Source of the DNA: Gongronella butleri
Taxonomy: Eukaryota; Mucoromycota; Mucoromycetes; Mucorales; Cunninghamellaceae
Length of the DNA: 64,000 bases
Reading direction: 5' to 3'
Assembly (NCBI GenBank): GCA_025201375.1
Contig: JAIWZP010000021.1
Coordinates: 186,001-250,000, forward strand
Shown one piece after another: positions 1-64,000 of the stretch. The number at the start of each line of letters is the position of its first letter. Positions within the stretch are counted from its first letter, which is position 1. The translations under genes were made by a program, and so were the position numbers. The notes beneath the pieces are model-generated. The model was not told the origin of the DNA. It saw nothing but the letters and a program-made list of their open reading frames with translations, and searched no databases.

Positions 1-35
1 CCTGCATCTGCACGATCGGCGCTTCATTACCTCGA

Positions 36-455
36 TCAGCATAAGGAATGTGTTGGACGTGGGCGGCAGCCAAAATACCACCAAAGGCCTTGGCAGGGAA
101 CGTGACAAATCTTTTTGTCCATCTTGTCGCAGGGAATAGTGCAAAGAGCTTCACGGTGGCGACACGCCGCGCGGTTGTCGACCACATGCACGTCGCCGGA
201 TCGATCATTGTACGCCCGCGCAAAAAAAAGGACAGAGCGTTGGATTTGACCTCTTGCTTGGTGCACAAGATTGCTCAGCTCCGCGGCAAGGGGCGCAGAA
301 ATTGCAGGGCCAAAGGTGATGTTCATGTGTGCGTCGTTGATCATACGCTTGATGTGGAAGCGCAGGCGCGATCGCTGGCGACGGGAGAGCTCGGCAACCG
401 CATCCAAGCGCGCCAATCGTTGGGCGACCCAGCCACCGTCCGCTTCTGTGGCCAT
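36..455 (-). CDS. Hypothetical ORF or gene fragment, 139 aa
   Basis: An open frame on the reverse strand starts at an ATG (455-453) and ends in TGA at 36-38. The N-terminal two thirds has gene-like composition (Arg/Ala/Leu rich, no low complexity) and the open frame continues upstream of the ATG for about 15 codons, so this may be the 3' exon of a longer gene. I recognise no domain. The last ~50 residues are Cys-rich and may be read-through past an unrecognised splice site. An overlapping forward frame (48-539) is also open, so the strand is not certain. Confidence 0.25.
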   Translation of the reverse strand: MATEADGGWVAQRLARLDAVAELSRRQRSRLRFHIKRMINDAHMNITFGPAISAPLAAELSNLVHQARGQIQRSVLFFARAYNDRSGDVHVVDNRAACRHREALCTIPCDKMDKKICHVPCQGLWWYFGCRPRPTHSLC

Positions 456-540
456 TTCTGCCTCGTCGTTGATAATCGCCGCGGCATTTGTGATTTAGCA
501 AGCAGGCTGACGCGCTGGCAGGCCGCAAGCTTCACCTAGC

Positions 541-2650
541 TCGTGGTCCGGGGCTCCGTGGTCGATTTTTTGCCGTGGATGTCTTGTAAAAGTTCATTTT
601 TCCGGTATTTTCGCATGTCAGTCTTGTATCCACGTGCATTGAAGCCCCGAAACGCGTCCCAACGTAAAGCAAAAACCAAAACGCGGAATAGGTTTAAATT
701 TGCTGTCTTTGTAAGCCGTAGGAGCGCGTCACAGGCAAACTGAAATTTGGGCGTGGCAAGCTCCCAAATCAAAAATCAAAAAAATGGGTCCGCAGAATGC
801 CGCCAAACTTGAACTCATGAGAGCCCTCATGGAGAAACCACCAAATATGTCAAAAATGAGCGTGATTGATCTGCCCGTTGGCGAGTAATGGGCAAAACTA
901 CATAAATTTTTGCAAGCGAATTGCGTCTCTGGGACGCGTCATAGAGCCGCGCTGACGTATCCATAAGAAAGAAGAGGTCCAGATTCATAGATCTGACTAG
1001 TAACAAGCGCGTGCAATTCGGCAATCAACGCGGTTTACGGCGCGTCAAATGTTTCTAAGGTTTTTGATTTCGTGTCAATTCTGCTGGGAAAGCTTATTTT
1101 CACTGTTCGTCCTCATCAGCATATGTGCCATGCTGCGCTCTCTCGGATGATACGCTTTTTCAGGCACTGCGGCCAATACTCATGGACTTGACCTTTGGAA
1201 GAAATTGGGGTATAAATCGCATTTTACGCCAAAACCAATCAATGGAGCTCCATTTTTTATTGCATTTTAGACGGTAAATGTGGTGTGGTTATCATAATGG
1301 TTGAACGGCGAGGCGATCTGATGAATTCCTATTTCCCAATTTTGAATCCTCGGCTCTATCCCTTGGAAAACTCGTGATTTTCGAAATCGCCATTGCGTGC
1401 CATTCTGTGATCGCAGCGGCTTGAGGGTGGGCTCATTTGAACAAGATGATCGATTCTGTTGGTTGGACCACTGGTTTGTCTTTGTAGGTGGTGAAAATCA
1501 CAATGAATGACCAAAAGGCTGTTAAAAAGCCTTTAATGTGATCTTCTCGATAGCCTCTTATTAAATCTTGGTATATAATGCACAGCATGCAGACATGGTA
1601 TTAAAAGTGCACTTTCTATACAGTGTACGTGAAGCCCATTCCCTCAAAGCAGTGCTTAGTTATGCAATGGAATATAAAAAAAGAGAAATTTTTCTATTGC
1701 TGGCCATGTAGTGATCCGACCTCTTTCAAACTCGGAAGGCAAGCGAGGCCTCGGTGGATCCCATCATTTATTGATTTGGTGACGGCTGTAACTCTTATGA
1801 TCATCTGGAGAAAGAGAAAATTAATCTGGAAATATGCACGGCATTCCATTTTGGAGCCGACGTGGCTCTGCGACGACGCGTCTAATGTCTAAAAGATCGA
1901 GGTTCTCGTGGCTATCGATCAGTCGCGTGTGTGAATGCCAGTGATCACAAAGAAACGCGTGTAGCGCGTCATTTGTCGCGCGTCAAAAGTATAAAACGGA
2001 TTTAAGACCTCATTGTGTGTCAATACGCTTGAGATCGATCGCACATGTTCCTTTACGTGGTGCGCATGACGATCCTCGTCGAGGAAACGCGAATATTTTG
2101 GCTGTAGCGCTATTTCTCGTCGAATGATGGCCATAAGAATCTGAAAATATACTACCAATGTCCTTTTCTCGATAAGACGTGATTGGAATCCTGAGATTTT
2201 TTTTCTTTTTTGTGTACTATTCACCGATGCTCAACAGTCCATGCCACACTTGAGGACTGATCGGGCATTACGCCACTTTTTTGCCTGAAATCTCGAAAAA
2301 AAAAAGACTGCGCCGGCCTGCAGATAATCAGCGGAGGCATCGTTTGTTTTGACGCTGCGAGGTTGGAATGGCCCGATGCATGATTTTAGTTATGCAATAC
2401 AAGTTCATTTTAAATGGATAAACGGCAGAAAAGTAAAGAAATCGCGCCGCAGGAGGATTCACATGGGAAATGTGCACAGAAAAATCGATGGAGCACGAAC
2501 AAGATGGGCAAACCGCACCACTTTTTTTTGTGCTCAGGTCGGAGTTTCCGGCGTTGTGTTTTTCCACGCCCAAAACCAATTTTGGAACGTCCGTTCTCGT
2601 TTTCCATTCTCTCTCGGCTCTCGATCCTCCACAGTTGCACGCTCCCCACC
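541..2650. other. Intergenic region, about 2.1 kb
   Basis: No convincing gene. It holds one copy of a dispersed degenerate repeat (about 726-1020), several ACGCGT words, and the presumed promoter of the transcription factor gene that starts at 2651. Short ORFs at 1623-1892 (+) and 1919-2224 (-) have no recognisable domain. Confidence 0.5.
726..1020 (+). repeat. Dispersed repeat family R1, copy 1
   Basis: This stretch aligns by eye with 11045-11320 (same orientation) and with the reverse complement of 28965-29240. Shared landmarks, in order, are an AAATCAAAAATC-like block, a CAGAATGCCGCCAAACTTG-like block, ATCTGCCCGTTG (shared with the 11-kb copy), then a block ending in ACGCGTC. Copies are clearly diverged with small indels, which suggests an old non-coding transposon relic. 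Confidence 0.6.
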
Positions 2651-5600
2651 ATGCCGCCTCCACCGCCTACGCTGGCTCCTGCCGGCGAGTCCACGTCTTC
2701 AAAGAAAATGCGCATGACAATGGCTTGTGTGCGTTGCAGGTAAGAAGTTTCTCACTTTTTTATTTATTTATTTGGAGACCGTCGTCGCAGTAACACTTGA
2801 ACTGACCGTGCGCCTCCTTGCGCCTCCTTGCTTCTCCCTCCCCCCCTCCCTCATTCAGGACAAAGAAAGGTAACAACTCGGTGCTTTGCAGCCACCAATT
2901 CACGAAAAACCTCGCCAAATTTGCTTTTTCTCGATTTATTCGCTTCTTACTCACTCGCCCTCGCCCTTTTTTTTTTTTTCTCTCACGTCTTTGCACTTGA
3001 TAGTCAAGTGCGACTTTGCTCATCCCGCGTGCTCAAGGTGTGCGCAAGCCAAAGGTAAAAAGAGGAGCGATGGGGCAATTCCCCCCTTTTTTTAATGCAT
3101 ATCGACTGACCAGCGCGCCATTGGCTCTTATTTCTTTCTCTTAGCTGACTGCTCTTACGCCGGGTCGTCGACACAGGTGGATCTTTTCAACATTGTCAAG
3201 CTCAATGAGCTTGTTTCGACGCTTCAGAACCGTGTAAAGTCGCTCGAGTCTGATTTGGACGGATTGCAAGCGCGCAGCCCGGATACGATCACGACATACG
3301 AGTCTCCGTGCCCTGTGCAACCGCAGGGCCATTGTGCGCTCTCATTGACCCCACACGGACTGCGGATCGACACGGATATTGTGAATTTGCCGCATCTTTA
3401 CAATATTTTGCTGTCCGGTGTGTCACAATTGGATATCAATGCGAAATCGTCGTCATCCTCGGGCAATGCTGCGCCATCAGGGAGCAGCACATGCGGCAGC
3501 AGCACAGCGAGCAGCACGAGCAGCGTCAGCGACCATCCTTCAACGCCATTGAGCCCACATTGCGATGCTGCGATCCGCATTGCACGCAAGGCGCCCCTCT
3601 GGCGGTCCAATTGGAAGTCTGCGCCCTTGTTCTCGACAGGCGCGCCCACAACACTGCTTCCAAAGGCATTCACGTCGTCGTCGTCGATCCGCCAGCACTA
3701 TATTCTCCGCCCAATCACAACGTCGCCGGCGACGTTGAATCAGATGATCGATATCTACACCGAGTGCTTTTTATGCTTGCCCGACGCCGGCTATGGCGGC
3801 AACGTGCGCGACAGATATCACCGCGGCATCCTACCACCCTTGTTAACCAATGCCATCTTTGCATGGTCCGCACGACATGGCGCCATCCATCATCACCTCT
3901 TTGACGGCCACGATCCAAACATGGTCGGCGAGTATTACTTTTCTGTCGCCAAAAATTTGCTAAAGGATTGTTTCATGATACCGGACATGGACACATTGCA
4001 CGCAATTCTCATTCTTTATCTCTATGTCCTGGGTAAACCTTCTTGGCGAAATGACGATGTGGACGAATCGCAGCAAAAAAAGTCTCAGCAGCAACAGCAA
4101 CAACAACAACAGCAACAGCAGCAGCAGCAGGCCGGCCTCGTCGACTCGGAAGCGTATCTTTTCCTTGGTCTTGCCATTCGGATGTGTTTGGACATGAAAC
4201 ACAAGGAAGAAGAGGTGGTGGACGACCATGCGATGCCAATGCAAGATAATGATGACGGCGAAGATGACGAAAAAACGAGAAAAAGCGTGCGCCAGGAGCG
4301 ATATCGACGATTCTTTTGGGTTCTTTACTTTTTGGAAACCATGTGCGCGTTACAAGCGGAGCGCCCTTTCTCTCTGCCGCCCGACGATCAGATTTCAGTG
4401 CCATACCCGCAGCTGATGGACGGTGTGGAAGTGGGCGAGCAGCAATGGCGCACGGAATTCATGATCAAGCGTATTTGCATCACGCGCATCTATCGGTCCA
4501 TCATCCAACGCACGGCTCAGGACAATTTGCCCGTGGCCGCCATCCAAGACCTTGATCGCCGCCTCCAGACCTGGTATTCACAGCTGCCGCGCTATTTCCA
4601 GTACGAAAAGGGCGATTTGCACCGAGTTGACTGGAAAAGCGTGTCTTTTCGCGAGCAAGCGTGCATTAAGCTCAACCTCGAGTATCATTTTCAGCGCACG
4701 CAATTGTACTCTGTGTTCCTCGATCGCCCAGACGCCAGCGCCAATTCATCGGCAGCAGCAAGCCAACATTTGCGCGTGCCATCCACAGACGCGTCTGCGG
4801 CGGACGATGAAGCGGCGGCGCCTAGCGAGGCGGCGGTGGCCATGGCCATGGAAAGCAAGGCACGCGACATCTGCATCAATTCTGCTACCATGACCGCCGA
4901 GCTGATGCAGTGCTGGAATCAGCTAAAGCAGCCATGGTGCCATTTTTCGCTCGATTCCCTCATGGTCGCCGTCAACATCTTTGAAATGCTGCTAAAGGAT
5001 CAGGTCGACCAGGTCGATCAGGCGCGTCATTGTCTCTCTATCATGCTATCCATCCTGCAATCATCCCCCGTACAAAATCATCGCTATGTCATCCTGCTCA
5101 TGCTGCGAATTCAGCAAGCTCTTCGACCAACACAAGCAACACCACAAAATACCTCGCCTCAAGCCCCTGCATCGTAAGAAAAAAAAAAAAGAAGAAAAAT
5201 GGAAAAAAAGAAAAAGAAAAATCGAGGTACATGTTGTCTGACGTCCCCCCCCTTTTTTTTTTTTGTGTGCGTGCTGCAGGCAATCATCGCAATCTTACCA
5301 ATCGCGGCTCGTTTCGCCTTATGCCCCGTCCATGTCGTTTTCGCCGTCGGTGTCATCGCCCTTGTCGGCGCAATCGCACCCTCAGCAACGGCCACAGCCG
5401 CAATCCGCGTCGCCCACCGCCATGCCTGCGCCACCAATTGCATCTGCATCCGGATCAACGTCGACAGGCTCACCATTGGCGTCCAACGTGATGTCATCGT
5501 CGTCATCATCATCCTCTGCACCTGTGCCCACGCCGTATCCATTGTCTTTTACCGATTTTGCTTCGACAAAGGACCCATACCAGCAGCAACAGCACCAGCA

Positions 5601-5919
5601 ACCGCAGTCGGCGGCGCCCAATGTACTTGCATCGACCGGCTACAATGACTTGCCCTTTTCCGACTTTTTATATAACCCTTTTACCGCAATTCCACCAGTG
5701 CCGTTCCTCACGTCGTCCGTCATGGCCATGGATCCACCTCAACCTCCAGCCTCCTCGTCCACACCCATCATGGCGCCGCGGCCGCCGGCTTCCTCGCCAT
5801 TTGCCGCCAATGCCTTCCCAATGGGCGACGCCCCGCCGCCTCCGAGCGCCTCATCGGCGGCTTCATTGTCACCCACGTCTTCAATGGCTATGAGCAATGA
5901 ATTGCCAAGGTATTCGTAG
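2651..5919 (+). CDS. Zn2Cys6 fungal transcription factor with fungal-specific TF domain
   Basis: Five exons: 2651-2739, 2859-2869, 3004-3054, 3145-5173, 5280-5919; all junctions keep frame. Exons 1-4 together encode a perfect binuclear zinc cluster, C-x2-C-x6-C-x6-C-x2-C-x6-C, starting MACVRCR and ending in ADC. A short basic linker and a heptad-like coiled coil follow (LNELVSTLQNRVKSLESDL), the usual dimerisation element. The middle region (around TECFLCLPDAGYGG and the segment ending in YLYVLGK) matches the fungal-specific TF domain (Fungal_trans type). It is interrupted by a polyglutamine run (about 4084-4128) and an acidic linker. The last exon is Ser/Pro-rich and probably an activation region. 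Target genes cannot be told from sequence. The ATG at 2651 is the first in frame and sits in a CCACC ATG context. Confidence 0.9.
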
Positions 5920-5960
5920 GCATTTTTTTTCATTTGTCTTTTGACGTCTCGTACACTGTA

Positions 5961-5966
5961 AATAAA
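5961..5966 (+). terminator. Polyadenylation signal of the Zn2Cys6 gene
   Basis: Canonical AATAAA 42 bases after the TAG stop at 5917-5919. Confidence 0.6.
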
Positions 5967-6191
5967 TTGCGCACTCTATCTGAACAAATGTCAAATCTCA
6001 CCAACTCGCACGCGAGGGACAAGGGGAAAAAAGGGATGACCTGAAAAAAAAAGTCAGCCATTCTGAGTAGATGATGAAATGGGCATTGCCCAAAGCGGCA
6101 ATGAGTTGGCTGGCCGATCCTTCAAGACGGGGCGCCAGCCCCCATTCTTCTTTTTTGTTCCTTCTCTTTTTCATCCTTTCTATATCTCAAT

Positions 6192-6295
6192 GTAAGCTGC
6201 CACTCCATCCATCCATCCATTTGAATGGGCCCATCGCATGCATGCATCCGTCCCGCTCACCATCCATCTTCTTTTTCCTCTTCTTGTCACTTTAG
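6192..6295 (+). other. Putative 5'UTR intron of RPL12
   Basis: A GTAAGC donor lies at 6192 and a pyrimidine-rich tract ends in TTTAG directly before the ATG at 6296. This would place an intron immediately upstream of the start codon, a common arrangement in ribosomal protein genes. Inferred from splice motifs only. Confidence 0.45.
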
Positions 6296-7105
6296 ATGCC
6301 TCCCAAGTTCGATCCCGTAAGTTGCCAATACCATCCCATCGACAGCCACCCGGTCCTGACTTTTTTTTTTTTTTTTTTTGTTCTTGTCCCTTAGAATGAG
6401 GTCAAGATCATCTACTTGAGAGCCACTGGTGGCGAAGTGGGTGCTTCCTCCGCCCTTGGTACGTGACAAAAAATCAATGCCAAAAGAAAAAAAACGAACG
6501 AACAATGGCACCATGGCGTTTTTTTTTTTTTTGACAGCCACTACGCGAGTTTACGGCCATTGTGCAATGATACTGACGTTTTTCTTTTTTTTTTTAGCCC
6601 CCAAGATTGGTCCCCTCGGTTTGTCGCCCAAGAAGGTCGGTGAAGATATCGCCAAGGGCACCAAGGAATGGAAGGGTCTGCGCGTCACCGTGCAATTGAC
6701 TATCCAGAACCGTCAGGCGCAAGTCTCGGTTGTCCCCTCCGCCTCTTCGCTCGTCATCAAGGCTCTCAAGGAGCCCCCTCGTGACCGCAAGAAGGAGAAG
6801 AACATCAAGCACAGCGGCAACATCACCCTTGACGACGTCATCGAGATCGCCCGCACCATGCGCTTCAAGTCCTTTGCCCGCGAGCTCTCCGGCACCGTCA
6901 AGGAGATCCTCGGCACCGCCCACTCCGTTGGCTGCACCGTCGATGGCCAGTCCCCCTACGACCTCTGCCGTAGCATCGACGCCGGTGAAGTTGAGATCCC
7001 TGTAAGTTTTGTTCTTTTTTCTTTTTCTTTGTTTGGTCAATGGAAACAGCGCCACTCACCTCGTTTTTTTTTTTTTTTTTTTTTACTTTGTTGTAGGCTC
7101 AATAA
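6296..7105 (+). CDS. RPL12: 60S ribosomal protein L12 (uL11)
   Basis: Four exons: 6296-6316, 6395-6458, 6598-7001, 7097-7105, giving 165 residues, the normal length for eukaryotic uL11. The protein starts MPPKFDP and carries the family hallmarks: [15 protein letters not shown], the [18 protein letters not shown] segment that binds the 28S GTPase-associated centre, and the C-terminal RNA-binding half ending GEVEIPAQ. The last exon contributes only two codons plus the stop. uL11 forms the base of the ribosomal stalk with P0. Codon use is strongly biased to C-ending codons compared with neighbours, as expected for a highly expressed gene. The stop codon lies inside a canonical AATAAA. Confidence 0.97.
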
Positions 7106-7106
7106 A
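7101..7106 (+). terminator. AATAAA overlapping the RPL12 stop codon
   Basis: The final codons are GCT CAA TAA followed by A, so the stop lies within the polyadenylation hexamer CAATAAA. A second AATAAA (about 7144) gives an alternative signal. Confidence 0.5.
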
Positions 7107-7377
7107 CGATCCCCCCGCTTGTGCTGATCAAGTTGTTTTCCCCAATAAAAAGGCATCTTGCACCAAAAAATAGCCATGACTTTTGTCCCCATTCATTCAC
7201 TGTCCTTTGCCTCACGCGCAAACCAGGATATCTCTCCACAAAGGGAACCAGAGAGATGAATAATAATAGGCGCTGCACGTCGCACACCATTGGCGAGGTG
7301 ATTGCTCGTGTTTTTTTAATGCAAGGACGCGGTGCAGAGCATGCCATCTCATCTGGTCTGGGCGCATGTTACCTTAC

Positions 7378-8158
7378 CTGTAGCTTGCAATGACGCGACA
7401 GAATCCATGAGATCTAATGGTCCTTGTCGGAATCATCTAAGCGACGCGTAAAAAAAAAATGAGCGATGTCGTCTTTTGTTGTTCATCGGCTTACAGGGCA
7501 ACGTCCGATGGTATCTTGACCAGCTCGTTCAATGCTGCGTGCGCCAACGTGTCGTCACCGGCAAGGATGCCCATGGCGGCCAAGGAGAAGATGGCTGGTA
7601 AGCAGTGAGGTGAGTCGGCAATGGTAATAAAAAAAAAAAAAAAAAGACAACTAAGGAAAAAAATATCGTGGGTGGGGGGTTTATTACCACATTGCTGCTA
7701 ATCCTTTGCCCAAAGCACTTTGCTGAGAACGACAGCGACATCCTGGCGGAGTGCAATGTCGTCTGCGGTATCATTAAGTGCGGTTTCGAACATTTGTAGC
7801 GGGTCCTCGAGCTGATCCAAAGTGTAATAGGTGAATCATGTGCCCAGACGACTGTAGACGTTGCTGGCAAGATCCTTGTGCTCCTTGACCGCTTGGCACG
7901 CCTGGTCCGCGCTGTTGAAGCCGCCTGTTGCGCACAAGACGCGCCCGAGATTCGCGTGCACCTTAATTCGGGGCGAAATCCGCGCGTCCCGGTTGTCATT
8001 GTCATCCGCTTCCTCAAACTTGCTGTCGAGAGCTGCCTGCAAAGCCTCCACACCAAATTGAGAGCCAAGGCGCTGTTTTGCATTTGCTCCGTCAACTTCT
8101 GCAGCGCAAAGGCAGGCGCCACGGCCATAAGAGGATTCAATGAACTCGGTGTTGATAA
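7378..8158 (-). pseudogene. Decayed TPR-protein fragment, SKI3/TTC37-like C-terminus
   Basis: Three exon-like blocks read on the reverse strand. The first (8158 to about 7690) contains TPR-like sequence such as KVHANLGRVLCATGGFNSAD and QDVAVVLSKVLWAKD. The second (7594-7495) contains LAAMGILAGDDTLAHAALNE. The third (7436-7378) reads ISWILSRHCKLQ. Order and wording resemble the C-terminal end of SKI3, the TPR scaffold of the cytoplasmic Ski complex that feeds RNA to the exosome. The copy is broken: in-frame TGA at 7836-7838, TAG at 7698-7700, TAG at 7414-7416, and a phase mismatch before the third block. Splice-like GT and AG borders remain, so it arose from genomic DNA, not from an mRNA. No N-terminal half is visible. 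The family call is my reading; the pseudogene call is firmer. Confidence 0.55.
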
Positions 8159-8315
8159 GTCAGCACGAGCGCGCCCAACCGACACTTTTGCAAAAGGGAG
8201 AAAGACCTAAAATCAAGGCAGCATCTAATCTGGTGTGAACAATCCTATAACAATTTTTTTTTCTCGTCACATTTGATGCCTGCAATTGTCGTCGGTTTTG
8301 TTACAGGGATCTCAA

Positions 8316-8387
8316 CTTTATTGGGTCGCTCTTTCGAAAATTGGGCCACCTCGCCAGAATTTGAGCCAAGCGCTGGAATTTGAGCCA
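8316..8387 (+). repeat. Left subterminal repeat array of the Fanzor element
   Basis: Four units of a motif near GAATTTGAGCCA begin at about 8316, 8336, 8357 and 8376. The last two are exact copies of each other (8357-8368 and 8376-8387); the outer two are diverged. The reverse complement of the motif recurs at 16597-16667 with the same spacing. Confidence 0.65.
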
Positions 8388-8903
8388 CGAGTTGCAGAAA
8401 GCTTGTGATTGGTCGCTTTCGACTCTTTCTTTTCGCTTTGAAGGCCATGATAAAGGGAAAAGAAATAAAAACACGAACTTTTAATTTTTCAATGATAAAT
8501 GTGTACATTTTTTTGTGCAGTGTATCATAGCGTGCTGCCGCAAGCGTTGAAGTGGAAGCGCTGGACAGCTTCTTTCCACCACTGAGACTAAAAAAAACAA
8601 TACGTAGGCAGATCAAAGGACCAAACGTTTTTTCTGTAAAATCCAAAATGCATGAAATTGATGTTATTGTGCATTTTCTCGGATGCTGGATGGCCGATTT
8701 TAACATTTTTATATCAGCGTTGTAGGATCGAGGCAGATGATTTGCGGCGCGAAACGCGTACAAGAAAAAAAACCTGTTTTAAACCAGAGGCAAGAGAAAA
8801 AAAGCAAATTAAAATTGATGTCAATGACAACCCCATAAGACTTTTTAAGGGTTTGCAATGCAATGGGCCATCTGTTTGTTTTAGCCCTCTTTTCTTTTCT
8901 TCA

Positions 8904-9308
8904 ATGGACCAATTACCCCCCCCCCCACTGTCGCCAGAAACGCAGCATCTAACCGTGAATTTGGAATACCTTGGGCGATGCGATGTGGCTGTACAGCGGC
9001 ACACTCTTGTCGGCTATCTTGAGCGATATCCTTTTGATCCCTGTTTATGGGCGATGCGTGCCCGCCTCGAGGAGGAGAACAGCCCTCAAGCAGTGGCAAT
9101 CACCATTGTGAGCCAAGATTTAGAGAATTTGCCTGGAAACCCGTACTTGATGAGAACCTTGGGTGCGTAAGATGACAAAAAAAATAAAGATCTATCTGCT
9201 AAATTTGCCTTTGAATCTGTAGCGCGTCTCCAGCAAGCCAATGAACCCGAGCAACGCCAAGGACAAACAGGTCGAGCACAAGCAGGTCGAGGACGTCGAC
9301 GTCGATGA
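8904..9308 (+). CDS. Small protein of unknown function, 114 aa
   Basis: Two exons, 8904-9162 and 9223-9308, joined in frame (GTGCGT donor, TGTAG acceptor). The protein starts MDQLPPPPLSPE, has a central segment (YLERYPFDPCLWAMRARLEE) that resembles a single half-TPR/HAT helix pair, and ends in an Arg/Gly/Gln-rich basic tail, possibly nucleic-acid binding. An AATAAA lies about 25 bases after the stop. It sits inside the putative Fanzor element and converges on the FEN1-like gene. I recognise no family; the start is the first ATG of an open frame. Confidence 0.5.
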
Positions 9309-9453
9309 AAAAAGGCGCTCAAAATTAATGATTCAATAAAAGTGGGAGCAGAACGACCCAGCGGCGGATCGCGTGCTCGAGGCACTTTTTTTTTATTATT
9401 TGCAACGGTGGGTTTGGTGGATGGACGGCAAAAGGATTGTGTGAAATGTGGGC

Positions 9454-10525
9454 TTAAGCGTCATTGACAGCTTCAGCAATGACGCGGCAATCTCTGCGCA
9501 CACGGTCCTCCCTAAAAATGACGATTAAAGATGTTAACAGTTGCTCTGGGTCTTTTTTTTTTTTCACTCACTTGAACTGGGCCTCGTACATCATGATGTT
9601 CAAGACATTGTCGACGATTGGGGCTCGCCAATGCAAGGAATGGCATAAGATGGGGATTGGTGGAGGCGTATCGATTTGATGGTAGGGTTGCACTTCGTTG
9701 ACCTGTTGTTGTTGTTGTTGTTCCTTAATCATGGCCAATGCACGCGTAGGTCCTAATTCATGGAAACGATGTGAATCCAAGACAGAGCACAAATGCGCTA
9801 GCTATACACCCGCACAAAAAAAATGAGAAAAAAATGAGACGCGTCGCATTTTGACCCATTGAAAGTCTACACAACGCGTACTGTACCTGATGGAATGTAA
9901 TGCCAAGGCCGCTGCATGCGAGTGAAGGATCAATTTCCTGGATGGGCAACCCGCGGGCGGCGGGATCCATCAAATTGCAGAGCAACTTGCCACCAAAACA
10001 CAAAACAGTCAGGTCGTCCACAGCGGCGTCCTGCGTAATGCCCTCGTGGGCGAGGTGCGCGCAAAGGGAGGCAGCGTCGCCGTCAGCACGGATGACAGGC
10101 ATCCCCAATGCTTCCAAGAGCTGCATGGACATTTCCTCGTGTTCGGCCTTCATTGCCGATCGCTGTCGCGCCTTTACAGTTGCACCGGATACATGATGGA
10201 CATCAAAAACAAAGACAGGCCTTATTTTGTGCGTGACAAGACGGATGACAGCCAAGTACAATCCTACAAGATGGCTGAATTGAAGGAAAAGAAAGAAAAT
10301 TAGAGGCCTATTTTCTTTTGCTTGAGCAGATTTGTTTTACGCAATTGGCTGACCACCAGGAGAAGCGAGAGTTGTGCCATTTTGGGTCTTGAATGACCGA
10401 TGGAACGAGGATACGCAGCATGAAGCGTCGATGGCGATGCTGCGAGAGGCTAGGTCACTTAATTTGCAACTTTTGATCGCGTCTTGAGCGTGGTTTGCCA
10501 CCAATAAGTAAATGCTTTGCGACAT
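9454..10525 (-). CDS. FEN1/RAD2-family protein, probably catalytically dead, 286 aa
   Basis: Four exons on the reverse strand (10525-10341, 10274-9887, 9801-9572, 9511-9454) join in frame. The product aligns over its length with flap endonuclease 1: N-terminus with AQDAIKSCKL and IAIDAS, then PVFVFDV, LEALGMPVIRADGDAASLCA, FGGKLLCNL, LPIQEID, LGPTRALAMIKEQ and a C-terminal KEDRVRRDCRVI helix like FEN1 EDRVR. FEN1 cuts 5' flaps using seven or so acidic residues. Here the first two aspartates remain (IDAS, FDV). The EAEA motif reads DAAS, the ATEDMD motif reads AAVDDLT and the GSDY motif reads DSHR, so the metal site is not intact. The segment between the GPxRA helix and the C-terminus is shortened and holds a Gln run. 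The reading frame is nevertheless intact. It lies inside the Fanzor element, so it may be captured cargo or a DNA-structure binding factor. Confidence 0.75.
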
Positions 10526-11689
10526 ATGGGCGACAAGGAGAAAGAGAAAGAAGGGGGAAAAGAGAGTGTAGAAAAAATAGGGACCACCGTAAATGCGGAA
10601 ATTGAAAAGTGAATCCTGCAGCTTGGAACCAGGGCGTCCTTTTTTTTTTTTTTTTTTTTTCTCATGATCACTCGGTTCCCAATTGGGATGTCCAACATCA
10701 GATGTGTTTCTTGCTAGGCTGCCCCCATTTCTGATCATTGCGCCTCTCTTTGACGAATACCACCCTCTCCTTTTAGATGAATAATAAAAAATGTTTGTGT
10801 TTGATTTCAATATGATAAAAATCCCCAGATCATTTGCCGAGGAATATTGAAATTGTCGGTATCTAGCCTTGATCGTCATCTGACTATACTTTGTGGCCAT
10901 TTGGACAAGTTTTTTTGCTAATGCTCTATAGATGATTGGTTTTTAGTGCTCAGATCAAGGTGTGATCGCCAGCCATGTACCCGTGGTCCTGAAATACGTC
11001 GCAAAGTGAAGTGACAAGCCTGAAACTCTGTGTGCAACTCGGATTTCAACTATCACACGTCATAGAGAAGCGCCACGCGCAAATCACAAAAGGAGCCATA
11101 GCGAGCTTCCAACTCAAAATCGAAAAATAAGGTCTCCAGAAATGCGCCAAACTTGCACACAAGATGCATTGCATGGCAAAACCGTGAAAAATGGCAGAAG
11201 CAAGTGAGACACATCTGCCCGTTGACGAGCAACGAGCAATTTTCGTTTAAGCTTTGCACGCAAATTGTGCCGGAGAACGCGCTCAAAGTCCTATTTTGAC
11301 GCGTCCAACAGCGATTAAAGGTCTTTTCAGGCTGCAATTTTTCAACAAACGATTAAAAAACAATAAAAATGCGCCAAACGCGAGTTACTCGGCAGCTATC
11401 TAAATGACAGTCCGTTTATATTGACTCTAGTGTAATAAACAGGAGCAAAATACGGAATGTGCTATGTCACAGAGATTGTTAAACAGAGAGAAACCGCAAT
11501 ATTCATGCATAAATCAATTTTTATGCAAAAGAAAACGAGGAAAGAGCAGAGAAACCAAGCAAACAGGAGACGCAGAAACGGGGGCAACTTAGCAAGAGCC
11601 TTTTGCGGGCATCTGCGATTGCCGCTCTCCCAATTGGGAAAGCGCCCATCAAAAAAAAAAAAAAAGAGGGTGAGGGGAGCAATCGATCA
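10526..11689. other. Non-coding stretch within the element
   Basis: I see no gene here. It contains a long T run (10631-10650), a second copy of dispersed repeat R1 (about 11045-11320), and A/T-rich sequence. An open reverse frame at 10337-10900 is just upstream read-through of FEN1-like exon 1. Confidence 0.5.
11045..11320 (+). repeat. Dispersed repeat family R1, copy 2
   Basis: It matches 726-1020 in the same orientation and 28965-29240 inverted. Shared blocks include CGCGCAAATCA, CTCCAGAAATGCGCCAAACT and the ATCTGCCCGTTG block near 11210. This copy sits inside the Fanzor element, so either the element or the repeat inserted into the other. Confidence 0.6.
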
Positions 11690-12655
11690 ATGTGGAGCGC
11701 GTCCCCCGCTGCGTCGACTTTTTCGAGTTTCTCTGCCCTCCAAGTGACCACACCTCCACGGGACACCAACTCCATGCTGGCCATGGCCGTCCCTTCCAGC
11801 TGCCATTATCTACAGTCATCAAATGGGGAAGAGAATCAGGCTGCTTTCTGGCTTTTTGCCTGATCCGGACATCACCATCGCCAAGATGCTCGGCTTGATG
11901 GCCCTTCATTTCCATCAAATCTTGAAACCGCGTCCCAAGGGAGTCCCGTGCGGTCCTTGGAGTGGAACGAGCATGAGGTGGCCCTTCCGGTTCTTTTCTA
12001 GACTAGTGTCAAAAAGGACCTGGAAATTTTTATGTTTATGCAGCACCCGAGGGAGCGCGTGTTTTTTTTTTTTTTTTTGGATGGAGCACCATCGTCCGCT
12101 GCATCGACTTTTTTTTTTTTGAGATTGGTCTTAGCTTGTGAAGAATGGAAAAAGGACCCTGGAAATTACAAATTTGTTTGTTTATGCAGCAAAGATGGAA
12201 TGACGCGACTTTTTCTTTTTTTTTTTTTCCGGATGGGGCACACCTTGTCCGCTGCGACGACTTTTTCTGCCCGCCGGCTGACCACATCTCCTCAGGCCGC
12301 CGACTCCATGATGTCCATGGCTGTCCTTTCCAGTCTCCATCATCGAGAATCATCAGATGACGATGAGAGTCAGCCTGCTTTGAGGCATTTGTCTGATCCG
12401 GATGTCGCCATCACCAAGCCGCTCAGCCTGATGGCCACTTTTTTCCATCAAATCCTGAAACCGGGCACCAGGGGGATTCCATCCGGTCTTGGCGTGGAAC
12501 CAGCATGAGGAGGCCATCCGGGTCTCAGCTTGTGAAGAGTGAAAAAAGGGACCTTGAAATTTTAAATCTTTGTTTATGTTTATGCAGCACGCGTGGGAGC
12601 GCGTTTTTTTTTTCTTTTGGATGGAGCACCGCGAACTTATAAAAGTGGCGGGGAC
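11690..12655 (+). repeat. Tandemly duplicated segment upstream of the Fanzor gene
   Basis: Two long copies (about 11690-12060 and 12208-12604), one internally deleted copy (about 12062-12207) and a terminal partial copy (12605-12655). Each unit starts near GGATGGAGCACC or GGAGCGCG followed by CGTCGAC and ends with AAAAGGACC..GGAAATT..TTTATGCAG. In the long copies a conserved coding-like stretch exists: forward DPDITIAKMLGLMA against DPDVAITKPLSLMA, both followed by FHQILKP. The frame is broken by stops. The TTTATGCAG end of every unit looks like a 3' splice site. It may be a decayed duplicated exon or repeated promoter/leader sequence. Confidence 0.6.
12638..12645 (+). promoter_or_regulatory. 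TATA box of the Fanzor gene
   Basis: TATAAAAG lies 190 bases before the ATG at 12828, directly downstream of the last partial tandem unit. The intervening leader is very T/C rich and has a possible 5'UTR acceptor (TTTTGACAG, ending 12797). Confidence 0.45.
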
Positions 12656-12827
12656 CTTTTTTTTTTTCTTCTTCTTCTTTGTCTCCCTTTTTTTTTATTT
12701 TCTTTTTTGTCTCCCCTTTTTTTTTTCTGTTTTTTGATTGTCCCCCTCGCTCCCCTTTTTTCTTGTGTTTGCTTCCTTTACCCCGTCCTTTTGACAGCTC
12801 CTGTTGCCCTCAAGGTCAAGTGTCAAT

Positions 12828-15800
12828 ATGGATTTGCCGGGGTCACACTACAAGCACCATTTGATGGTCACGTACAATGTTCTTATTCACATGTCCCCTC
12901 CGACGTTTGCTGCTCACGGCACGATCGAGGCGATTCAAGCGGAGCAGCAGGTGACACGCGAAGAAGCGACGCTTTTGCACTTTCAGGCGATCAAGGAGCG
13001 CAATCGTAAGCACCAGCAAGAGCTCCGACTGCCGATCTCATCCTTTTTTTTTTTTTTCTTTTTCTTTTCTTTTTTTTTTTTTTTCTATTAGGACTAGGAG
13101 GACCACCGTGCAACGCTTGCGGCTCCGTGCTTCATCGAAACCCCAATGACCCGCGGTGCCCCTTCAACCCACAGGCGGTGCAACGTACGACTCGTTCCCC
13201 ACCCCCCATCTCCCTTCCTCCCTTCTTTTTTCCTTTTCCGCTCTCCTTTTGCTGATTCTTTTTTTTTTTTTTTTTTTTTTTTTGCAGAACGTGAGCGTCG
13301 GCAAGGTGACCGGGAGATGCGAGCACTAGCGCGAAATCCGGCAGCCATCCCACGTGCACGCAACATGACGGTCACCATGTACATGCGACGATTCATGCCC
13401 GTCTCCCAATCGTACACGCGCGTGCTGTCATTTTATCGTCTTGTCCGTCCCGAGCTTCGGGAAACGCTCCTAGCGCGCGTCCGTGTCGCGCAGCGTGCCT
13501 TGAGCAACGTGATTCCGCTGTTGCACTATTTTTTGACGGATTTTTTGCTGGTTCATCCGCACCTGGCGACGCGCACCATGTTCACGCAAAACGGAATGTA
13601 CCAGGCGTCCATGATTTTCCGTCAGACAATGCAGCATGGCGGCGCAGCAGGCGAACGGCGACAACTTCTTGGGGACTTGCCTCGGGAACTGGTCAACCAC
13701 TGGGCGACTTTTGCCGAGCAAGCGCATGTGGAGCATGTCGATCCTCTTGTGAATTTGTCGCGGCTGGCGTCTGAAGAATTCAAGAAGCTCGCGCCTGTTT
13801 TTCGTCAACATCTTGCCGACCGCCTCGAAATGCGCATCAAATCGTTTGTGCGCTTCCGCATCCTCACCTCCCAAGACGAGGTAACGTGCAATTTTCCCGG
13901 TCCCCCTTTCTCTGTTCGTGTTTTTCATGTTTTTTTTTCATTTAGGCACCACGAGGCCGTGTGATTGACGCGATCAAGAACTTTGTATGGGACCAATTCA
14001 CGTCTGCTACACCTTTGCTGGTTCGCACGCAGCAGCAGGGCGTCAATGACAATGCCGACAACGACGATGGCGACGATGACGACGTGTTCCCCGCCGAAGA
14101 GGACGACTTTGACTTGAGCGACCTGGACGAGCCAGGATCCGACGACGAGCAAGACCAAGGCCAGCCAATGGGCGCCGGTGGTGGTGGTGGTGGTGGTGGT
14201 GGTGGCCCTTTGCAGCCGGTCACGGTGGCCAATATGCCAGCTGCGATTGTCAATGCCTTGCGCCCGTTGACGTTGTCGATTCTCCAACAAGTCGCCGCTT
14301 GGAAGCCGCAGGCTATGGGTGCCGTGAACATTACATCCTTGCGTCGCTCCCCACATCTCACCGTGCCCGTCCATGTGGCGATTTTGCGCGTCTACGACGA
14401 GTTTCGTGAGGCCCATCCTGAGGGCGAGCATCATATCCCCTCTTACACCTTGTTGCCAATGCCAAGCAATCGCCCACGCTTCCTCACCATTGACTCGGCC
14501 ACTTTCCGCTCGCTCCTTCCCGTCAATGGCTTACCAGATGGTCATCCCGGTCGCGTGGCCGCTCAATCCAACAATGATGTCCCGCCATTCGTCAATCACT
14601 TGCCATTGTTTTGGGCTTGTTTTGATTTCACGGAGCTGGGCATCATGAGGTAAGAGACAAAAAAAAAAAAAAAAAATAAAGGCCATTGAAAAAAAAGGGA
14701 CGCGTCTCAACCCTCTTTTTTTCTTTTTTTTTTTTTCTTTTGATGCAGCCTTGATGAATTGCAAGCTGGTGCTGCGCTGGGTCGATCATTTTCCGGTGTG
14801 ATGAGAACGGATGGCGTTCAAATGCATGTGACGTTCCGGCGCATGAGCGGTCTTGCCAAGCCGCCGGCATTGAAGGACGCTGACATTGCGCACATGGGCT
14901 TGGAAGGCTTCTCGCCCATCGGTGTGGACCCAGGGCGCAAGACGGTGGTGACGGCCGCTTATATACCCGCGGAAGGTGACCCAGGCGCGACGACGACGGA
15001 TCGCGCGGTGCGACGCGTGACATTGAAGGAACACCAAGCCATCGCGAGTGAACAGAACCGACAATTGGCCTTGGAGCGTCGCAAGCAGCAACCCATCCCG
15101 CATCAGACGCCTAGTCAACCTGTTTTGACGATGAAGCAGGTGGAAGACGATGTGCCAATGGCGCGCACTGGCGATGTCGCGACTTTCCGAGCGCATGCAG
15201 CGTACAAATTGCAGCACCATGCTTCCTTTGGAGAATTCTATGGCGAACAAGCCGCCAAGGACCGATTCGCCGCACACCGTGGCAAGCAGCGCGCCGTGGC
15301 CACTGTCGCCAATGTCCTTATGAATGGCAGCTCAAAATACGTCCGACATCAGCGACCCAGGGAAAACAAGTACCGCAATCGCCGACACCGCAAAAGAAAA
15401 AGCCGTCGCCGACGCGCTGGACGTGCGGACGCCGCACGACTACAATTGGCGCAGCTAGAACAGCACCACAACGCCATGCAAGGCGCCCTGGCTGAATTCA
15501 CCCAGCAACAAGAACAAAATCAACAGCAACAGCAGCAACGACGCGCCCTCCTTCCCCCTGAGATTGCCGCCGTCGTCCATCAAGCACAGCAAAACGCCGC
15601 AGCCATCGAAGCAGACGCCCTCGCTCTCGCCATCCAAGCCAATGCCGCCGAACAGACCCGCGCCAATGCCACCATCGAAAATGCCACAGACCCACCAGTG
15701 GTAGCAGAGTAAAAACCACACGCTTGCCAATGCCATCATGGACAATCGCTCATTTTTTTTTTTTTTTTTTAGGCCCATGCGCTTCATGAAGCGGCAGTTC

Positions 15801-16421
15801 AACGGAAGCAACCCCACTGTCCCCGGTGTGCCGCTCATTGGCTTTGGCACGGGTTTGGTTTCAAAAGAACATGTCAAGTTGCGCGGTCTGCCTGTGGGCA
15901 AATCGACCATGGTACTCAAACATCTTGAGGAACGCCAAGCGCGTGGCCTCGTGATGACCATTCGCACCGACGAGTACAAAACATCAAAGGTAGGCACCCA
16001 AGGAGGAGGCAATGGCGAGTGAGAAAAAGGGTCCTCACAATTTCTTTCTTTTTTTTTTTTTTTTCTGTCACAAAAGACCTGCTGCGTGTGCGGCGCCCCC
16101 GCCCGAGAACCGATCCGCTTCAACGACCAAGGCCAGCAATCCTATGCCTTGTACGCCACGCTAGTTTGTGCTCGCTGCCAGCGCTCAGTCGGGCGAGACG
16201 ACGTCGCCGCCGCCAACATGCTATCCATCGTCGTCTCCCGCGCAACCAATGGCACGCGCCCAGCGCCTTTGACACGCCCGGCCGCTGCTGCCCCCACCGC
16301 CATGGCCCAGCCGCCCGCTGCGCCCGCCGTCCATCCGCCAGCCCCACCACCAACCGCCCTACGACGCCCAGCTCCCGCAGAGTGGGACCACCCTCCGCGT
16401 CGCTCGCCCCGCTTACTCTGA
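12828..16421 (+). CDS. Fanzor-type RNA-guided nuclease (eukaryotic TnpB homologue)
   Basis: Seven exons: 12828-13005, 13092-13184, 13288-13880, 13946-14649, 14749-15708, 15773-15989, 16077-16421; every junction keeps frame, giving 1029 residues. Domains in order: an N-terminal zinc knuckle C-x2-C-x4-H-x7-C (C66-C82); a basic helical region; an acidic disordered stretch and a Gly run (about 322-375); RuvC-I with GVDPGRKT (D583); a basic, Gln-rich insert (about 725-840); then TDEYKTSK (E910), a zinc ribbon C917/C920 and C946/C949, and RuvC-III GRDDVAAANML (D956). The order D, E in DEYxTSK, CxxC, CxxC, RD..AA.N is that of Fanzor proteins, which use an omega RNA to cut DNA. The tail is Pro/Ala-rich. 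Longer than most described Fanzors. It is the main gene of the putative element. Subfamily (Fz1 versus Fz2) and activity are not shown by sequence alone. Confidence 0.85.
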
Positions 16422-16680
16422 ACCCGCCACATCCCATCATGTCTTTTTTTTTTGTTTTTTTTTTTTTTTTTTGCCGGCGCCATCGAATGCGCTTAAGAGG
16501 ACGCTCCGGCGCCTCTTTTGAGGAGTTGTACGAAGGTAAGAAAATGAAAAAAAACGAAAAAAAAGAAGAAAAAAAGTGGTTTAGCTCTTCTTTGCTGACT
16601 CAATTTCTTTCTCATTGGCTCAATTTGTTGCTCTTTGGCTCAAATTTTCCCCCTTTGACTCAAAATCTATAATAATACAG
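16422..16680 (+). ncRNA. Candidate omega RNA region at the Fanzor 3' end
   Basis: In OMEGA systems the guide RNA usually overlaps the nuclease 3' end and runs to the element end. This interval fits by position. It contains a 6-bp perfect stem (AAGAGG 16495-16500 with CCTCTT 16512-16517, 11-nt GC-rich loop) in an otherwise T-rich stretch, then the right repeat array. The 16485-16534 piece is also open in frame and followed by GTAAG, so it could instead be an alternative last exon. Positional inference only. Confidence 0.2.
16597..16667 (-). repeat. Right subterminal repeat array of the Fanzor element
   Basis: Four units beginning at 16597, 16616, 16636 and 16656 (TGACTCAATTTC, TGGCTCAATTTG, TGGCTCAAATTT, TGACTCAAAATC). 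They are the reverse complement of the motif in the 8316-8387 array, with the same 19-20 bp period. Confidence 0.65.
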
Positions 16681-16956
16681 TATAGGAATGTTATAGCTTT
16701 TTTCTCTTCCCATTTTTTGATTTTAATGCACGCATCCATCCTAACGCCTTTTTAATCTTTTTCCGTTGCTTTCAATTCTTTCAATTCTACAAGTCAATTA
16801 AAAAAAAAAGAGCGTTTGGGCCCTGAAAAAGCATGTTTTGGCATTAAAATCAGCATTTTTGATGATTTTGCCGTGTGTCTATGATAGTGTACGAGGCGGA
16901 TCAAATGGGTGCGAAATAATAATTTTAATGGTAAAAAAAAAAATAGTACAAAAACT

Positions 16957-19900
16957 CTAGGAAAAGTTGCTAAAGTCCATTTTGAGCTGGATGGTGGGCT
17001 GTTTGTCCTGTTCGCGCTTTTCCTGTGCCAATTGGAGCTGCTGCTGCTGCTGCTGTTGCGCGCGTTGCTGGGACTCGATATTGAAGCGGACACTGGCTTC
17101 CAGATGGCCACGTGTCGCCTGCGGCAGGCGCTGGACGCTTTCGCGGAAGACTTGGGGCATCGACGTTGCAAGCGTCATGATACTAGGCAGCACCATCGTG
17201 TGCAGAGGCGACAGGGGCGTCGCATCGTTGTACGGCGGCTCATCCAACAGTGTCGTCAATGTCGGCAAGATCAGCTCAAGCAATTGAATTTCTAAAATAA
17301 AAAAAGGGGGGTGAGGCGCGTTGTCAATGTGTTTTTTCTCTCTCTCCTTACGCTGTGCATCCGAGTAGTGTGCAGGCATGGCAACGAGGGTGTGTATGTC
17401 GTCGGGCCTTGGATTCGCACTGTCGCGCAGTGCAAGAATGCGTTCCAGCAGCAAGGGCATCACGTTGCGCGAAAATTGGCGCCCGAGTCGCTGGCTCGCG
17501 CCGCTGTTGACGCTCGATGGTGCCATTTCTGCCAAGCTCATCAGTGTGCGCACGCATTGATGCACGACGGCGCGGATCTGTCATGCAAAAAGAGCAGAAA
17601 AAAGGATGAGCGCCATTTTTTTTTCTATTTCTCGATTTTTGCGTTACCTCGTCATTAGACACGTCCAATCCAGCCGCCACGACGTCGAGCAGCAGCTTCA
17701 TGTTGTCGGCATGGCTCATGAAAGCCTGTGGGCACCCTGTGACGATCAGGACCATGGCAAGCAGCCTGTTTTTGGCAAGGTCGACGGCCTCGGGCGTGGA
17801 CAGGTCACTTTTTTCAAAAATAAAAGGTGAGCAATGTCGTTTTATAGCGCTTTTTCAAGGAATGAATGGCTTACGAGAACACATCGGTCGTGAGTTTCCG
17901 CGACACGGTAGCGATGAGCGCGGCAAGCGCCTTGATTTGGCTGCGCAGCAGTGGTTCCTCAAAGTTGTGCAGCATTGTCTTGAAGCACACGAGGATTGTC
18001 GGTGCGAGCGATCGGTACGACGCGTCACCCATGAGCAAATCTGCGTAAAACAATAAAACATGGTCAAAATACGCGTCTTGGGGACGTTTTGCCTCCTCGC
18101 GCTCTTGGCTCAATTTTTGGCCCGCTCCTTTGTGCTCATTGCTTACCAAAGTAGATGTGCAGGCACACGGCTAGCAAATCGACCTTGAATTTGGGCGGTG
18201 TCAGTCTTGTCAATTGCGCAAGCGCCTCGAGGCTTTGTTGGAGCAGCGATTGGATGTGTTTTTTGTTCTTTTCTTTGCCTACCATCAGAAAAAAAAAGAG
18301 AATGAGAAGTTTGCTCAACGTGAAGCGTCGCATTGTGTCATTTCTTACGTGGCAGGACGGATTTGCTGCCGAGGCTGGGCACGTATTGCAAAAAGACGGC
18401 AACAAGCAGCCGCAGAATATAGTACAGCTTGGAAGTGGAGGGGAACACGTCGGATGCCAAATCCTGATCGACGGAGACGAGGTCGCTGCGTCCAAAAAAA
18501 AAAAAAGGGGGAGGTGGAATCAGAGATAGGTTCGTCCTTTTTTTTTTTTTTTTTTGTATCATACTTTGATTGATCCGAGGGGTCCAGGTCGTCGTTGACG
18601 ATTTCTGCACCATAATTTGTCATGAGCTGCTGGAGAAGGGTGACGATGATGCGTTTGACCTGGTGTCCCTCTGTTTGGATGAGTCTGTCGAGGACGTTGA
18701 CGAGTTCGAGAAAGATGCCCTTGTCAAGGAATTGGTCGCCGGTGAGCGATGGTTGGACAAACGTTTTCAGGGCGGACAGGCAGATGAGCATGACGGCGGA
18801 CGCGTCAGCGCGGCCACTGGCACCCGCGACACGCGACAAACTCTCCATGCACAGGCCAAACAAGATGGAAAACAGGCCGTGCGGCGCGTCTGTTTGCTGT
18901 TCCTTGGCCAGTGCGTCCAGCATCGATGGCGACTGCTGCTCAATCAGCGACGCGACGGCCTCCATGATTTTGAGCCATGACCGGCGGTAGTACTAGCATA
19001 AAAAAGGTGTGTGAGATCATCAAAACCATCCACCAAAAATGGTCCAAATCGCATGATCGACGCGTCAATCCCATTTCTTTTTACCGGCAGCACGACTTCC
19101 TTTGTGGCGACAGAGTACATGGCGTCAATGCCCGAGGTTTGAGACGCGTGGACACCCTCGGCACCACTTGACAGCGCAATAATGTCGGATTCCAGGCGAA
19201 TGCGCGCGTAATCCTTGAGCGACCGCAGCCAAAGCGGGCTCAGAATGGCCAAATTGCTAAATAGCAAAGAAAAATAAGCGACCCACTCCATTCTTTTTCG
19301 TGTTTTTTTTTCTTAGTTCCGCCCCCCTTTTTTTTTTTGTAAAACGATGAATAAACTTACGGCTTGAGGATCTGGCGGATATAGTCCTGGCGCTGGCTTG
19401 CGACCTGAAGCTCTGCCCATGCATTCAGGACGGAGAGCTTGACCATGACGGAGGCATGTGGGCTAAGATCCTTGACCTCGCCGACGCCTGAGAGCTTGGA
19501 TTCGTCTTTGCAGCGGTCGAGGGCGGACGTGAGCAGCTTGAGCACACGGCTGAGCTGGTACAGGTCCTTGACAATGCCACTGCCCACGTAAATCGCGCAA
19601 ACACGCACGGCCGCAGCGACAATTTCCGACGAAGAATCGGCGCCAAAGGCAGGCGTCAGTGCCGCGCCAATCTGGGCTGCATATTGCTCGAGCAGCAGCA
19701 TGTCCTCCATGTCTGCGTCCTCGGTGGCCGCGAATTTCTACATCATCAAAAGAAAGCGTGTTAAATTTTCCTCTTTTTCCCTCGTTTTCATTCTCTCTCT
19801 CTCTCTCTCTCTCTTGGTGTATACCTCGATGATCATTTTCAAGAGTCCGATGCCTGCGAGACGCAATTCGTTGACCTGTGCGGTGGCGGCGGTAAAGGAA

Positions 19901-22900
19901 AGGCGGATGAGGTCGGGCAAGCGGAAAACAAGGTAGTCGCCAAGGCCAGCCTGTTGTCTGCGCTTGCGTGCAAGGATGAGATCAAAATGGGCGGGCTCGC
20001 CGTGCAGAGCGATCCATTCAATAGTCTTTTGGAGGCATTGCAGTGCGAACAATTGGGTGCGCCAGCGCGGCGGCAAGTCTAAACGCACGCGATTGGCCAC
20101 CATGCCGGACGCGTCGGCAACAGACGTGGGCAGGTCCATCATGGTATCGTCATCGTCGTCGTCATCGTCGTTTGCCGCGTCAAAATCGTCGAAATCGTTG
20201 TCTCCGACACTGCTGCGCGTCAATCCTGCGCCATCGTCTTTTGTTCCAGCCGATTCCGAGGCATTGGCGGCCATTGACGCGTCGACGCCTGCAGGCTTGG
20301 CTGTGGGCTGCTGTGTCAAGATGCGCTTGGCAATGCTGACCCACACAGAAGGTTCTTGGACGCAAGTTTCCTTGAGCCATGTCTTGATGACGTTTTTCAC
20401 ATCGTACAAACGTGGATCGGTGTCGAGCATGGTGAACAGATCGCTGTCGATGCCCTGCTGGACCATTTTGAAGATCATGGACGGATCGCGCTGAACAAGT
20501 TGATACAAGCAGGTAATGGCGGCTTTTTTGAGTGGCAAATGGACGCTTGTGAGCTGACGTTGTAAATACGGGACCAAATCTCGGACATCGACGTTTTGAG
20601 GGGCAAACATGAGAAAATGTTGCAAGCATCGGATGGCTTGCACATTGACGCGATTGTCGGGCTCGAGCTTAAGTTCTTCGACCATGGTCAGACACAATTC
20701 GCGGATTTTCGACGATGCTTGCAATTCCGGGCCGAGCGTGCCGATCAATTCGTAGATGATGCGTCCAAAGCACATGTACGCGTTGGCGGAGCCCGTCATG
20801 CCGGCATTGGACACAGCCACGGACCCTGCGCCGGGTTCATGGCTCTCGCACAGGTACAATTTGGCGACCATGGATAAAGTGCTATTGACGTAGCCGGAAA
20901 ACAGCAACCCGGCGGCGCGGATGGTCATGGCCAGCGCCTCGAGAGCCCACACGTGGACCACGGGATGCGGATCGCTGCTGAGCGACAATAAAATGCCCAC
21001 GAGCGTCTTGAGATGCGATGCAGCCGCCATGCCGCCCACATGACTATAAATGTAGCCAATGGTCAGTGCGGCGCCGGCACGCACATCAGGGTCACGATTG
21101 GAAACGACCAGATCCACGAGTTGTTGCATTTGCGCGGCGACAAATTGGCCACCGAGCATGGCGGTCAAGCGTCCGAGAGTTTCGCTGGCGGCATTGCGCA
21201 GATACGGATCTGGATGGCTGACGGCCTCCATCAGAATATCCTGGACAAGCGCGACGGCGCGTGTTTCCGCGTGCAATCGCAACGCGCCGGATCGAAACGC
21301 GTTTAAAAGCGCGACAACCACATTGACAAGCAACGCCGCGCGTTTTGGCGAGTTTTTCTCGGCGCGACAATCCTTTAACATCTTTGCCATGTGGTCAAAG
21401 GCGGCCTCTTGGACGGGTGGCGGCTGGTGCGGGAACAATGTCGTGAAAAGATCGAGTGCGGCATCTACATAGCCTGAGGACGGCGCAACAGGCTCTGGCT
21501 GCTTCAAATACCGCGTCTTGTCAAACGTGGAAAAGAGGAGCAAGGGGTCCAAATGCACCGAACCGAGAATGGGCCGTTCCAGCAACGCCTCAATGGGCTC
21601 GAAATGATCCTTTGCCTGCCATGGGTGCCCGTCGTCGTCATCATCGTCGTTCAATGCCGATCCAGATGTCGTCGCTGGATTCGCGTGGCCAGTCCCCGCG
21701 CCATTGGCCGCGCCGGCACCACCTGCAAACGACGCTTGTGTAAATTGAGTGCCATTTGTTTGCGAAACGTTGTTTTGGCTGGCAAATGGCGGCGCATCGA
21801 CGTGGTAGCCTTGCAATTTGCTGGTGACGCCATGGCCGTGGCCATCCGTGGCGGTCCACAGCGACACGAATTGGCCCGGGACCGTGGCCGTGATTTGCAC
21901 ATGGGCGCCGGACGATGGCGTGAGTTTGTCGGGCTCGGTAAAGACGGTGAGTGCCTGGCGCAACAGACTGGTGAGCGATGCTTCGTGCGTAGACAGCAAT
22001 GGGCGCAGCACTACAAAGCATTGACACAATCGCTTGCGCAGCATGTAATATTGATCGGTGAGCTTGGCGGCATAGGGCACGCATGGCGATTGCGTGGCTG
22101 GGCTGAAATTGGTGGGCGCGGTTGCCAAAAAGGCGACGGTATTGTTTAACAGAGCGGCAATGCGCTTGGCAATGTCCAAGGTGACGAGCGAGTGGCTATT
22201 GTGGGCGAGGAAGCTATAAATGGCATTGATGGCGCATGCACGCGTGTGGAACAAAAACGACCACTCTGTCTCGGCCTTTATGCTGTTTGCCTCCTTGCCC
22301 GTGGGTTTTGGTAGTGTCGATTTCCAAAAGAGAAGCAATTGAGGTAAATGCAGCTTGACAAGATTCGGTCCAAGAGCCATGAGGCCGCCCACCAGGATCC
22401 ATGCGATTTGCAATTGCAATGCCACGACCATGGGCTGCTGTTGTTGTTGCTGTTGCTCTTTTTTGTCCGTCTGCAGCAATTGTTGCTGCGATTGCTTCAG
22501 CAGGTGGCTGGCCAGCGACATGGCACGTGCACTCAATTCAAACGATGTATAAATGGGTCGCGAAGGGAACACGCTCATGATTGCCGCCGACGCGTACGCA
22601 TACGCGAGCGTGCGACGGAAGAGCGACACCGATGCCGACGGGTTGCTGAGGCTGCCCAGGTCCTTTTCAAGTGCATTGAGCGCGCGAGGCAACAAATACG
22701 GCAAATTGGAAGGCACCGCCGAGCAAAGACATCGAATCGCCCACACGGCTGCCATCTGCACAGAGAAACTCGGATGTGTCAGCAACACAAACAATGGATC
22801 AATCAAGGTCGCCTAAAAAACATTTGGGAAAAAAATGAGCAAAATGCGAAAAAAAGGAAAAAAAAAAAAAAGAGTGGTTGTACCTGAACAGACACGGCTG

Positions 22901-24483
22901 CACCTTCCAATTCACAAATGAGGGCGGCCACGACGTTTGTGGCGCATAGCAATGCTTGCTTGTTTGGCGGTGCAGTCTTTAGAGGCGGCCATGCCTTGAG
23001 CCATTGAGCAACAAGGACGCGGATGGCCTCTGCCTGGCCCTGTTCGCTGAGCAATCGCTTGCCAATGGTGTGGTGCAAGAGGAAAAACGCCTGGGCGCGT
23101 GCAAATGTCATTTCCGAGGGCGATGCGAGAGCGGGGTCCTTTGAGCTGGGCTGCAGCAGCTCTTTGAAGACGTGGCTGACAATGATCGCGTAATTTGATT
23201 CGATGACGTCGGTGCCCAGCAACGTAAACAGCGTGGCGTATGTCTCAATGATGCCAATCTTGACTTCGCGCGTGGTCGTTGTCGTTGTCGGTCGATGGTA
23301 GCTTGCCGCCAGCAGATGGAGCATGTCCTTTAACGAAAGCAGTGGTGTGTCGTGTGTGGCCTCACCCGGCGCAATTGTTGGCGCAGGCGCGTCGCCACTC
23401 ATCACATACTTGACATTCGGTTTGTTCGCGTCGACCAATGCCTTGGTCTGTGTCAATGCAAGCAACGTCGCGCTCAAGGACGACACCGCACGTCGCACTG
23501 CAAATGTCGCATTCTCAAACGCCTTCATGCACATTTGAAGCAGCGCGTCAATGTCGTGGGCCGTGAATGTTTGCGTCGTGTGCTGCAGCGATGCCTCGAT
23601 ACACTTGAAAAAAAAAAAGGCGATGATGAATTTGCGCGTTTTTTTTTTTTTTCACTCTTTCACTTTTTCCATTTTCCATTTTTTTCTTCTTCTTTTTTTA
23701 CCTGAGCACAGGCAACACGCAGAGCCAAAGCCTTGTCGGTCAACCCGGCTTTGAGCTGTTTCATCCAATCCTTGATGCTGGCGTCGGTCGCGGCCTTGCC
23801 GGCACCCTTGAGCAGCTGTGTAAACGCATTGATCGCCTCGAGCCGCAAAAGAAGCGAATGGTTACGATTCTTGACTACTTTGAGCAACCCATTGGCCGTG
23901 TCTGCATAGAGCGACAGCACCTTGCCGCCCACGGCTTCCATGATCGTGCCTGCCGTCGAGATCGCCGCACTAAAAAAAAAAAAAAAGGAAATGAGGGCCC
24001 TGGTGACACGCTTTTGTCCATTTTTTTTGCTTTACATTTTTGTTTCAATGTCAATGTTTTTCGTGGCATTGATGAGGCTGTGCAGCGCCGTGATAGTGTC
24101 AAAGAGCTGTCGCGTGTCGCCCCTGGTATATAGCAAGACGGAACACCGGCCAATAAGGAATCGGATTGGCCGTCGAGGTTTGGCCGTCGACAGCGAGATC
24201 AGCCTGAGCAGCGTCTTTTCGAGCGTCGGCTGCACCGTCTTTAGCACGTCCTAAGAAGAGGAAACAAGCGCGTCGCAACGACAATGAGACGACCATGGCA
24301 AAAAAGAAAAGAAAAAAAAAAAGGGTGCATTACAGGTGTCGCTGTCTTGATGTCGCGTTCGACCTGGGCCAGCCATTGGAGTAAATACAGCTCTTGCTTT
24401 TCCGCAGGTTCCGTGACAGCCAGTCGTGCCTCATCAAGCACAAAGACCGCAGGCATATCGGGCGGGGCTTTGACTTGTGCCAT
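16957..24483 (-). CDS. HEATR5/Laa1-type HEAT-repeat protein, about 2157 aa
   Basis: Fourteen exons on the reverse strand, from 24483-24334 (exon 1), 24250-24036, 23969-23702, 23603-22884, 22812-19825 (the long central exon) down to 17291-16957; all phases agree. The N-terminus (PAVFVLDEARLAVTEPAEK, QWLAQVERDI) matches the start of HEATR5. The core has the strongly conserved block with YIYSHVGGMAAASHLKTLVG followed by LSSDPHPVVHVWALEAL. The C-terminus ends QLKMDFSNFS, like the conserved tail of fungal Laa1. The family consists of HEAT solenoids that bind the AP-1 clathrin adaptor and act in Golgi-endosome traffic. A low-complexity acidic segment (near 20160) and Gln runs interrupt the solenoid. 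A CT microsatellite lies in the intron at 19791-19814. Start: first ATG in frame. Confidence 0.9.
19791..19814 (+). repeat. CT microsatellite in HEATR5 intron
   Basis: Twelve or so CT dinucleotides, read as GA on the transcribed strand, between exon 5 and exon 6. Confidence 0.9.
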
Positions 24484-24638
24484 ATGAATGAAAAAAAAAA
24501 GAAAGAAGAAGAAGAAGAAAAAAAAAAAAAAGGGAACGAGGATGGAGCAAAAAGAGACGGGAAGAAAGGGCACCGAAAAGAAAAAAGAGGGGCAAGGCGG
24601 GCTTTTAATACATTTTTGACATCATCTCCACGTCATTT

Positions 24639-25726
24639 TTATCCGCGCTTTTGCATCGCCTGGCGCTGTTCTTGCACTGTCATCCGCCGTAGCTTGGCTC
24701 GTTGCTGATCTTCACGCTTCTGATGATCATCGTCAGACTCTAATTCGGATTCATCGCTGGCCACCAGGTCGTCACGCGCGCGTTTTAGCTGAGAAACAGA
24801 CAAAAAGAGCCAAAAAACGCGTAAGTTAGTAACGTGCGCTCCTTTTTTCTTTCTTTTTCTTTCTTACGATGCCCGGTTCGGCCGACGCAGGCAAGTCGTC
24901 AAAGGGTGGCGGAAGATTCATCTTGTTCATCAGGTGGAGCACTTGAATGTACAGGCGCGGCACCGTCGCAATGGCATTGGCCATGTTGTGGATGATTTCG
25001 GGCGTCGGGTCGGGGTAGCGGTAGATAAGCTGCGGATTCGACGCGTACGACACGCTAATAAAAAAAAGGGAGCGGAAAATCAATCGTCGCGTCTCAAAAT
25101 GCGAAAAACCGTGTTTTTTTGTTAAAAAACTTACCCAAGCTCCGGCGCAATGGGTGTCCCTGGTGTCTCTGACGGTGCCATTGTGCGCGGTGCTGGTTCC
25201 TTGTTCTTCGCGGGCGTGTTTTGATGCTGCTGGTTCGAGCTGCTGGAGGAAGAGGCCGCAGAGCCCTTTTGGAGCGCATATTCCACCTTGAGACCCTTGT
25301 GCAAATCATTGATGACAAGGCGGTCCAGCTGCTGAAAGGCGGTCTGCGCAGCGGCCGCGTCGCCAAAGTCTACAAATGCCATGCCACGCTACAACCAATT
25401 GGACGCGTGTGAGCCAAATCTCTTGTTTTCTTTCTTTTTCTTACCATATTCTTGCCAGTCATGGGCCGCACGCCCGTAGCGCCATACTGCATGAAATACG
25501 ACCGCAGGGTATCAGGTGAGCTGGTCAGCGACGAGGGTATATACTTGATCACGAGCGTCGTCGTCGAAAGTGCCTGGTTTTAATGAAAAAAAGCGCGTCA
25601 GTCCCGCTGGCCTACTGCGATCGCGACGTGTACTTTTTGTTGCTGCTGCCTTGGTGCGTGTTGCCAATGCGGTTGTTGCTGTTGCCAGGGCCCAGGGGGA
25701 CCGGTGCGTGCGCGAGAAGGGTCCAT
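24639..25726 (-). CDS. RNPC3: U11/U12 snRNP 65K protein (RNPC3-like)
   Basis: Five exons on the reverse strand: 25726-25616, 25573-25445, 25388-25135, 25054-24868, 24788-24639; 276 residues. An N-terminal Gln/Pro-rich leader precedes one RRM (RNP2 TLVIKYIPSS, RNP1 RGMAFVDFGD), then a Ser/Gln linker. Next is the family signature, a PDPTPEIIHNMANAI helix followed by YIQVLHLMNKMNLPPPF, and an acidic/basic C-terminal helix. In animals and plants this protein bridges U11 and U12 snRNPs of the minor spliceosome and has two RRMs; here the second RRM is absent, and the protein ends soon after the LHLMNKMNLPPPF motif. Its presence implies a U12-type splicing system in this fungus. It is divergently arranged with NAT9, with 92 bp between start codons. 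Confidence 0.85.
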
Positions 25727-25818
25727 TCCACGACAAAAACGACGATAAATCGGGAAGAGAAAGAAAAAAAAAATCCAATTCGTCCCCCGCGCCCCTTTTC
25801 TTTCTTTTCTTTCGCTCC

Positions 25819-26849
25819 ATGAAACAGAACGAGAACCTGATCTTGGTAAGATCGATCTACAAATCAATGAATATATACTTATTCTTTGGCTTTTTAGGTC
25901 GGCAAAAAGGCGATCCTGGTGCCTTACAAGCCTTGCCATGTCGAAAGATACCACGAATGGATGACATCCCCCTTTTTGCAAGGTAAAATAAAAAATTGTG
26001 AATGGAGAACATGCAAAAACCCTGCGTGCTGACCTGATTTTCATTAGAAATGACCGCGTCTGAGCCCCTCACACTCGAGGAAGAATACGAAATGCAACGC
26101 TCGTGGCACGTGGATGATAATAGTAAGGTTTTCACGCGTGTAGACGCGCTTCTAATCGCGTCCAATCGTCATCGTATCGCTCAATTTGCCTTTTTAGAAT
26201 GTACCTTTATCGTTTTAGCGTGGAACGACGACGCACCTGCGTTTGACAAGACATGGACCGGTGACGATGTGCGCAAGCACGCCAGTAAGTGGCGACAGGA
26301 GAAAAAACAGGGGCAATGCCACACACTGACGCGCTTTTTTCTCAAAATAAAAGGGATGATTGGCGATGTCAATATCTTTTTAAACGACCCCGACGACGAC
26401 ACGACCTTTGGCGAGATTGAGATCATGATTGCAGAGGAAAAGTACAGGAGGCATGGCTTTGGTCTCGAGGCATTGCAGCTCATGATGGCCTATGGTGCGT
26501 GGAAAAAAAAAAAAACGAAAAAAAAAGCGCGTCTCATTTTTATTTTTTATTTTTTCATTTTTTTGATTTGACAGGTGCATTGGAGCTTGAGATCAAGACG
26601 TTCCACGCCAAGATCTCGACGAAAAACACGCCGAGCATCCACTTGTTTGAGTCCAAGCTGGGCTTTTACGAGGTGTCGCGGTCGGCCGTGTTTGAAGAGG
26701 TCACGTTGGAATGGTCGATCCATGACGGCTCAGGCCCATCCGAATACGGTGCCAAGCAATCGCCCGCGTGCCACGCCAAGTACAAGGACCTGCAGACGCT
26801 CTGGGGCACCACGTTTGCTCTCCAATGGGAAGAAGCGGCATCCACTTGA
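25819..26849 (+). CDS. NAT9: N-acetyltransferase 9-like protein (NAT9)
   Basis: Six exons: 25819-25845, 25898-25982, 26048-26122, 26198-26284, 26354-26494, 26575-26849. The protein opens with the NAT9 signature (MKQNENLILVGKKAILVPYK, HEWMTSPFLQEMTASEPLTL) and carries a GNAT fold: MIGDVNIFLND, then EIEIMIAEEKYRRHGFGLEA, the acetyl-CoA binding R-x2-G-x-G motif read here as RRHGFGLEA, and the C-terminal LFESKLGFYEV. NAT9 is a GNAT acetyltransferase; microtubule-related roles are reported in animals, its fungal substrate is unknown. It is head-to-head with RNPC3 and tail-to-tail with the F-box gene, 36 bp apart. Confidence 0.9.
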
Positions 26850-26885
26850 TAGATTTTTTTAAAATAAAAAAAGAGAGAAAACAAT

Positions 26886-27735
26886 TTACCAAAAAGAATG
26901 CTCTACAAAGTAGGATGTGAGGTCGTGGTGCTGTTGCAATTCCTCCCACCACCATGCGGCGGCCACTTGAAGGTTTTGGAGGTGAATGGAGGCAATTGGG
27001 AACAGTGGCGCTTGTGTGCGTTTATCATCGGGGCAAGGGGCAAGCTCGTAGTGCAAGAGCACATTGTTGCCCAGCGGTAGCGTTGCACGATGTGTGGCTG
27101 TCGTGTCGACGTCGTCGTTCATGTCGAGCATCGCATGAAAGCTGTCTGGCAGGGGCATCGCATAGGCAAGCAGCTTTGTGTTTGCCTCCTCCTTGATGAT
27201 GCTCACCTGGAACGTCGTTGTCGACCGCGCTGGCAGGTAGACGCGCATCGTCGGCGGCTGGTCATCACGCCCATCATTGTCGCCGGTTGCAGGTGCCGGA
27301 TTCAGCGCAGATTGAACAGGCGCATTGTTCACCAGCGAACAAAACCCATCGTCGTCAATCGCACTAATGGCAAAATGCAGCTGCAGCGTCCGCGGATCCG
27401 CACGCGCAAATTCGCATAGAAATTCCACGTCTTCCTCATACGCCTCTTCGTGGCCATCCTCGTTTATACGCACACGACGCGTCACCGTGCCAATCTATAA
27501 AAGATATGTTAAAACAATCCATTCCTTCCCCCCCTTTTTTTTCCTGGCCGCGCCGAGTTGGTTCCCTTACAATGAGCCGCCATCCAAGTTTCATGGACCG
27601 ATGCGCACGCTCGGCAATCAACAGCGTCGCCACGCCATTCAGGCATGGGATCGTCGCCAGCCGCGTGACATCCACTGATGGAAGGTGCCGGAAAATCTCA
27701 TAATGCAATTCAGACGGCAGATCAACGAGTGGCAT
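26886..27735 (-). CDS. F-box protein, 257 aa
   Basis: Two exons on the reverse strand, 27735-27571 and 27494-26886. The N-terminus MPLVDLPSELHYEIFRHL is a clear F-box (Skp1-binding motif), so the protein is probably a substrate receptor of an SCF ubiquitin ligase. The rest (about 200 residues) has no repeat that I recognise as LRR, WD40 or Kelch; a mixed beta-rich segment (TMRVYLPARSTTTFQVSI) lies in the middle. An upstream in-frame ATG would add a Phe-rich leader made from a T-run, so the inner ATG is preferred. Confidence 0.75.
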
Positions 27736-27829
27736 CCCCAGCGTCGTGGAAAAAAAAAATGTAAAGAAAAAAGAAGAGAAAAAAAAGGACGTCATCACTC
27801 GCCGCGCCTTTTTAAAATTTAGAAACGAT

Positions 27830-29880
27830 CATGTGAGCGCGTATGATTCCCCGCCATTCTTGCGCATGAATTGATCACTTGATTTGGTTGCAGCGTGTTG
27901 GTCGCACATTTAAAACAAGAGGCGCACACTTGCCATGACCCCGTCGCAAACCACTTGGCGATGATTCACGAAATAAAAGCCAGCATACAAGAAGGCACTT
28001 TTTTGCTTTATCTTTTTGCGTGTCGCGTGCCTCTCTCGCCAACACATCGACCCTATTTTAATTGTAAAAGGAGACCGTTTATCCACGAAATTGACAATTT
28101 GAGAAAAAAAAAACACGGCTTGATCTTTCAAATGTCGTTGGAAAACGGTGAAATTGGACCATGCTCGACAACTAGTTTAATTCTCCATCGTTCTTCATAC
28201 CCAGTGCGCCACGTTTATTTTTGTATGTGATTGATTCATCAAACGTTTTTCATTTTTGTCACATTTTTCGGTATGGGCGTGCCATTGTTCGTCTACAGCG
28301 CGAGCCCAGCAGAACAAATCAACATCCGAACGCGTCTCTTTGCAACAATGGAGATTTCGTGTCAAACAAAGCACAACCGGGCGCGCTAGAACCGAAACGT
28401 CGAAATATCGGCTTTCTCGACCTTGTACCGACTTTGACAAGATAAACTCTCGGTTTTTACTTTGTTTCTGAAAAGAGCGTGCCCAAATTGTCTAAAAGAT
28501 GGATTGAAAGGGACACGCGGACGGTTCGATGGTGCGCAATGGCCATTTTCAAAAATGGCATATTTTCCAAGGGATACAGTCGTGGATTTGAAAAATGCAA
28601 ATTTTAGGTTGTCATATCGCCACGCCATTCATACACATGGTCAAGTCACTTGCTTATCCGACAGAAAGGCAACAAAAACAGGGGATCCATCGACTGGTTC
28701 TTGCGAAGAACGCAAAAAGTTGCCAATTTTCGTCTCAAGGTAAACTCGGTGAAGATTGGTCGCAGCGCCCTGCAAGTCACTTCATCGGAAAGGGTGTGGC
28801 TCACTGCGCACGTGGACATCGGTGATCAGCAAAAAAAGATGACTTTTGGCAGAATGAATGCGACCGCAAAGTTTAGCCTAAGGATTGGACGCGTGAAAAA
28901 GCGCGTCACTCGTCGATTGGCACGTGCCCGTTCCTTATTAAATATATGCATCAGGCACTGCTCTTGCTAGTGGAAGCGTCCGCGCGGTCTCTGGACGCGT
29001 TTTTCCTGTGCAACACGCTGCTGAAATTTAAACTAAAATCGAGGATTGCTCGTTGTACCCACTCAATGGATCGCGCTCTTTTTTGGCATTTCTCGCGGTT
29101 TCTCCAAGGGTCTTCCCTTTGTGTACAAGTTTGGTGCCATTCTGAGAACCTGATTTTTGGATTTTGGTTTTGGGTCCCTGCCGAGTCCAAATTTTGATTT
29201 GCGCGTGACGCATCGGTAAGATGGTGTAGCCGCGCAAAAATCGACTCTTTTGCGGATTTCCAGGTCGCTATTTCATGGCAGGACGCGTTTCGAGGCAGTG
29301 TGGAGCGTGGCTGGCGTGCGGAATTAGAGTATGTGCGTCAAAAAGTGCCATTCGTATAAAACCACGAGATGAATCCGTAAAATGACCTCCAATTTGACTC
29401 GACAGGATGCGCGGCAGGCATGGCAAGTGTTTTTGAGGCGAATTGTCTGCGTGAGTGTTTATGCATGATGCGTCACTTTTTTAAGAAAAGATAAAAAAAC
29501 CATTGTTCGACGGTTTTATCGCCGAGATCGCCGTGGCATTTCATGAAGAATGTCATTTGTTTATGTCTGCTGACGTTTTTCCTATTTTTTGGGCGTTCAT
29601 TTGTCATTGATTGCTTATACAAAAATGGCGGGCATTGGTGAAATTGGCGCGCCGCAGCCTTTTTGTTGCCACGGGCTCTGCGCCAAATGTCGCAACGTTT
29701 CGTCAACTTGCCATTTTGGGCACGAGAGGGGTCCGCCCGCTGCTCGCGTGAATTTACCCATGCGCCGGGATTGGCTGGTCGGAGGAAGGGGCAAAAAAAA
29801 AAAAGAACAGAACAATAAATATACAGAATTGGAAGCTGACACCTTTTTTTTTCCCCTGTTGATTCTTTATTTCTCGACGC
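27830..29880. other. Intergenic region, about 2 kb
   Basis: No gene seen. It includes an inverted copy of dispersed repeat R1 (28965-29240) and a following block (about 29255-29310) with GTCGCTATTTCATGGCAGG then ACGCGTTTCG, which recurs in diverged form at 61265-61300. The last 300 bases are probably the promoter of the gamma-glutamyltransferase gene. Confidence 0.5.
28965..29240 (-). repeat. Dispersed repeat family R1, copy 3 (inverted)
   Basis: Its reverse complement matches the copies at 726-1020 and 11045-11320: CACGCGCAAATCA, then CCAAAATCCAAAAATCAGG, CTCAGAATGGCACCAAACTT and a terminal ACGCGTCC block. The copies are diverged. Confidence 0.6.
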
Positions 29881-29887
29881 AATTTTC

Positions 29888-32639
29888 ATGGCGAATCGCA
29901 CGGAGCATCCAAGGAGTGACGAGAGGCAGCCATTACTGGAGGGCGCAGCAGTGCAGCAGAGTCCAAAAAGGAAAATGGCACGGTGGGCCCTGCTTGGAAT
30001 GGTGTTTATGCTGGTCATTGGCGCGGCCGTGGGCATCTATGCATGGCTCGGGTCGCGTGCCAGGCGTAAGTTAATTCTCTTTTGATAGCGGCAATGCATG
30101 GCTGATTTGCTGCGTTTTCTTAGAAATGCCTGCGTTTGTGGGCCACGCGTCATACGGCGAGCGTGGCGCTGTGGCCACCGAGACCGAGCAATGCTCTCAG
30201 GTCGGCATTGAAAGTAAGGGACATAGCGGCAAATGCGCACACGAAAAAAAAGGACAAAAAGGCAAGGGCACTGATGTGGCATCCTCCATTTTTTTTTTTT
30301 TTTTTTTTACTACTATAGTTTTGCAGCAAGGTGGCAATGCCGTGGACTCGGCCATTGCATCCGCGCTCTGTGTGGGTGTCATTGACGCCTTTGCTACAGG
30401 TAAAAAAAAAAAAAACAAGGCAAACACCGGTCATTTTACTCATTTTTGTTGCTTTTTTAGGCATTGGGGGGTAATGATCACACGAGCGCTCGGGTTTATG
30501 ATAACGCGCGGTGTGGGGTCCCTATCTTAATGTTTTTGTTTTGTTAGTGGTGGTTTCATGCTGGTGCGTGCGGCCAATGGGTCGTATGATTATCTTGATT
30601 TCCGTGAGCAAGCGTCAAAAGACGCCTACCCCGAGATGTTTGTGGACGACCCGCTTGCTGCGCAGATTGGCGGCAAGGCCATTGCGACGCCCGTAAGGAA
30701 GAACAAGAACAAAAAGGAGCCTGAGCATTTGCCCAACCTTTTTTTTTTTTTCAAATCATTTCAGGGCGAAATTGCTGGGTTTGAGCTTGCGCACGCGCGG
30801 CACGGTTCGTTGCCATGGTCGGACTTGTTCCAGCCGGCAATCCGGCTTGCTGCCGACGGGTTTGTGGTGACGCGCTTACTCGAGGAGCGATTGCAGGTTA
30901 GAAAATTAGAAAAATGGGCCCGTTTTTATCGATTTTTTTTCTTTTGTTGCTTATTTTTTATCGATTTTATCTATTGATTGCTCATTTATTAGGCGAGCGC
31001 CGACTGGCTGGTTGCACAGCCTGAGTTTATGCAAGTATATGCGCCTACGGGTGTGCTGGCGCAGCAGGGCGACGTGATTTCGCGGCCGGCGTTGGCCAAG
31101 ACGTTGACGACGATTGCCGAGCACGGTGCGCGTGCGTTTTACGAGGGCGATGTGGCTGAAAAGATGGTTTCGGCGATCCAGCAGCATGGCGGTTTGCTGA
31201 CGATGGCGGATTTCGCCAATTACAGCGCGGTGGCGCGTTTGCCGTTGCAATCGTACTACCACGGTCGTCGCGTGACGGTGGCGGGCGCGCCGACGGGCGG
31301 GCCTGTGACGCTGGCAATGCTCAACATTTTGGAACGGTTTAATCTCGGCAAATCGGCGTTCCAGGCGCCATTGAGCGTGCATCGCGTGGTGGAGGCGCTA
31401 AAGTACGGGTTTGCATTCCGCAGCGAGCTTGGGGATCCTGCGTTTGTGGATGGTGTGTCTGGGCGGATTGCCGAGGTCACGTCCAAGGCGTATGCGGCGC
31501 AATTGCGTGCCAACCTCTCGGACACGCGCACTTATGGGCCCATGCACTATGGGCCAAAGTACGATACCATTGACAGCCACGGCACCATGCATCTGTCCGT
31601 GGCAGATGACACAGGCATGGCCGTCGCGCTCACGTCGTCAGTCAATCTCATGTTTGGCGCTCGCGTCCTCGACCCACACACGGGCATCATCTTCAATTGC
31701 CAAATGGACGACTTTTCCATCTTCCAGTAAGCGACTTTTTTTTTTTTTTGAGGGGGAAAACCGGAAAGAAGCCTTCTTGTGCTTCCATGCTTGGTCGCTC
31801 CCCCTGTTCCCCCTTGCTTGCATGGCATGCAATCCCCATGGAAACTCACTGTTTTCTCTCTTTTTTTTTTTTTTTAAAGCACCCCCAACATGTTTGGCTT
31901 GTATCCTAGTCCATCCAATTACCCAGGTACGATCCTTTTTTTTTTGTTGTCAAAAATGCATTTTGTGCGGCAGCGCTAACCTTTATTCGCTTCCTTCAAC
32001 AAAAAAAGAGCCCTGGAAACGGCCATTGTCGTCAATCACGCCCGTGATGGTCGAGTCGGACGATGCATTGGAGCTTGTTCTTGGCGGGTCGGGCGGCACC
32101 ATGATTTTGTCGGCAACACTTAATGTAAATGCACGATGCTTTTGGGGGGGGTGTCGATGGATTTTTTTTTTTTACTGATGTACTCCTTTCTTTTTTTCGC
32201 CCATTACAAAAAAAAAAGGTCTTGCTGAATTCCTTGGATTACGATCTGCCCCTGTACGACGCGGTGGCCAGCGCTCGCGTCCATCATCAGCTGATGCCCA
32301 ACTTGCTGATTGTCGAGGACGATCGCGACGCGGATCTGATACAATCGCTAAAGGACCGCGGCCACGAGGTAAAAACGAAAGCCGCAGATTGGGCCCCCCC
32401 TTTTTTTTGTTTTGTTTGTTTTGTCTGCCGTTGTGCACGACGTTGTTGTCGTGCAATAGAGTCGCTTTGCATTGGGAAATAAGGTTGTGCTAAAGTTGCA
32501 TGATTGTTTATCCTTGTAGATTTTCGTTTTGCCCCGTGAATACCAAATTTCGGCGGTGCAGGCGATCCGGCGGTTGTCAAAAGGAGGGTTTGAGGCCGTT
32601 AGCGACCCTAGAAAGTATGGTCTGGCGGCAGCTTATTGA
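29888..32639 (+). CDS. Gamma-glutamyltransferase, type II membrane protein
   Basis: Eleven exons: 29888-30065, 30124-30213, 30319-30399, 30461-30470, 30548-30692, 30765-30896, 30993-31726, 31880-31926, 32009-32124, 32219-32368, 32520-32639. One exon is only 10 nt. An N-terminal cytoplasmic tail precedes one membrane segment (WALLGMVFMLVIGAAVGIYA). The large subunit contains VLQQGGNAVDSAIA-like and GGFMLVR motifs. The autocatalytic/catalytic Thr lies in DSHGTMHLSV and is followed by GMAVALTSSVNLMFGARV; the later NTPNMFGLYPSPSNY-type and KRPLSSITP, LGGSGGT motifs are all standard. The enzyme cleaves glutathione and transfers gamma-glutamyl groups, probably at the vacuole or cell surface. Length and motif order are normal. 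Confidence 0.93.
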
Positions 32640-32881
32640 CGGTTTGCATTGTATTTTGTATTTTGTATTTTTATCGGATTGCTTTTTTTTTTTTGCATCA
32701 ATGCACGCTTTTTGTTTCTTTTTTTTTATTATGGGTTGGGATCTTCCAAACAATGAACAAAAAAAAAAAGGAATTAGATGAGATAACAGAGAATGGAACG
32801 CACGCGTCCAAAAATAGGCAAAAAAAAAAAAAGTGGAAAATCTACAGGAACAAGGGCAAAGGGGGGAGGGGTGGAGACATT

Positions 32882-33983
32882 TTAGGCCGTGGATGTTGCC
32901 ATTGTGTGGATGGATTTAGAGGGGTTCATTTGTTTTCTTGAAAAGAGGGCGGGGCGTGGTAAAATGTTGCGGAATCGCGCGATGGAGCGCGATGACGTGA
33001 CAACGGCAGGGGCCGGGGCGATTTTTTTTGCTGGTGCAGCTGGTGCAGGGGTGGCGTCGTGGTGTTGGCCTCTGTAGATGGAATTGGCGATGGTGGGAGC
33101 GACGGAGGCTGCATCGTTGGCATCTTCCTCGTGCATGACGGTGGTCATCATGGATTGCGACGTGACGATGCGGCCGGATGGCTTTTGCGCGCGTCTTGCA
33201 CCATCGCGCTGGTGCTGTTCAAAGTTGGAGTAGCCCTTTTTCGCGAGTGTGGTGGATGTGGTGGATTTGGAGAGCTTTTCACGGGGCGACGAGGGCACGG
33301 GCATCATGGAAATGGACTTTTTCAACGAATTGGACGGCTGTGGCGATGGTGTGCGTTGGTGATGGTGACGATGGTCCTTTTGTCGATGATGATGGCGATA
33401 GTGATGGTGGTGATGGCTGTGTCTGGAACGGGAGGACGACGTGGACGACGGAGGCACGCAATGGCTGTGTGAATGGACGGGCATGGCCGAATGATGATGT
33501 TGATGCCTGTGATGCCTGGTGTGGTGGTGGTTGTGCTGGTCATGATGATGATGGTGATGATGATGAGGACTTGGCGATGCATGATAACCACAAGATGACG
33601 GAGCGGCGGCGGGCAATGGAGCACAACAGGACGATGGGGGCGCATACATTGGCTGATGATGGTAAAACGAGGCATTGGACGAAGAGGTAGAGCAGCAAGC
33701 ATCATGCATTGGGGACGGAGGCAAAGGCGGGCATTGTGTGCAACTCCAATCGTGGCATGCGGGCGGGGCGGCATCATTTTTGAAATACATCGTATGACGA
33801 TGATGACTATGGTGATGATGAGGATGATGCGAAGCAGGAGAAGGATGGTGGTGCTGATGGTGATGATGGCTTCCAGTGGAGATGCTGCTGTTGCTGCTGC
33901 TGACGGACTCATCCGAGGACATGGACACAGGGGTTGTGGATGCGAATCGTGTGGGCAAAGACAAGCGACGGACGCGTCGGCGA

Positions 33984-34014
<31 letters not shown>

Positions 34015-36091
34015 CGTGCTCCAATGCCTTCATTGCCTGTGGTGACGGCGACAATGGCGATGGCGGCGACAATGGCTGGACCATTCGTTTTTTCTTCTTC
34101 TTTTTTTGAGATGGTAGGCTCATTTGATTGTTGTCAATGGTCGATGGCGCCGACGATGTCTCGGATTGCCGATCGTCAGCGTGGGCCGTGCGATCCGACG
34201 CGTCTTGGTCTTGAGTTGCGTCCTGGTCCACGGAATGCACGGGCGAATCCATGGTGGGCGAGTGTGTGGACGGCAAAAACGCGTCGGGCAGCGGAATTGG
34301 GCTCGAGTTTCGCGTTTCAGGGGTCATGGGCGGCGCAATTGGCGCAATTTGCACAAATGGCGCGTCATCGACGCGTTTCTTTTTTTCCATAGTGGGCAAT
34401 GGGCTGCTTTGGCGGCGTGCAGACGACGAGACGTGGTCAGGCGGCCGGATGGGCGCGTCATCGGCCACTTTTGGCGCGGTGAGTGGCGTTGCGGGGCTGC
34501 TCGTGCGTCGTGTGGGTGGCAACTGTGGTCCTGGTGCGGGATCGTGCAGCAATGCCATGGAACGACGTGCCAATGGCGCGTGTTGATGTTGGACAAGCAG
34601 GGACATGGGCCTCGATGGCTGATTTTGTGGATTTTGCTGAATTTGTTGATTTGGCCATGGTTGCTGTTGCAGGAATAGCGTGTCTTGGCCGTAGACAGAC
34701 ATGGACCGTGGCATAGGCTGTGCCTTGGGCAGGTGGTATAGCGACGACGACGCGCGCAATTGCAACGGCGGTGCGGGTGGCATTGTCGGTGAAATGGCAT
34801 TGCCCAATGGCGACGGCGTCAGATGGCCGTTGCCGTTCAAACCTTGATTCGATGCGTAGCTGGGCAGCACAATGTCTGAATGGTAACCCGCCAATGCAAA
34901 TGACGATGGACGGCGAGGTAATGGCGCCAATGGTGACATTTGCGAAAATGATTGCAAATGAGTAGGTGGTGACGCGTCCAATGGCGCGTACGGTGCGACC
35001 ATGGCTTGTTGCTGTGGTTGCTGCATAGGCTGCATGGGCTGCATGGATTGCATGGATTGCATGGCTTGCTGGGGCATGGAAAAGGCCAATGGATGATGCA
35101 TTTCGGCAATGGAGGCGCCTGGAAGCGAATTGGCGACGACCTGCGCGGCGGCGCGTGACGATGGGCGTGTAGATGACACTTGCTGCAAGGGGATGGGGGA
35201 CGAAGACGTGATGGATGACGCGGAAGATACAATGGACATGGACGACGGCATGGACGTTGGTGGTAAATTGCAAGGTGGGGTCATGGACCGGCGGACCTCC
35301 TGCCTGTGCCGCTCCTTCATACGAGCCATGAACGAGCTCGGGTGGTGATACGACGACATGGGCGGCGCCAATGGCTGCTGCTGCTGTTGCTGCTGAGAAG
35401 ATGAAGAAGAACAAGGTTCAATGGCCACCGACCCCGCCGACGACGACGATGGTTTGCGCAAGGACGAGGCAATGGAAATCGACGCTGATGACGATGACAC
35501 GGACGCACCATCCTTTTTGGACGAGATGATGGACGATGCCGATCGCTGTTTGGCAGGAGGTGCTTGATTGTTTGCAGAAAGAGGGGGCGTCGACCCAGGG
35601 GCGCAGCTGAATGCCTTTTCGGGCACCGACTCAGGAGTCGGCAGCATGGCTAAGGCCTTCTCATTCTTGCTAGGGGACACCAACGCCGCCGCGGCTGAAA
35701 TTGGCACGGGAGATGGCGGTGGCAAATCAGGAGTGACTAAGAAAATAAAGAAAAAAAAACAACAAAAAAAAAAGAGGGGGAGCAAAAATGGGCCAGCCCG
35801 CAAGGTAGGAACCCAATGGGCGTAAAAATTGGGGTTAGGTTTCATCTCATGGGGCATATCCTTTGTCTTTTTTTTTTTAAAAAAAAAAGAAAACAACTTA
35901 CATTTGGGCGTCGACAAGCCAGCGTCGAGGCCATGGAGCACATCGTCAAGAAGGCTGCCGTGTGTAAAAGCAAACGCGTCTGGCATCTGTGTCGTCAAGA
36001 CCGGCGCGTCGACGACAGACGCTTTTTCAACACGTGTCTCCACATCCTTGGCCTTTTTCTTTTTAAACAGATTGCGAAAGAGATGGCCCAT
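32882..36091 (-). CDS. Large Ser/Pro/His-rich protein of unknown function, 1014 aa
   Basis: Two exons on the reverse strand, 36091-35902 and 35736-32882. The N-terminus is MGHLFRNLFKKKK, a short basic-amphipathic start that could bind membrane. Most of the rest is predicted disordered: Ser-rich blocks, a methionine/glutamine repeat (MQSMQSMQPMQPMQQPQ), poly-Q, and several His clusters (for example HHHHQHHHPSPASHH and SPHHHHHHHH) at about residues 690-860. Short Ser/Pro motifs suggest phosphorylation. The C-terminus has a basic conserved-looking piece (IARFRNILPRPALFSRK). No known domain; the His clusters could bind metal. The antisense ORFs are shadows of the skewed composition. Confidence 0.75.
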
Positions 36092-36099
36092 CTTTCAAG

Positions 36100-38780
36100 A
36101 AACGACGAACGAACAAAATGGGAAAAGGGGGAAAAACGGAAAAAAGACGCAATTAAAAGGCAATTGAAAAAGAAAGAAAAAAGAAAAAGAAAAAGAAAAA
36201 AAAGGAAAAACGCGAAAGAAAGGAAGACGGCGACTGAAAAAAAAAAGAGTCCGCCCTTTTTTTCGTCTCACCAGCGTACAAAGAGAATCAGCAATCATTT
36301 ATGCATGAGGACCCGCCAAGGAGAGGTGGCCAACACCCACCCAAAAGCTAAATCGTCCATTTTTTTAATATGAAACGAATTGGGACGAGACTCGCGCACA
36401 ACAAGGGAGAGCCGTGTTCTCCCCCTCGTTCTTCCCCCCCTCACCTCTTTCCTCCTATTTTGAAAAAAAAGATTCATGCAGCCGCCCAATCATCACCGGT
36501 AAACCTTGCTCATTGTTGTTTTATGGGTCGGCAGGAGAGAAAAAGAGCCATTGTTCTTGCCTCGGTGCGTCTTCCTCCCCCCTCGGTTGCTTCTCCTCAT
36601 TCCCCCCTCCTTCGTCTTTTTCTCCCCCTTTATTTTTGCAGTAATCCGTCGCTCATCTCAATGTTTCTCAATGTTCCCAATGTTTTTCCCCCCCCCTTTC
36701 CCCTTTTTTTTCCTCCTTGGTCGCTCATTGTTGCTCTTTTGACGCTCTTGCCCCCTTGGGCAACCAAGCGACATGATAAATCGTCCTTTTTAAAAAAAAT
36801 CGCGCCATCGACACGCCGCCATGCAACGCATCCCTCGGCTCCTACGAATCCAATTTGCACGCGTTTCGCGCGCGAGCGCGCGTATCATTGCACTTTTCTG
36901 CGCGTCAACAAAGGAGAAACCCCCCGCAGGCCATGCATTTTCTTTTGCATGGCACCAAACGACAACTAAAAAACCTAAACCTGGCATGAAACGACGGGCG
37001 CCTTGGCCCCAATGCATGAATCCACGTTGCATGCCCACTTTTTTTTCTTTCCAGCCATCCACGCGTCAATGCAGCCCATAACTCAAATCGAAAGCGACGC
37101 GACATTTCGTTGTTTTTTTCATGTTTTGCGATACTTTTTGGGGAGGGGAAATTGGTTTTGGTGTTAGATGAAAACGTAAAAAGATCAATGCAAGGGGATT
37201 GAAAGAAGCAGTGGAAGGATCAATGAGCAAAAGCCTGTATCGTCACGACAAGAATGTTGTGTTCCTTTTTTTTTTTTTTAAAAAAAAAAAAAAAACTCAA
37301 AAAGACTTGATTAAACTCGCAAAGCATCCTAGACAAAGGCAATGGGACCAATTTTTTTTTCTCATTGCAACACTCGGCAACACGCGACCGCTTCTGGTGA
37401 CAAGGAAACAAGCTTGGCAATTTTTTTATTTTTTTTACGCTTTGCTTGGATGGTGTTTCAGGACAAAAAAAAGTCGCTCAGTTGACGCGTTCATTGGATC
37501 CTAGGACTCGGACCAAGTGGTACATTGCTCACGAATGCTTGATTTCCAGCGCGTCGTGCCGATATCATGAACCAAGGGCCCGACACATCGGTTTATCAAC
37601 GTTTTTTTTTTTTTTCGATGGGCCCTTGCATTTTTATTTTAAAACAAGAGAAAGAAAAAGAGAGCGCTGGCTCCCTGAAGATGCATTTGCTTGCGTGGAG
37701 AGCAAGTGGAAAAAGGCTGCAGACGCGCATGGGGTCCCTTTTTTTTTTCATTGTTTTAGGCGAATCTTTGGTGGCTAATCAGCGGTTTTAGTGTTGAACG
37801 TGTGATGCCAATGGGGTTCCTCAATAGCCGATGACTAATGAAAACGTCTCTGCCACGACCATGGCCCCTCGTTGGTGCATGAAAATCGCGACGAAAGCGC
37901 GACATTTGCGTTGAAAATCGCCATTTCAAGCTCATTGCCATGGAGCCCAGCTCTCTTTGTCTGTCTTTTTTCATCAACATCCGCTTACTGTCCGCTTTTT
38001 ATTGTCTCAAGTGGCCCGGCACATCGGCCATTGGGTCAGATGACAGGCGAATCGTGATGATAAGGGAGAAAAAGAAACACGTCGACGACGTGACCTAGCC
38101 CTCTTTTCTCTTTTTTTTTTTTGGGGACTTTTATACTTTTTGCCCGCGCTTTTTAGAGTGTAAACAAAAAGCCAATTGACGCCATTCTCCGCATGCACAA
38201 AGGGATGTCAAGCCCACCGGGTCATGGTCGGCGACGGACATGCGATCCCATTGCTACGCGTGCATTTGGATTTCCTTTTTCGATGGCTGGGCCTTTTTTT
38301 TTTTTATTTCTGCTAATTCCATAGCTTTGCGACGCGTGCACAATGGGGATGGTTGCCGTGGCAAAGCCAAGCAATTGGGCACTTGGTCCCATTTTGCTGC
38401 TCTTTTGTACGACCATGGTCGCCTTGATTTGGTGATTGTAGGGTTGGGGGACACAACGCGGACGAGCACGGCGTCGTCCGTGGGCTGGTGAGCCCTGAGT
38501 TTCAACACCATTTATTGCCCATGCGTTTTTTTCATCGGCTTGCTCTTTTTCTTGTTCCTCTCTTTTTTTTTTTTTTTTTTTTTTCCTTTTGTTTCTCTGT
38601 TTTTCGTCGCTTTTATACCTTTATTTTATTTATTCCACGGTCCTCCCCCTTCTTTTATTCCCCACCCCCTTTTTTTTCCCTTGCCACCTCTTGCACTCTC
38701 TGTTTGGCAGAGTGCCATTATTCCCCCCGCCTCCCCACACTCGACTGTTACCCTTTTTTTTTTCTATCCTATTTAGACTT
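36100..38780. other. Intergenic region, about 2.7 kb
   Basis: No gene seen. It is a shared upstream region of two divergent genes (reverse at 36091, forward at 38789). It is rich in T and A homopolymers and C-runs, with scattered ACGCGT words. All open frames are short and low-complexity. Confidence 0.55.
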
Positions 38781-38788
38781 TTTTTTTT

Positions 38789-40012
38789 ATGGGAGCCCAG
38801 CAAAGCCAGCCTCGCGCGAGTCGATCGATGCCATCGTCGCGACGTGGATCGCCTGTTGCGCGTCCCACGAGCATGCTTGTATCGTCGTCATCATCGATGG
38901 GCAAAGAGGCGATGGTGACACGGCGCGACGATCCAAAGCCCGTACAAACAAACCCTTTTGCTTATGTGAGCCGTGCGTCGACGCTGGACGAGTATTTACA
39001 CGCGTCGGTGATGCAGCGCGTGGATGATTTGTACGATGTGCCTTATATTGATGAGGTGCAATCGACCATCAGCGAGCATTCGCAATATTCGGCGCTGTTT
39101 TCCACGCTTTCGTCGCTCAGTCCGTCGTCCATTTCGTCGATTGAATCGCACCTCGATAAGCTGTCGTTGCACGCCAATAACAGCACCAGCAACAGCAGCA
39201 ACAGCCACCGTACGACCATGGAGTCGACGATGATGGAGCGACATCACGTAACACACGATAATAACGCGCACCACGATGTGTCTGCGATCCCCAACACCGT
39301 GGACGATCTGCTTGCGGCGGCTGCCGACAATGCCGAATTGGCATACGGCCTTGCGGTTGCACACTATCACGGTTCTGTCGACGGCACGGCCGATGTTGCC
39401 AAAGCTGCCTATTGGTTTGATCGCGCCGCCGCGCTCGGCACGCCATCGACCGCAGGATTGACGAGCATGGCGCATTATCGTGCAGGGCAGCTCTTGCTGG
39501 CGCAGTCCGGCGCTGCCAGTGCCACGACAACGACAACGACAATGACAAAAACGCAAAATCCGCCTCCACAGCCACAACAAAAGCAGATTCTCGAGCAAAG
39601 AGCGTGGCAGCATCTCGAACATGCGGCGGCGGCCGGTCATGCGCGCGCAGCCTTGCTTGTGGGCAGCCGTGCGCAGGCGTCAAATGACGTGGGCCGCGCG
39701 TTCACTTGTTTCCTTGCAGCTTGGCGCCATGGATGCCTGCAAGGTGAAACTGCCTTGGCCGGTCTGCTGATGCAAATGACCGATCACGACTTTACATTGC
39801 TGGAGATCGACCCCATGGCCCTCTCTCATGCAGCCGCAGCCAACCGCGACCAATTGGCCCTCTATCTTTTGCATCAGGCCGCAAAACAGGTAAAAATTCT
39901 TAAAAAAAAAGGGGGGGTTTAAAAAAAGGGGGGGAGAGGTGGAGCGTGGCGTGATCACATGAACCCAAAAACGAGAAAATGAGAACAATGGGGCTGCGAC
40001 AAGTGTGCCAAA

Positions 40013-40044
<32 letters not shown>

Positions 40045-43000
40045 AAAAAAAAAAAAGTGTGCGACGTTTGGCAAAAATAGAATTCATGCAAGATGGCCAA
40101 GATGGGACCCAAAAAGATGACGACCATGATGGAAAAAAAAAAAAATAGACCATCGCGTGGCTGTTTTGGGTGGTAGAGGGGGCTCATTTTATTCATTTAT
40201 TTTTGATATATCCAGGGCGACTTGCTTGCGACGCTTCAATTGGGTGCTTTGCACACGCAGGCGCCGCATGAGGATGTTGAGCAAGCACTCGAATGGTTTG
40301 ACAGGGCCGGTGTGCTAATCGATGGCGGCCATTACGAAGAAGAAGCGTCCAGCAAAGTGGCCATGTACCATTATTTGCTTGGTCGTGAATACTGGTTGCT
40401 TTTTGGGCGTCAGGCGTTTGATTCGTCGGTTCGATGGACCACGGAAGGCAAGCGGCGTCGGCACCACCATCAATTGGCGGTGGATCATTTTACAAAGGCT
40501 TCTGCGCGTGGATATGCGCCTGCGCAGCGTGCATTGGGCCATCTTTGCTACATTGACGCGCATCCGGACGCGCAGGTACGCGCGCAGCAGCAGAAAAAGG
40601 CGCATCGGTTGTTTTTGGCAGCGGCCGCACAAGGCGATGTGTCATCGATGGGGTTTTTGGGCGAGCAATACCAGCATGGGCACGGGACGGCGCAAAACAC
40701 AGAATTGGCGATCCACTATTACCAGCAGGCGACGCAGGGAGGGTCAGCTGTCGCGCAGCTGTCGCTTGGGACGCTGTTTCATGAACAAGGCTTGTACGAC
40801 CACGCATTACCGCACTTTTTGGCGCTTGCCACGCGGCCGCCTGCAGCGTCCAAGCAAGATGTGCTCGAACAGGACATTTTCAACATCACGTGCCACGCCA
40901 AATTCATGGTCGCCTCGTATCGGCAGGTGGGCCATGCGTGCACGGCCGATCCATGCGCTGCCTTTGACGCCATGCGCCAATTGGCCGACAATGACCACTA
41001 TGCGCCCGCATACCTGCCCGTCGCGCTCGCCTACCAACGCGGTATCGTTGCGCCAAACGTGTCAAAAGCGTCCAATGCATCAAATGCACTAAAAGCATCA
41101 AAAGCATCAATGTTGTCACATTCACCCCCATTGTCCAATTCGTCCCAGTCATCCAATTCATCCAAATCGTCGCTCATTGGCCCCGCAACGCCATCGCCAT
41201 CACCGCCACCCGCCGATGCGGTGATGGTGCTCGAAGCGAATTTGCCATTGGCATTTTCTTATTTTGAAAAGGCGGCGACACTGGACGATAGCTTGGATGC
41301 ACAATTGGCACTTGCGTCCATGTGCGCGAATGGGTACGATTTCCGTGCATTGGATGGCTCTGTGCAGCGCAAGGGCAAGGATCGCACACGCGCGTTCCAT
41401 TGGTATTCATTGGCGGCCGAGCGGCACCAGCACCCCGAAGCCCAGTATTGCCTGGGCATTTATTATGCCAAGGGTCTTGCACCGCTGACCGACAAGGACT
41501 TGGATGCCGCCATGCAACTGTACGACGCGTCAGCACGCCAAGATTACGCGCTCGCCATGGTCCAGCTCGCGCCCTTGTTGATTGCACAAAACCGCGTCGA
41601 TGACGCGCGCCAATGGCTGCAGCGCGCCGTCGACAAGCAATTGCCATCGGCATATCGCGAACTTGCTCTTTTGTACGAGCGCTATTATACGAGCGACCCA
41701 GAAAGCCACGAAAAGGGCTGGCATTTGCTCACACGCGCCATTGAACTCAATGATGCCCAGGCCTGGTGCGTGCGCTCTCGCTACTATGAGCATGGCTGGC
41801 ACGTTCCCCAGGACACCGAAAAGGCATTGACCTGTCTCACAAATGCACTGGAAAAAAAGTATTTAAAGTAAGTTTCTCGCGGAAAATGACGAAAAAATGT
41901 GGAGGAAAAAAAACACGACTGAAAAAAAAAAGAATGACGCGATTGGAAAAAAAAAAAAAGATGGAAAAATGCGTCAACAGTAATATTTTTGCTCATTTTT
42001 TGCTCGATTTTTTTATAATATGGTAGGGCGGCGCTGCTGATTGGCGAATTCCAGGAACGGCACGGCGGGCGCGAGCATGCGCTCGAGACGTACAATGCAT
42101 TGATCAAGCGGCACCCGCTTCGGTCGCAGATTGGCTGGTACGCACGGCTAAACAAGAGCCGATTGCTCGTGCACGCCATGGCCGCCGGGCCGGAACACAC
42201 GCCATCTGCGAATGATAGCCTCGATCAGGTGTTCCGATGGCTACAAGACATGGCTGACCAGCAGCTCGGCAAGGACGCCATTGAACCGCTCTATTTGCTT
42301 GGTAAAACAAGAAAAAAAAGTCGAAATCCATGTTGTTTCTTAATTCGTCTTCCCCTTCCCCCCCCCTTTCCCCCCCTTCTTTAGGTGTCTGCTACGAATT
42401 TGGCATTGGGACGGACGGCAGTCTGGGTCGTGCCAAGGTGGCGTATGAGGAGGCATGCAAGTTGAACGTGCCGGACGTGTCATGGCCCCAGCAGAGTGCG
42501 CGGCTGCGCCTTGCGATCCTGTGCGCCAACCAGGACCAGCCGCGCGAGGCATTGGCCCATATCAGGTGCATGGAGCCGCATCTGCAGCGCATGAATCACC
42601 AATCGCCCGAAACACGGCTGCAAGCGCGCCTTGCGCGTTATTATCTCGGTAAAAAGAAGATCCTCCTAATTTTTTTTTCTCCTTGATTTGGTTCGAAAAC
42701 CTGTTTTCTTTTTGCCGCCGACCCGTTTTGCCTCCCCATCCCCTAACCCTATTTTCTTCTTTTTCTTTTTTAAAGGATATTTCCTCCTTTACGGCGAAAA
42801 GGACGAAACAGACATCGATGGCGGACTCCAATGGCTGCAAGAAGCGGCAGATCAGGGCGAGGGCAAGGCGTGGTACGCGCTCGGTGAATGGGCGCAGCAA
42901 CATGACGCTCCTGACGAGGCGAAAGCGCGGTTTGAAAAAGGCGTGTCGATGGGGCATGCCGGATGTATGCGCGAATTGGCGATGGTGCTGCAACAAGAAC

Positions 43001-44861
43001 ACGCCGGCGACGTGCAATGGGACGGCATGGACGCGTTTGAGCTTTTGAAACGTGCACACAAGCTTGGCGATGTGGAAGCGGCGGTGAAATTGGGCATTGC
43101 CATGCAACACGGACTCGGCACGGCCACGGACGTGCGCGGCGGCGATGTGATGATGGCGCTTGGTCTGCTCCGCGGCGCTGCACAACAGGGCCACAAGATG
43201 GCGGCCATGTACACGGCGCTGGCATTCCAAGAGCTTGGACAGCAGAATTTGGCCGTCGAATGGTTCCAAATCCACCCGGACCATCTGATCAGTCGCGTGT
43301 GGCTCGCGTACTATCGACTAAAGGGCCTTGGCGGCGTTCAGCCCGATGCACGCGCCGCATTTGCAGAACTTTTGGCCATTGTCGACGCGAATGCTTCAAA
43401 TACGTCCGCCACATTGACCAAAGCGGACGATGAGACGCTCAGCTTGGCTCTGTTAATGGTTGGGCGATGCTACGAGGACGGCGATGGCACCACTGCCGAT
43501 GCAGCGCGAGCCATGGTTTATTACGCACGCGCGCAGCAACGAACCCAAGATGTCGAGGCCACGTTCCGTCTGGGCAAGCTACTGTTCAATCAAGGCGGCG
43601 ACGCGGGTCAATTGCGCGCATTCGAGTGCTTTGATGCGGCAGCGTCAAAGGGCCATTTGGAGGCGAAATACATGGTTGGTGTTTACCACGCACGAGGACT
43701 TGGTGGTGTGCGTCGCGACAAGCAGACGGCCATCATCCATCTCCGGCGCACAGTGCAAGCGGGCCACACACGCGCGCATCTAGATTTGGGCCACGTGCTA
43801 TGGGCGGCAAGGCAATGGGACGACGCCTTGAGCCATTTCAACAAAGCCGCCGATTTGCACATTCCCGAGGCCGCGTTCCATTTGGGTCATTTGTATCACA
43901 CAGGCAAAAAGCTACGCAATGGCACGCGCATTGTCCCACAGGATCACAACCGAGCCTTTGCCTACTTTCAAAAGGCCGCCGACCATGGTCACGCCCACGC
44001 CGCTCTCATGCTCGGCTCCTATTACCAGGAGGGCTACGACGCCGCTTTCCATCCCGTCAATCTTGACAAGGCCGCCTATTACTACCAATTGGCCCTCAAA
44101 ACATTCGAATCGCCCGATTCTGGCGAAAACATCGATGACGCCACGCGCCACGCCATTGCCATGTTGCAGCTCGCCAATGCCAAGCTATCACACGCGCTCG
44201 CCGAGCAAGCGACCGATCCATTGGACGCGAATCAACACCATCAACGCGCCTTTGACGCGTTCCTCAGCCTAAGTCCTCTGTTCCGCACCAATTCATCCGC
44301 TGTATCCTCCAACGACGACCTCGACGACCTTGAAGAAACCCAGGATGACAACGAAAATGACAATGACGACGACGACATGCCGTGGTACGACGCCCAATTG
44401 ATGGTTGGCTTTTACTATTTGCACGGCTGGGGTCCCATTGAGAAGAATGAACATGCCGCCATGCGTGCCATTCGCGATGCGGCGCGCCATGGCCATGCCG
44501 ACGCCATGGTCGCCCTCGCAAAGTGCTATGAAGAGGGCCTTGCCGTGCAAAAAGACCAATTGGCCGCCTACGACCATTGGCTTGCTGCCGCCAACCTCGG
44601 TGCCGTCGATGCCATGACCCGTGTAAGCGATTACCTGCGCCACGGCACCGCAGGCCAATACGACATGGACACGGCCGATCTCTGGGACGCAAAGGCATCT
44701 TATCATCGTAAGGATCACATCAAAAAAAAAAAAAAAAAGAAAAGAGAAATTTCATGGCCATTGACACCTTTTTTTATTATTGACTAGGCGAGCGCACATT
44801 TGACGACGCATCGAGCATCTACACGACCACCTCCACTTCATCCACGTCCTCCAGCATCTAA
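38789..44861 (+). CDS. Large Sel1-repeat (TPR-like) protein, about 1765 aa
   Basis: Six exons: 38789-39889, 40216-41867, 42027-42301, 42385-42648, 42776-44707, 44788-44861; phases agree. After a Ser-rich, disordered N-terminal ~170 residues the protein is a long array of Sel1-type helical repeats, for example LGEQYQHGHGTAQNTELAIH, CLGIYYAKGLAPLTDKDLD, LGIAMQHGLGTATDV, VGRCYEDGDGTTADAARAM, VGFYYLHGWGPIEKNEHAAM and LAKCYEEGLAVQKDQLAAY. These solenoids act as scaffolds; fungal members include chitin synthase regulators and ERAD partners, but I cannot assign this one. The start MGAQQSQ fits the N-myristoylation pattern (Gly2, Ser6), suggesting membrane attachment. A Ser/Asn-rich loop interrupts the array near 41060-41200. 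The last exon adds a short Thr/Ser tail. Confidence 0.85.
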
Positions 44862-45154
44862 TCCCCCCCTCCATCCATCGACATCATAGGACATAATAGA
44901 CTCTATTCCAATGCAGCCTCTGCGCCTCCCCCACCCCTTGATCCCCTTTTTTTCTTTTTATCTCCCTTTGCATCCCCCATTCTTCATTTGCTCTCCCCCA
45001 TGCACATAATTGTATGTTTCTCGTCATTCTACGTCTCTTATTTCTTTTTTTCACCATGTAATAGCCAAAATAAAGCGCAATCTATGATTTTTGATCCGGA
45101 AAATGCGAAGCATCGAAAAGGGAAGGCAGCCACATGGTGGTCCCCATCCTCGCA

Positions 45155-45193
<39 letters not shown>

Positions 45194-45532
45194 CCCTGTA
45201 CACCTTTTTTTTTTGCCAAGCAAGGCCCTCACTTTTTGATTGCATTCATGGCGCATGGCCGTCTCGAATGCATGACCTCGGTCGTTTCTCTCTTTTCAGC
45301 CTTTTCCACTCTCCCCCACTCTTTGGCCATGTGGACAATTACATCAAAATGGTCGGTTTAGAAGTTTAAAAAAGCTATAAATAATACGAAAAGGAGGAGG
45401 AGCGAAAGACTAGTGCAGTAACGTCATAAAAATACAAGCATTAGTGGGTGGAAACAGGGGAGAGAGAGAGAAAAAAAAAAAAAAAAAAAAGGAGAAATAG
45501 GCGGATCTTGGCCCTGACTGTTCTTTTTTTTT

Positions 45533-46628
45533 TTATCTTGCGGCGTCGGGCTTGTGGATTTCTGGAGGCGAGCCGCTGCCCGTGTGGGCTGTGGCGGCGC
45601 CGGAGCTAGGCGTTGGCGGCAAGGGGGCCATCATGCCTGGGTTGGCGGCGTACGCTTGCTGCTGATGCTGTGGCTGCTGGTCGTAGATGGGCTGGCCCGC
45701 GGCGTCATAATAGTAGCCATTCTCGTCATAGTAGCCGCCGTCTTGCGGGTAGTAGTAGCCGCCATCGTGATACTGCTCGTAGCCCGTGGCATGCGCAGGA
45801 TAATCGCCGTAATAATTGCCCTGGTCGTTCATGCGCGGCAATGTCGGCGACGCCGCCGCTGCCGCGCTGCCCACCAGCGTCTTGTTCGCCGTCTGTGGCG
45901 TGGCCATGCCCGCATTGGCCATGGCCGGCGAACGGTGGTGCGGGAAATCACGTTCGGCAAGCCCAAACTCGTCAAAGTTGGCAGGACGACGCTTGCGCGT
46001 CTTGCTCGTGCACCCGCCACGGCGGTTCAACCAGGTCACAATACCACCAAGAAGGGCAAGACCCACTTTTTTTTGTTTTTAGGGAGATAAAAAAAAAAAA
46101 GAGAGAGTGCGAGTGAGCGACAGGTTTTGGCGTGGGAGAACAAAAAGAGGCGGTTTTTTCTGCGCGCCATTCCCCCTTTTTCTCCTCTTTTTTTTCTCAT
46201 CCCCACCCCCTGTAAACAAGGGCAGCTTCGTCTTTACCAATGCCACCGACAACAATGCCCACAATGGCACCCGTCGCAAGGACAGGCTCGGATTTGTTCG
46301 TGGGCGTCGACGTGCCCGTGTTCGACGACACAGACGACGTCGTGGATTCGGTGCTCGTGGACGGCTGCGACGACGTCGATGGCACAGACGACGACGACGG
46401 CGTCGACGAAGGCAGGGACGACGACGATGAAACGGGCACCGACGAAGACGAAGAGATGGGTGGGATAGATGACGACGACGGCGGGTTGGACGAAGACGAT
46501 GGCGGAATAGAAGATGACGACGATGTTAGTGGAGGAACGGACGACGACGACCCGATCGTGGGGAAAATCTGCCCCGAGACGGCTTGGAAACATAGCAGGG
46601 CTATGACCAAGACGTAAAGAGCTCGCAT
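45533..46628 (-). CDS. Ser/Thr-rich single-pass membrane protein, 307 aa
   Basis: Two exons on the reverse strand, 46628-46238 and 46065-45533. A signal peptide (MRALYVLVIALLCFQAVSG) is followed by ~100 residues of Ser/Pro/Thr, typical of an O-mannosylated stalk. One membrane helix is split exactly by the intron (ATGAIVGIVVGGIVGLALLG...), then NRRGG and a basic stop-transfer segment. The cytoplasmic tail is Tyr/Gly/Gln-rich (YYGDYPAH, DGGYYYPQDGGYYDENGYYY) and Pro-rich at the end. This layout resembles fungal cell-wall sensors of the Mid2/Wsc type or Skg6-like proteins, but no WSC domain is present, so the role is inferred only. Confidence 0.8.
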
Positions 46629-48225
46629 GGTTATAGAAAAAAAAAAAAGATAAAAAATAAAAAGCGAGGGAAACAAAAAGAGAGAAAAGAAAAGGGGAAA
46701 AATAGGGGGGAACGGCGACAAAAGGGATCCAAAAAAGAGGTCGAGATCTAAAAAAAGCAATAAGAAAAAGCTAAATTCTGTTCATTGTGCGACATGCAAC
46801 CATCAATTTACCTGGCTGGCATCCAAATTGCCCGCCAATGGGCCATTTGATTTGACCCAGACAAAGCCCTTTTGTGCCTTGCTTTTTTTTTTTTGTCACG
46901 AGCTATTCCTTTTTCCTTACGGAAGCAGCTAAACCTTGTGATTTGGCAAGATCTGGCACGATCCCTCTTTGACAACAATGCCTTTTTTTTCATGGTTTCG
47001 CTAGCAATGGCGCCACCTCCCTCCCTCCCCCCCCCCTTTTCTGCTCATTTGGAATCTCTTGCCTTGGGACTGCATGAACCTCTTATGCACCGGCAGCCTT
47101 TCCTCGTCGCAAGGCGCCCTGCATTTTGCCCTTTTCGCATGGGGTCCATGCCGAAGCGCCCAGATCACGCCTTCATGTAGGACAATAACATCGCATTTGG
47201 CAAGAGCACAACCCGCCAGCTCCGTCCCATTTCACCTATTTCATTGCCCATTGGGCCTATTCATCATGGATCTTCGTGGGTCCATTGTGCCGCACGCAGA
47301 AAAAAAAAGGGGGGGAAGGGGGATTGTTTGATCCCGCCAGCCGATTGGGCTGAAATGACCGCACACCAATGCAGACAAAAGACGACCCGGTTGCATGATC
47401 CCTGAACCCAAGGCGGGGAGCAACCTATTTTTTTTTTTTTTTTCCATCGGAAATTGACTCTGAATGGTCCTTGATCTTACCCCTTGGATTCACCTGAAAC
47501 TGGTACGATTGGACATGCCTGTAGATACGTGGCGATTCGGGCGAACGCACGTTGAGCGTGCAGCTACCGCGTCGCTGGCGATTGGTGAGCTATTTCCGTG
47601 TTGTTTTCTCTTTCTTTTGACTGCAAACGTCGGGTTTTGTGAACCAATGGGGCATGCACCATGCTAACCCACTTTTTTGGCATAGATTACCGATCGCGTG
47701 ACCCTTCAGAAATGCTTCTCCGTCACGCGTCTCGCTATTCCAAATGGAGACGCTGTTCTTTTCCTTTTTTTTTATCATACTTTTTTCTTTTTTCCATGAT
47801 GATGCTATATTGTGCTCCACCCGATCTCGCATTTTTGTCTGGTTTTGACCGAGTCGATGCAAAATCGTCCTGTGTGTTGCATTTTCAGGCTGGCCGATGC
47901 ACAATGAGCACAAATGGAAATGAACAGCCGAGTTTTATGTATGCTACTTTGCCCGCACCTCGGCTCTGCAATAGATGCTTCGGCGATGATTGCTCACACT
48001 CGAGAGTGTGGAAACTTCTGCCCTTTCAAACAAACTCTGTCTCCACTCCCCAGGTCCTTTACAACGCTGGCATGACATCATAGCACGAGAAACTGGACAC
48101 GCATGTTTTTTTTTCCACGACGCATCTGATTCGGGGAACTTATGCCTTTCAAATTTGGTGTGGTCGTTGCTGCAAGCGTGAAGCGTGTTTTTCTGTGACC
48201 GTTTGAAATCAGAATCAATTAGCAA

Positions 48226-48305
48226 AAGCCAGTGTCCGAGAAGATGCACAAAATACCATTTCCACCCGCTTTTTTGGATTTTACACAAAAATAAAGAGTT
48301 GGATA
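48226..48305 (+). repeat. Dispersed repeat R2, copy 1
   Basis: It aligns with 61142-61218: GTGTCCGAGAAGATGCACAA against GTGCCCGAGAAAATGCGCAA, then a TTTTTTGGATTTTAC-like block and AAATAAAGAGTTGGA against AAATAGAGCGTTAGA. Confidence 0.5.
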
Positions 48306-48383
48306 CCATCTTTTTCTAGGCGCAGCAGACAGAATCGATCGAGAGCTTTCACGTAAAGTGTGGCAGCAAAGCGCTACAGACCG

Positions 48384-48434
48384 CACAAAAGTAAACGCTT
48401 GCCCTTGACCTCACAAAAGTAAACGCTTGCCCTT
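48384..48434 (+). repeat. Two-copy tandem repeat, 28-bp period
   Basis: The 23-mer starting CACAAAAGTAAACGCTTG occurs at 48384-48406 and again, identical, at 48412-48434. Confidence 0.9.
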
Positions 48435-48444
48435 GCAAGACGCG

Positions 48445-48560
48445 TTTTTCGAACTTTGCCGGCCGGTTGTACCTCCAGAAATGTTTTTACACCCTTCTTG
48501 CCCGCCCATGAAAAATGCGTTAGTTTGGACCCGAGAAATTTGATAAATTGTCCATTTCTT
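48445..48560 (+). repeat. Dispersed repeat R3, copy 1
   Basis: It aligns with 57795-57970: GCGTTTTTCGAACTTTGCC against GCGTGTTTTCAGACTTTGTC, CCTCCAGAAAT in both, CTTGCCCGCCCATGA against GCTCGCCCGCCAATT, and GGACCCG in both. Confidence 0.5.
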
Positions 48561-48790
48561 ATTCTTTTTTTTTTCGGAAACTTGCAATTACTCGCGTTCA
48601 AGACACGGCAACATAATAAATTTCTGCCTGTTTGGGAGGTTGGGACCATTTCCACGCATGAATGGCAACGCGAAGGCTGATTGGCCGGCCGATTGGCTGG
48701 CGTTTGGCGCCTCGCGGTCAAAAGAGCGCTGCGCGCCCCCTTTCCCCTTTTCCCTTTTTCTTGTCTTTTCACTTTTTTTTTTTTCCCTCC

Positions 48791-48941
48791 ATGAGCGACC
48801 AAGGATGTAAGTTTTGTCTCTTAACCCCCTAACGAACATGCAAATTAAATAAAATGGCATGCTTTTTCTGACACGTTTTATTAGGTGGCGACAAGAGAGA
48901 GGCGACGCCCATGGACGAATCGCAGGTAATGAGCAAGGATC

Positions 48942-48980
<39 letters not shown>

Positions 48981-51900
48981 TTTCTGGAAGCGACTGACCA
49001 CGTTTATTTAGGGTTCCCGCACAAAGAAGAAAAAACAATTTTCATTTGCGCGCAATTTGTCTTTTAAGCCGAGCGCAGCTGTGCCTTCGTTTTTGCAGGG
49101 CTGGGAGCCCGGCAAGGTGCCTGACAAGGCGCTAGGGCGACCATTGCGCGCGTCCGCAGCGCCAGTGTCGCCACAGAGCGCCGCAGCGCCCGCCAACGTC
49201 ATCAGCATTGCATCGTCGCCCGCTACATCGCCCGAAACCTATCATACGCCACCGGCAGAAAATGTGGCGGCGTCGCCGCAGCCTAATACGCCTGCCCGGC
49301 CGTCAGCGAGCTCGCCGACATACGCGCCGGCCACGCAGTCGCCCTCGTACGTGCCTGTTTCGCCACCGAGAATGGCTGCAAAATCGCCCTTGCGCGCATC
49401 TACACGTTCGCCGGTGACTGAGCCGGTTCCTTTTGCGTGGCAATTTGATTTTGAGCCACGGTCGTCGTCTTCCAACGCGAAAAATGCGAAAAACGCGCGG
49501 AATCGCCATGGATCGCTGACGTACGGGCCTGATCCGACGAATATCACGCCTACGCAGTCCGTCAGCTCGCCCCGCAGCGTGCCAAGCTCGTGCTCAGCGC
49601 CACAGGTTAGGTCGCCGTCGCCACTGCTGCGCCAACAACCGCTGTCGCAGCCGTCCACGGCCGATTGGCCCCTGATCATTAGCAGTCAGGCTTCCACGGC
49701 CGCACAAACAAACAATACCAGCACCACACCGCCCCTTCCGCCATCGCCCGTCCAGACAAGCACCTCCTCCTTTATGCCCACGAATGCCACATCGCAACAG
49801 ACGCAAAACGAGTCGCCTGCGCCGCCATCACCGGCTGCCGACGCGCAAGCGCCGCCTGAATCGCCAGATTCCAATGCAGCATCGCCGCACTCGATTGATT
49901 CTTTGCTAGACTCAATGTTGCATGACCCAATTCCTCCACCACGCGCACCATCTGTTGAAAACGCGCGTCCCGAGCCATCCTCATCGCAGCCGGATGGTCA
50001 AAAAGCAAGCTCACCCATTGTCACGCCGACGCTGCCAATGCCCGTGGCATCCATTTCCACCATACACGCGCCATGGGACCCGCCACTGTCGTCGCTGGCA
50101 TCGACACAGCAAGATACCGAATCATGGCTGGACCATGCAACGTACATGCTGCAGCAACTTTCGGAAAAAAGCAGTGTGACGCCTGCCCCCGCGTCGTTTG
50201 ACACCTTGGATGGCATTGAATGTGACACACGCGGGTATGTGCCCTTTTGGTGGATGGATGCGCAGCAATTCGAGGCCCATGGCTACGTTTACCTTTTTGG
50301 CAAGGTAAAAAAAGAAAAAAAGAAAAAAAAAGATAAATAGCGATTTTACGTTCGATTTTTTTTTTTTCGACAAGGTGTATAATGCGTCGGAAGACGCGTA
50401 CCATAGCTGCTGCGTGCTTGTCAAGAATATCAAGCGGACAATCTATGTGTTGCCGCGTGATTCAAAATACAAGGACACCAGCTTCACGCCGACGCAAAAC
50501 TCGCAGGTCACGCAGACAACACAGCGCGAGTCTGTTTCCAAGGAGCAGGTGATGACGGAATTTCGCGACGTGCTGCTGCAATGCAATGTTTCGAATTATA
50601 CGTGCACCGTGGAACGCAAAAAATACGCGTTTGATCTGCCGGACGTGCCTCGCGAGGCCGATTATCTCAAATATCAATACAGCTATGCAGGTGAGATTTT
50701 TAGAAAGAGAGAGAGAGAGAGAGAAAAGAGCAATTGGCTCTCTGTGTGCTCATCTCGTGGTTTGTAGATCCTGCACCGCCTTCTGATCTGAATGGCGAGA
50801 CGTACAGCCACGTGTTTGGCACGACCACGATGCCATTGGAACATTTGCTTGTGCAGCGCGGGATCAAGGGCCCGCAATGGCTTTATTTGCAAGAGCCACG
50901 CGTGCTGGTCGACCAACAAGATGTGCGTTCGTCTTGGTGCCATTACGAGTTGGAAATCGACGACATGAATCGCGTGCACGCGCTTCCCACCGACGATCAT
51001 GCCACCCAGCCGCTGCCCACGCCCCCACTGTGTATCATGTCGATCCACCTGCTCACCTCCTTGGACATTGACGCCAAAGTCAACAACATTGTCGCCGCCA
51101 GCATCTTTGTACAGCCAAAGGGTAACAAAAAAGAAAAGAAAACAATGCGATTTGATCGTTTACGCGTCGCGTTTCATTCTCTTTCTTTTTTTCTTCGTCT
51201 GTCTAGTGAACATTGATCAAGCAGATCAAGTGGCCGAGCAGGAAAATGCGCGTATTGCGCTTGTGTGCTTGCAAAACAAGGGCTTGTGGCCAAACAACAT
51301 GCAAGCGCATCTGACCAAGGCCGAAGACGCCGGCTTGAAGATCCATGCCGTGTTCAACGAATACATTTTGCTGAGTTTGCTGTGCAGTAAAGTTGAATTG
51401 GGGCAATTTGGGTATGTGTCACGTGTGGACGACCGCTCAATTTTGCTTTTTTTTTTTTTATTAGCTTACATTCAGCGGTTTGATCCAGACATCTTGGTTG
51501 GCCATGATTTTACTGGATTCACGCTGGACGTGCTGCTGCGCCGCATGAGGGATCTGCGCGTCGCGTGGTGGCACAAGATTGGCCGTCTCCAATGGGCCGA
51601 GTAAGCGAAAAAAAAAAAATGGGAAAATAGAAATGGATCAAAAGTTCATCTGTTTTTATTTTCTTTTGGCAATGACCAGCATGCCGCACCTCCAATATGG
51701 ACCTGGTGGCACGGGTTACTCAAGTGCCAAGGAGCGGCGGGTGCTTGCAGGCCGGCTGGTGTGCGATTCACGGAGCGCATGCATGGATCTGATCAAAGCC
51801 AAGGCGTACGACCTGCCAGCGCTCGCGTTGTCGGAGCTGCACATCGACTATGCGGACGTGTCGAGCAAGGAGATCAAGCAAAGGTTCGCATCAGGCGCTA

Positions 51901-52213
51901 ACGGCATCATTGAGCTCGCGCAGCACTGCTGGGTTGGCGCGTATGCGACCATGGCCCTCGTGTACAAGGTCCAAGTGCTTCCGCTCACCAAGCGCCTGAC
52001 CAATCTCGCTGGCAATCTATGGTAAAAAAATTTGGGGGGGGTTCGAGCTCATACACGTACTCAATTACCTCCATTCTTAGGTCTAGCTCCTTGGTCGGCT
52101 CTCGCACGAACCAAAACGAGTATCTGCTGCTACATGAATTCCATCGCCTTGGCTACCTGTGTCCAGATCGTGTGCAAAAGAATTGGAACACTGTCAAATT
52201 CAACGAGCTCGAT

Positions 52214-52248
<35 letters not shown>

Positions 52249-54631
52249 AAAAAATGCGAGAAAACGCGTCTTGCCAACTTTTTTCCCTTCCATTTTTAGA
52301 AGACGACGATAACAAGATGGGTAATGCGATTGTCCTGAGCGCGACCAAGCAGGTGGAATCGACAGGTGGTCTTGTGCTTGAGCCGCGCACTGGCTTTTAC
52401 GACCAATTCGTGGTGCTTCTTGATTTCAACAGCCTATACCCCAGCATCATCCAGGAATTCAACATTTGCTTCACCACCGTGCACCGGCCCGTCTATACCA
52501 ACGTGGATGGCGACATTGAGCACCATGTGCCCGACGTGCCTGACGCCGATTTGCCTACGGGCGTCTTACCCACGCTTGTCAAACGCTTTGTTGACGAGCG
52601 CCACGCCATCAAAAGGGAAATGAAACAATCGGGGATCGAAAGGTCGCGTCTCAAGCAGGTAAAAAAGGGGGGAAAGACGCGTCGCGGAGCTCGAATTGCC
52701 AATTTTTTCTCATTTTTTTATTGTCATAGTTTGATATTCAGCAGCAGGCATTGAAGATCATGGCCAACAGCGTGTACGGGTGCCTTGGATCGTCGATTTC
52801 CCGGTTCTTTGCGCGGCCGCTGGCGCTGCTCATCACGTCCATTGGCCGTCGCACACTGCAGGACACGGTGCTAGTCGCCAAAGACCTTGGCCTAGATGTC
52901 ATTTACGGCGACACCGACTCGGTCATGATTGCCACGTACAAGGATGATGTAAAAGAGGCCATGGCCATTGGCGAGCGCATGCAGCGCGTCATCAACGAGC
53001 AGTATCGTCTTCTTGAAATGGGCATCGACGGTTATTTCAAGCATTTGCTGATCCTCACCAAGAAAAAGTACGCGTCCCTCACCGTCATGCAGCGTGAAGA
53101 TCAATGGGTGTCGCGCATTGAAACTAAAGGCGTTGACCTTGTTCGCCGGGATTGGTGCTCACTCTCTCGAGACACATCCATGTAAGATTTTGCAAAAAAA
53201 AAAAAAAAAAAAAAAGGGCGCGAGGGATCTCTCATGTTTCCTTGATTGTGTTTTTTTTTTCTTCCCCAGGGCCGTGCTCAAAGTCATTTTATCGGCTCAC
53301 GAAGATAAGAAAGTCGCAATTGAGTCTATTCTCAGCAACGTGAACCAAAATGTTCGTGAAAATTCGCTACCCATCCGTGATTTTGTCATCTTCAAGGTAA
53401 AAATACGCGGACTTTATCCGGCTCAGGTCTCATTGCTTGCACTCTTTAGCAAGTGACCAAGCCGCTGCACGAATATGACACCGGGCACACGCTACCACAT
53501 GTGCGCGTCGCTATTAAAATGCGTGAATACGGCAAAATCATCAAGCAGGGCGATGTCATTGGCTACGTGATTAGCAAGTCGGACAAGGAGCATGCGAATG
53601 TGGCCGACAGGGCCGTGATGCCTGGCGCCATTGAACAAGGTCTCGCCAAGCTAGGTAAATAAAAAAAATAAAAAAATCAAAAAATGCAAAAAAAGCAAGA
53701 AAATGAATACAGGACTGACACGTCTCGATTTTTATTTGTGTTTCTGATTCAAAGACTTGGACTGGTACTTGGAGAGCCAAGTATTGCCACCGGTGGCGCG
53801 TCTGTGCGAGCAATTGATGGACACGTCGATGTTTCCGGGTTTGCTGGGTGTGTCTGCTTCGACCAAGACGAAAAGACGCGCCAAGTTGGGTCTCGTGCGT
53901 CGGTCGTCGGACAATGCCGAGTTTACGCGCCTTGAGCGGCCAGCAACAGAGCCATGGATGGTGCATTGCCGCGGCTGTCACCACGCATTTGAGATGCCGG
54001 CGTTTGCCGTTGAACGAGCGCCCGGGCGCTTCGCATACGGCTTCCAATGCCCGCGCCCGCAGTGCCTGCACGTCCTCAACATTGGCTCCATTGTCGTCCA
54101 GCTTCGGCTCGCGCTCCGCCATTACATTCAGCGCTATTACAACACCACGTGGATATGCAACAATGCCGATTGTGACTATGAGTCCGCCCACTTTACGGCC
54201 CACTGCGCCAATCCCAATGGTTGCACAGGCATTATGCTGCGAAGTGTAAGTGCCAAGAACAAAAAAAAAAAAAAAAAAGAACAAAAGAACAAGACAAAAC
54301 GACGATATCCACGCCCAATTTTTTAGTATACCGAAGAAAACTTGTATTCCCAGCTTGTGCACTTTGAATCGCTCTTTGATGTGCAGGAACAGGGTGGCAC
54401 GGACGCTGGTAAAAAAAAAAAAAAAAAATCATTCTCACGCGGGGGTTGAATTGACAATAGCGCGTCTCTTTGGGACGCGCCACGCGTCCAGATGCTGATC
54501 TTTTTCTTTTTCTAGACAAGCAGCTGATTCTCCGCCAGTACGGCGATGTGTTCACACTCCTCCTGGCCATTGTGCGCGAGCAAAAGCAATGGTGTGCGTA
54601 TCAATTCATTGATCTGTCCATTTGCCAATAA
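48791..54631 (+). CDS. POL1: DNA polymerase alpha catalytic subunit, 1547 aa
   Basis: Sixteen exons: 48791-48806, 48885-48925, 49012-50304, 50375-50690, 50768-51121, 51207-51386, 51465-51600, 51680-52021, 52081-52214, 52300-52658, 52730-53181, 53270-53396, 53450-53654, 53755-54245, 54327-54408, 54516-54631. It is the replicative primer-extending family B polymerase, partner of primase. The inactive exonuclease region has [20 protein letters not shown]. Polymerase motifs are intact: [21 protein letters not shown] (about 979), [13 protein letters not shown] (about 1066), C YGDTDSVM (about 1116), and KKKYASL and [11 protein letters not shown] downstream. Two C-terminal zinc sites (CRGC..CPRPQC and CNNADC..CANPNGC) bind the B subunit. 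The ~350 residues after the first short exons are Pro/Ser/Ala-rich and disordered. The stop overlaps AATAAA. Confidence 0.96.
48944..48972 (+). repeat. CT microsatellite in POL1 intron 2
   Basis: About fourteen CT dinucleotides followed by a T run, close to the 3' splice site of the intron before exon 3. A GA tract also sits in the intron at 50706-50724. Confidence 0.9.
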
Positions 54632-54632
54632 A
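54627..54632 (+). terminator. AATAAA overlapping the POL1 stop codon
   Basis: The last sense codon CAA is followed by TAA and A, so the stop is inside CAATAAA, as in RPL12. Confidence 0.5.
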
Positions 54633-55258
54633 GAACCTGAAAGGTCATCTGGTCATTGTTGTCTGATTTGTTGATGTGGGGCCTTTTTAGGAAGGCGAAG
54701 CATGGAAGGGCGTCTTTTCCATGTGGCTGTCCACTTTTGAGGTAACCGTGGTGCAGGCAGCATGCTGCTCCCCTTGTTGCACCTGGTTCTTTTTTTTTTT
54801 TTCTTTGTGGGACAGTTTTTTTTTTTTTTCGCCATTTTGCGCCCCGCCGGTCTCCTTTTTTTAGGTTGCGCGAAAGCGCTTCTCCTTTTTCGCCGCATTG
54901 TTTTTGTTTCCAGCCCCGCCCCTCGCCCGCCCACGCTCTCTCATAAAAAGGGCGTAATGATTTCTGTCTTTTTCTTTTTGCCCTCTTTTTTCCTTGTATG
55001 CTCATTCTTTTTTTCACGCTTTTCTCTTCCTGCGTCTCTTGTTTTCTTTGTCTTGGTAAAGTGGACTCCTCGGCGTGATAAACGTAGACTCACACGTGCT
55101 TGTTTTTTGTGTTTATGTGTGTATTTTTGCTTTTTTACGATAGTTTCACGTCGTCACGTTGTCACGCGCCCCCCTGTACTCATCCATTCTCTTGCATTGA
55201 CCGAGTGTTTACTTGTTCTCGCCCTTTTCTCCAGTTTTATCACCCCCGACTTGACCTG

Positions 55259-55353
55259 ATGAACCACAGAGGCGTCCGTCAGCTCCACCACCGGTCATCG
55301 CAATATAGTATTGCCACCGATCACCAAGCGTACCTCGAGCACAACCTGCAACT

Positions 55354-55384
<31 letters not shown>

Positions 55385-57030
55385 GAGCAGTCTGGACCGT
55401 TAACAGACAGCGATTGGCAGCAATCGTCGCGCTTCTTGGCTTACGACGTCAGCCCTGACCAGCGACAAAGCAGGCTCATGTTCGCGCCCATGGGCGCACG
55501 TCAAAAGCAAGCGCGCCGCCCAATGGAGAAGCGCCGCTCGTCACCCGCGCTGATTAGGAGACCGCCACCGGCCACCACACCATTTCATGCCAAAGGTAAA
55601 AATAAAAAGGCAAAAAAAAAAAAGAGAAAAAAAAACGTTACACTGCATGAATCCCCGTCGTCCCGCGTCCTCACCACGACCCAAACGGCGCGTTTGCCTG
55701 CCCTCGTTTTGTTCTTTTTGCAGATTTCATCAGCCAATTACCAAACGAGCTGATTCACCAGATTGTGCGACATTTGGACGTGCACGACCTGCTCACGCTT
55801 GGGCTTTTGAGCCACCGGTGGCGCACGATTAGCCTTGTTGGCGCCGAATGGCACCGTCTGATGCAATGGCGCGCGTGGAAGTTTCACCTGCCGTCGTATT
55901 TGCAGCCGTACGTGACTTTGGACCGCATCGATTGGCGCTATTGGTACATGCAGCGGCATCGGCTCGAGCAGCGGTGGCGCCTGGGCCAGGTATCGGCCAG
56001 CTACCTGCTGGATCACACAGACGGCGTCTATTGTGTTCAATTCGACGACCGCAAGGTCGTTTCCGGCTCGCGCGATTGCACCATTAAAATCTGGGATGCC
56101 GTCTCGTTCCAATGCGTCCGCACCCTCGTCGGCCACGATGGCAGCGTGCTCTGCCTGCAATACAACCAAGATTACCTCATTTCAGGCTCGTCCGATATGA
56201 CTCTTATTGTCTGGTGCATGCGCACACTCCAACAAGTCAAGCGCATCACCGTAAGTCGCGCCTTTTTTTATTTTTTTTTTAAAAAAAAAAAAAAGGGGGG
56301 GAGGGACACACAGGGACGTGTCAACTCATTTTTTTTTTTTTGCTCTTATTCAGGGTCACACGGCCAAGATTTCTGACTTGTGTTTCAACGACAAATACGT
56401 GATTAGCGGTGCGCGCGACAATATGATTCGCATCACACGCGTTGGCACTTGGGAAACAGTACGCGTCATCCACAATGCGCACTCGGGTCACGTCAATGCA
56501 GTCAAGATGCACGGCTCCATGTTTGTCTCGGCCTCCAAAGACAGCACGATCAAGCTCTGGGACATCGAATCTGGCCAGCCACTACAGCAATTCAACGGCC
56601 ACACACATCCTGTGACGTGCGTTGCCTTTGATGGATCCACCATCGTCAGTGGGTCACAAGACAATACCATTCGCATCTGGAACGCAAAGGTACAGTGCCA
56701 TGAAAACAAGAAAAAACGGGGGGCACGCGTGCTCATTTGCCATGCTTTTTTATTTAGACTGGCGAGTGCGTGCGCACATTAGAAGGACACCTCGGCCTGG
56801 TACGTGCGCTAAGTTTTTCACAAGGTCGCATCGTCAGCGCAAGCTACGACCAGAGCATCCGCGTGTGGGACATGGAAACAGGCTTGTGTACACTCAATTT
56901 CCAAAGCGGCCATTCTCGCTGGGTCTTTGACGTCAAGTTTGATGAAAAGCGCATCGTCAGCGCGAGCCAGGACCACCGCATTCTTGTCATGGACTTTGCC
57001 AATGGCATCGACACGCGCTGCATTTGCTGA
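55259..57030 (+). CDS. F-box/WD40 protein (SCF substrate receptor), 490 aa
   Basis: Four exons: 55259-55595, 55724-56250, 56354-56689, 56758-57030. A disordered N-terminus with a polyglutamine run leads to an F-box (ISQLPNELIHQIVRHLDVHD). Seven or so WD40 blades follow, with clear signatures such as VVSGSRDCTIKIWD, LISGSSDMTLIVW, VISGARDNMIRI, FVSASKDSTIKLWD, IVSGSQDNTIRIWN, IVSASYDQSIRVWD and IVSASQDHRILVMD. This architecture is that of beta-TrCP/Met30/Cdc4-type receptors, which bind phosphorylated substrates on the propeller and Skp1 through the F-box. The exact orthologue cannot be told. Introns fall between blades. Confidence 0.92.
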
Positions 57031-57142
57031 TTTCGCTCCATTTTCACTTGCTATTTATTTTTTTCCTTTTTCTACCCTTACTACTCTGTACATATATCAT
57101 GCTTTGCACATTTTGTTTCTCATACTATTTCACCACTAGCAA

Positions 57143-57160
57143 CATATGCCGCAGCATATG
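57143..57160. repeat. Short inverted repeat
   Basis: CATATGC (57143-57149) and GCATATG (57154-57160) form a perfect 7-bp stem with a 4-nt loop, about 115 bases after the WD40 gene stop. Confidence 0.7.
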
Positions 57161-57405
57161 ATACCATTGAAACCCAATAAAAATACGGCGCAACGCGCTT
57201 AGCTCTAGGAAAAATCACACATCCAGATCTTTTCCATTATGATATCATACACACTCTACAGTACCAGTTTGCAATGGACAACAACGAAAATTACTACAGT
57301 ACCTGTCGTGCTGTGTATTACTGTACTGAAATGTGTCTAGAAAAACAGACTGGTTATTACAAACGCGATTTTTCGTCATTCTGCATTTTGACCGCCTTTC
57401 TTGCG

Positions 57406-57431
57406 TATCATACCATACTGTATGTATGATA
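57406..57431. repeat. Near-perfect 26-bp palindrome
   Basis: TATCATAC (57406-57413) pairs with GTATGATA (57424-57431). The 10-nt centre CATACTGTAT is itself nearly palindromic, so the whole 26 bp can fold with a single-base offset. Confidence 0.75.
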
Positions 57432-57794
57432 TCATATCACCTCTCTTTTTTTTGTTGATGCGCCCGAGAGCGCGCTGTACTTGCTGTAATTTTTGTCGAG
57501 TTCTGCGAATTGTTATTATAGTACTGTAATACAACATACAGTACGTATACAACTGCTCTGCAAAATTAATTACTGTACTATTACTGTAACAACGCGTAAA
57601 ATATCATACTATTTGCTGGTGTATGATATCGTCAGTTCTTCTACTCAAGTAAAACTGGCAAGCAAACAACGAACCCCTTTGGAGCACATGAATCTGACCC
57701 CACTGCTGATGTGTTGAAGAATTATCATCCACGATCCATTACACGTCTACACTGCACAAAAGCATAGTACACATTTACGTTATACTGTAAAATC

Positions 57795-57970
57795 CAAAAA
57801 GCGTGTTTTCAGACTTTGTCGACCTGCCGTGCCTCCAGAAATTTTTTTGCAGCAGTCTGCTCGCCCGCCAATTTAAAATGAGTCATGGCATACTGTAAAC
57901 TACAGTCCAGTGTTCAAAAAATCAAAACGGACCCGCCCGATTTTTTTTAGACTCGAGAATGCCAAAAATA
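57795..57970 (+). repeat. Dispersed repeat R3, copy 2
   Basis: Diverged match to 48445-48560 in the same orientation, with an insertion carrying a TACTGTA word in the middle. Confidence 0.5.
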
Positions 57971-59160
57971 TCATATTTGTACTATTTTCCGTTTATCTGT
58001 CCATCTGCATGTTTGACCACGCTCAAAAACAGCCGCATCGCATTCAGCTCGAAATTTGCAACAAAAAAGCTTAAACTCCCAAAGCGCTACGACCACTTTT
58101 GAAAAATTCAGGGGTCACTCAGGGGTCACACATTTCAGTCTCAGAAAATGCCTAATTTGGGAAAATTCGAACTCCGAGTGATCAATGCATCCCAAACAGG
58201 TAACTCCTACCATTTGCCATTGGCAGACAAAATGATGGCAGATCGCCCCAAATTACGAACAACTCCCAAAGAGTAACGCATGAACGGCGATCGACTGAGA
58301 AAAATTGCCTGCTTTGGCCAAGATTTTTTTTGCAAAAATTTAAGGGTTGACACCCGATCAATTAAGGTGGTGGATTGCATGGAATATTTACTTTTTTATT
58401 TTTTTATTTTTTATTTTGCACCTTTTTGTGCGCGCTGTGGACTACTGCAGAATGGCCAAATGACTGATGCAAAAAGTTAAAACCGAAGCTAGAATGTTGT
58501 CGAAAGTTATCCCGTTAGGTGCTTTGTCCCCATGTTTGTTAGTAAAACTGCAATAAAACCGAAGTTTGATTAGACCGTTGTCGAGCAAATCCCGATTAAA
58601 GATTTTGATGAAAAAGTAAATTTTCTCTGCGAATTTTAGCCATCCATCGATGAAACTGGTCTCATTCGATAGAGGTTCGACACTACAGTACTTTGAAAGC
58701 GCCGTCGTGTATGTGTCGTCGTCCTACGTATCGGTTGCCGAGAACAACTACATGGTTGAATTTTTTGAAATTTTGAATGACTTTCACAAGCGTACAACGG
58801 CCAAACAGCACCGGCAAGAAACAAACATTCCTCCGGAAATGACGTCCAAGCCCGTCTGATTCAAACAATGCAAATTTCATGGAGATTGAAGAAAAATTTG
58901 ACCAAGAAAATGTTGTACATAAAGTACGTAATTATTGTGAAACTGTTGTTGATATTACTGTATTTTTGATTCTTCGTCTGCACAACAACGACTCAACGAA
59001 CCTCTGGTTTTCGACACCACGTTGAAGAGACGCGACGAAATGGCCTACTGTAATGATGAAGAGTTTTGAAGGCGAATGATCCAAGCAATTATGGTTTATC
59101 ATACGGTTTTTAATATTGTATTTGTAAAAATCTTACGTACATTATTGTTATGATATTATA

Positions 59161-59201
59161 GGTCCCAGCGCGGGATCACACTCTAAAACACATGCAGTAT
59201 G
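59161..59201 (+). repeat. Direct repeat flanking the Med4-like gene, left copy
   Basis: GGTCCCAGC then GATCACACTCTAAAACACAT; the right copy at 59889-59929 differs by few bases. Both are preceded by TATAG or ATAG. Confidence 0.7.
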
Positions 59202-59323
59202 CACCCAAAAAGGCCCTAGGAAAGTGAACAAAGGAGGGACGAATAAGGGAGTAAAAAAATAAATAACGCGCGCGCCTGGAGGGAGCGCCCAATAATGAAA
59301 GGCAAAAGGGAAAAGATGGCAGT

Positions 59324-59802
59324 TCAGAGCTCCTTGTTGCTTGTCCTTGATATACTGTATCGTTCGGCGGCAGTGAGCACCGCGCGAAGTTCCTCTTCGG
59401 CTTGGTATAGACAGTGTTGGACCTGGGCCAGTACTGTTTCCATGTCGCCTCCTCGCGTCGCCGCTTCAGCACTCGTTGCTACTTGGTGTCCTCCTCGCAT
59501 CTTGGCTGTCTCTACCGCCGCGACCGCCAGCCGGACGGTTTCTTCATGAGTTGAAACTGCTTCCAAAAAGCCTGTCAATTGCCAAATTGTCGGATTGGCC
59601 AGTACCTTTCTCAGGAGGTACTGTAGATTTTTCGCCGGATCAAGTTACCGGTATTATGGCGGATGGGGCCCCAGCACCACGCCGTCGTTGCTGTACAGTA
59701 TTAGGTAAATACCTCATAAAAGACATCATCGTCGGAGAACAGAGACACGGTGGTGTTGATCTCGGAGGAGGTCGTGGTGGAAGAGGCGGCAGATTGAATC
59801 AT
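59324..59802 (-). CDS. Small coiled-coil protein, Mediator Med4-like, 128 aa
   Basis: Two exons on the reverse strand, 59802-59713 and 59620-59324, joined in phase (GTATTT donor, CTACAG acceptor). The protein has a Ser/Thr-rich start, a helical segment (YLLRKVLANPTIWQLTGFLE) and a second helix VLAQVQHCLYQAEEELRAVL followed by TAAERYSISR. The second helix resembles the Med4 helix (YQAKEKLKSIEKAR type), but the conserved C-terminal YAHRIS region of Med4 is missing, so it may be a truncated copy. The overlapping forward frame is also open. It lies between 40-bp direct repeats. Confidence 0.4.
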
Positions 59803-59888
59803 TCTAAGTAAGACGAGAAAAAAAAAATAAAAAAATAAAAAAAAATGAATGATGGTTTTTTTTTCATCTGCCTCAATCTGTTACATAG

Positions 59889-59929
59889 GTCCCAGCTCGG
59901 CGAGATCACATTCTAAAACACATACTGAG
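59889..59929 (+). repeat. Direct repeat flanking the Med4-like gene, right copy
   Basis: GGTCCCAGC, GATCACATTCTAAAACACAT; matches 59161-59201 about 728 bp away. Confidence 0.7.
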
Positions 59930-59944
59930 TATCACTGAGGAATT

Positions 59945-60960
59945 GGGTCTACCCTCAACTGGTCCAAATTTGGAACCAGATGGTCAAGTTTCTGAGGAAG
60001 CGCCAGTTTCGTACTGTAGGCATAAAATAAAGGGGTAAAATCACGAACATTTGATCTTGTACGGCGGCAACGGCTGAGCGCCTCGACGCGTGAGACACCT
60101 CAAATGAATTAGCGGGCAAACGCGGTGAAAGCGCTTGTCGTTTGAGGATATCGCGTCGTGTTCTCGGCGAGTTAGCCTTCAGGGATCGTTTTGACCCTGT
60201 TTCGGCCCTGAATTTATGAAAAATGCAGTTTCTCAAGACTGAGTGATCAGACCTTTGAAAAAACTTCAAGTCATTGACAATCTGACTCTCTGAGTCAACT
60301 ATCCACTGGTTTAAATTTGGCGCCAGATAGTCAAGCTCATCAGGGGAAACGCGTAAAACATTGTTTGGCGCAGGGTTTTCACTAGCAAACACGAATCTCG
60401 AGAGTTTTCAGAACTGAGTGATCCGATTCGCGAAAAAAATTAACATCATTGGAAAATTGCGTCTACCGTCAACTGTTCCAAATTTGGGACCAGATGAGCA
60501 AGTTTCTGAGGAAGCGCCAGTTTCATACTGTATCATAGGCGTAAATGGGGTGACATCACCACTATTTGGTCCCGTACCGCGGCAACGGCTGAGTGCCCCA
60601 ACGCGTGAGACACCTCAAATGAATCAGCGGGCAAGCGCGGTAAAAGCGCTTGTAATTTGGGGACATCGCGTCGATATCTCGGCGAGCTAGCCTTTACAGG
60701 GTCGATTTGGCCCTGATTCATGCAAAATGCATTTTCTCAGGACTGAGTGGTCCGATCTCTGAAAAAACATGATGTCGCTGGAGCCCCGTGTTCAGCATTC
60801 TCTCGCTCAAATATAGGACCCCATGAATAAGATACGGAGGACGCTCCCCGCCAAAATGGGATAAGGATTTGTCCATTCTGGTAGCACACGCGACAATGGC
60901 CCAACGCATTGGCCCGCAAGTCACCTCAAATGGATTTGCGATAAAAGACGGTAAAAGCGC
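59945..60960 (+). repeat. Tandem repeat, about 515-bp period
   Basis: Copy 1 (about 59950-60265) and copy 2 (about 60465-60775) share long blocks: AAGTTTCTGAGGAAGCGCCA, GCGGCAACGGCTGAG, ACGCGTGAGACACCTCAAAT, AAAGCGCTTGT and TCTCGGCGAG. Between them lies a partial unit (60300-60420), and after copy 2 a more diverged one (60780-60960) with TCACCTCAAATGGATT. No ORF is conserved across copies. Confidence 0.8.
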
Positions 60961-61141
60961 ATGTGTTTTAAAGAGATTGCGTTAAGATTTCTGCAACTTC
61001 GTGTACAATTACTTCGAGATCTTGCATTTTTGGTTTCAGTTCGGCGGACACGATGCTGACTTGACTCTGCCTATCTAGCCATATTCACAGATATGTGCTT
61101 GCGCAATAATTAAGCGTGAAAAGAAAAAGCTAGCATCTGTG

Positions 61142-61300
61142 CAAGTGCCCGAGAAAATGCGCAAAAGCACGATTTTCATTTTTTTTTGGATCTTGCGTAT
61201 AAATAGAGCGTTAGACGACAATGAATTATGGGGCTTCAAGTTGAGCCCCGGTCGGGGTTTGTGGATCGCTATTTCACGTTGGGACGCGTTTCGGGGTTAA
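61142..61300 (+). repeat. Dispersed repeat R2 copy 2 and adjoining block
   Basis: 61142-61218 matches 48226-48305. The following ATCGCTATTTCACG and GGGACGCGTTTCGG (61265-61300) matches the block after R1 copy 3 at about 29255-29295, so R1 and R2 may be parts of one larger element. Confidence 0.45.
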
Positions 61301-61916
61301 AAAACGCTCGTTTTTATTTAGTGGTTTTGGAATGCGTGGCAAAGCGCGTTTGAAGCGCTGTTCTCACTCGATTGAGACGTTGTTACCGCTCTTTGCCCTT
61401 GTCGAATTAACACCCTAAAACGTGTCATTCTTCTGTGCAAGTTTTGAAAGGTTTCTGTGCGATCCAAGTTGATTTTTTTCTCAAATGTCCTTCCATGGCT
61501 GCTTTTTTGGCGTGTATCATACTTGCACCAAAAGCTTTTGACAAGGGACAAGGCTGCAGCCCACTCGGTTTTCCAGCTTGCTCTTTCACATGAGGACGCG
61601 TTTCGGGGTCTGTATATCGAATGGATGTCGAGCAAATGTAATAAAAGGCAAAAATGCCAAACCATTCTCATTTGACAGATTTTTGTTATCCTTTTACGCG
61701 AAACGAAATCAATTGAGAGACGCGAGTCAAAACCACATTTTTGACAGCGCGATGGCGGCCCAAGTACAGGAAAGATCAGCATGGTACGAGTCATTTTCTT
61801 TCTTTTTTTTTTTTTTTTTCTTTTGGTGCCTGAGCGGCGATGAAATTGGTGGTCCGAAAATTCATAAGGCTGAGTTTCGCGCGCTGGGCTCTTTTGCACT
61901 TCTTTTTGTCCCCACA

Positions 61917-63256
61917 ATGGCCGGCACGTTCAGTCCTGATTACCAAAATCCGGCGACATGGCGCAAGCTACTATGGGTAAAGCAGGACTATCCTGACAAC
62001 TACGTGGATACAACCTTCCTTGAGGAGCTACAAAAGAACGGTGAGCGAAAAAAGTGCCTGACTGGCCCAATGTCATTTACTACAGACCGACAACTGACAA
62101 TTTACGTGTCTACCCGCTACTTTTTTTGTATTTTGCTCGTCTTTACAGTGAATGTACGCGACTACGACTATTGGACGATGGTTTACCAGTCGGGCATTAT
62201 CACGCAGCACATCAGCTCCATAGTGATCTTTGTCGCTTTGTTTATTCACTATCAGCAAAACGCGATTTCAGCCCAGCAGCTGATTTGTACGGGCGTCGCG
62301 TCGACGACTGTGGGTTATTTTTGCTGGTATCTGATGGTGGAACATCATGCATTCGAACGTAAGGTCATTGCCGCGGTCCATTGGGCAAATATGAAGCAAT
62401 TTGCGAAAATGAAGCCATTGACGCCAAAATTGTATTTTTGATGACAGGTGTGCGCGTGTTGAAAAGCGCGCTGTTCTTCTTTTCGACGCTGCTTGGACTG
62501 TCACCAATTCTCAAGACGCTGACGAGTCAAACGAGCGACGACACGATCTGGGCAATGACTTGTTACTGCTTTTTGGCCAATGTTTTGTCGCACGACTATG
62601 CGGCACAGAGTGGCACACGCGTCAAGTAGGCTGTCTGGCCTGGAGAGTGAGACACAAGACTAAACACGCGCTTTTTGACCTAGGATTCCCGGTTCATTGT
62701 CAACCAATGCGGCCATTTTTGCGTCGGTGCTTCTGGCGTCGCGTCTCGATACCAATTTGGACGTGTTTGGCTTCCTCTCCTTTGCCGTCGAGTGGTTTGC
62801 CTTGTTCCCAATCTTCCGAAGGCATCTGCAGGTAGATCAACCAGAAAAAAAAGGAAGCGACGCGAAACAAGGAGAAAAAAAATCGTGTCGCACGCCATTG
62901 GACGATGCTGACCCTCTTTTTTTTTTTTTTTTCTTTTTCTTGTTGTTGACAGCAATTGAAGACCAAGCAGTCGATTGCGCTCACGGTGGTGCTTCAAATT
63001 TTGTGCATTGCATTGTTTTTCCATGTTTCCAAAGCAGTGGTGATTCTGCATCTGCTTGGTTTTTGCTTTTTGACGTTCCTTTGTCCGTATTGGCTGATCT
63101 GGATTCAAAAATACAAAAAGTAAGCGCGATTGATTGCTCATTTGGATCGTTTTGTACCTAACAGCGTCAATTTCAAATAGCGAAATCCATGGACCATGGG
63201 ACGAGGCGCGTCCACGACTTCAAAAACGCGCAAGGCGCTACCGAAAATATCCATAG
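61917..63256 (+). CDS. GPI2: GPI-GlcNAc transferase subunit PIG-C/GPI2, 300 aa
   Basis: Six exons: 61917-62040, 62149-62358, 62448-62625, 62684-62831, 62953-63119, 63181-63256. Family signatures are complete: WRKLLWVKQDYPDNYVDTTF near the N-terminus, SDDTIWAMTC, NAAIFASVLLASRL, FAVEWFALFPIFRR and the C-terminal NEIHGPWDEARP. Several hydrophobic spans make it a polytopic ER membrane protein. It belongs to the complex that makes GlcNAc-phosphatidylinositol, the first step of GPI anchor synthesis. Length agrees with the family. Start: the first ATG before the conserved WRKLLW block; an upstream ATG at 61752 would need an extra exon that I cannot support. Confidence 0.93.
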
Positions 63257-63725
63257 GCGTCTATTTGTAAATAAGATACCCCCATTGTCTTTTTTTTCCC
63301 CCTTGTTTTCACTATAATAAAGAGAATCAGCTTGTCAAACAATCAAATTGGCGATCTCCCCATTTGCATGAATGGCAATGGCGAGTTTATGCTTAATTTT
63401 GGAAGCCCGCCGTCTACTTTTCATTGTCTACGCGACCCAAAATGGAGGAAGGGGGACTTTTTTGTTCTATTCTTTTTTCTTTCTCTCTTTACTTATTTTT
63501 TCAACTCGGCATCCTTTTCCTCTAGTTTTTCTTGGCGCTTTTGTCTTTCTTTTTTTGCTTGACCTACGTTCTATCGCTTCACTTGCATATACGTAGGCTC
63601 TGTTACCTCGTTTTCTTCGTTTGTGCGTGTAAACAAGGTTGGCTTTTGACAACGCTTCGTCTCTATTGTGTCGCCGCTTCACTGACTTTTTTTTTTGTCA
63701 CTTTGCTAGCCTCCATCGCGTAGAC

Positions 63726-64000
63726 ATGTCAAAAGAGCCTCTTTCCAGCCGGAGACGAGTGAACACGCGCGAAGAGACGTCGCAGCGGTACGACGCCGTC
63801 TTGTCGCGTCTTGAGTTTATGCGAGGGGCGCCCGAAACTCGTCGGCCTGACGTTCCTCCGCCACCACCACCACCACCCTTGCCTCGTCAGGTACACACGC
63901 AAAAATGGAACTGAAAAGCGCGTTGATCTCTCAATTTTTTGTAATTTTTATAGAACAAGGGCTATCGGTCGCGTTTCCGTGAGAATTTCCCTGATATTGA
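63726..64000 (+). CDS. 5' end of an unidentified gene, cut by the window edge
   Basis: Exon 1 (63726-63890) encodes a basic start (MSKEPLSSRRRVNTREE), a short helix (YDAVLSRLEFMRG) and a proline run (PPPPPPPPLP). Exon 2 begins at 63954 (TATAG acceptor) and reads NKGYRSRFRENFPDI up to the end. Phase is consistent. Too little is present to name the family. Confidence 0.6.

Follow-up and report, generated by a model that had tools for sequence, protein, structure and literature searches.

Fanzor1 families have been on record in Mucor, Rhizopus and Phycomyces since 2013 (PMC3627910), and the presence of such a gene alone is therefore not new. Their fingerprint consists of a DPG motif, an alternative Glu, a C4 ribbon and an RD motif (PMC10711439 section 23; PMC3627910 Results), while a spacing of the form D-x(125-275)-[TS][TS] describes the range of the 2013 set (PMC3627910) and lies outside the 2023 fingerprint (PMC10711439). 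Fanzor guide RNAs arise from the right end of the element and extend into the flanking DNA (PMC10432273 section 7). In an ascovirus (insect virus) Fanzor1, the terminal inverted repeats (TIR) and target-site duplication (TSD) become part of the reRNA scaffold (PMC10711439 section 27). In every OMEGA system, a single stretch of DNA has to be recognisable to the transposase as the end of the element and also to encode the RNA scaffold adjoining the guide. A solved structure exists for the Parasitella Fanzor. Parasitella, like the host of the element described below, belongs to the Mucorales.

The DNA analysed here (the window, 64,000 nt from the soil fungus Gongronella butleri, family Cunninghamellaceae) contains a gene on the plus strand (12828..16421) whose seven exons (12828-13005, 13092-13184, 13288-13880, 13946-14649, 14749-15708, 15773-15989 and 16077-16421) are joined in frame by six GT-AG introns into 1029 open codons with a single terminal stop. 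This model agrees with the initial annotation, as do the core motifs, which lie at the positions given there: GVDPGRKT at 581 (D583), DEYKTSK at 909 (E910), CxxC pairs at 917/920 and 946/949, and GRDDVAAANML at 954 (D956). In terms of the fingerprint, RuvC-I contains the DPG with D583, the alternative Glu E910 stands six residues before C917, and T913 S914 precede a C4 ribbon (C917/920/946/949) that is followed within 5-50 residues by R955 D956; E910, the ribbon and the RuvC-III residue D956 are encoded by exons 6 and 7 (15773..16421, plus strand, intron included), as judged from translation and Pfam. The distance from D583 to the [TS][TS] pair, 329 residues, exceeds the 2013 range because of a roughly 120-residue basic, Gln-rich insert, which had been noticed previously and is encoded together with RuvC-I by exon 5 (14749..15708, plus strand). 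Also borne out was an extra N-terminal zinc knuckle (CNAC at 66), which is seen again in the copies that we designate C45, C23 and C54. The knuckle and the long insert set the protein apart from known Fanzor1 proteins, as does its size of 1029 residues compared with 633 for Spu-1 (PMC3627910). The RuvC insert of PpFz1 is a small domain, unlike the one found here, according to the portion of PMC11423790 consulted.

Pfam PF07282 (TNB domain) was barely above its cut-off (26.6 versus 26.3 bits, E 6.9e-6), whereas the NCBIfam TnpB model gave a weak match far below its own (E 0.0029). A PDB sequence search with the window protein matched no Fanzor structure, and a PDB search with the family profile returned only TnpB-like proteins and their relatives (best L79, E 0.0011), with no Fanzor structure among them. 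Three NCBI proteins from Gongronella butleri correspond to the copies on C45, C1 and C26; the junctions of introns 3-6 in the C45 protein (P0001, 752 aa) coincide with those of our model. An AlphaFold model of P0001 (three sequences) was poor, with a pLDDT of 37.7, and rendered the Gln-rich insert as one long helix. The viral contigs scanned contained no Fanzor relatives, and no resolvase, which would point to an IS607-type element of the Fanzor2 kind, was found among the window proteins scanned, which cover part of the reading frames. The likeness to Fanzor1 (SpuFz1, PpFz1) extends from the DPG, alternative Glu, C4 ribbon and RD to a location on a transposon, an RNA-like segment 3' of the stop codon and occurrence in Mucorales. 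The fingerprint and the multi-copy transposon setting support the identification made in the initial annotation, namely that the gene encodes a Fanzor, which is predicted to cleave DNA under RNA guidance.

That annotation read the Fanzor correctly, but it overlooked the transposon around the gene, the transposon's other two genes and the arrangement of splice signals in the 3'UTR and at the right end. The Fanzor is borne by a composite transposable element (approximately 8300-16682) whose further cargo is a FEN1-like protein and a small gene, orfX. The left end (8300..8390, first base uncertain) contains inverted TTGRGCCA motifs near 8343, 8361 and 8380, and is similar to its counterparts in C23 and C24. 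The right end (16596..16682) consists of four TGRCTCAA repeats with 20-nt spacing and terminates in ACAG/TA. In C45, the left end repeats the right end in inverted orientation and carries the motif of its repeats inverted. Similarity between C45 and the window covers 12757-16368 (68%) and, upstream, 8922-10547 (71%). C45 aligns with C1 in two blocks, one of 3765 bases at 92% identity and one of 2831 bases at 89%. A pattern describing the right end gave 18 matches at 16 distinct places, with none for the reversed control; used as a DNA query, the 80-base right end found three places only. TAACAGG occurs on both flanks of the C23 element as a possible TSD, and no clear duplication was seen at the window copy. 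The XPG gene had brought to mind an assignment to Academ-type transposons, which we dropped when the literature gave nothing useful.

A genome search with the window protein returned at least 61 exon-level matches, including the window's own exons. Relatives show decay: exon 3 of C45 is frameshifted, and Asn takes the place of the RuvC-I Asp in C1; the RuvC-III motif of C26 is altered. The first two of these might suggest that the window copy is itself a decaying relic, its gene model open by chance, an idea to which we give very little credence. Its 1029 codons are open along their full length across six introns, the catalytic residues are kept, and comparison with C45 over 1000 codons gives a dN/dS of about 0.18, at a dS (1.43) that is near saturation. 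By region, dN/dS is 0.10 for residues 1-95, which include the knuckle, and 0.38 for the Gln-rich insert.

Downstream of the stop codon lies a segment with two predicted hairpins and a tail ending in TACGAAG, a candidate omega-RNA scaffold exon (16473..16535, plus strand), whose last base directly abuts a strong 5' splice site (16536). The donor would open a putative 145-nt intron in the 3'UTR (16536..16680, plus strand; GTAAGAAA...ACAG) that combines a strong donor with a weak acceptor. The window donor scores 12.8, compared with a maximum of 10.9 among the 12 coding donors from which the score was built, and ranks in the top 0.03% of 3289 GT sites. A structured stretch after the stop is common to the window-type copies and ends in TACRAWG/GTAAG, the donor being present at 10 of the 11 window-type Fanzor loci whose 3' end could be read (all except C26). 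A 15-base donor pattern had 11 matches (reversed control, 4): nine Fanzor loci, which together with C12 make up the ten donor-bearing loci; C34:1061070, one of several loci that we call ghosts; and the unrelated-looking C23:126094, where we read the same 15-mer as the ordinary donor of an unrelated gene. At three further ghosts (C18, C78 and C16:608529), GTAAG stands behind quite different scaffolds. No Fanzor was found in the stretch surrounding these three, nor around ghost C15. Right ends without the donor are C24:117284, which has an internal deletion, C15:4351, where GGAAG occupies the donor position, and C56:42166; the donor counts omit the right ends at C35, C38, C54:219212, C69 and C56, which either look like other elements or have no donor.

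Across right ends, GTAAG lies 60-190 nt upstream in 11 of the 12 tested. The probability of such a placement in shuffled sequence was 0.03-0.11, with one representative for each of six scaffold types; since the types are related, the product of these figures is not a probability, and the chance figures in general are not independent, the copies being related. Donor scores in the other scaffold types range from 3.1 to 10.0, with those of ghosts C18, C78 and C16:608529 (3.1-3.3) falling under the lowest coding donor (5.4). In most copies, folding predicts two hairpins and a single-stranded tail before the donor. Folding z across 11 pre-donor segments runs from -0.45 (the window) to -3.46. At 15 of 17 loci the 70 nt leading up to the donor give a z below zero, whereas the values for the putative introns are distributed about 0. 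For the window group, RNAalifold reported 2 of 15 pairs with changes on both sides, slight support for the fold; a CCUUU/AAAGGU pairing across the donor, proposed by the same program, was discarded because the other groups do not have it. In an Rfam scan of 16300-16900, no family, group I intron included, reached its gathering score.

At the other end of the putative intron, an AG (16679-16680) stands at the right end of the window element. The sequence before it is 56% pyrimidine, below the 65% threshold used here, and has CTCAA with its A 19 nt upstream and no CTNAY branch site. Eleven window-lineage ends were scored in this way (8 Fanzor loci and 3 ghosts, leaving out C1, C29 and the C34:1061070 ghost). 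Only C23 reaches the pyrimidine threshold, the others having 52-59%, and 8 of the 11 contain a CTNAH whose A lies 18-19 nt away from the AG. The stretch free of AG is long yet T-rich, and we have not counted it as evidence. C23 has lost most of its right-end repeats and retains ACAG, one ghost likewise retains the AG, and C1 has lost the terminal AG. Since the acceptors of the window lineage are poor by the same measures that those of a sister lineage satisfy (see below), splicing at the window copy is an extrapolation from that lineage.

The combination of a strong donor with a weak acceptor would suit a different role, in which the donor recruits U1 snRNP and, in the manner of U1 telescripting, represses polyadenylation within the AT-rich right end, allowing transcripts to extend into the flank without any need for splicing. 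We consider such a role very unlikely, since it leaves the canonical acceptors of the sister lineage unexplained.

This second, divergent lineage comprises ten listed loci that match in the C-terminal part only, at 27-33% identity (genome search; the counts are lower bounds). All six of the loci translated keep the ribbon and RD motifs. All ten loci have a donor within the 3'UTR or close to it (8 GTAAG and 2 GTAAA). The right ends were examined for an AG, a CTNAY lying 15-40 nt before it with no other AG between the two, and a pyrimidine content of 65% or more. All ten have every one of these features, two of the ends having been placed by the motif itself. As background, 58 of 127,600 window positions have the same features, 11 of them also with a GTAAG donor, real introns included. 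Divergence between related copies places the end of the element 0-5 nt past the AG in three groups covering 8 of the 10 loci: C55/C39:270060, by alignment, and C71/C1:141878/C75 and C16/C24:89085/C100, by eye. The boundaries of C39:336403 and C15:527838 are circular because they were set by the motif. Judged by these signals, splicing as a design of the element is well supported in the sister lineage. The C55/C39 element additionally shows a short similarity between its ends (CACTTCAAAAAA/CACTGCAAAAAA, by eye), reminiscent of CACTA-type ends.

These results are consistent with a model whereby the Fanzor pre-mRNA would read past the end of the element into flanking DNA, and the spliceosome would excise the right-end repeats, fusing the two-hairpin scaffold (some 63 nt) directly to the bases that begin the flank. 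After trimming, an omega-RNA of about 78 nt would remain in which the flank is the guide, presumably encoded in the window just beyond the element (16683..16697, plus strand), as the anatomy of OMEGA systems suggests. The nuclease would cut matching unoccupied sites, and repair would restore or spread the element. At 63 plus about 15 nt, the predicted RNA would have nearly the length of 75 nt given for PpFz1 in the consulted part of PMC11423790. Our best explanation of the locus as a whole is a Fanzor1-type nuclease that shares a TIR transposon with a FEN1-like protein and orfX, and whose guide, taken from the flank, is joined to the scaffold by splicing; we hold it with modest confidence. For the broader proposition, that the spliceosome assembles Fanzor guide RNAs from a scaffold exon and an edge 3' splice site brought by the element, in a design common to two lineages, we regard the case as almost evenly balanced.

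Known Fanzor1 reRNAs include TIR and TSD (PMC10711439), and the RNA might instead be contiguous, running from scaffold through right-end repeats to guide, the splice-like signals being either fortuitous or binding sites for the nuclease. The repeat itself ends in ACAG, and GGUAAG could be a protein-binding motif, its extra G being kept in 5 of the 6 scaffold types. We nevertheless think a contiguous RNA rather unlikely: the sister ends have a branch site, a pyrimidine tract and an AG, the stretch that would adjoin the guide is without structure, and C23 and one ghost lost their repeats yet kept the AG.

Bacterial IStrons provide a further precedent, combining TnpB-family elements with group I introns (PMC4227781, consulted in part). 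By analogy, splicing might antagonise the guide RNA, the intron holding or interrupting its information so that splicing tunes the amount of guide. Some sister introns have a common GGGGAGCATAG stretch (by eye), and the C16 (z -2.0) and C100 (z -1.2) introns fold better than shuffles. Against this, intron z averages near 0 while the upstream exons are negative, and splicing cannot excise the whole element from a host mRNA because the donor belongs to the 3'UTR of the element itself; an antagonistic role is, we suspect, fairly improbable. Like an IStron, the present element would be an OMEGA-type element with an end that doubles as an intron boundary. The two differ in that the signals here are spliceosomal where IStrons have a ribozyme, and that the putative intron is the last 66-182 nt rather than the whole element. 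Among introners are TIR DNA transposons that bring a 3' splice site of their own (PMC9860276, consulted in part); introners, however, make introns in host genes, whereas here the paired donor is in the element's 3'UTR.

From known Fanzor1 elements, the window element differs in the putative splice sites that frame its right end and in its FEN1-like and TPR-like partners. The Fanzor papers whose texts were searched do not contain the word intron, and 'splic' occurs in them only in a reference title and a remark on cyclophilin. Titles and opening lines of abstracts describe no spliced Fanzor guide RNA, although this is no proof of absence. If the splicing model is correct, an RNA-guided nuclease would be tied to the spliceosome, any DNA at the landing site would become a guide by splicing, and the transposase-binding end would be removed from the guide RNA. 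Whereas the ascovirus Fanzor1 reportedly folds its terminal repeats into the RNA (PMC10711439), their excision would be a distinct, eukaryote-specific solution, and searches for guide RNAs that read contiguously past the stop codon would yield the wrong RNA.

Of the remaining cargo, the FEN1/XPG-like protein is encoded on the minus strand (9454..10525) in several exons with approximate inner limits. It has Pfam matches to XPG_N (4.8e-11) and XPG_I (1.9e-5) and resembles FEN1 from the PDB along nearly its whole length (E 1.6e-26). Unlike FEN1, it lacks the full set of acids, with A, T and H at three metal-ligand positions in the alignment, which we take to be E160, D181 and D233. Because these three acids are replaced, FEN1-like catalysis is probably altered or lost. 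The main exon is constrained (dN/dS 0.13 against C45, compared with 0.32 for the first exon). The protein may bind flaps or junctions during repair, although this is the weakest step of the proposed mechanism. Nine genome matches fall at six places, namely the window, C45, C1 and C23 elements as well as C47 and C33, and nothing was found in the literature on an association of Fanzor with XPG. The second partner, orfX, encodes an 88-residue TPR-like protein on the plus strand (8904..9170), delimited by genome matches and the Pfam results of relatives; a second exon was dropped since the reading frame and P0004 both stop at LGA. The window copy has no significant Pfam TPR match, and TPR_14 is found in its relatives on C54 (2.3e-5, above cut-off) and C23 (8.6e-5, just below). 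All five orfX matches in the genome (window, C45, C1, C23 and C54) have a Fanzor gene no more than about 11 kb away. Gene orientation varies between copies, such that the FEN1-like gene of C23 and the orfX of C54 are opposite to the window arrangement relative to Fanzor.

In a subgroup of Fanzors encoded on other contigs of the same genome (C25:450689, C34:425157 and C29:35129), the second CxxC pair is apparently reduced to a single Cys. Additionally, the DPG motif is replaced by GIDGGRRT in one of these copies.

Several sister-lineage right ends (C16:476803, C24:89085, C55:13357, C71:95120 and C75:47355; loci L068, L074, L070, L075 and L077) appear, by eye, to be followed about 100-200 bases downstream by a co-oriented reading frame that starts with ATG. 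This arrangement looks like insertion into host 5' regions. A small element that starts TACTGGATTTGTCC is located at two right ends and within a third (C12:10263, C16:608555 and C29:36300-37530; loci L048, L050, L042 and L054).

Imperfect direct repeats lie 5' of the Fanzor gene in the window (11323-12521), and also 5' of the copy at C34:512046. In the related C45/C1 element, a retroelement RNase H-like frame was recognised by eye to the left of orfX, the TPR-like protein gene (C45:33581-34087; L035). An orfX relative with 93% identity (P0004) is encoded on a public ENA contig of 2340 bases.

Finally, the window genes for a Fungal_trans factor (3096-5174), a Laa1/HEATR5-like HEAT-repeat protein (19738-22812) and a Sel1-repeat protein (42670-44787) probably belong to the host.
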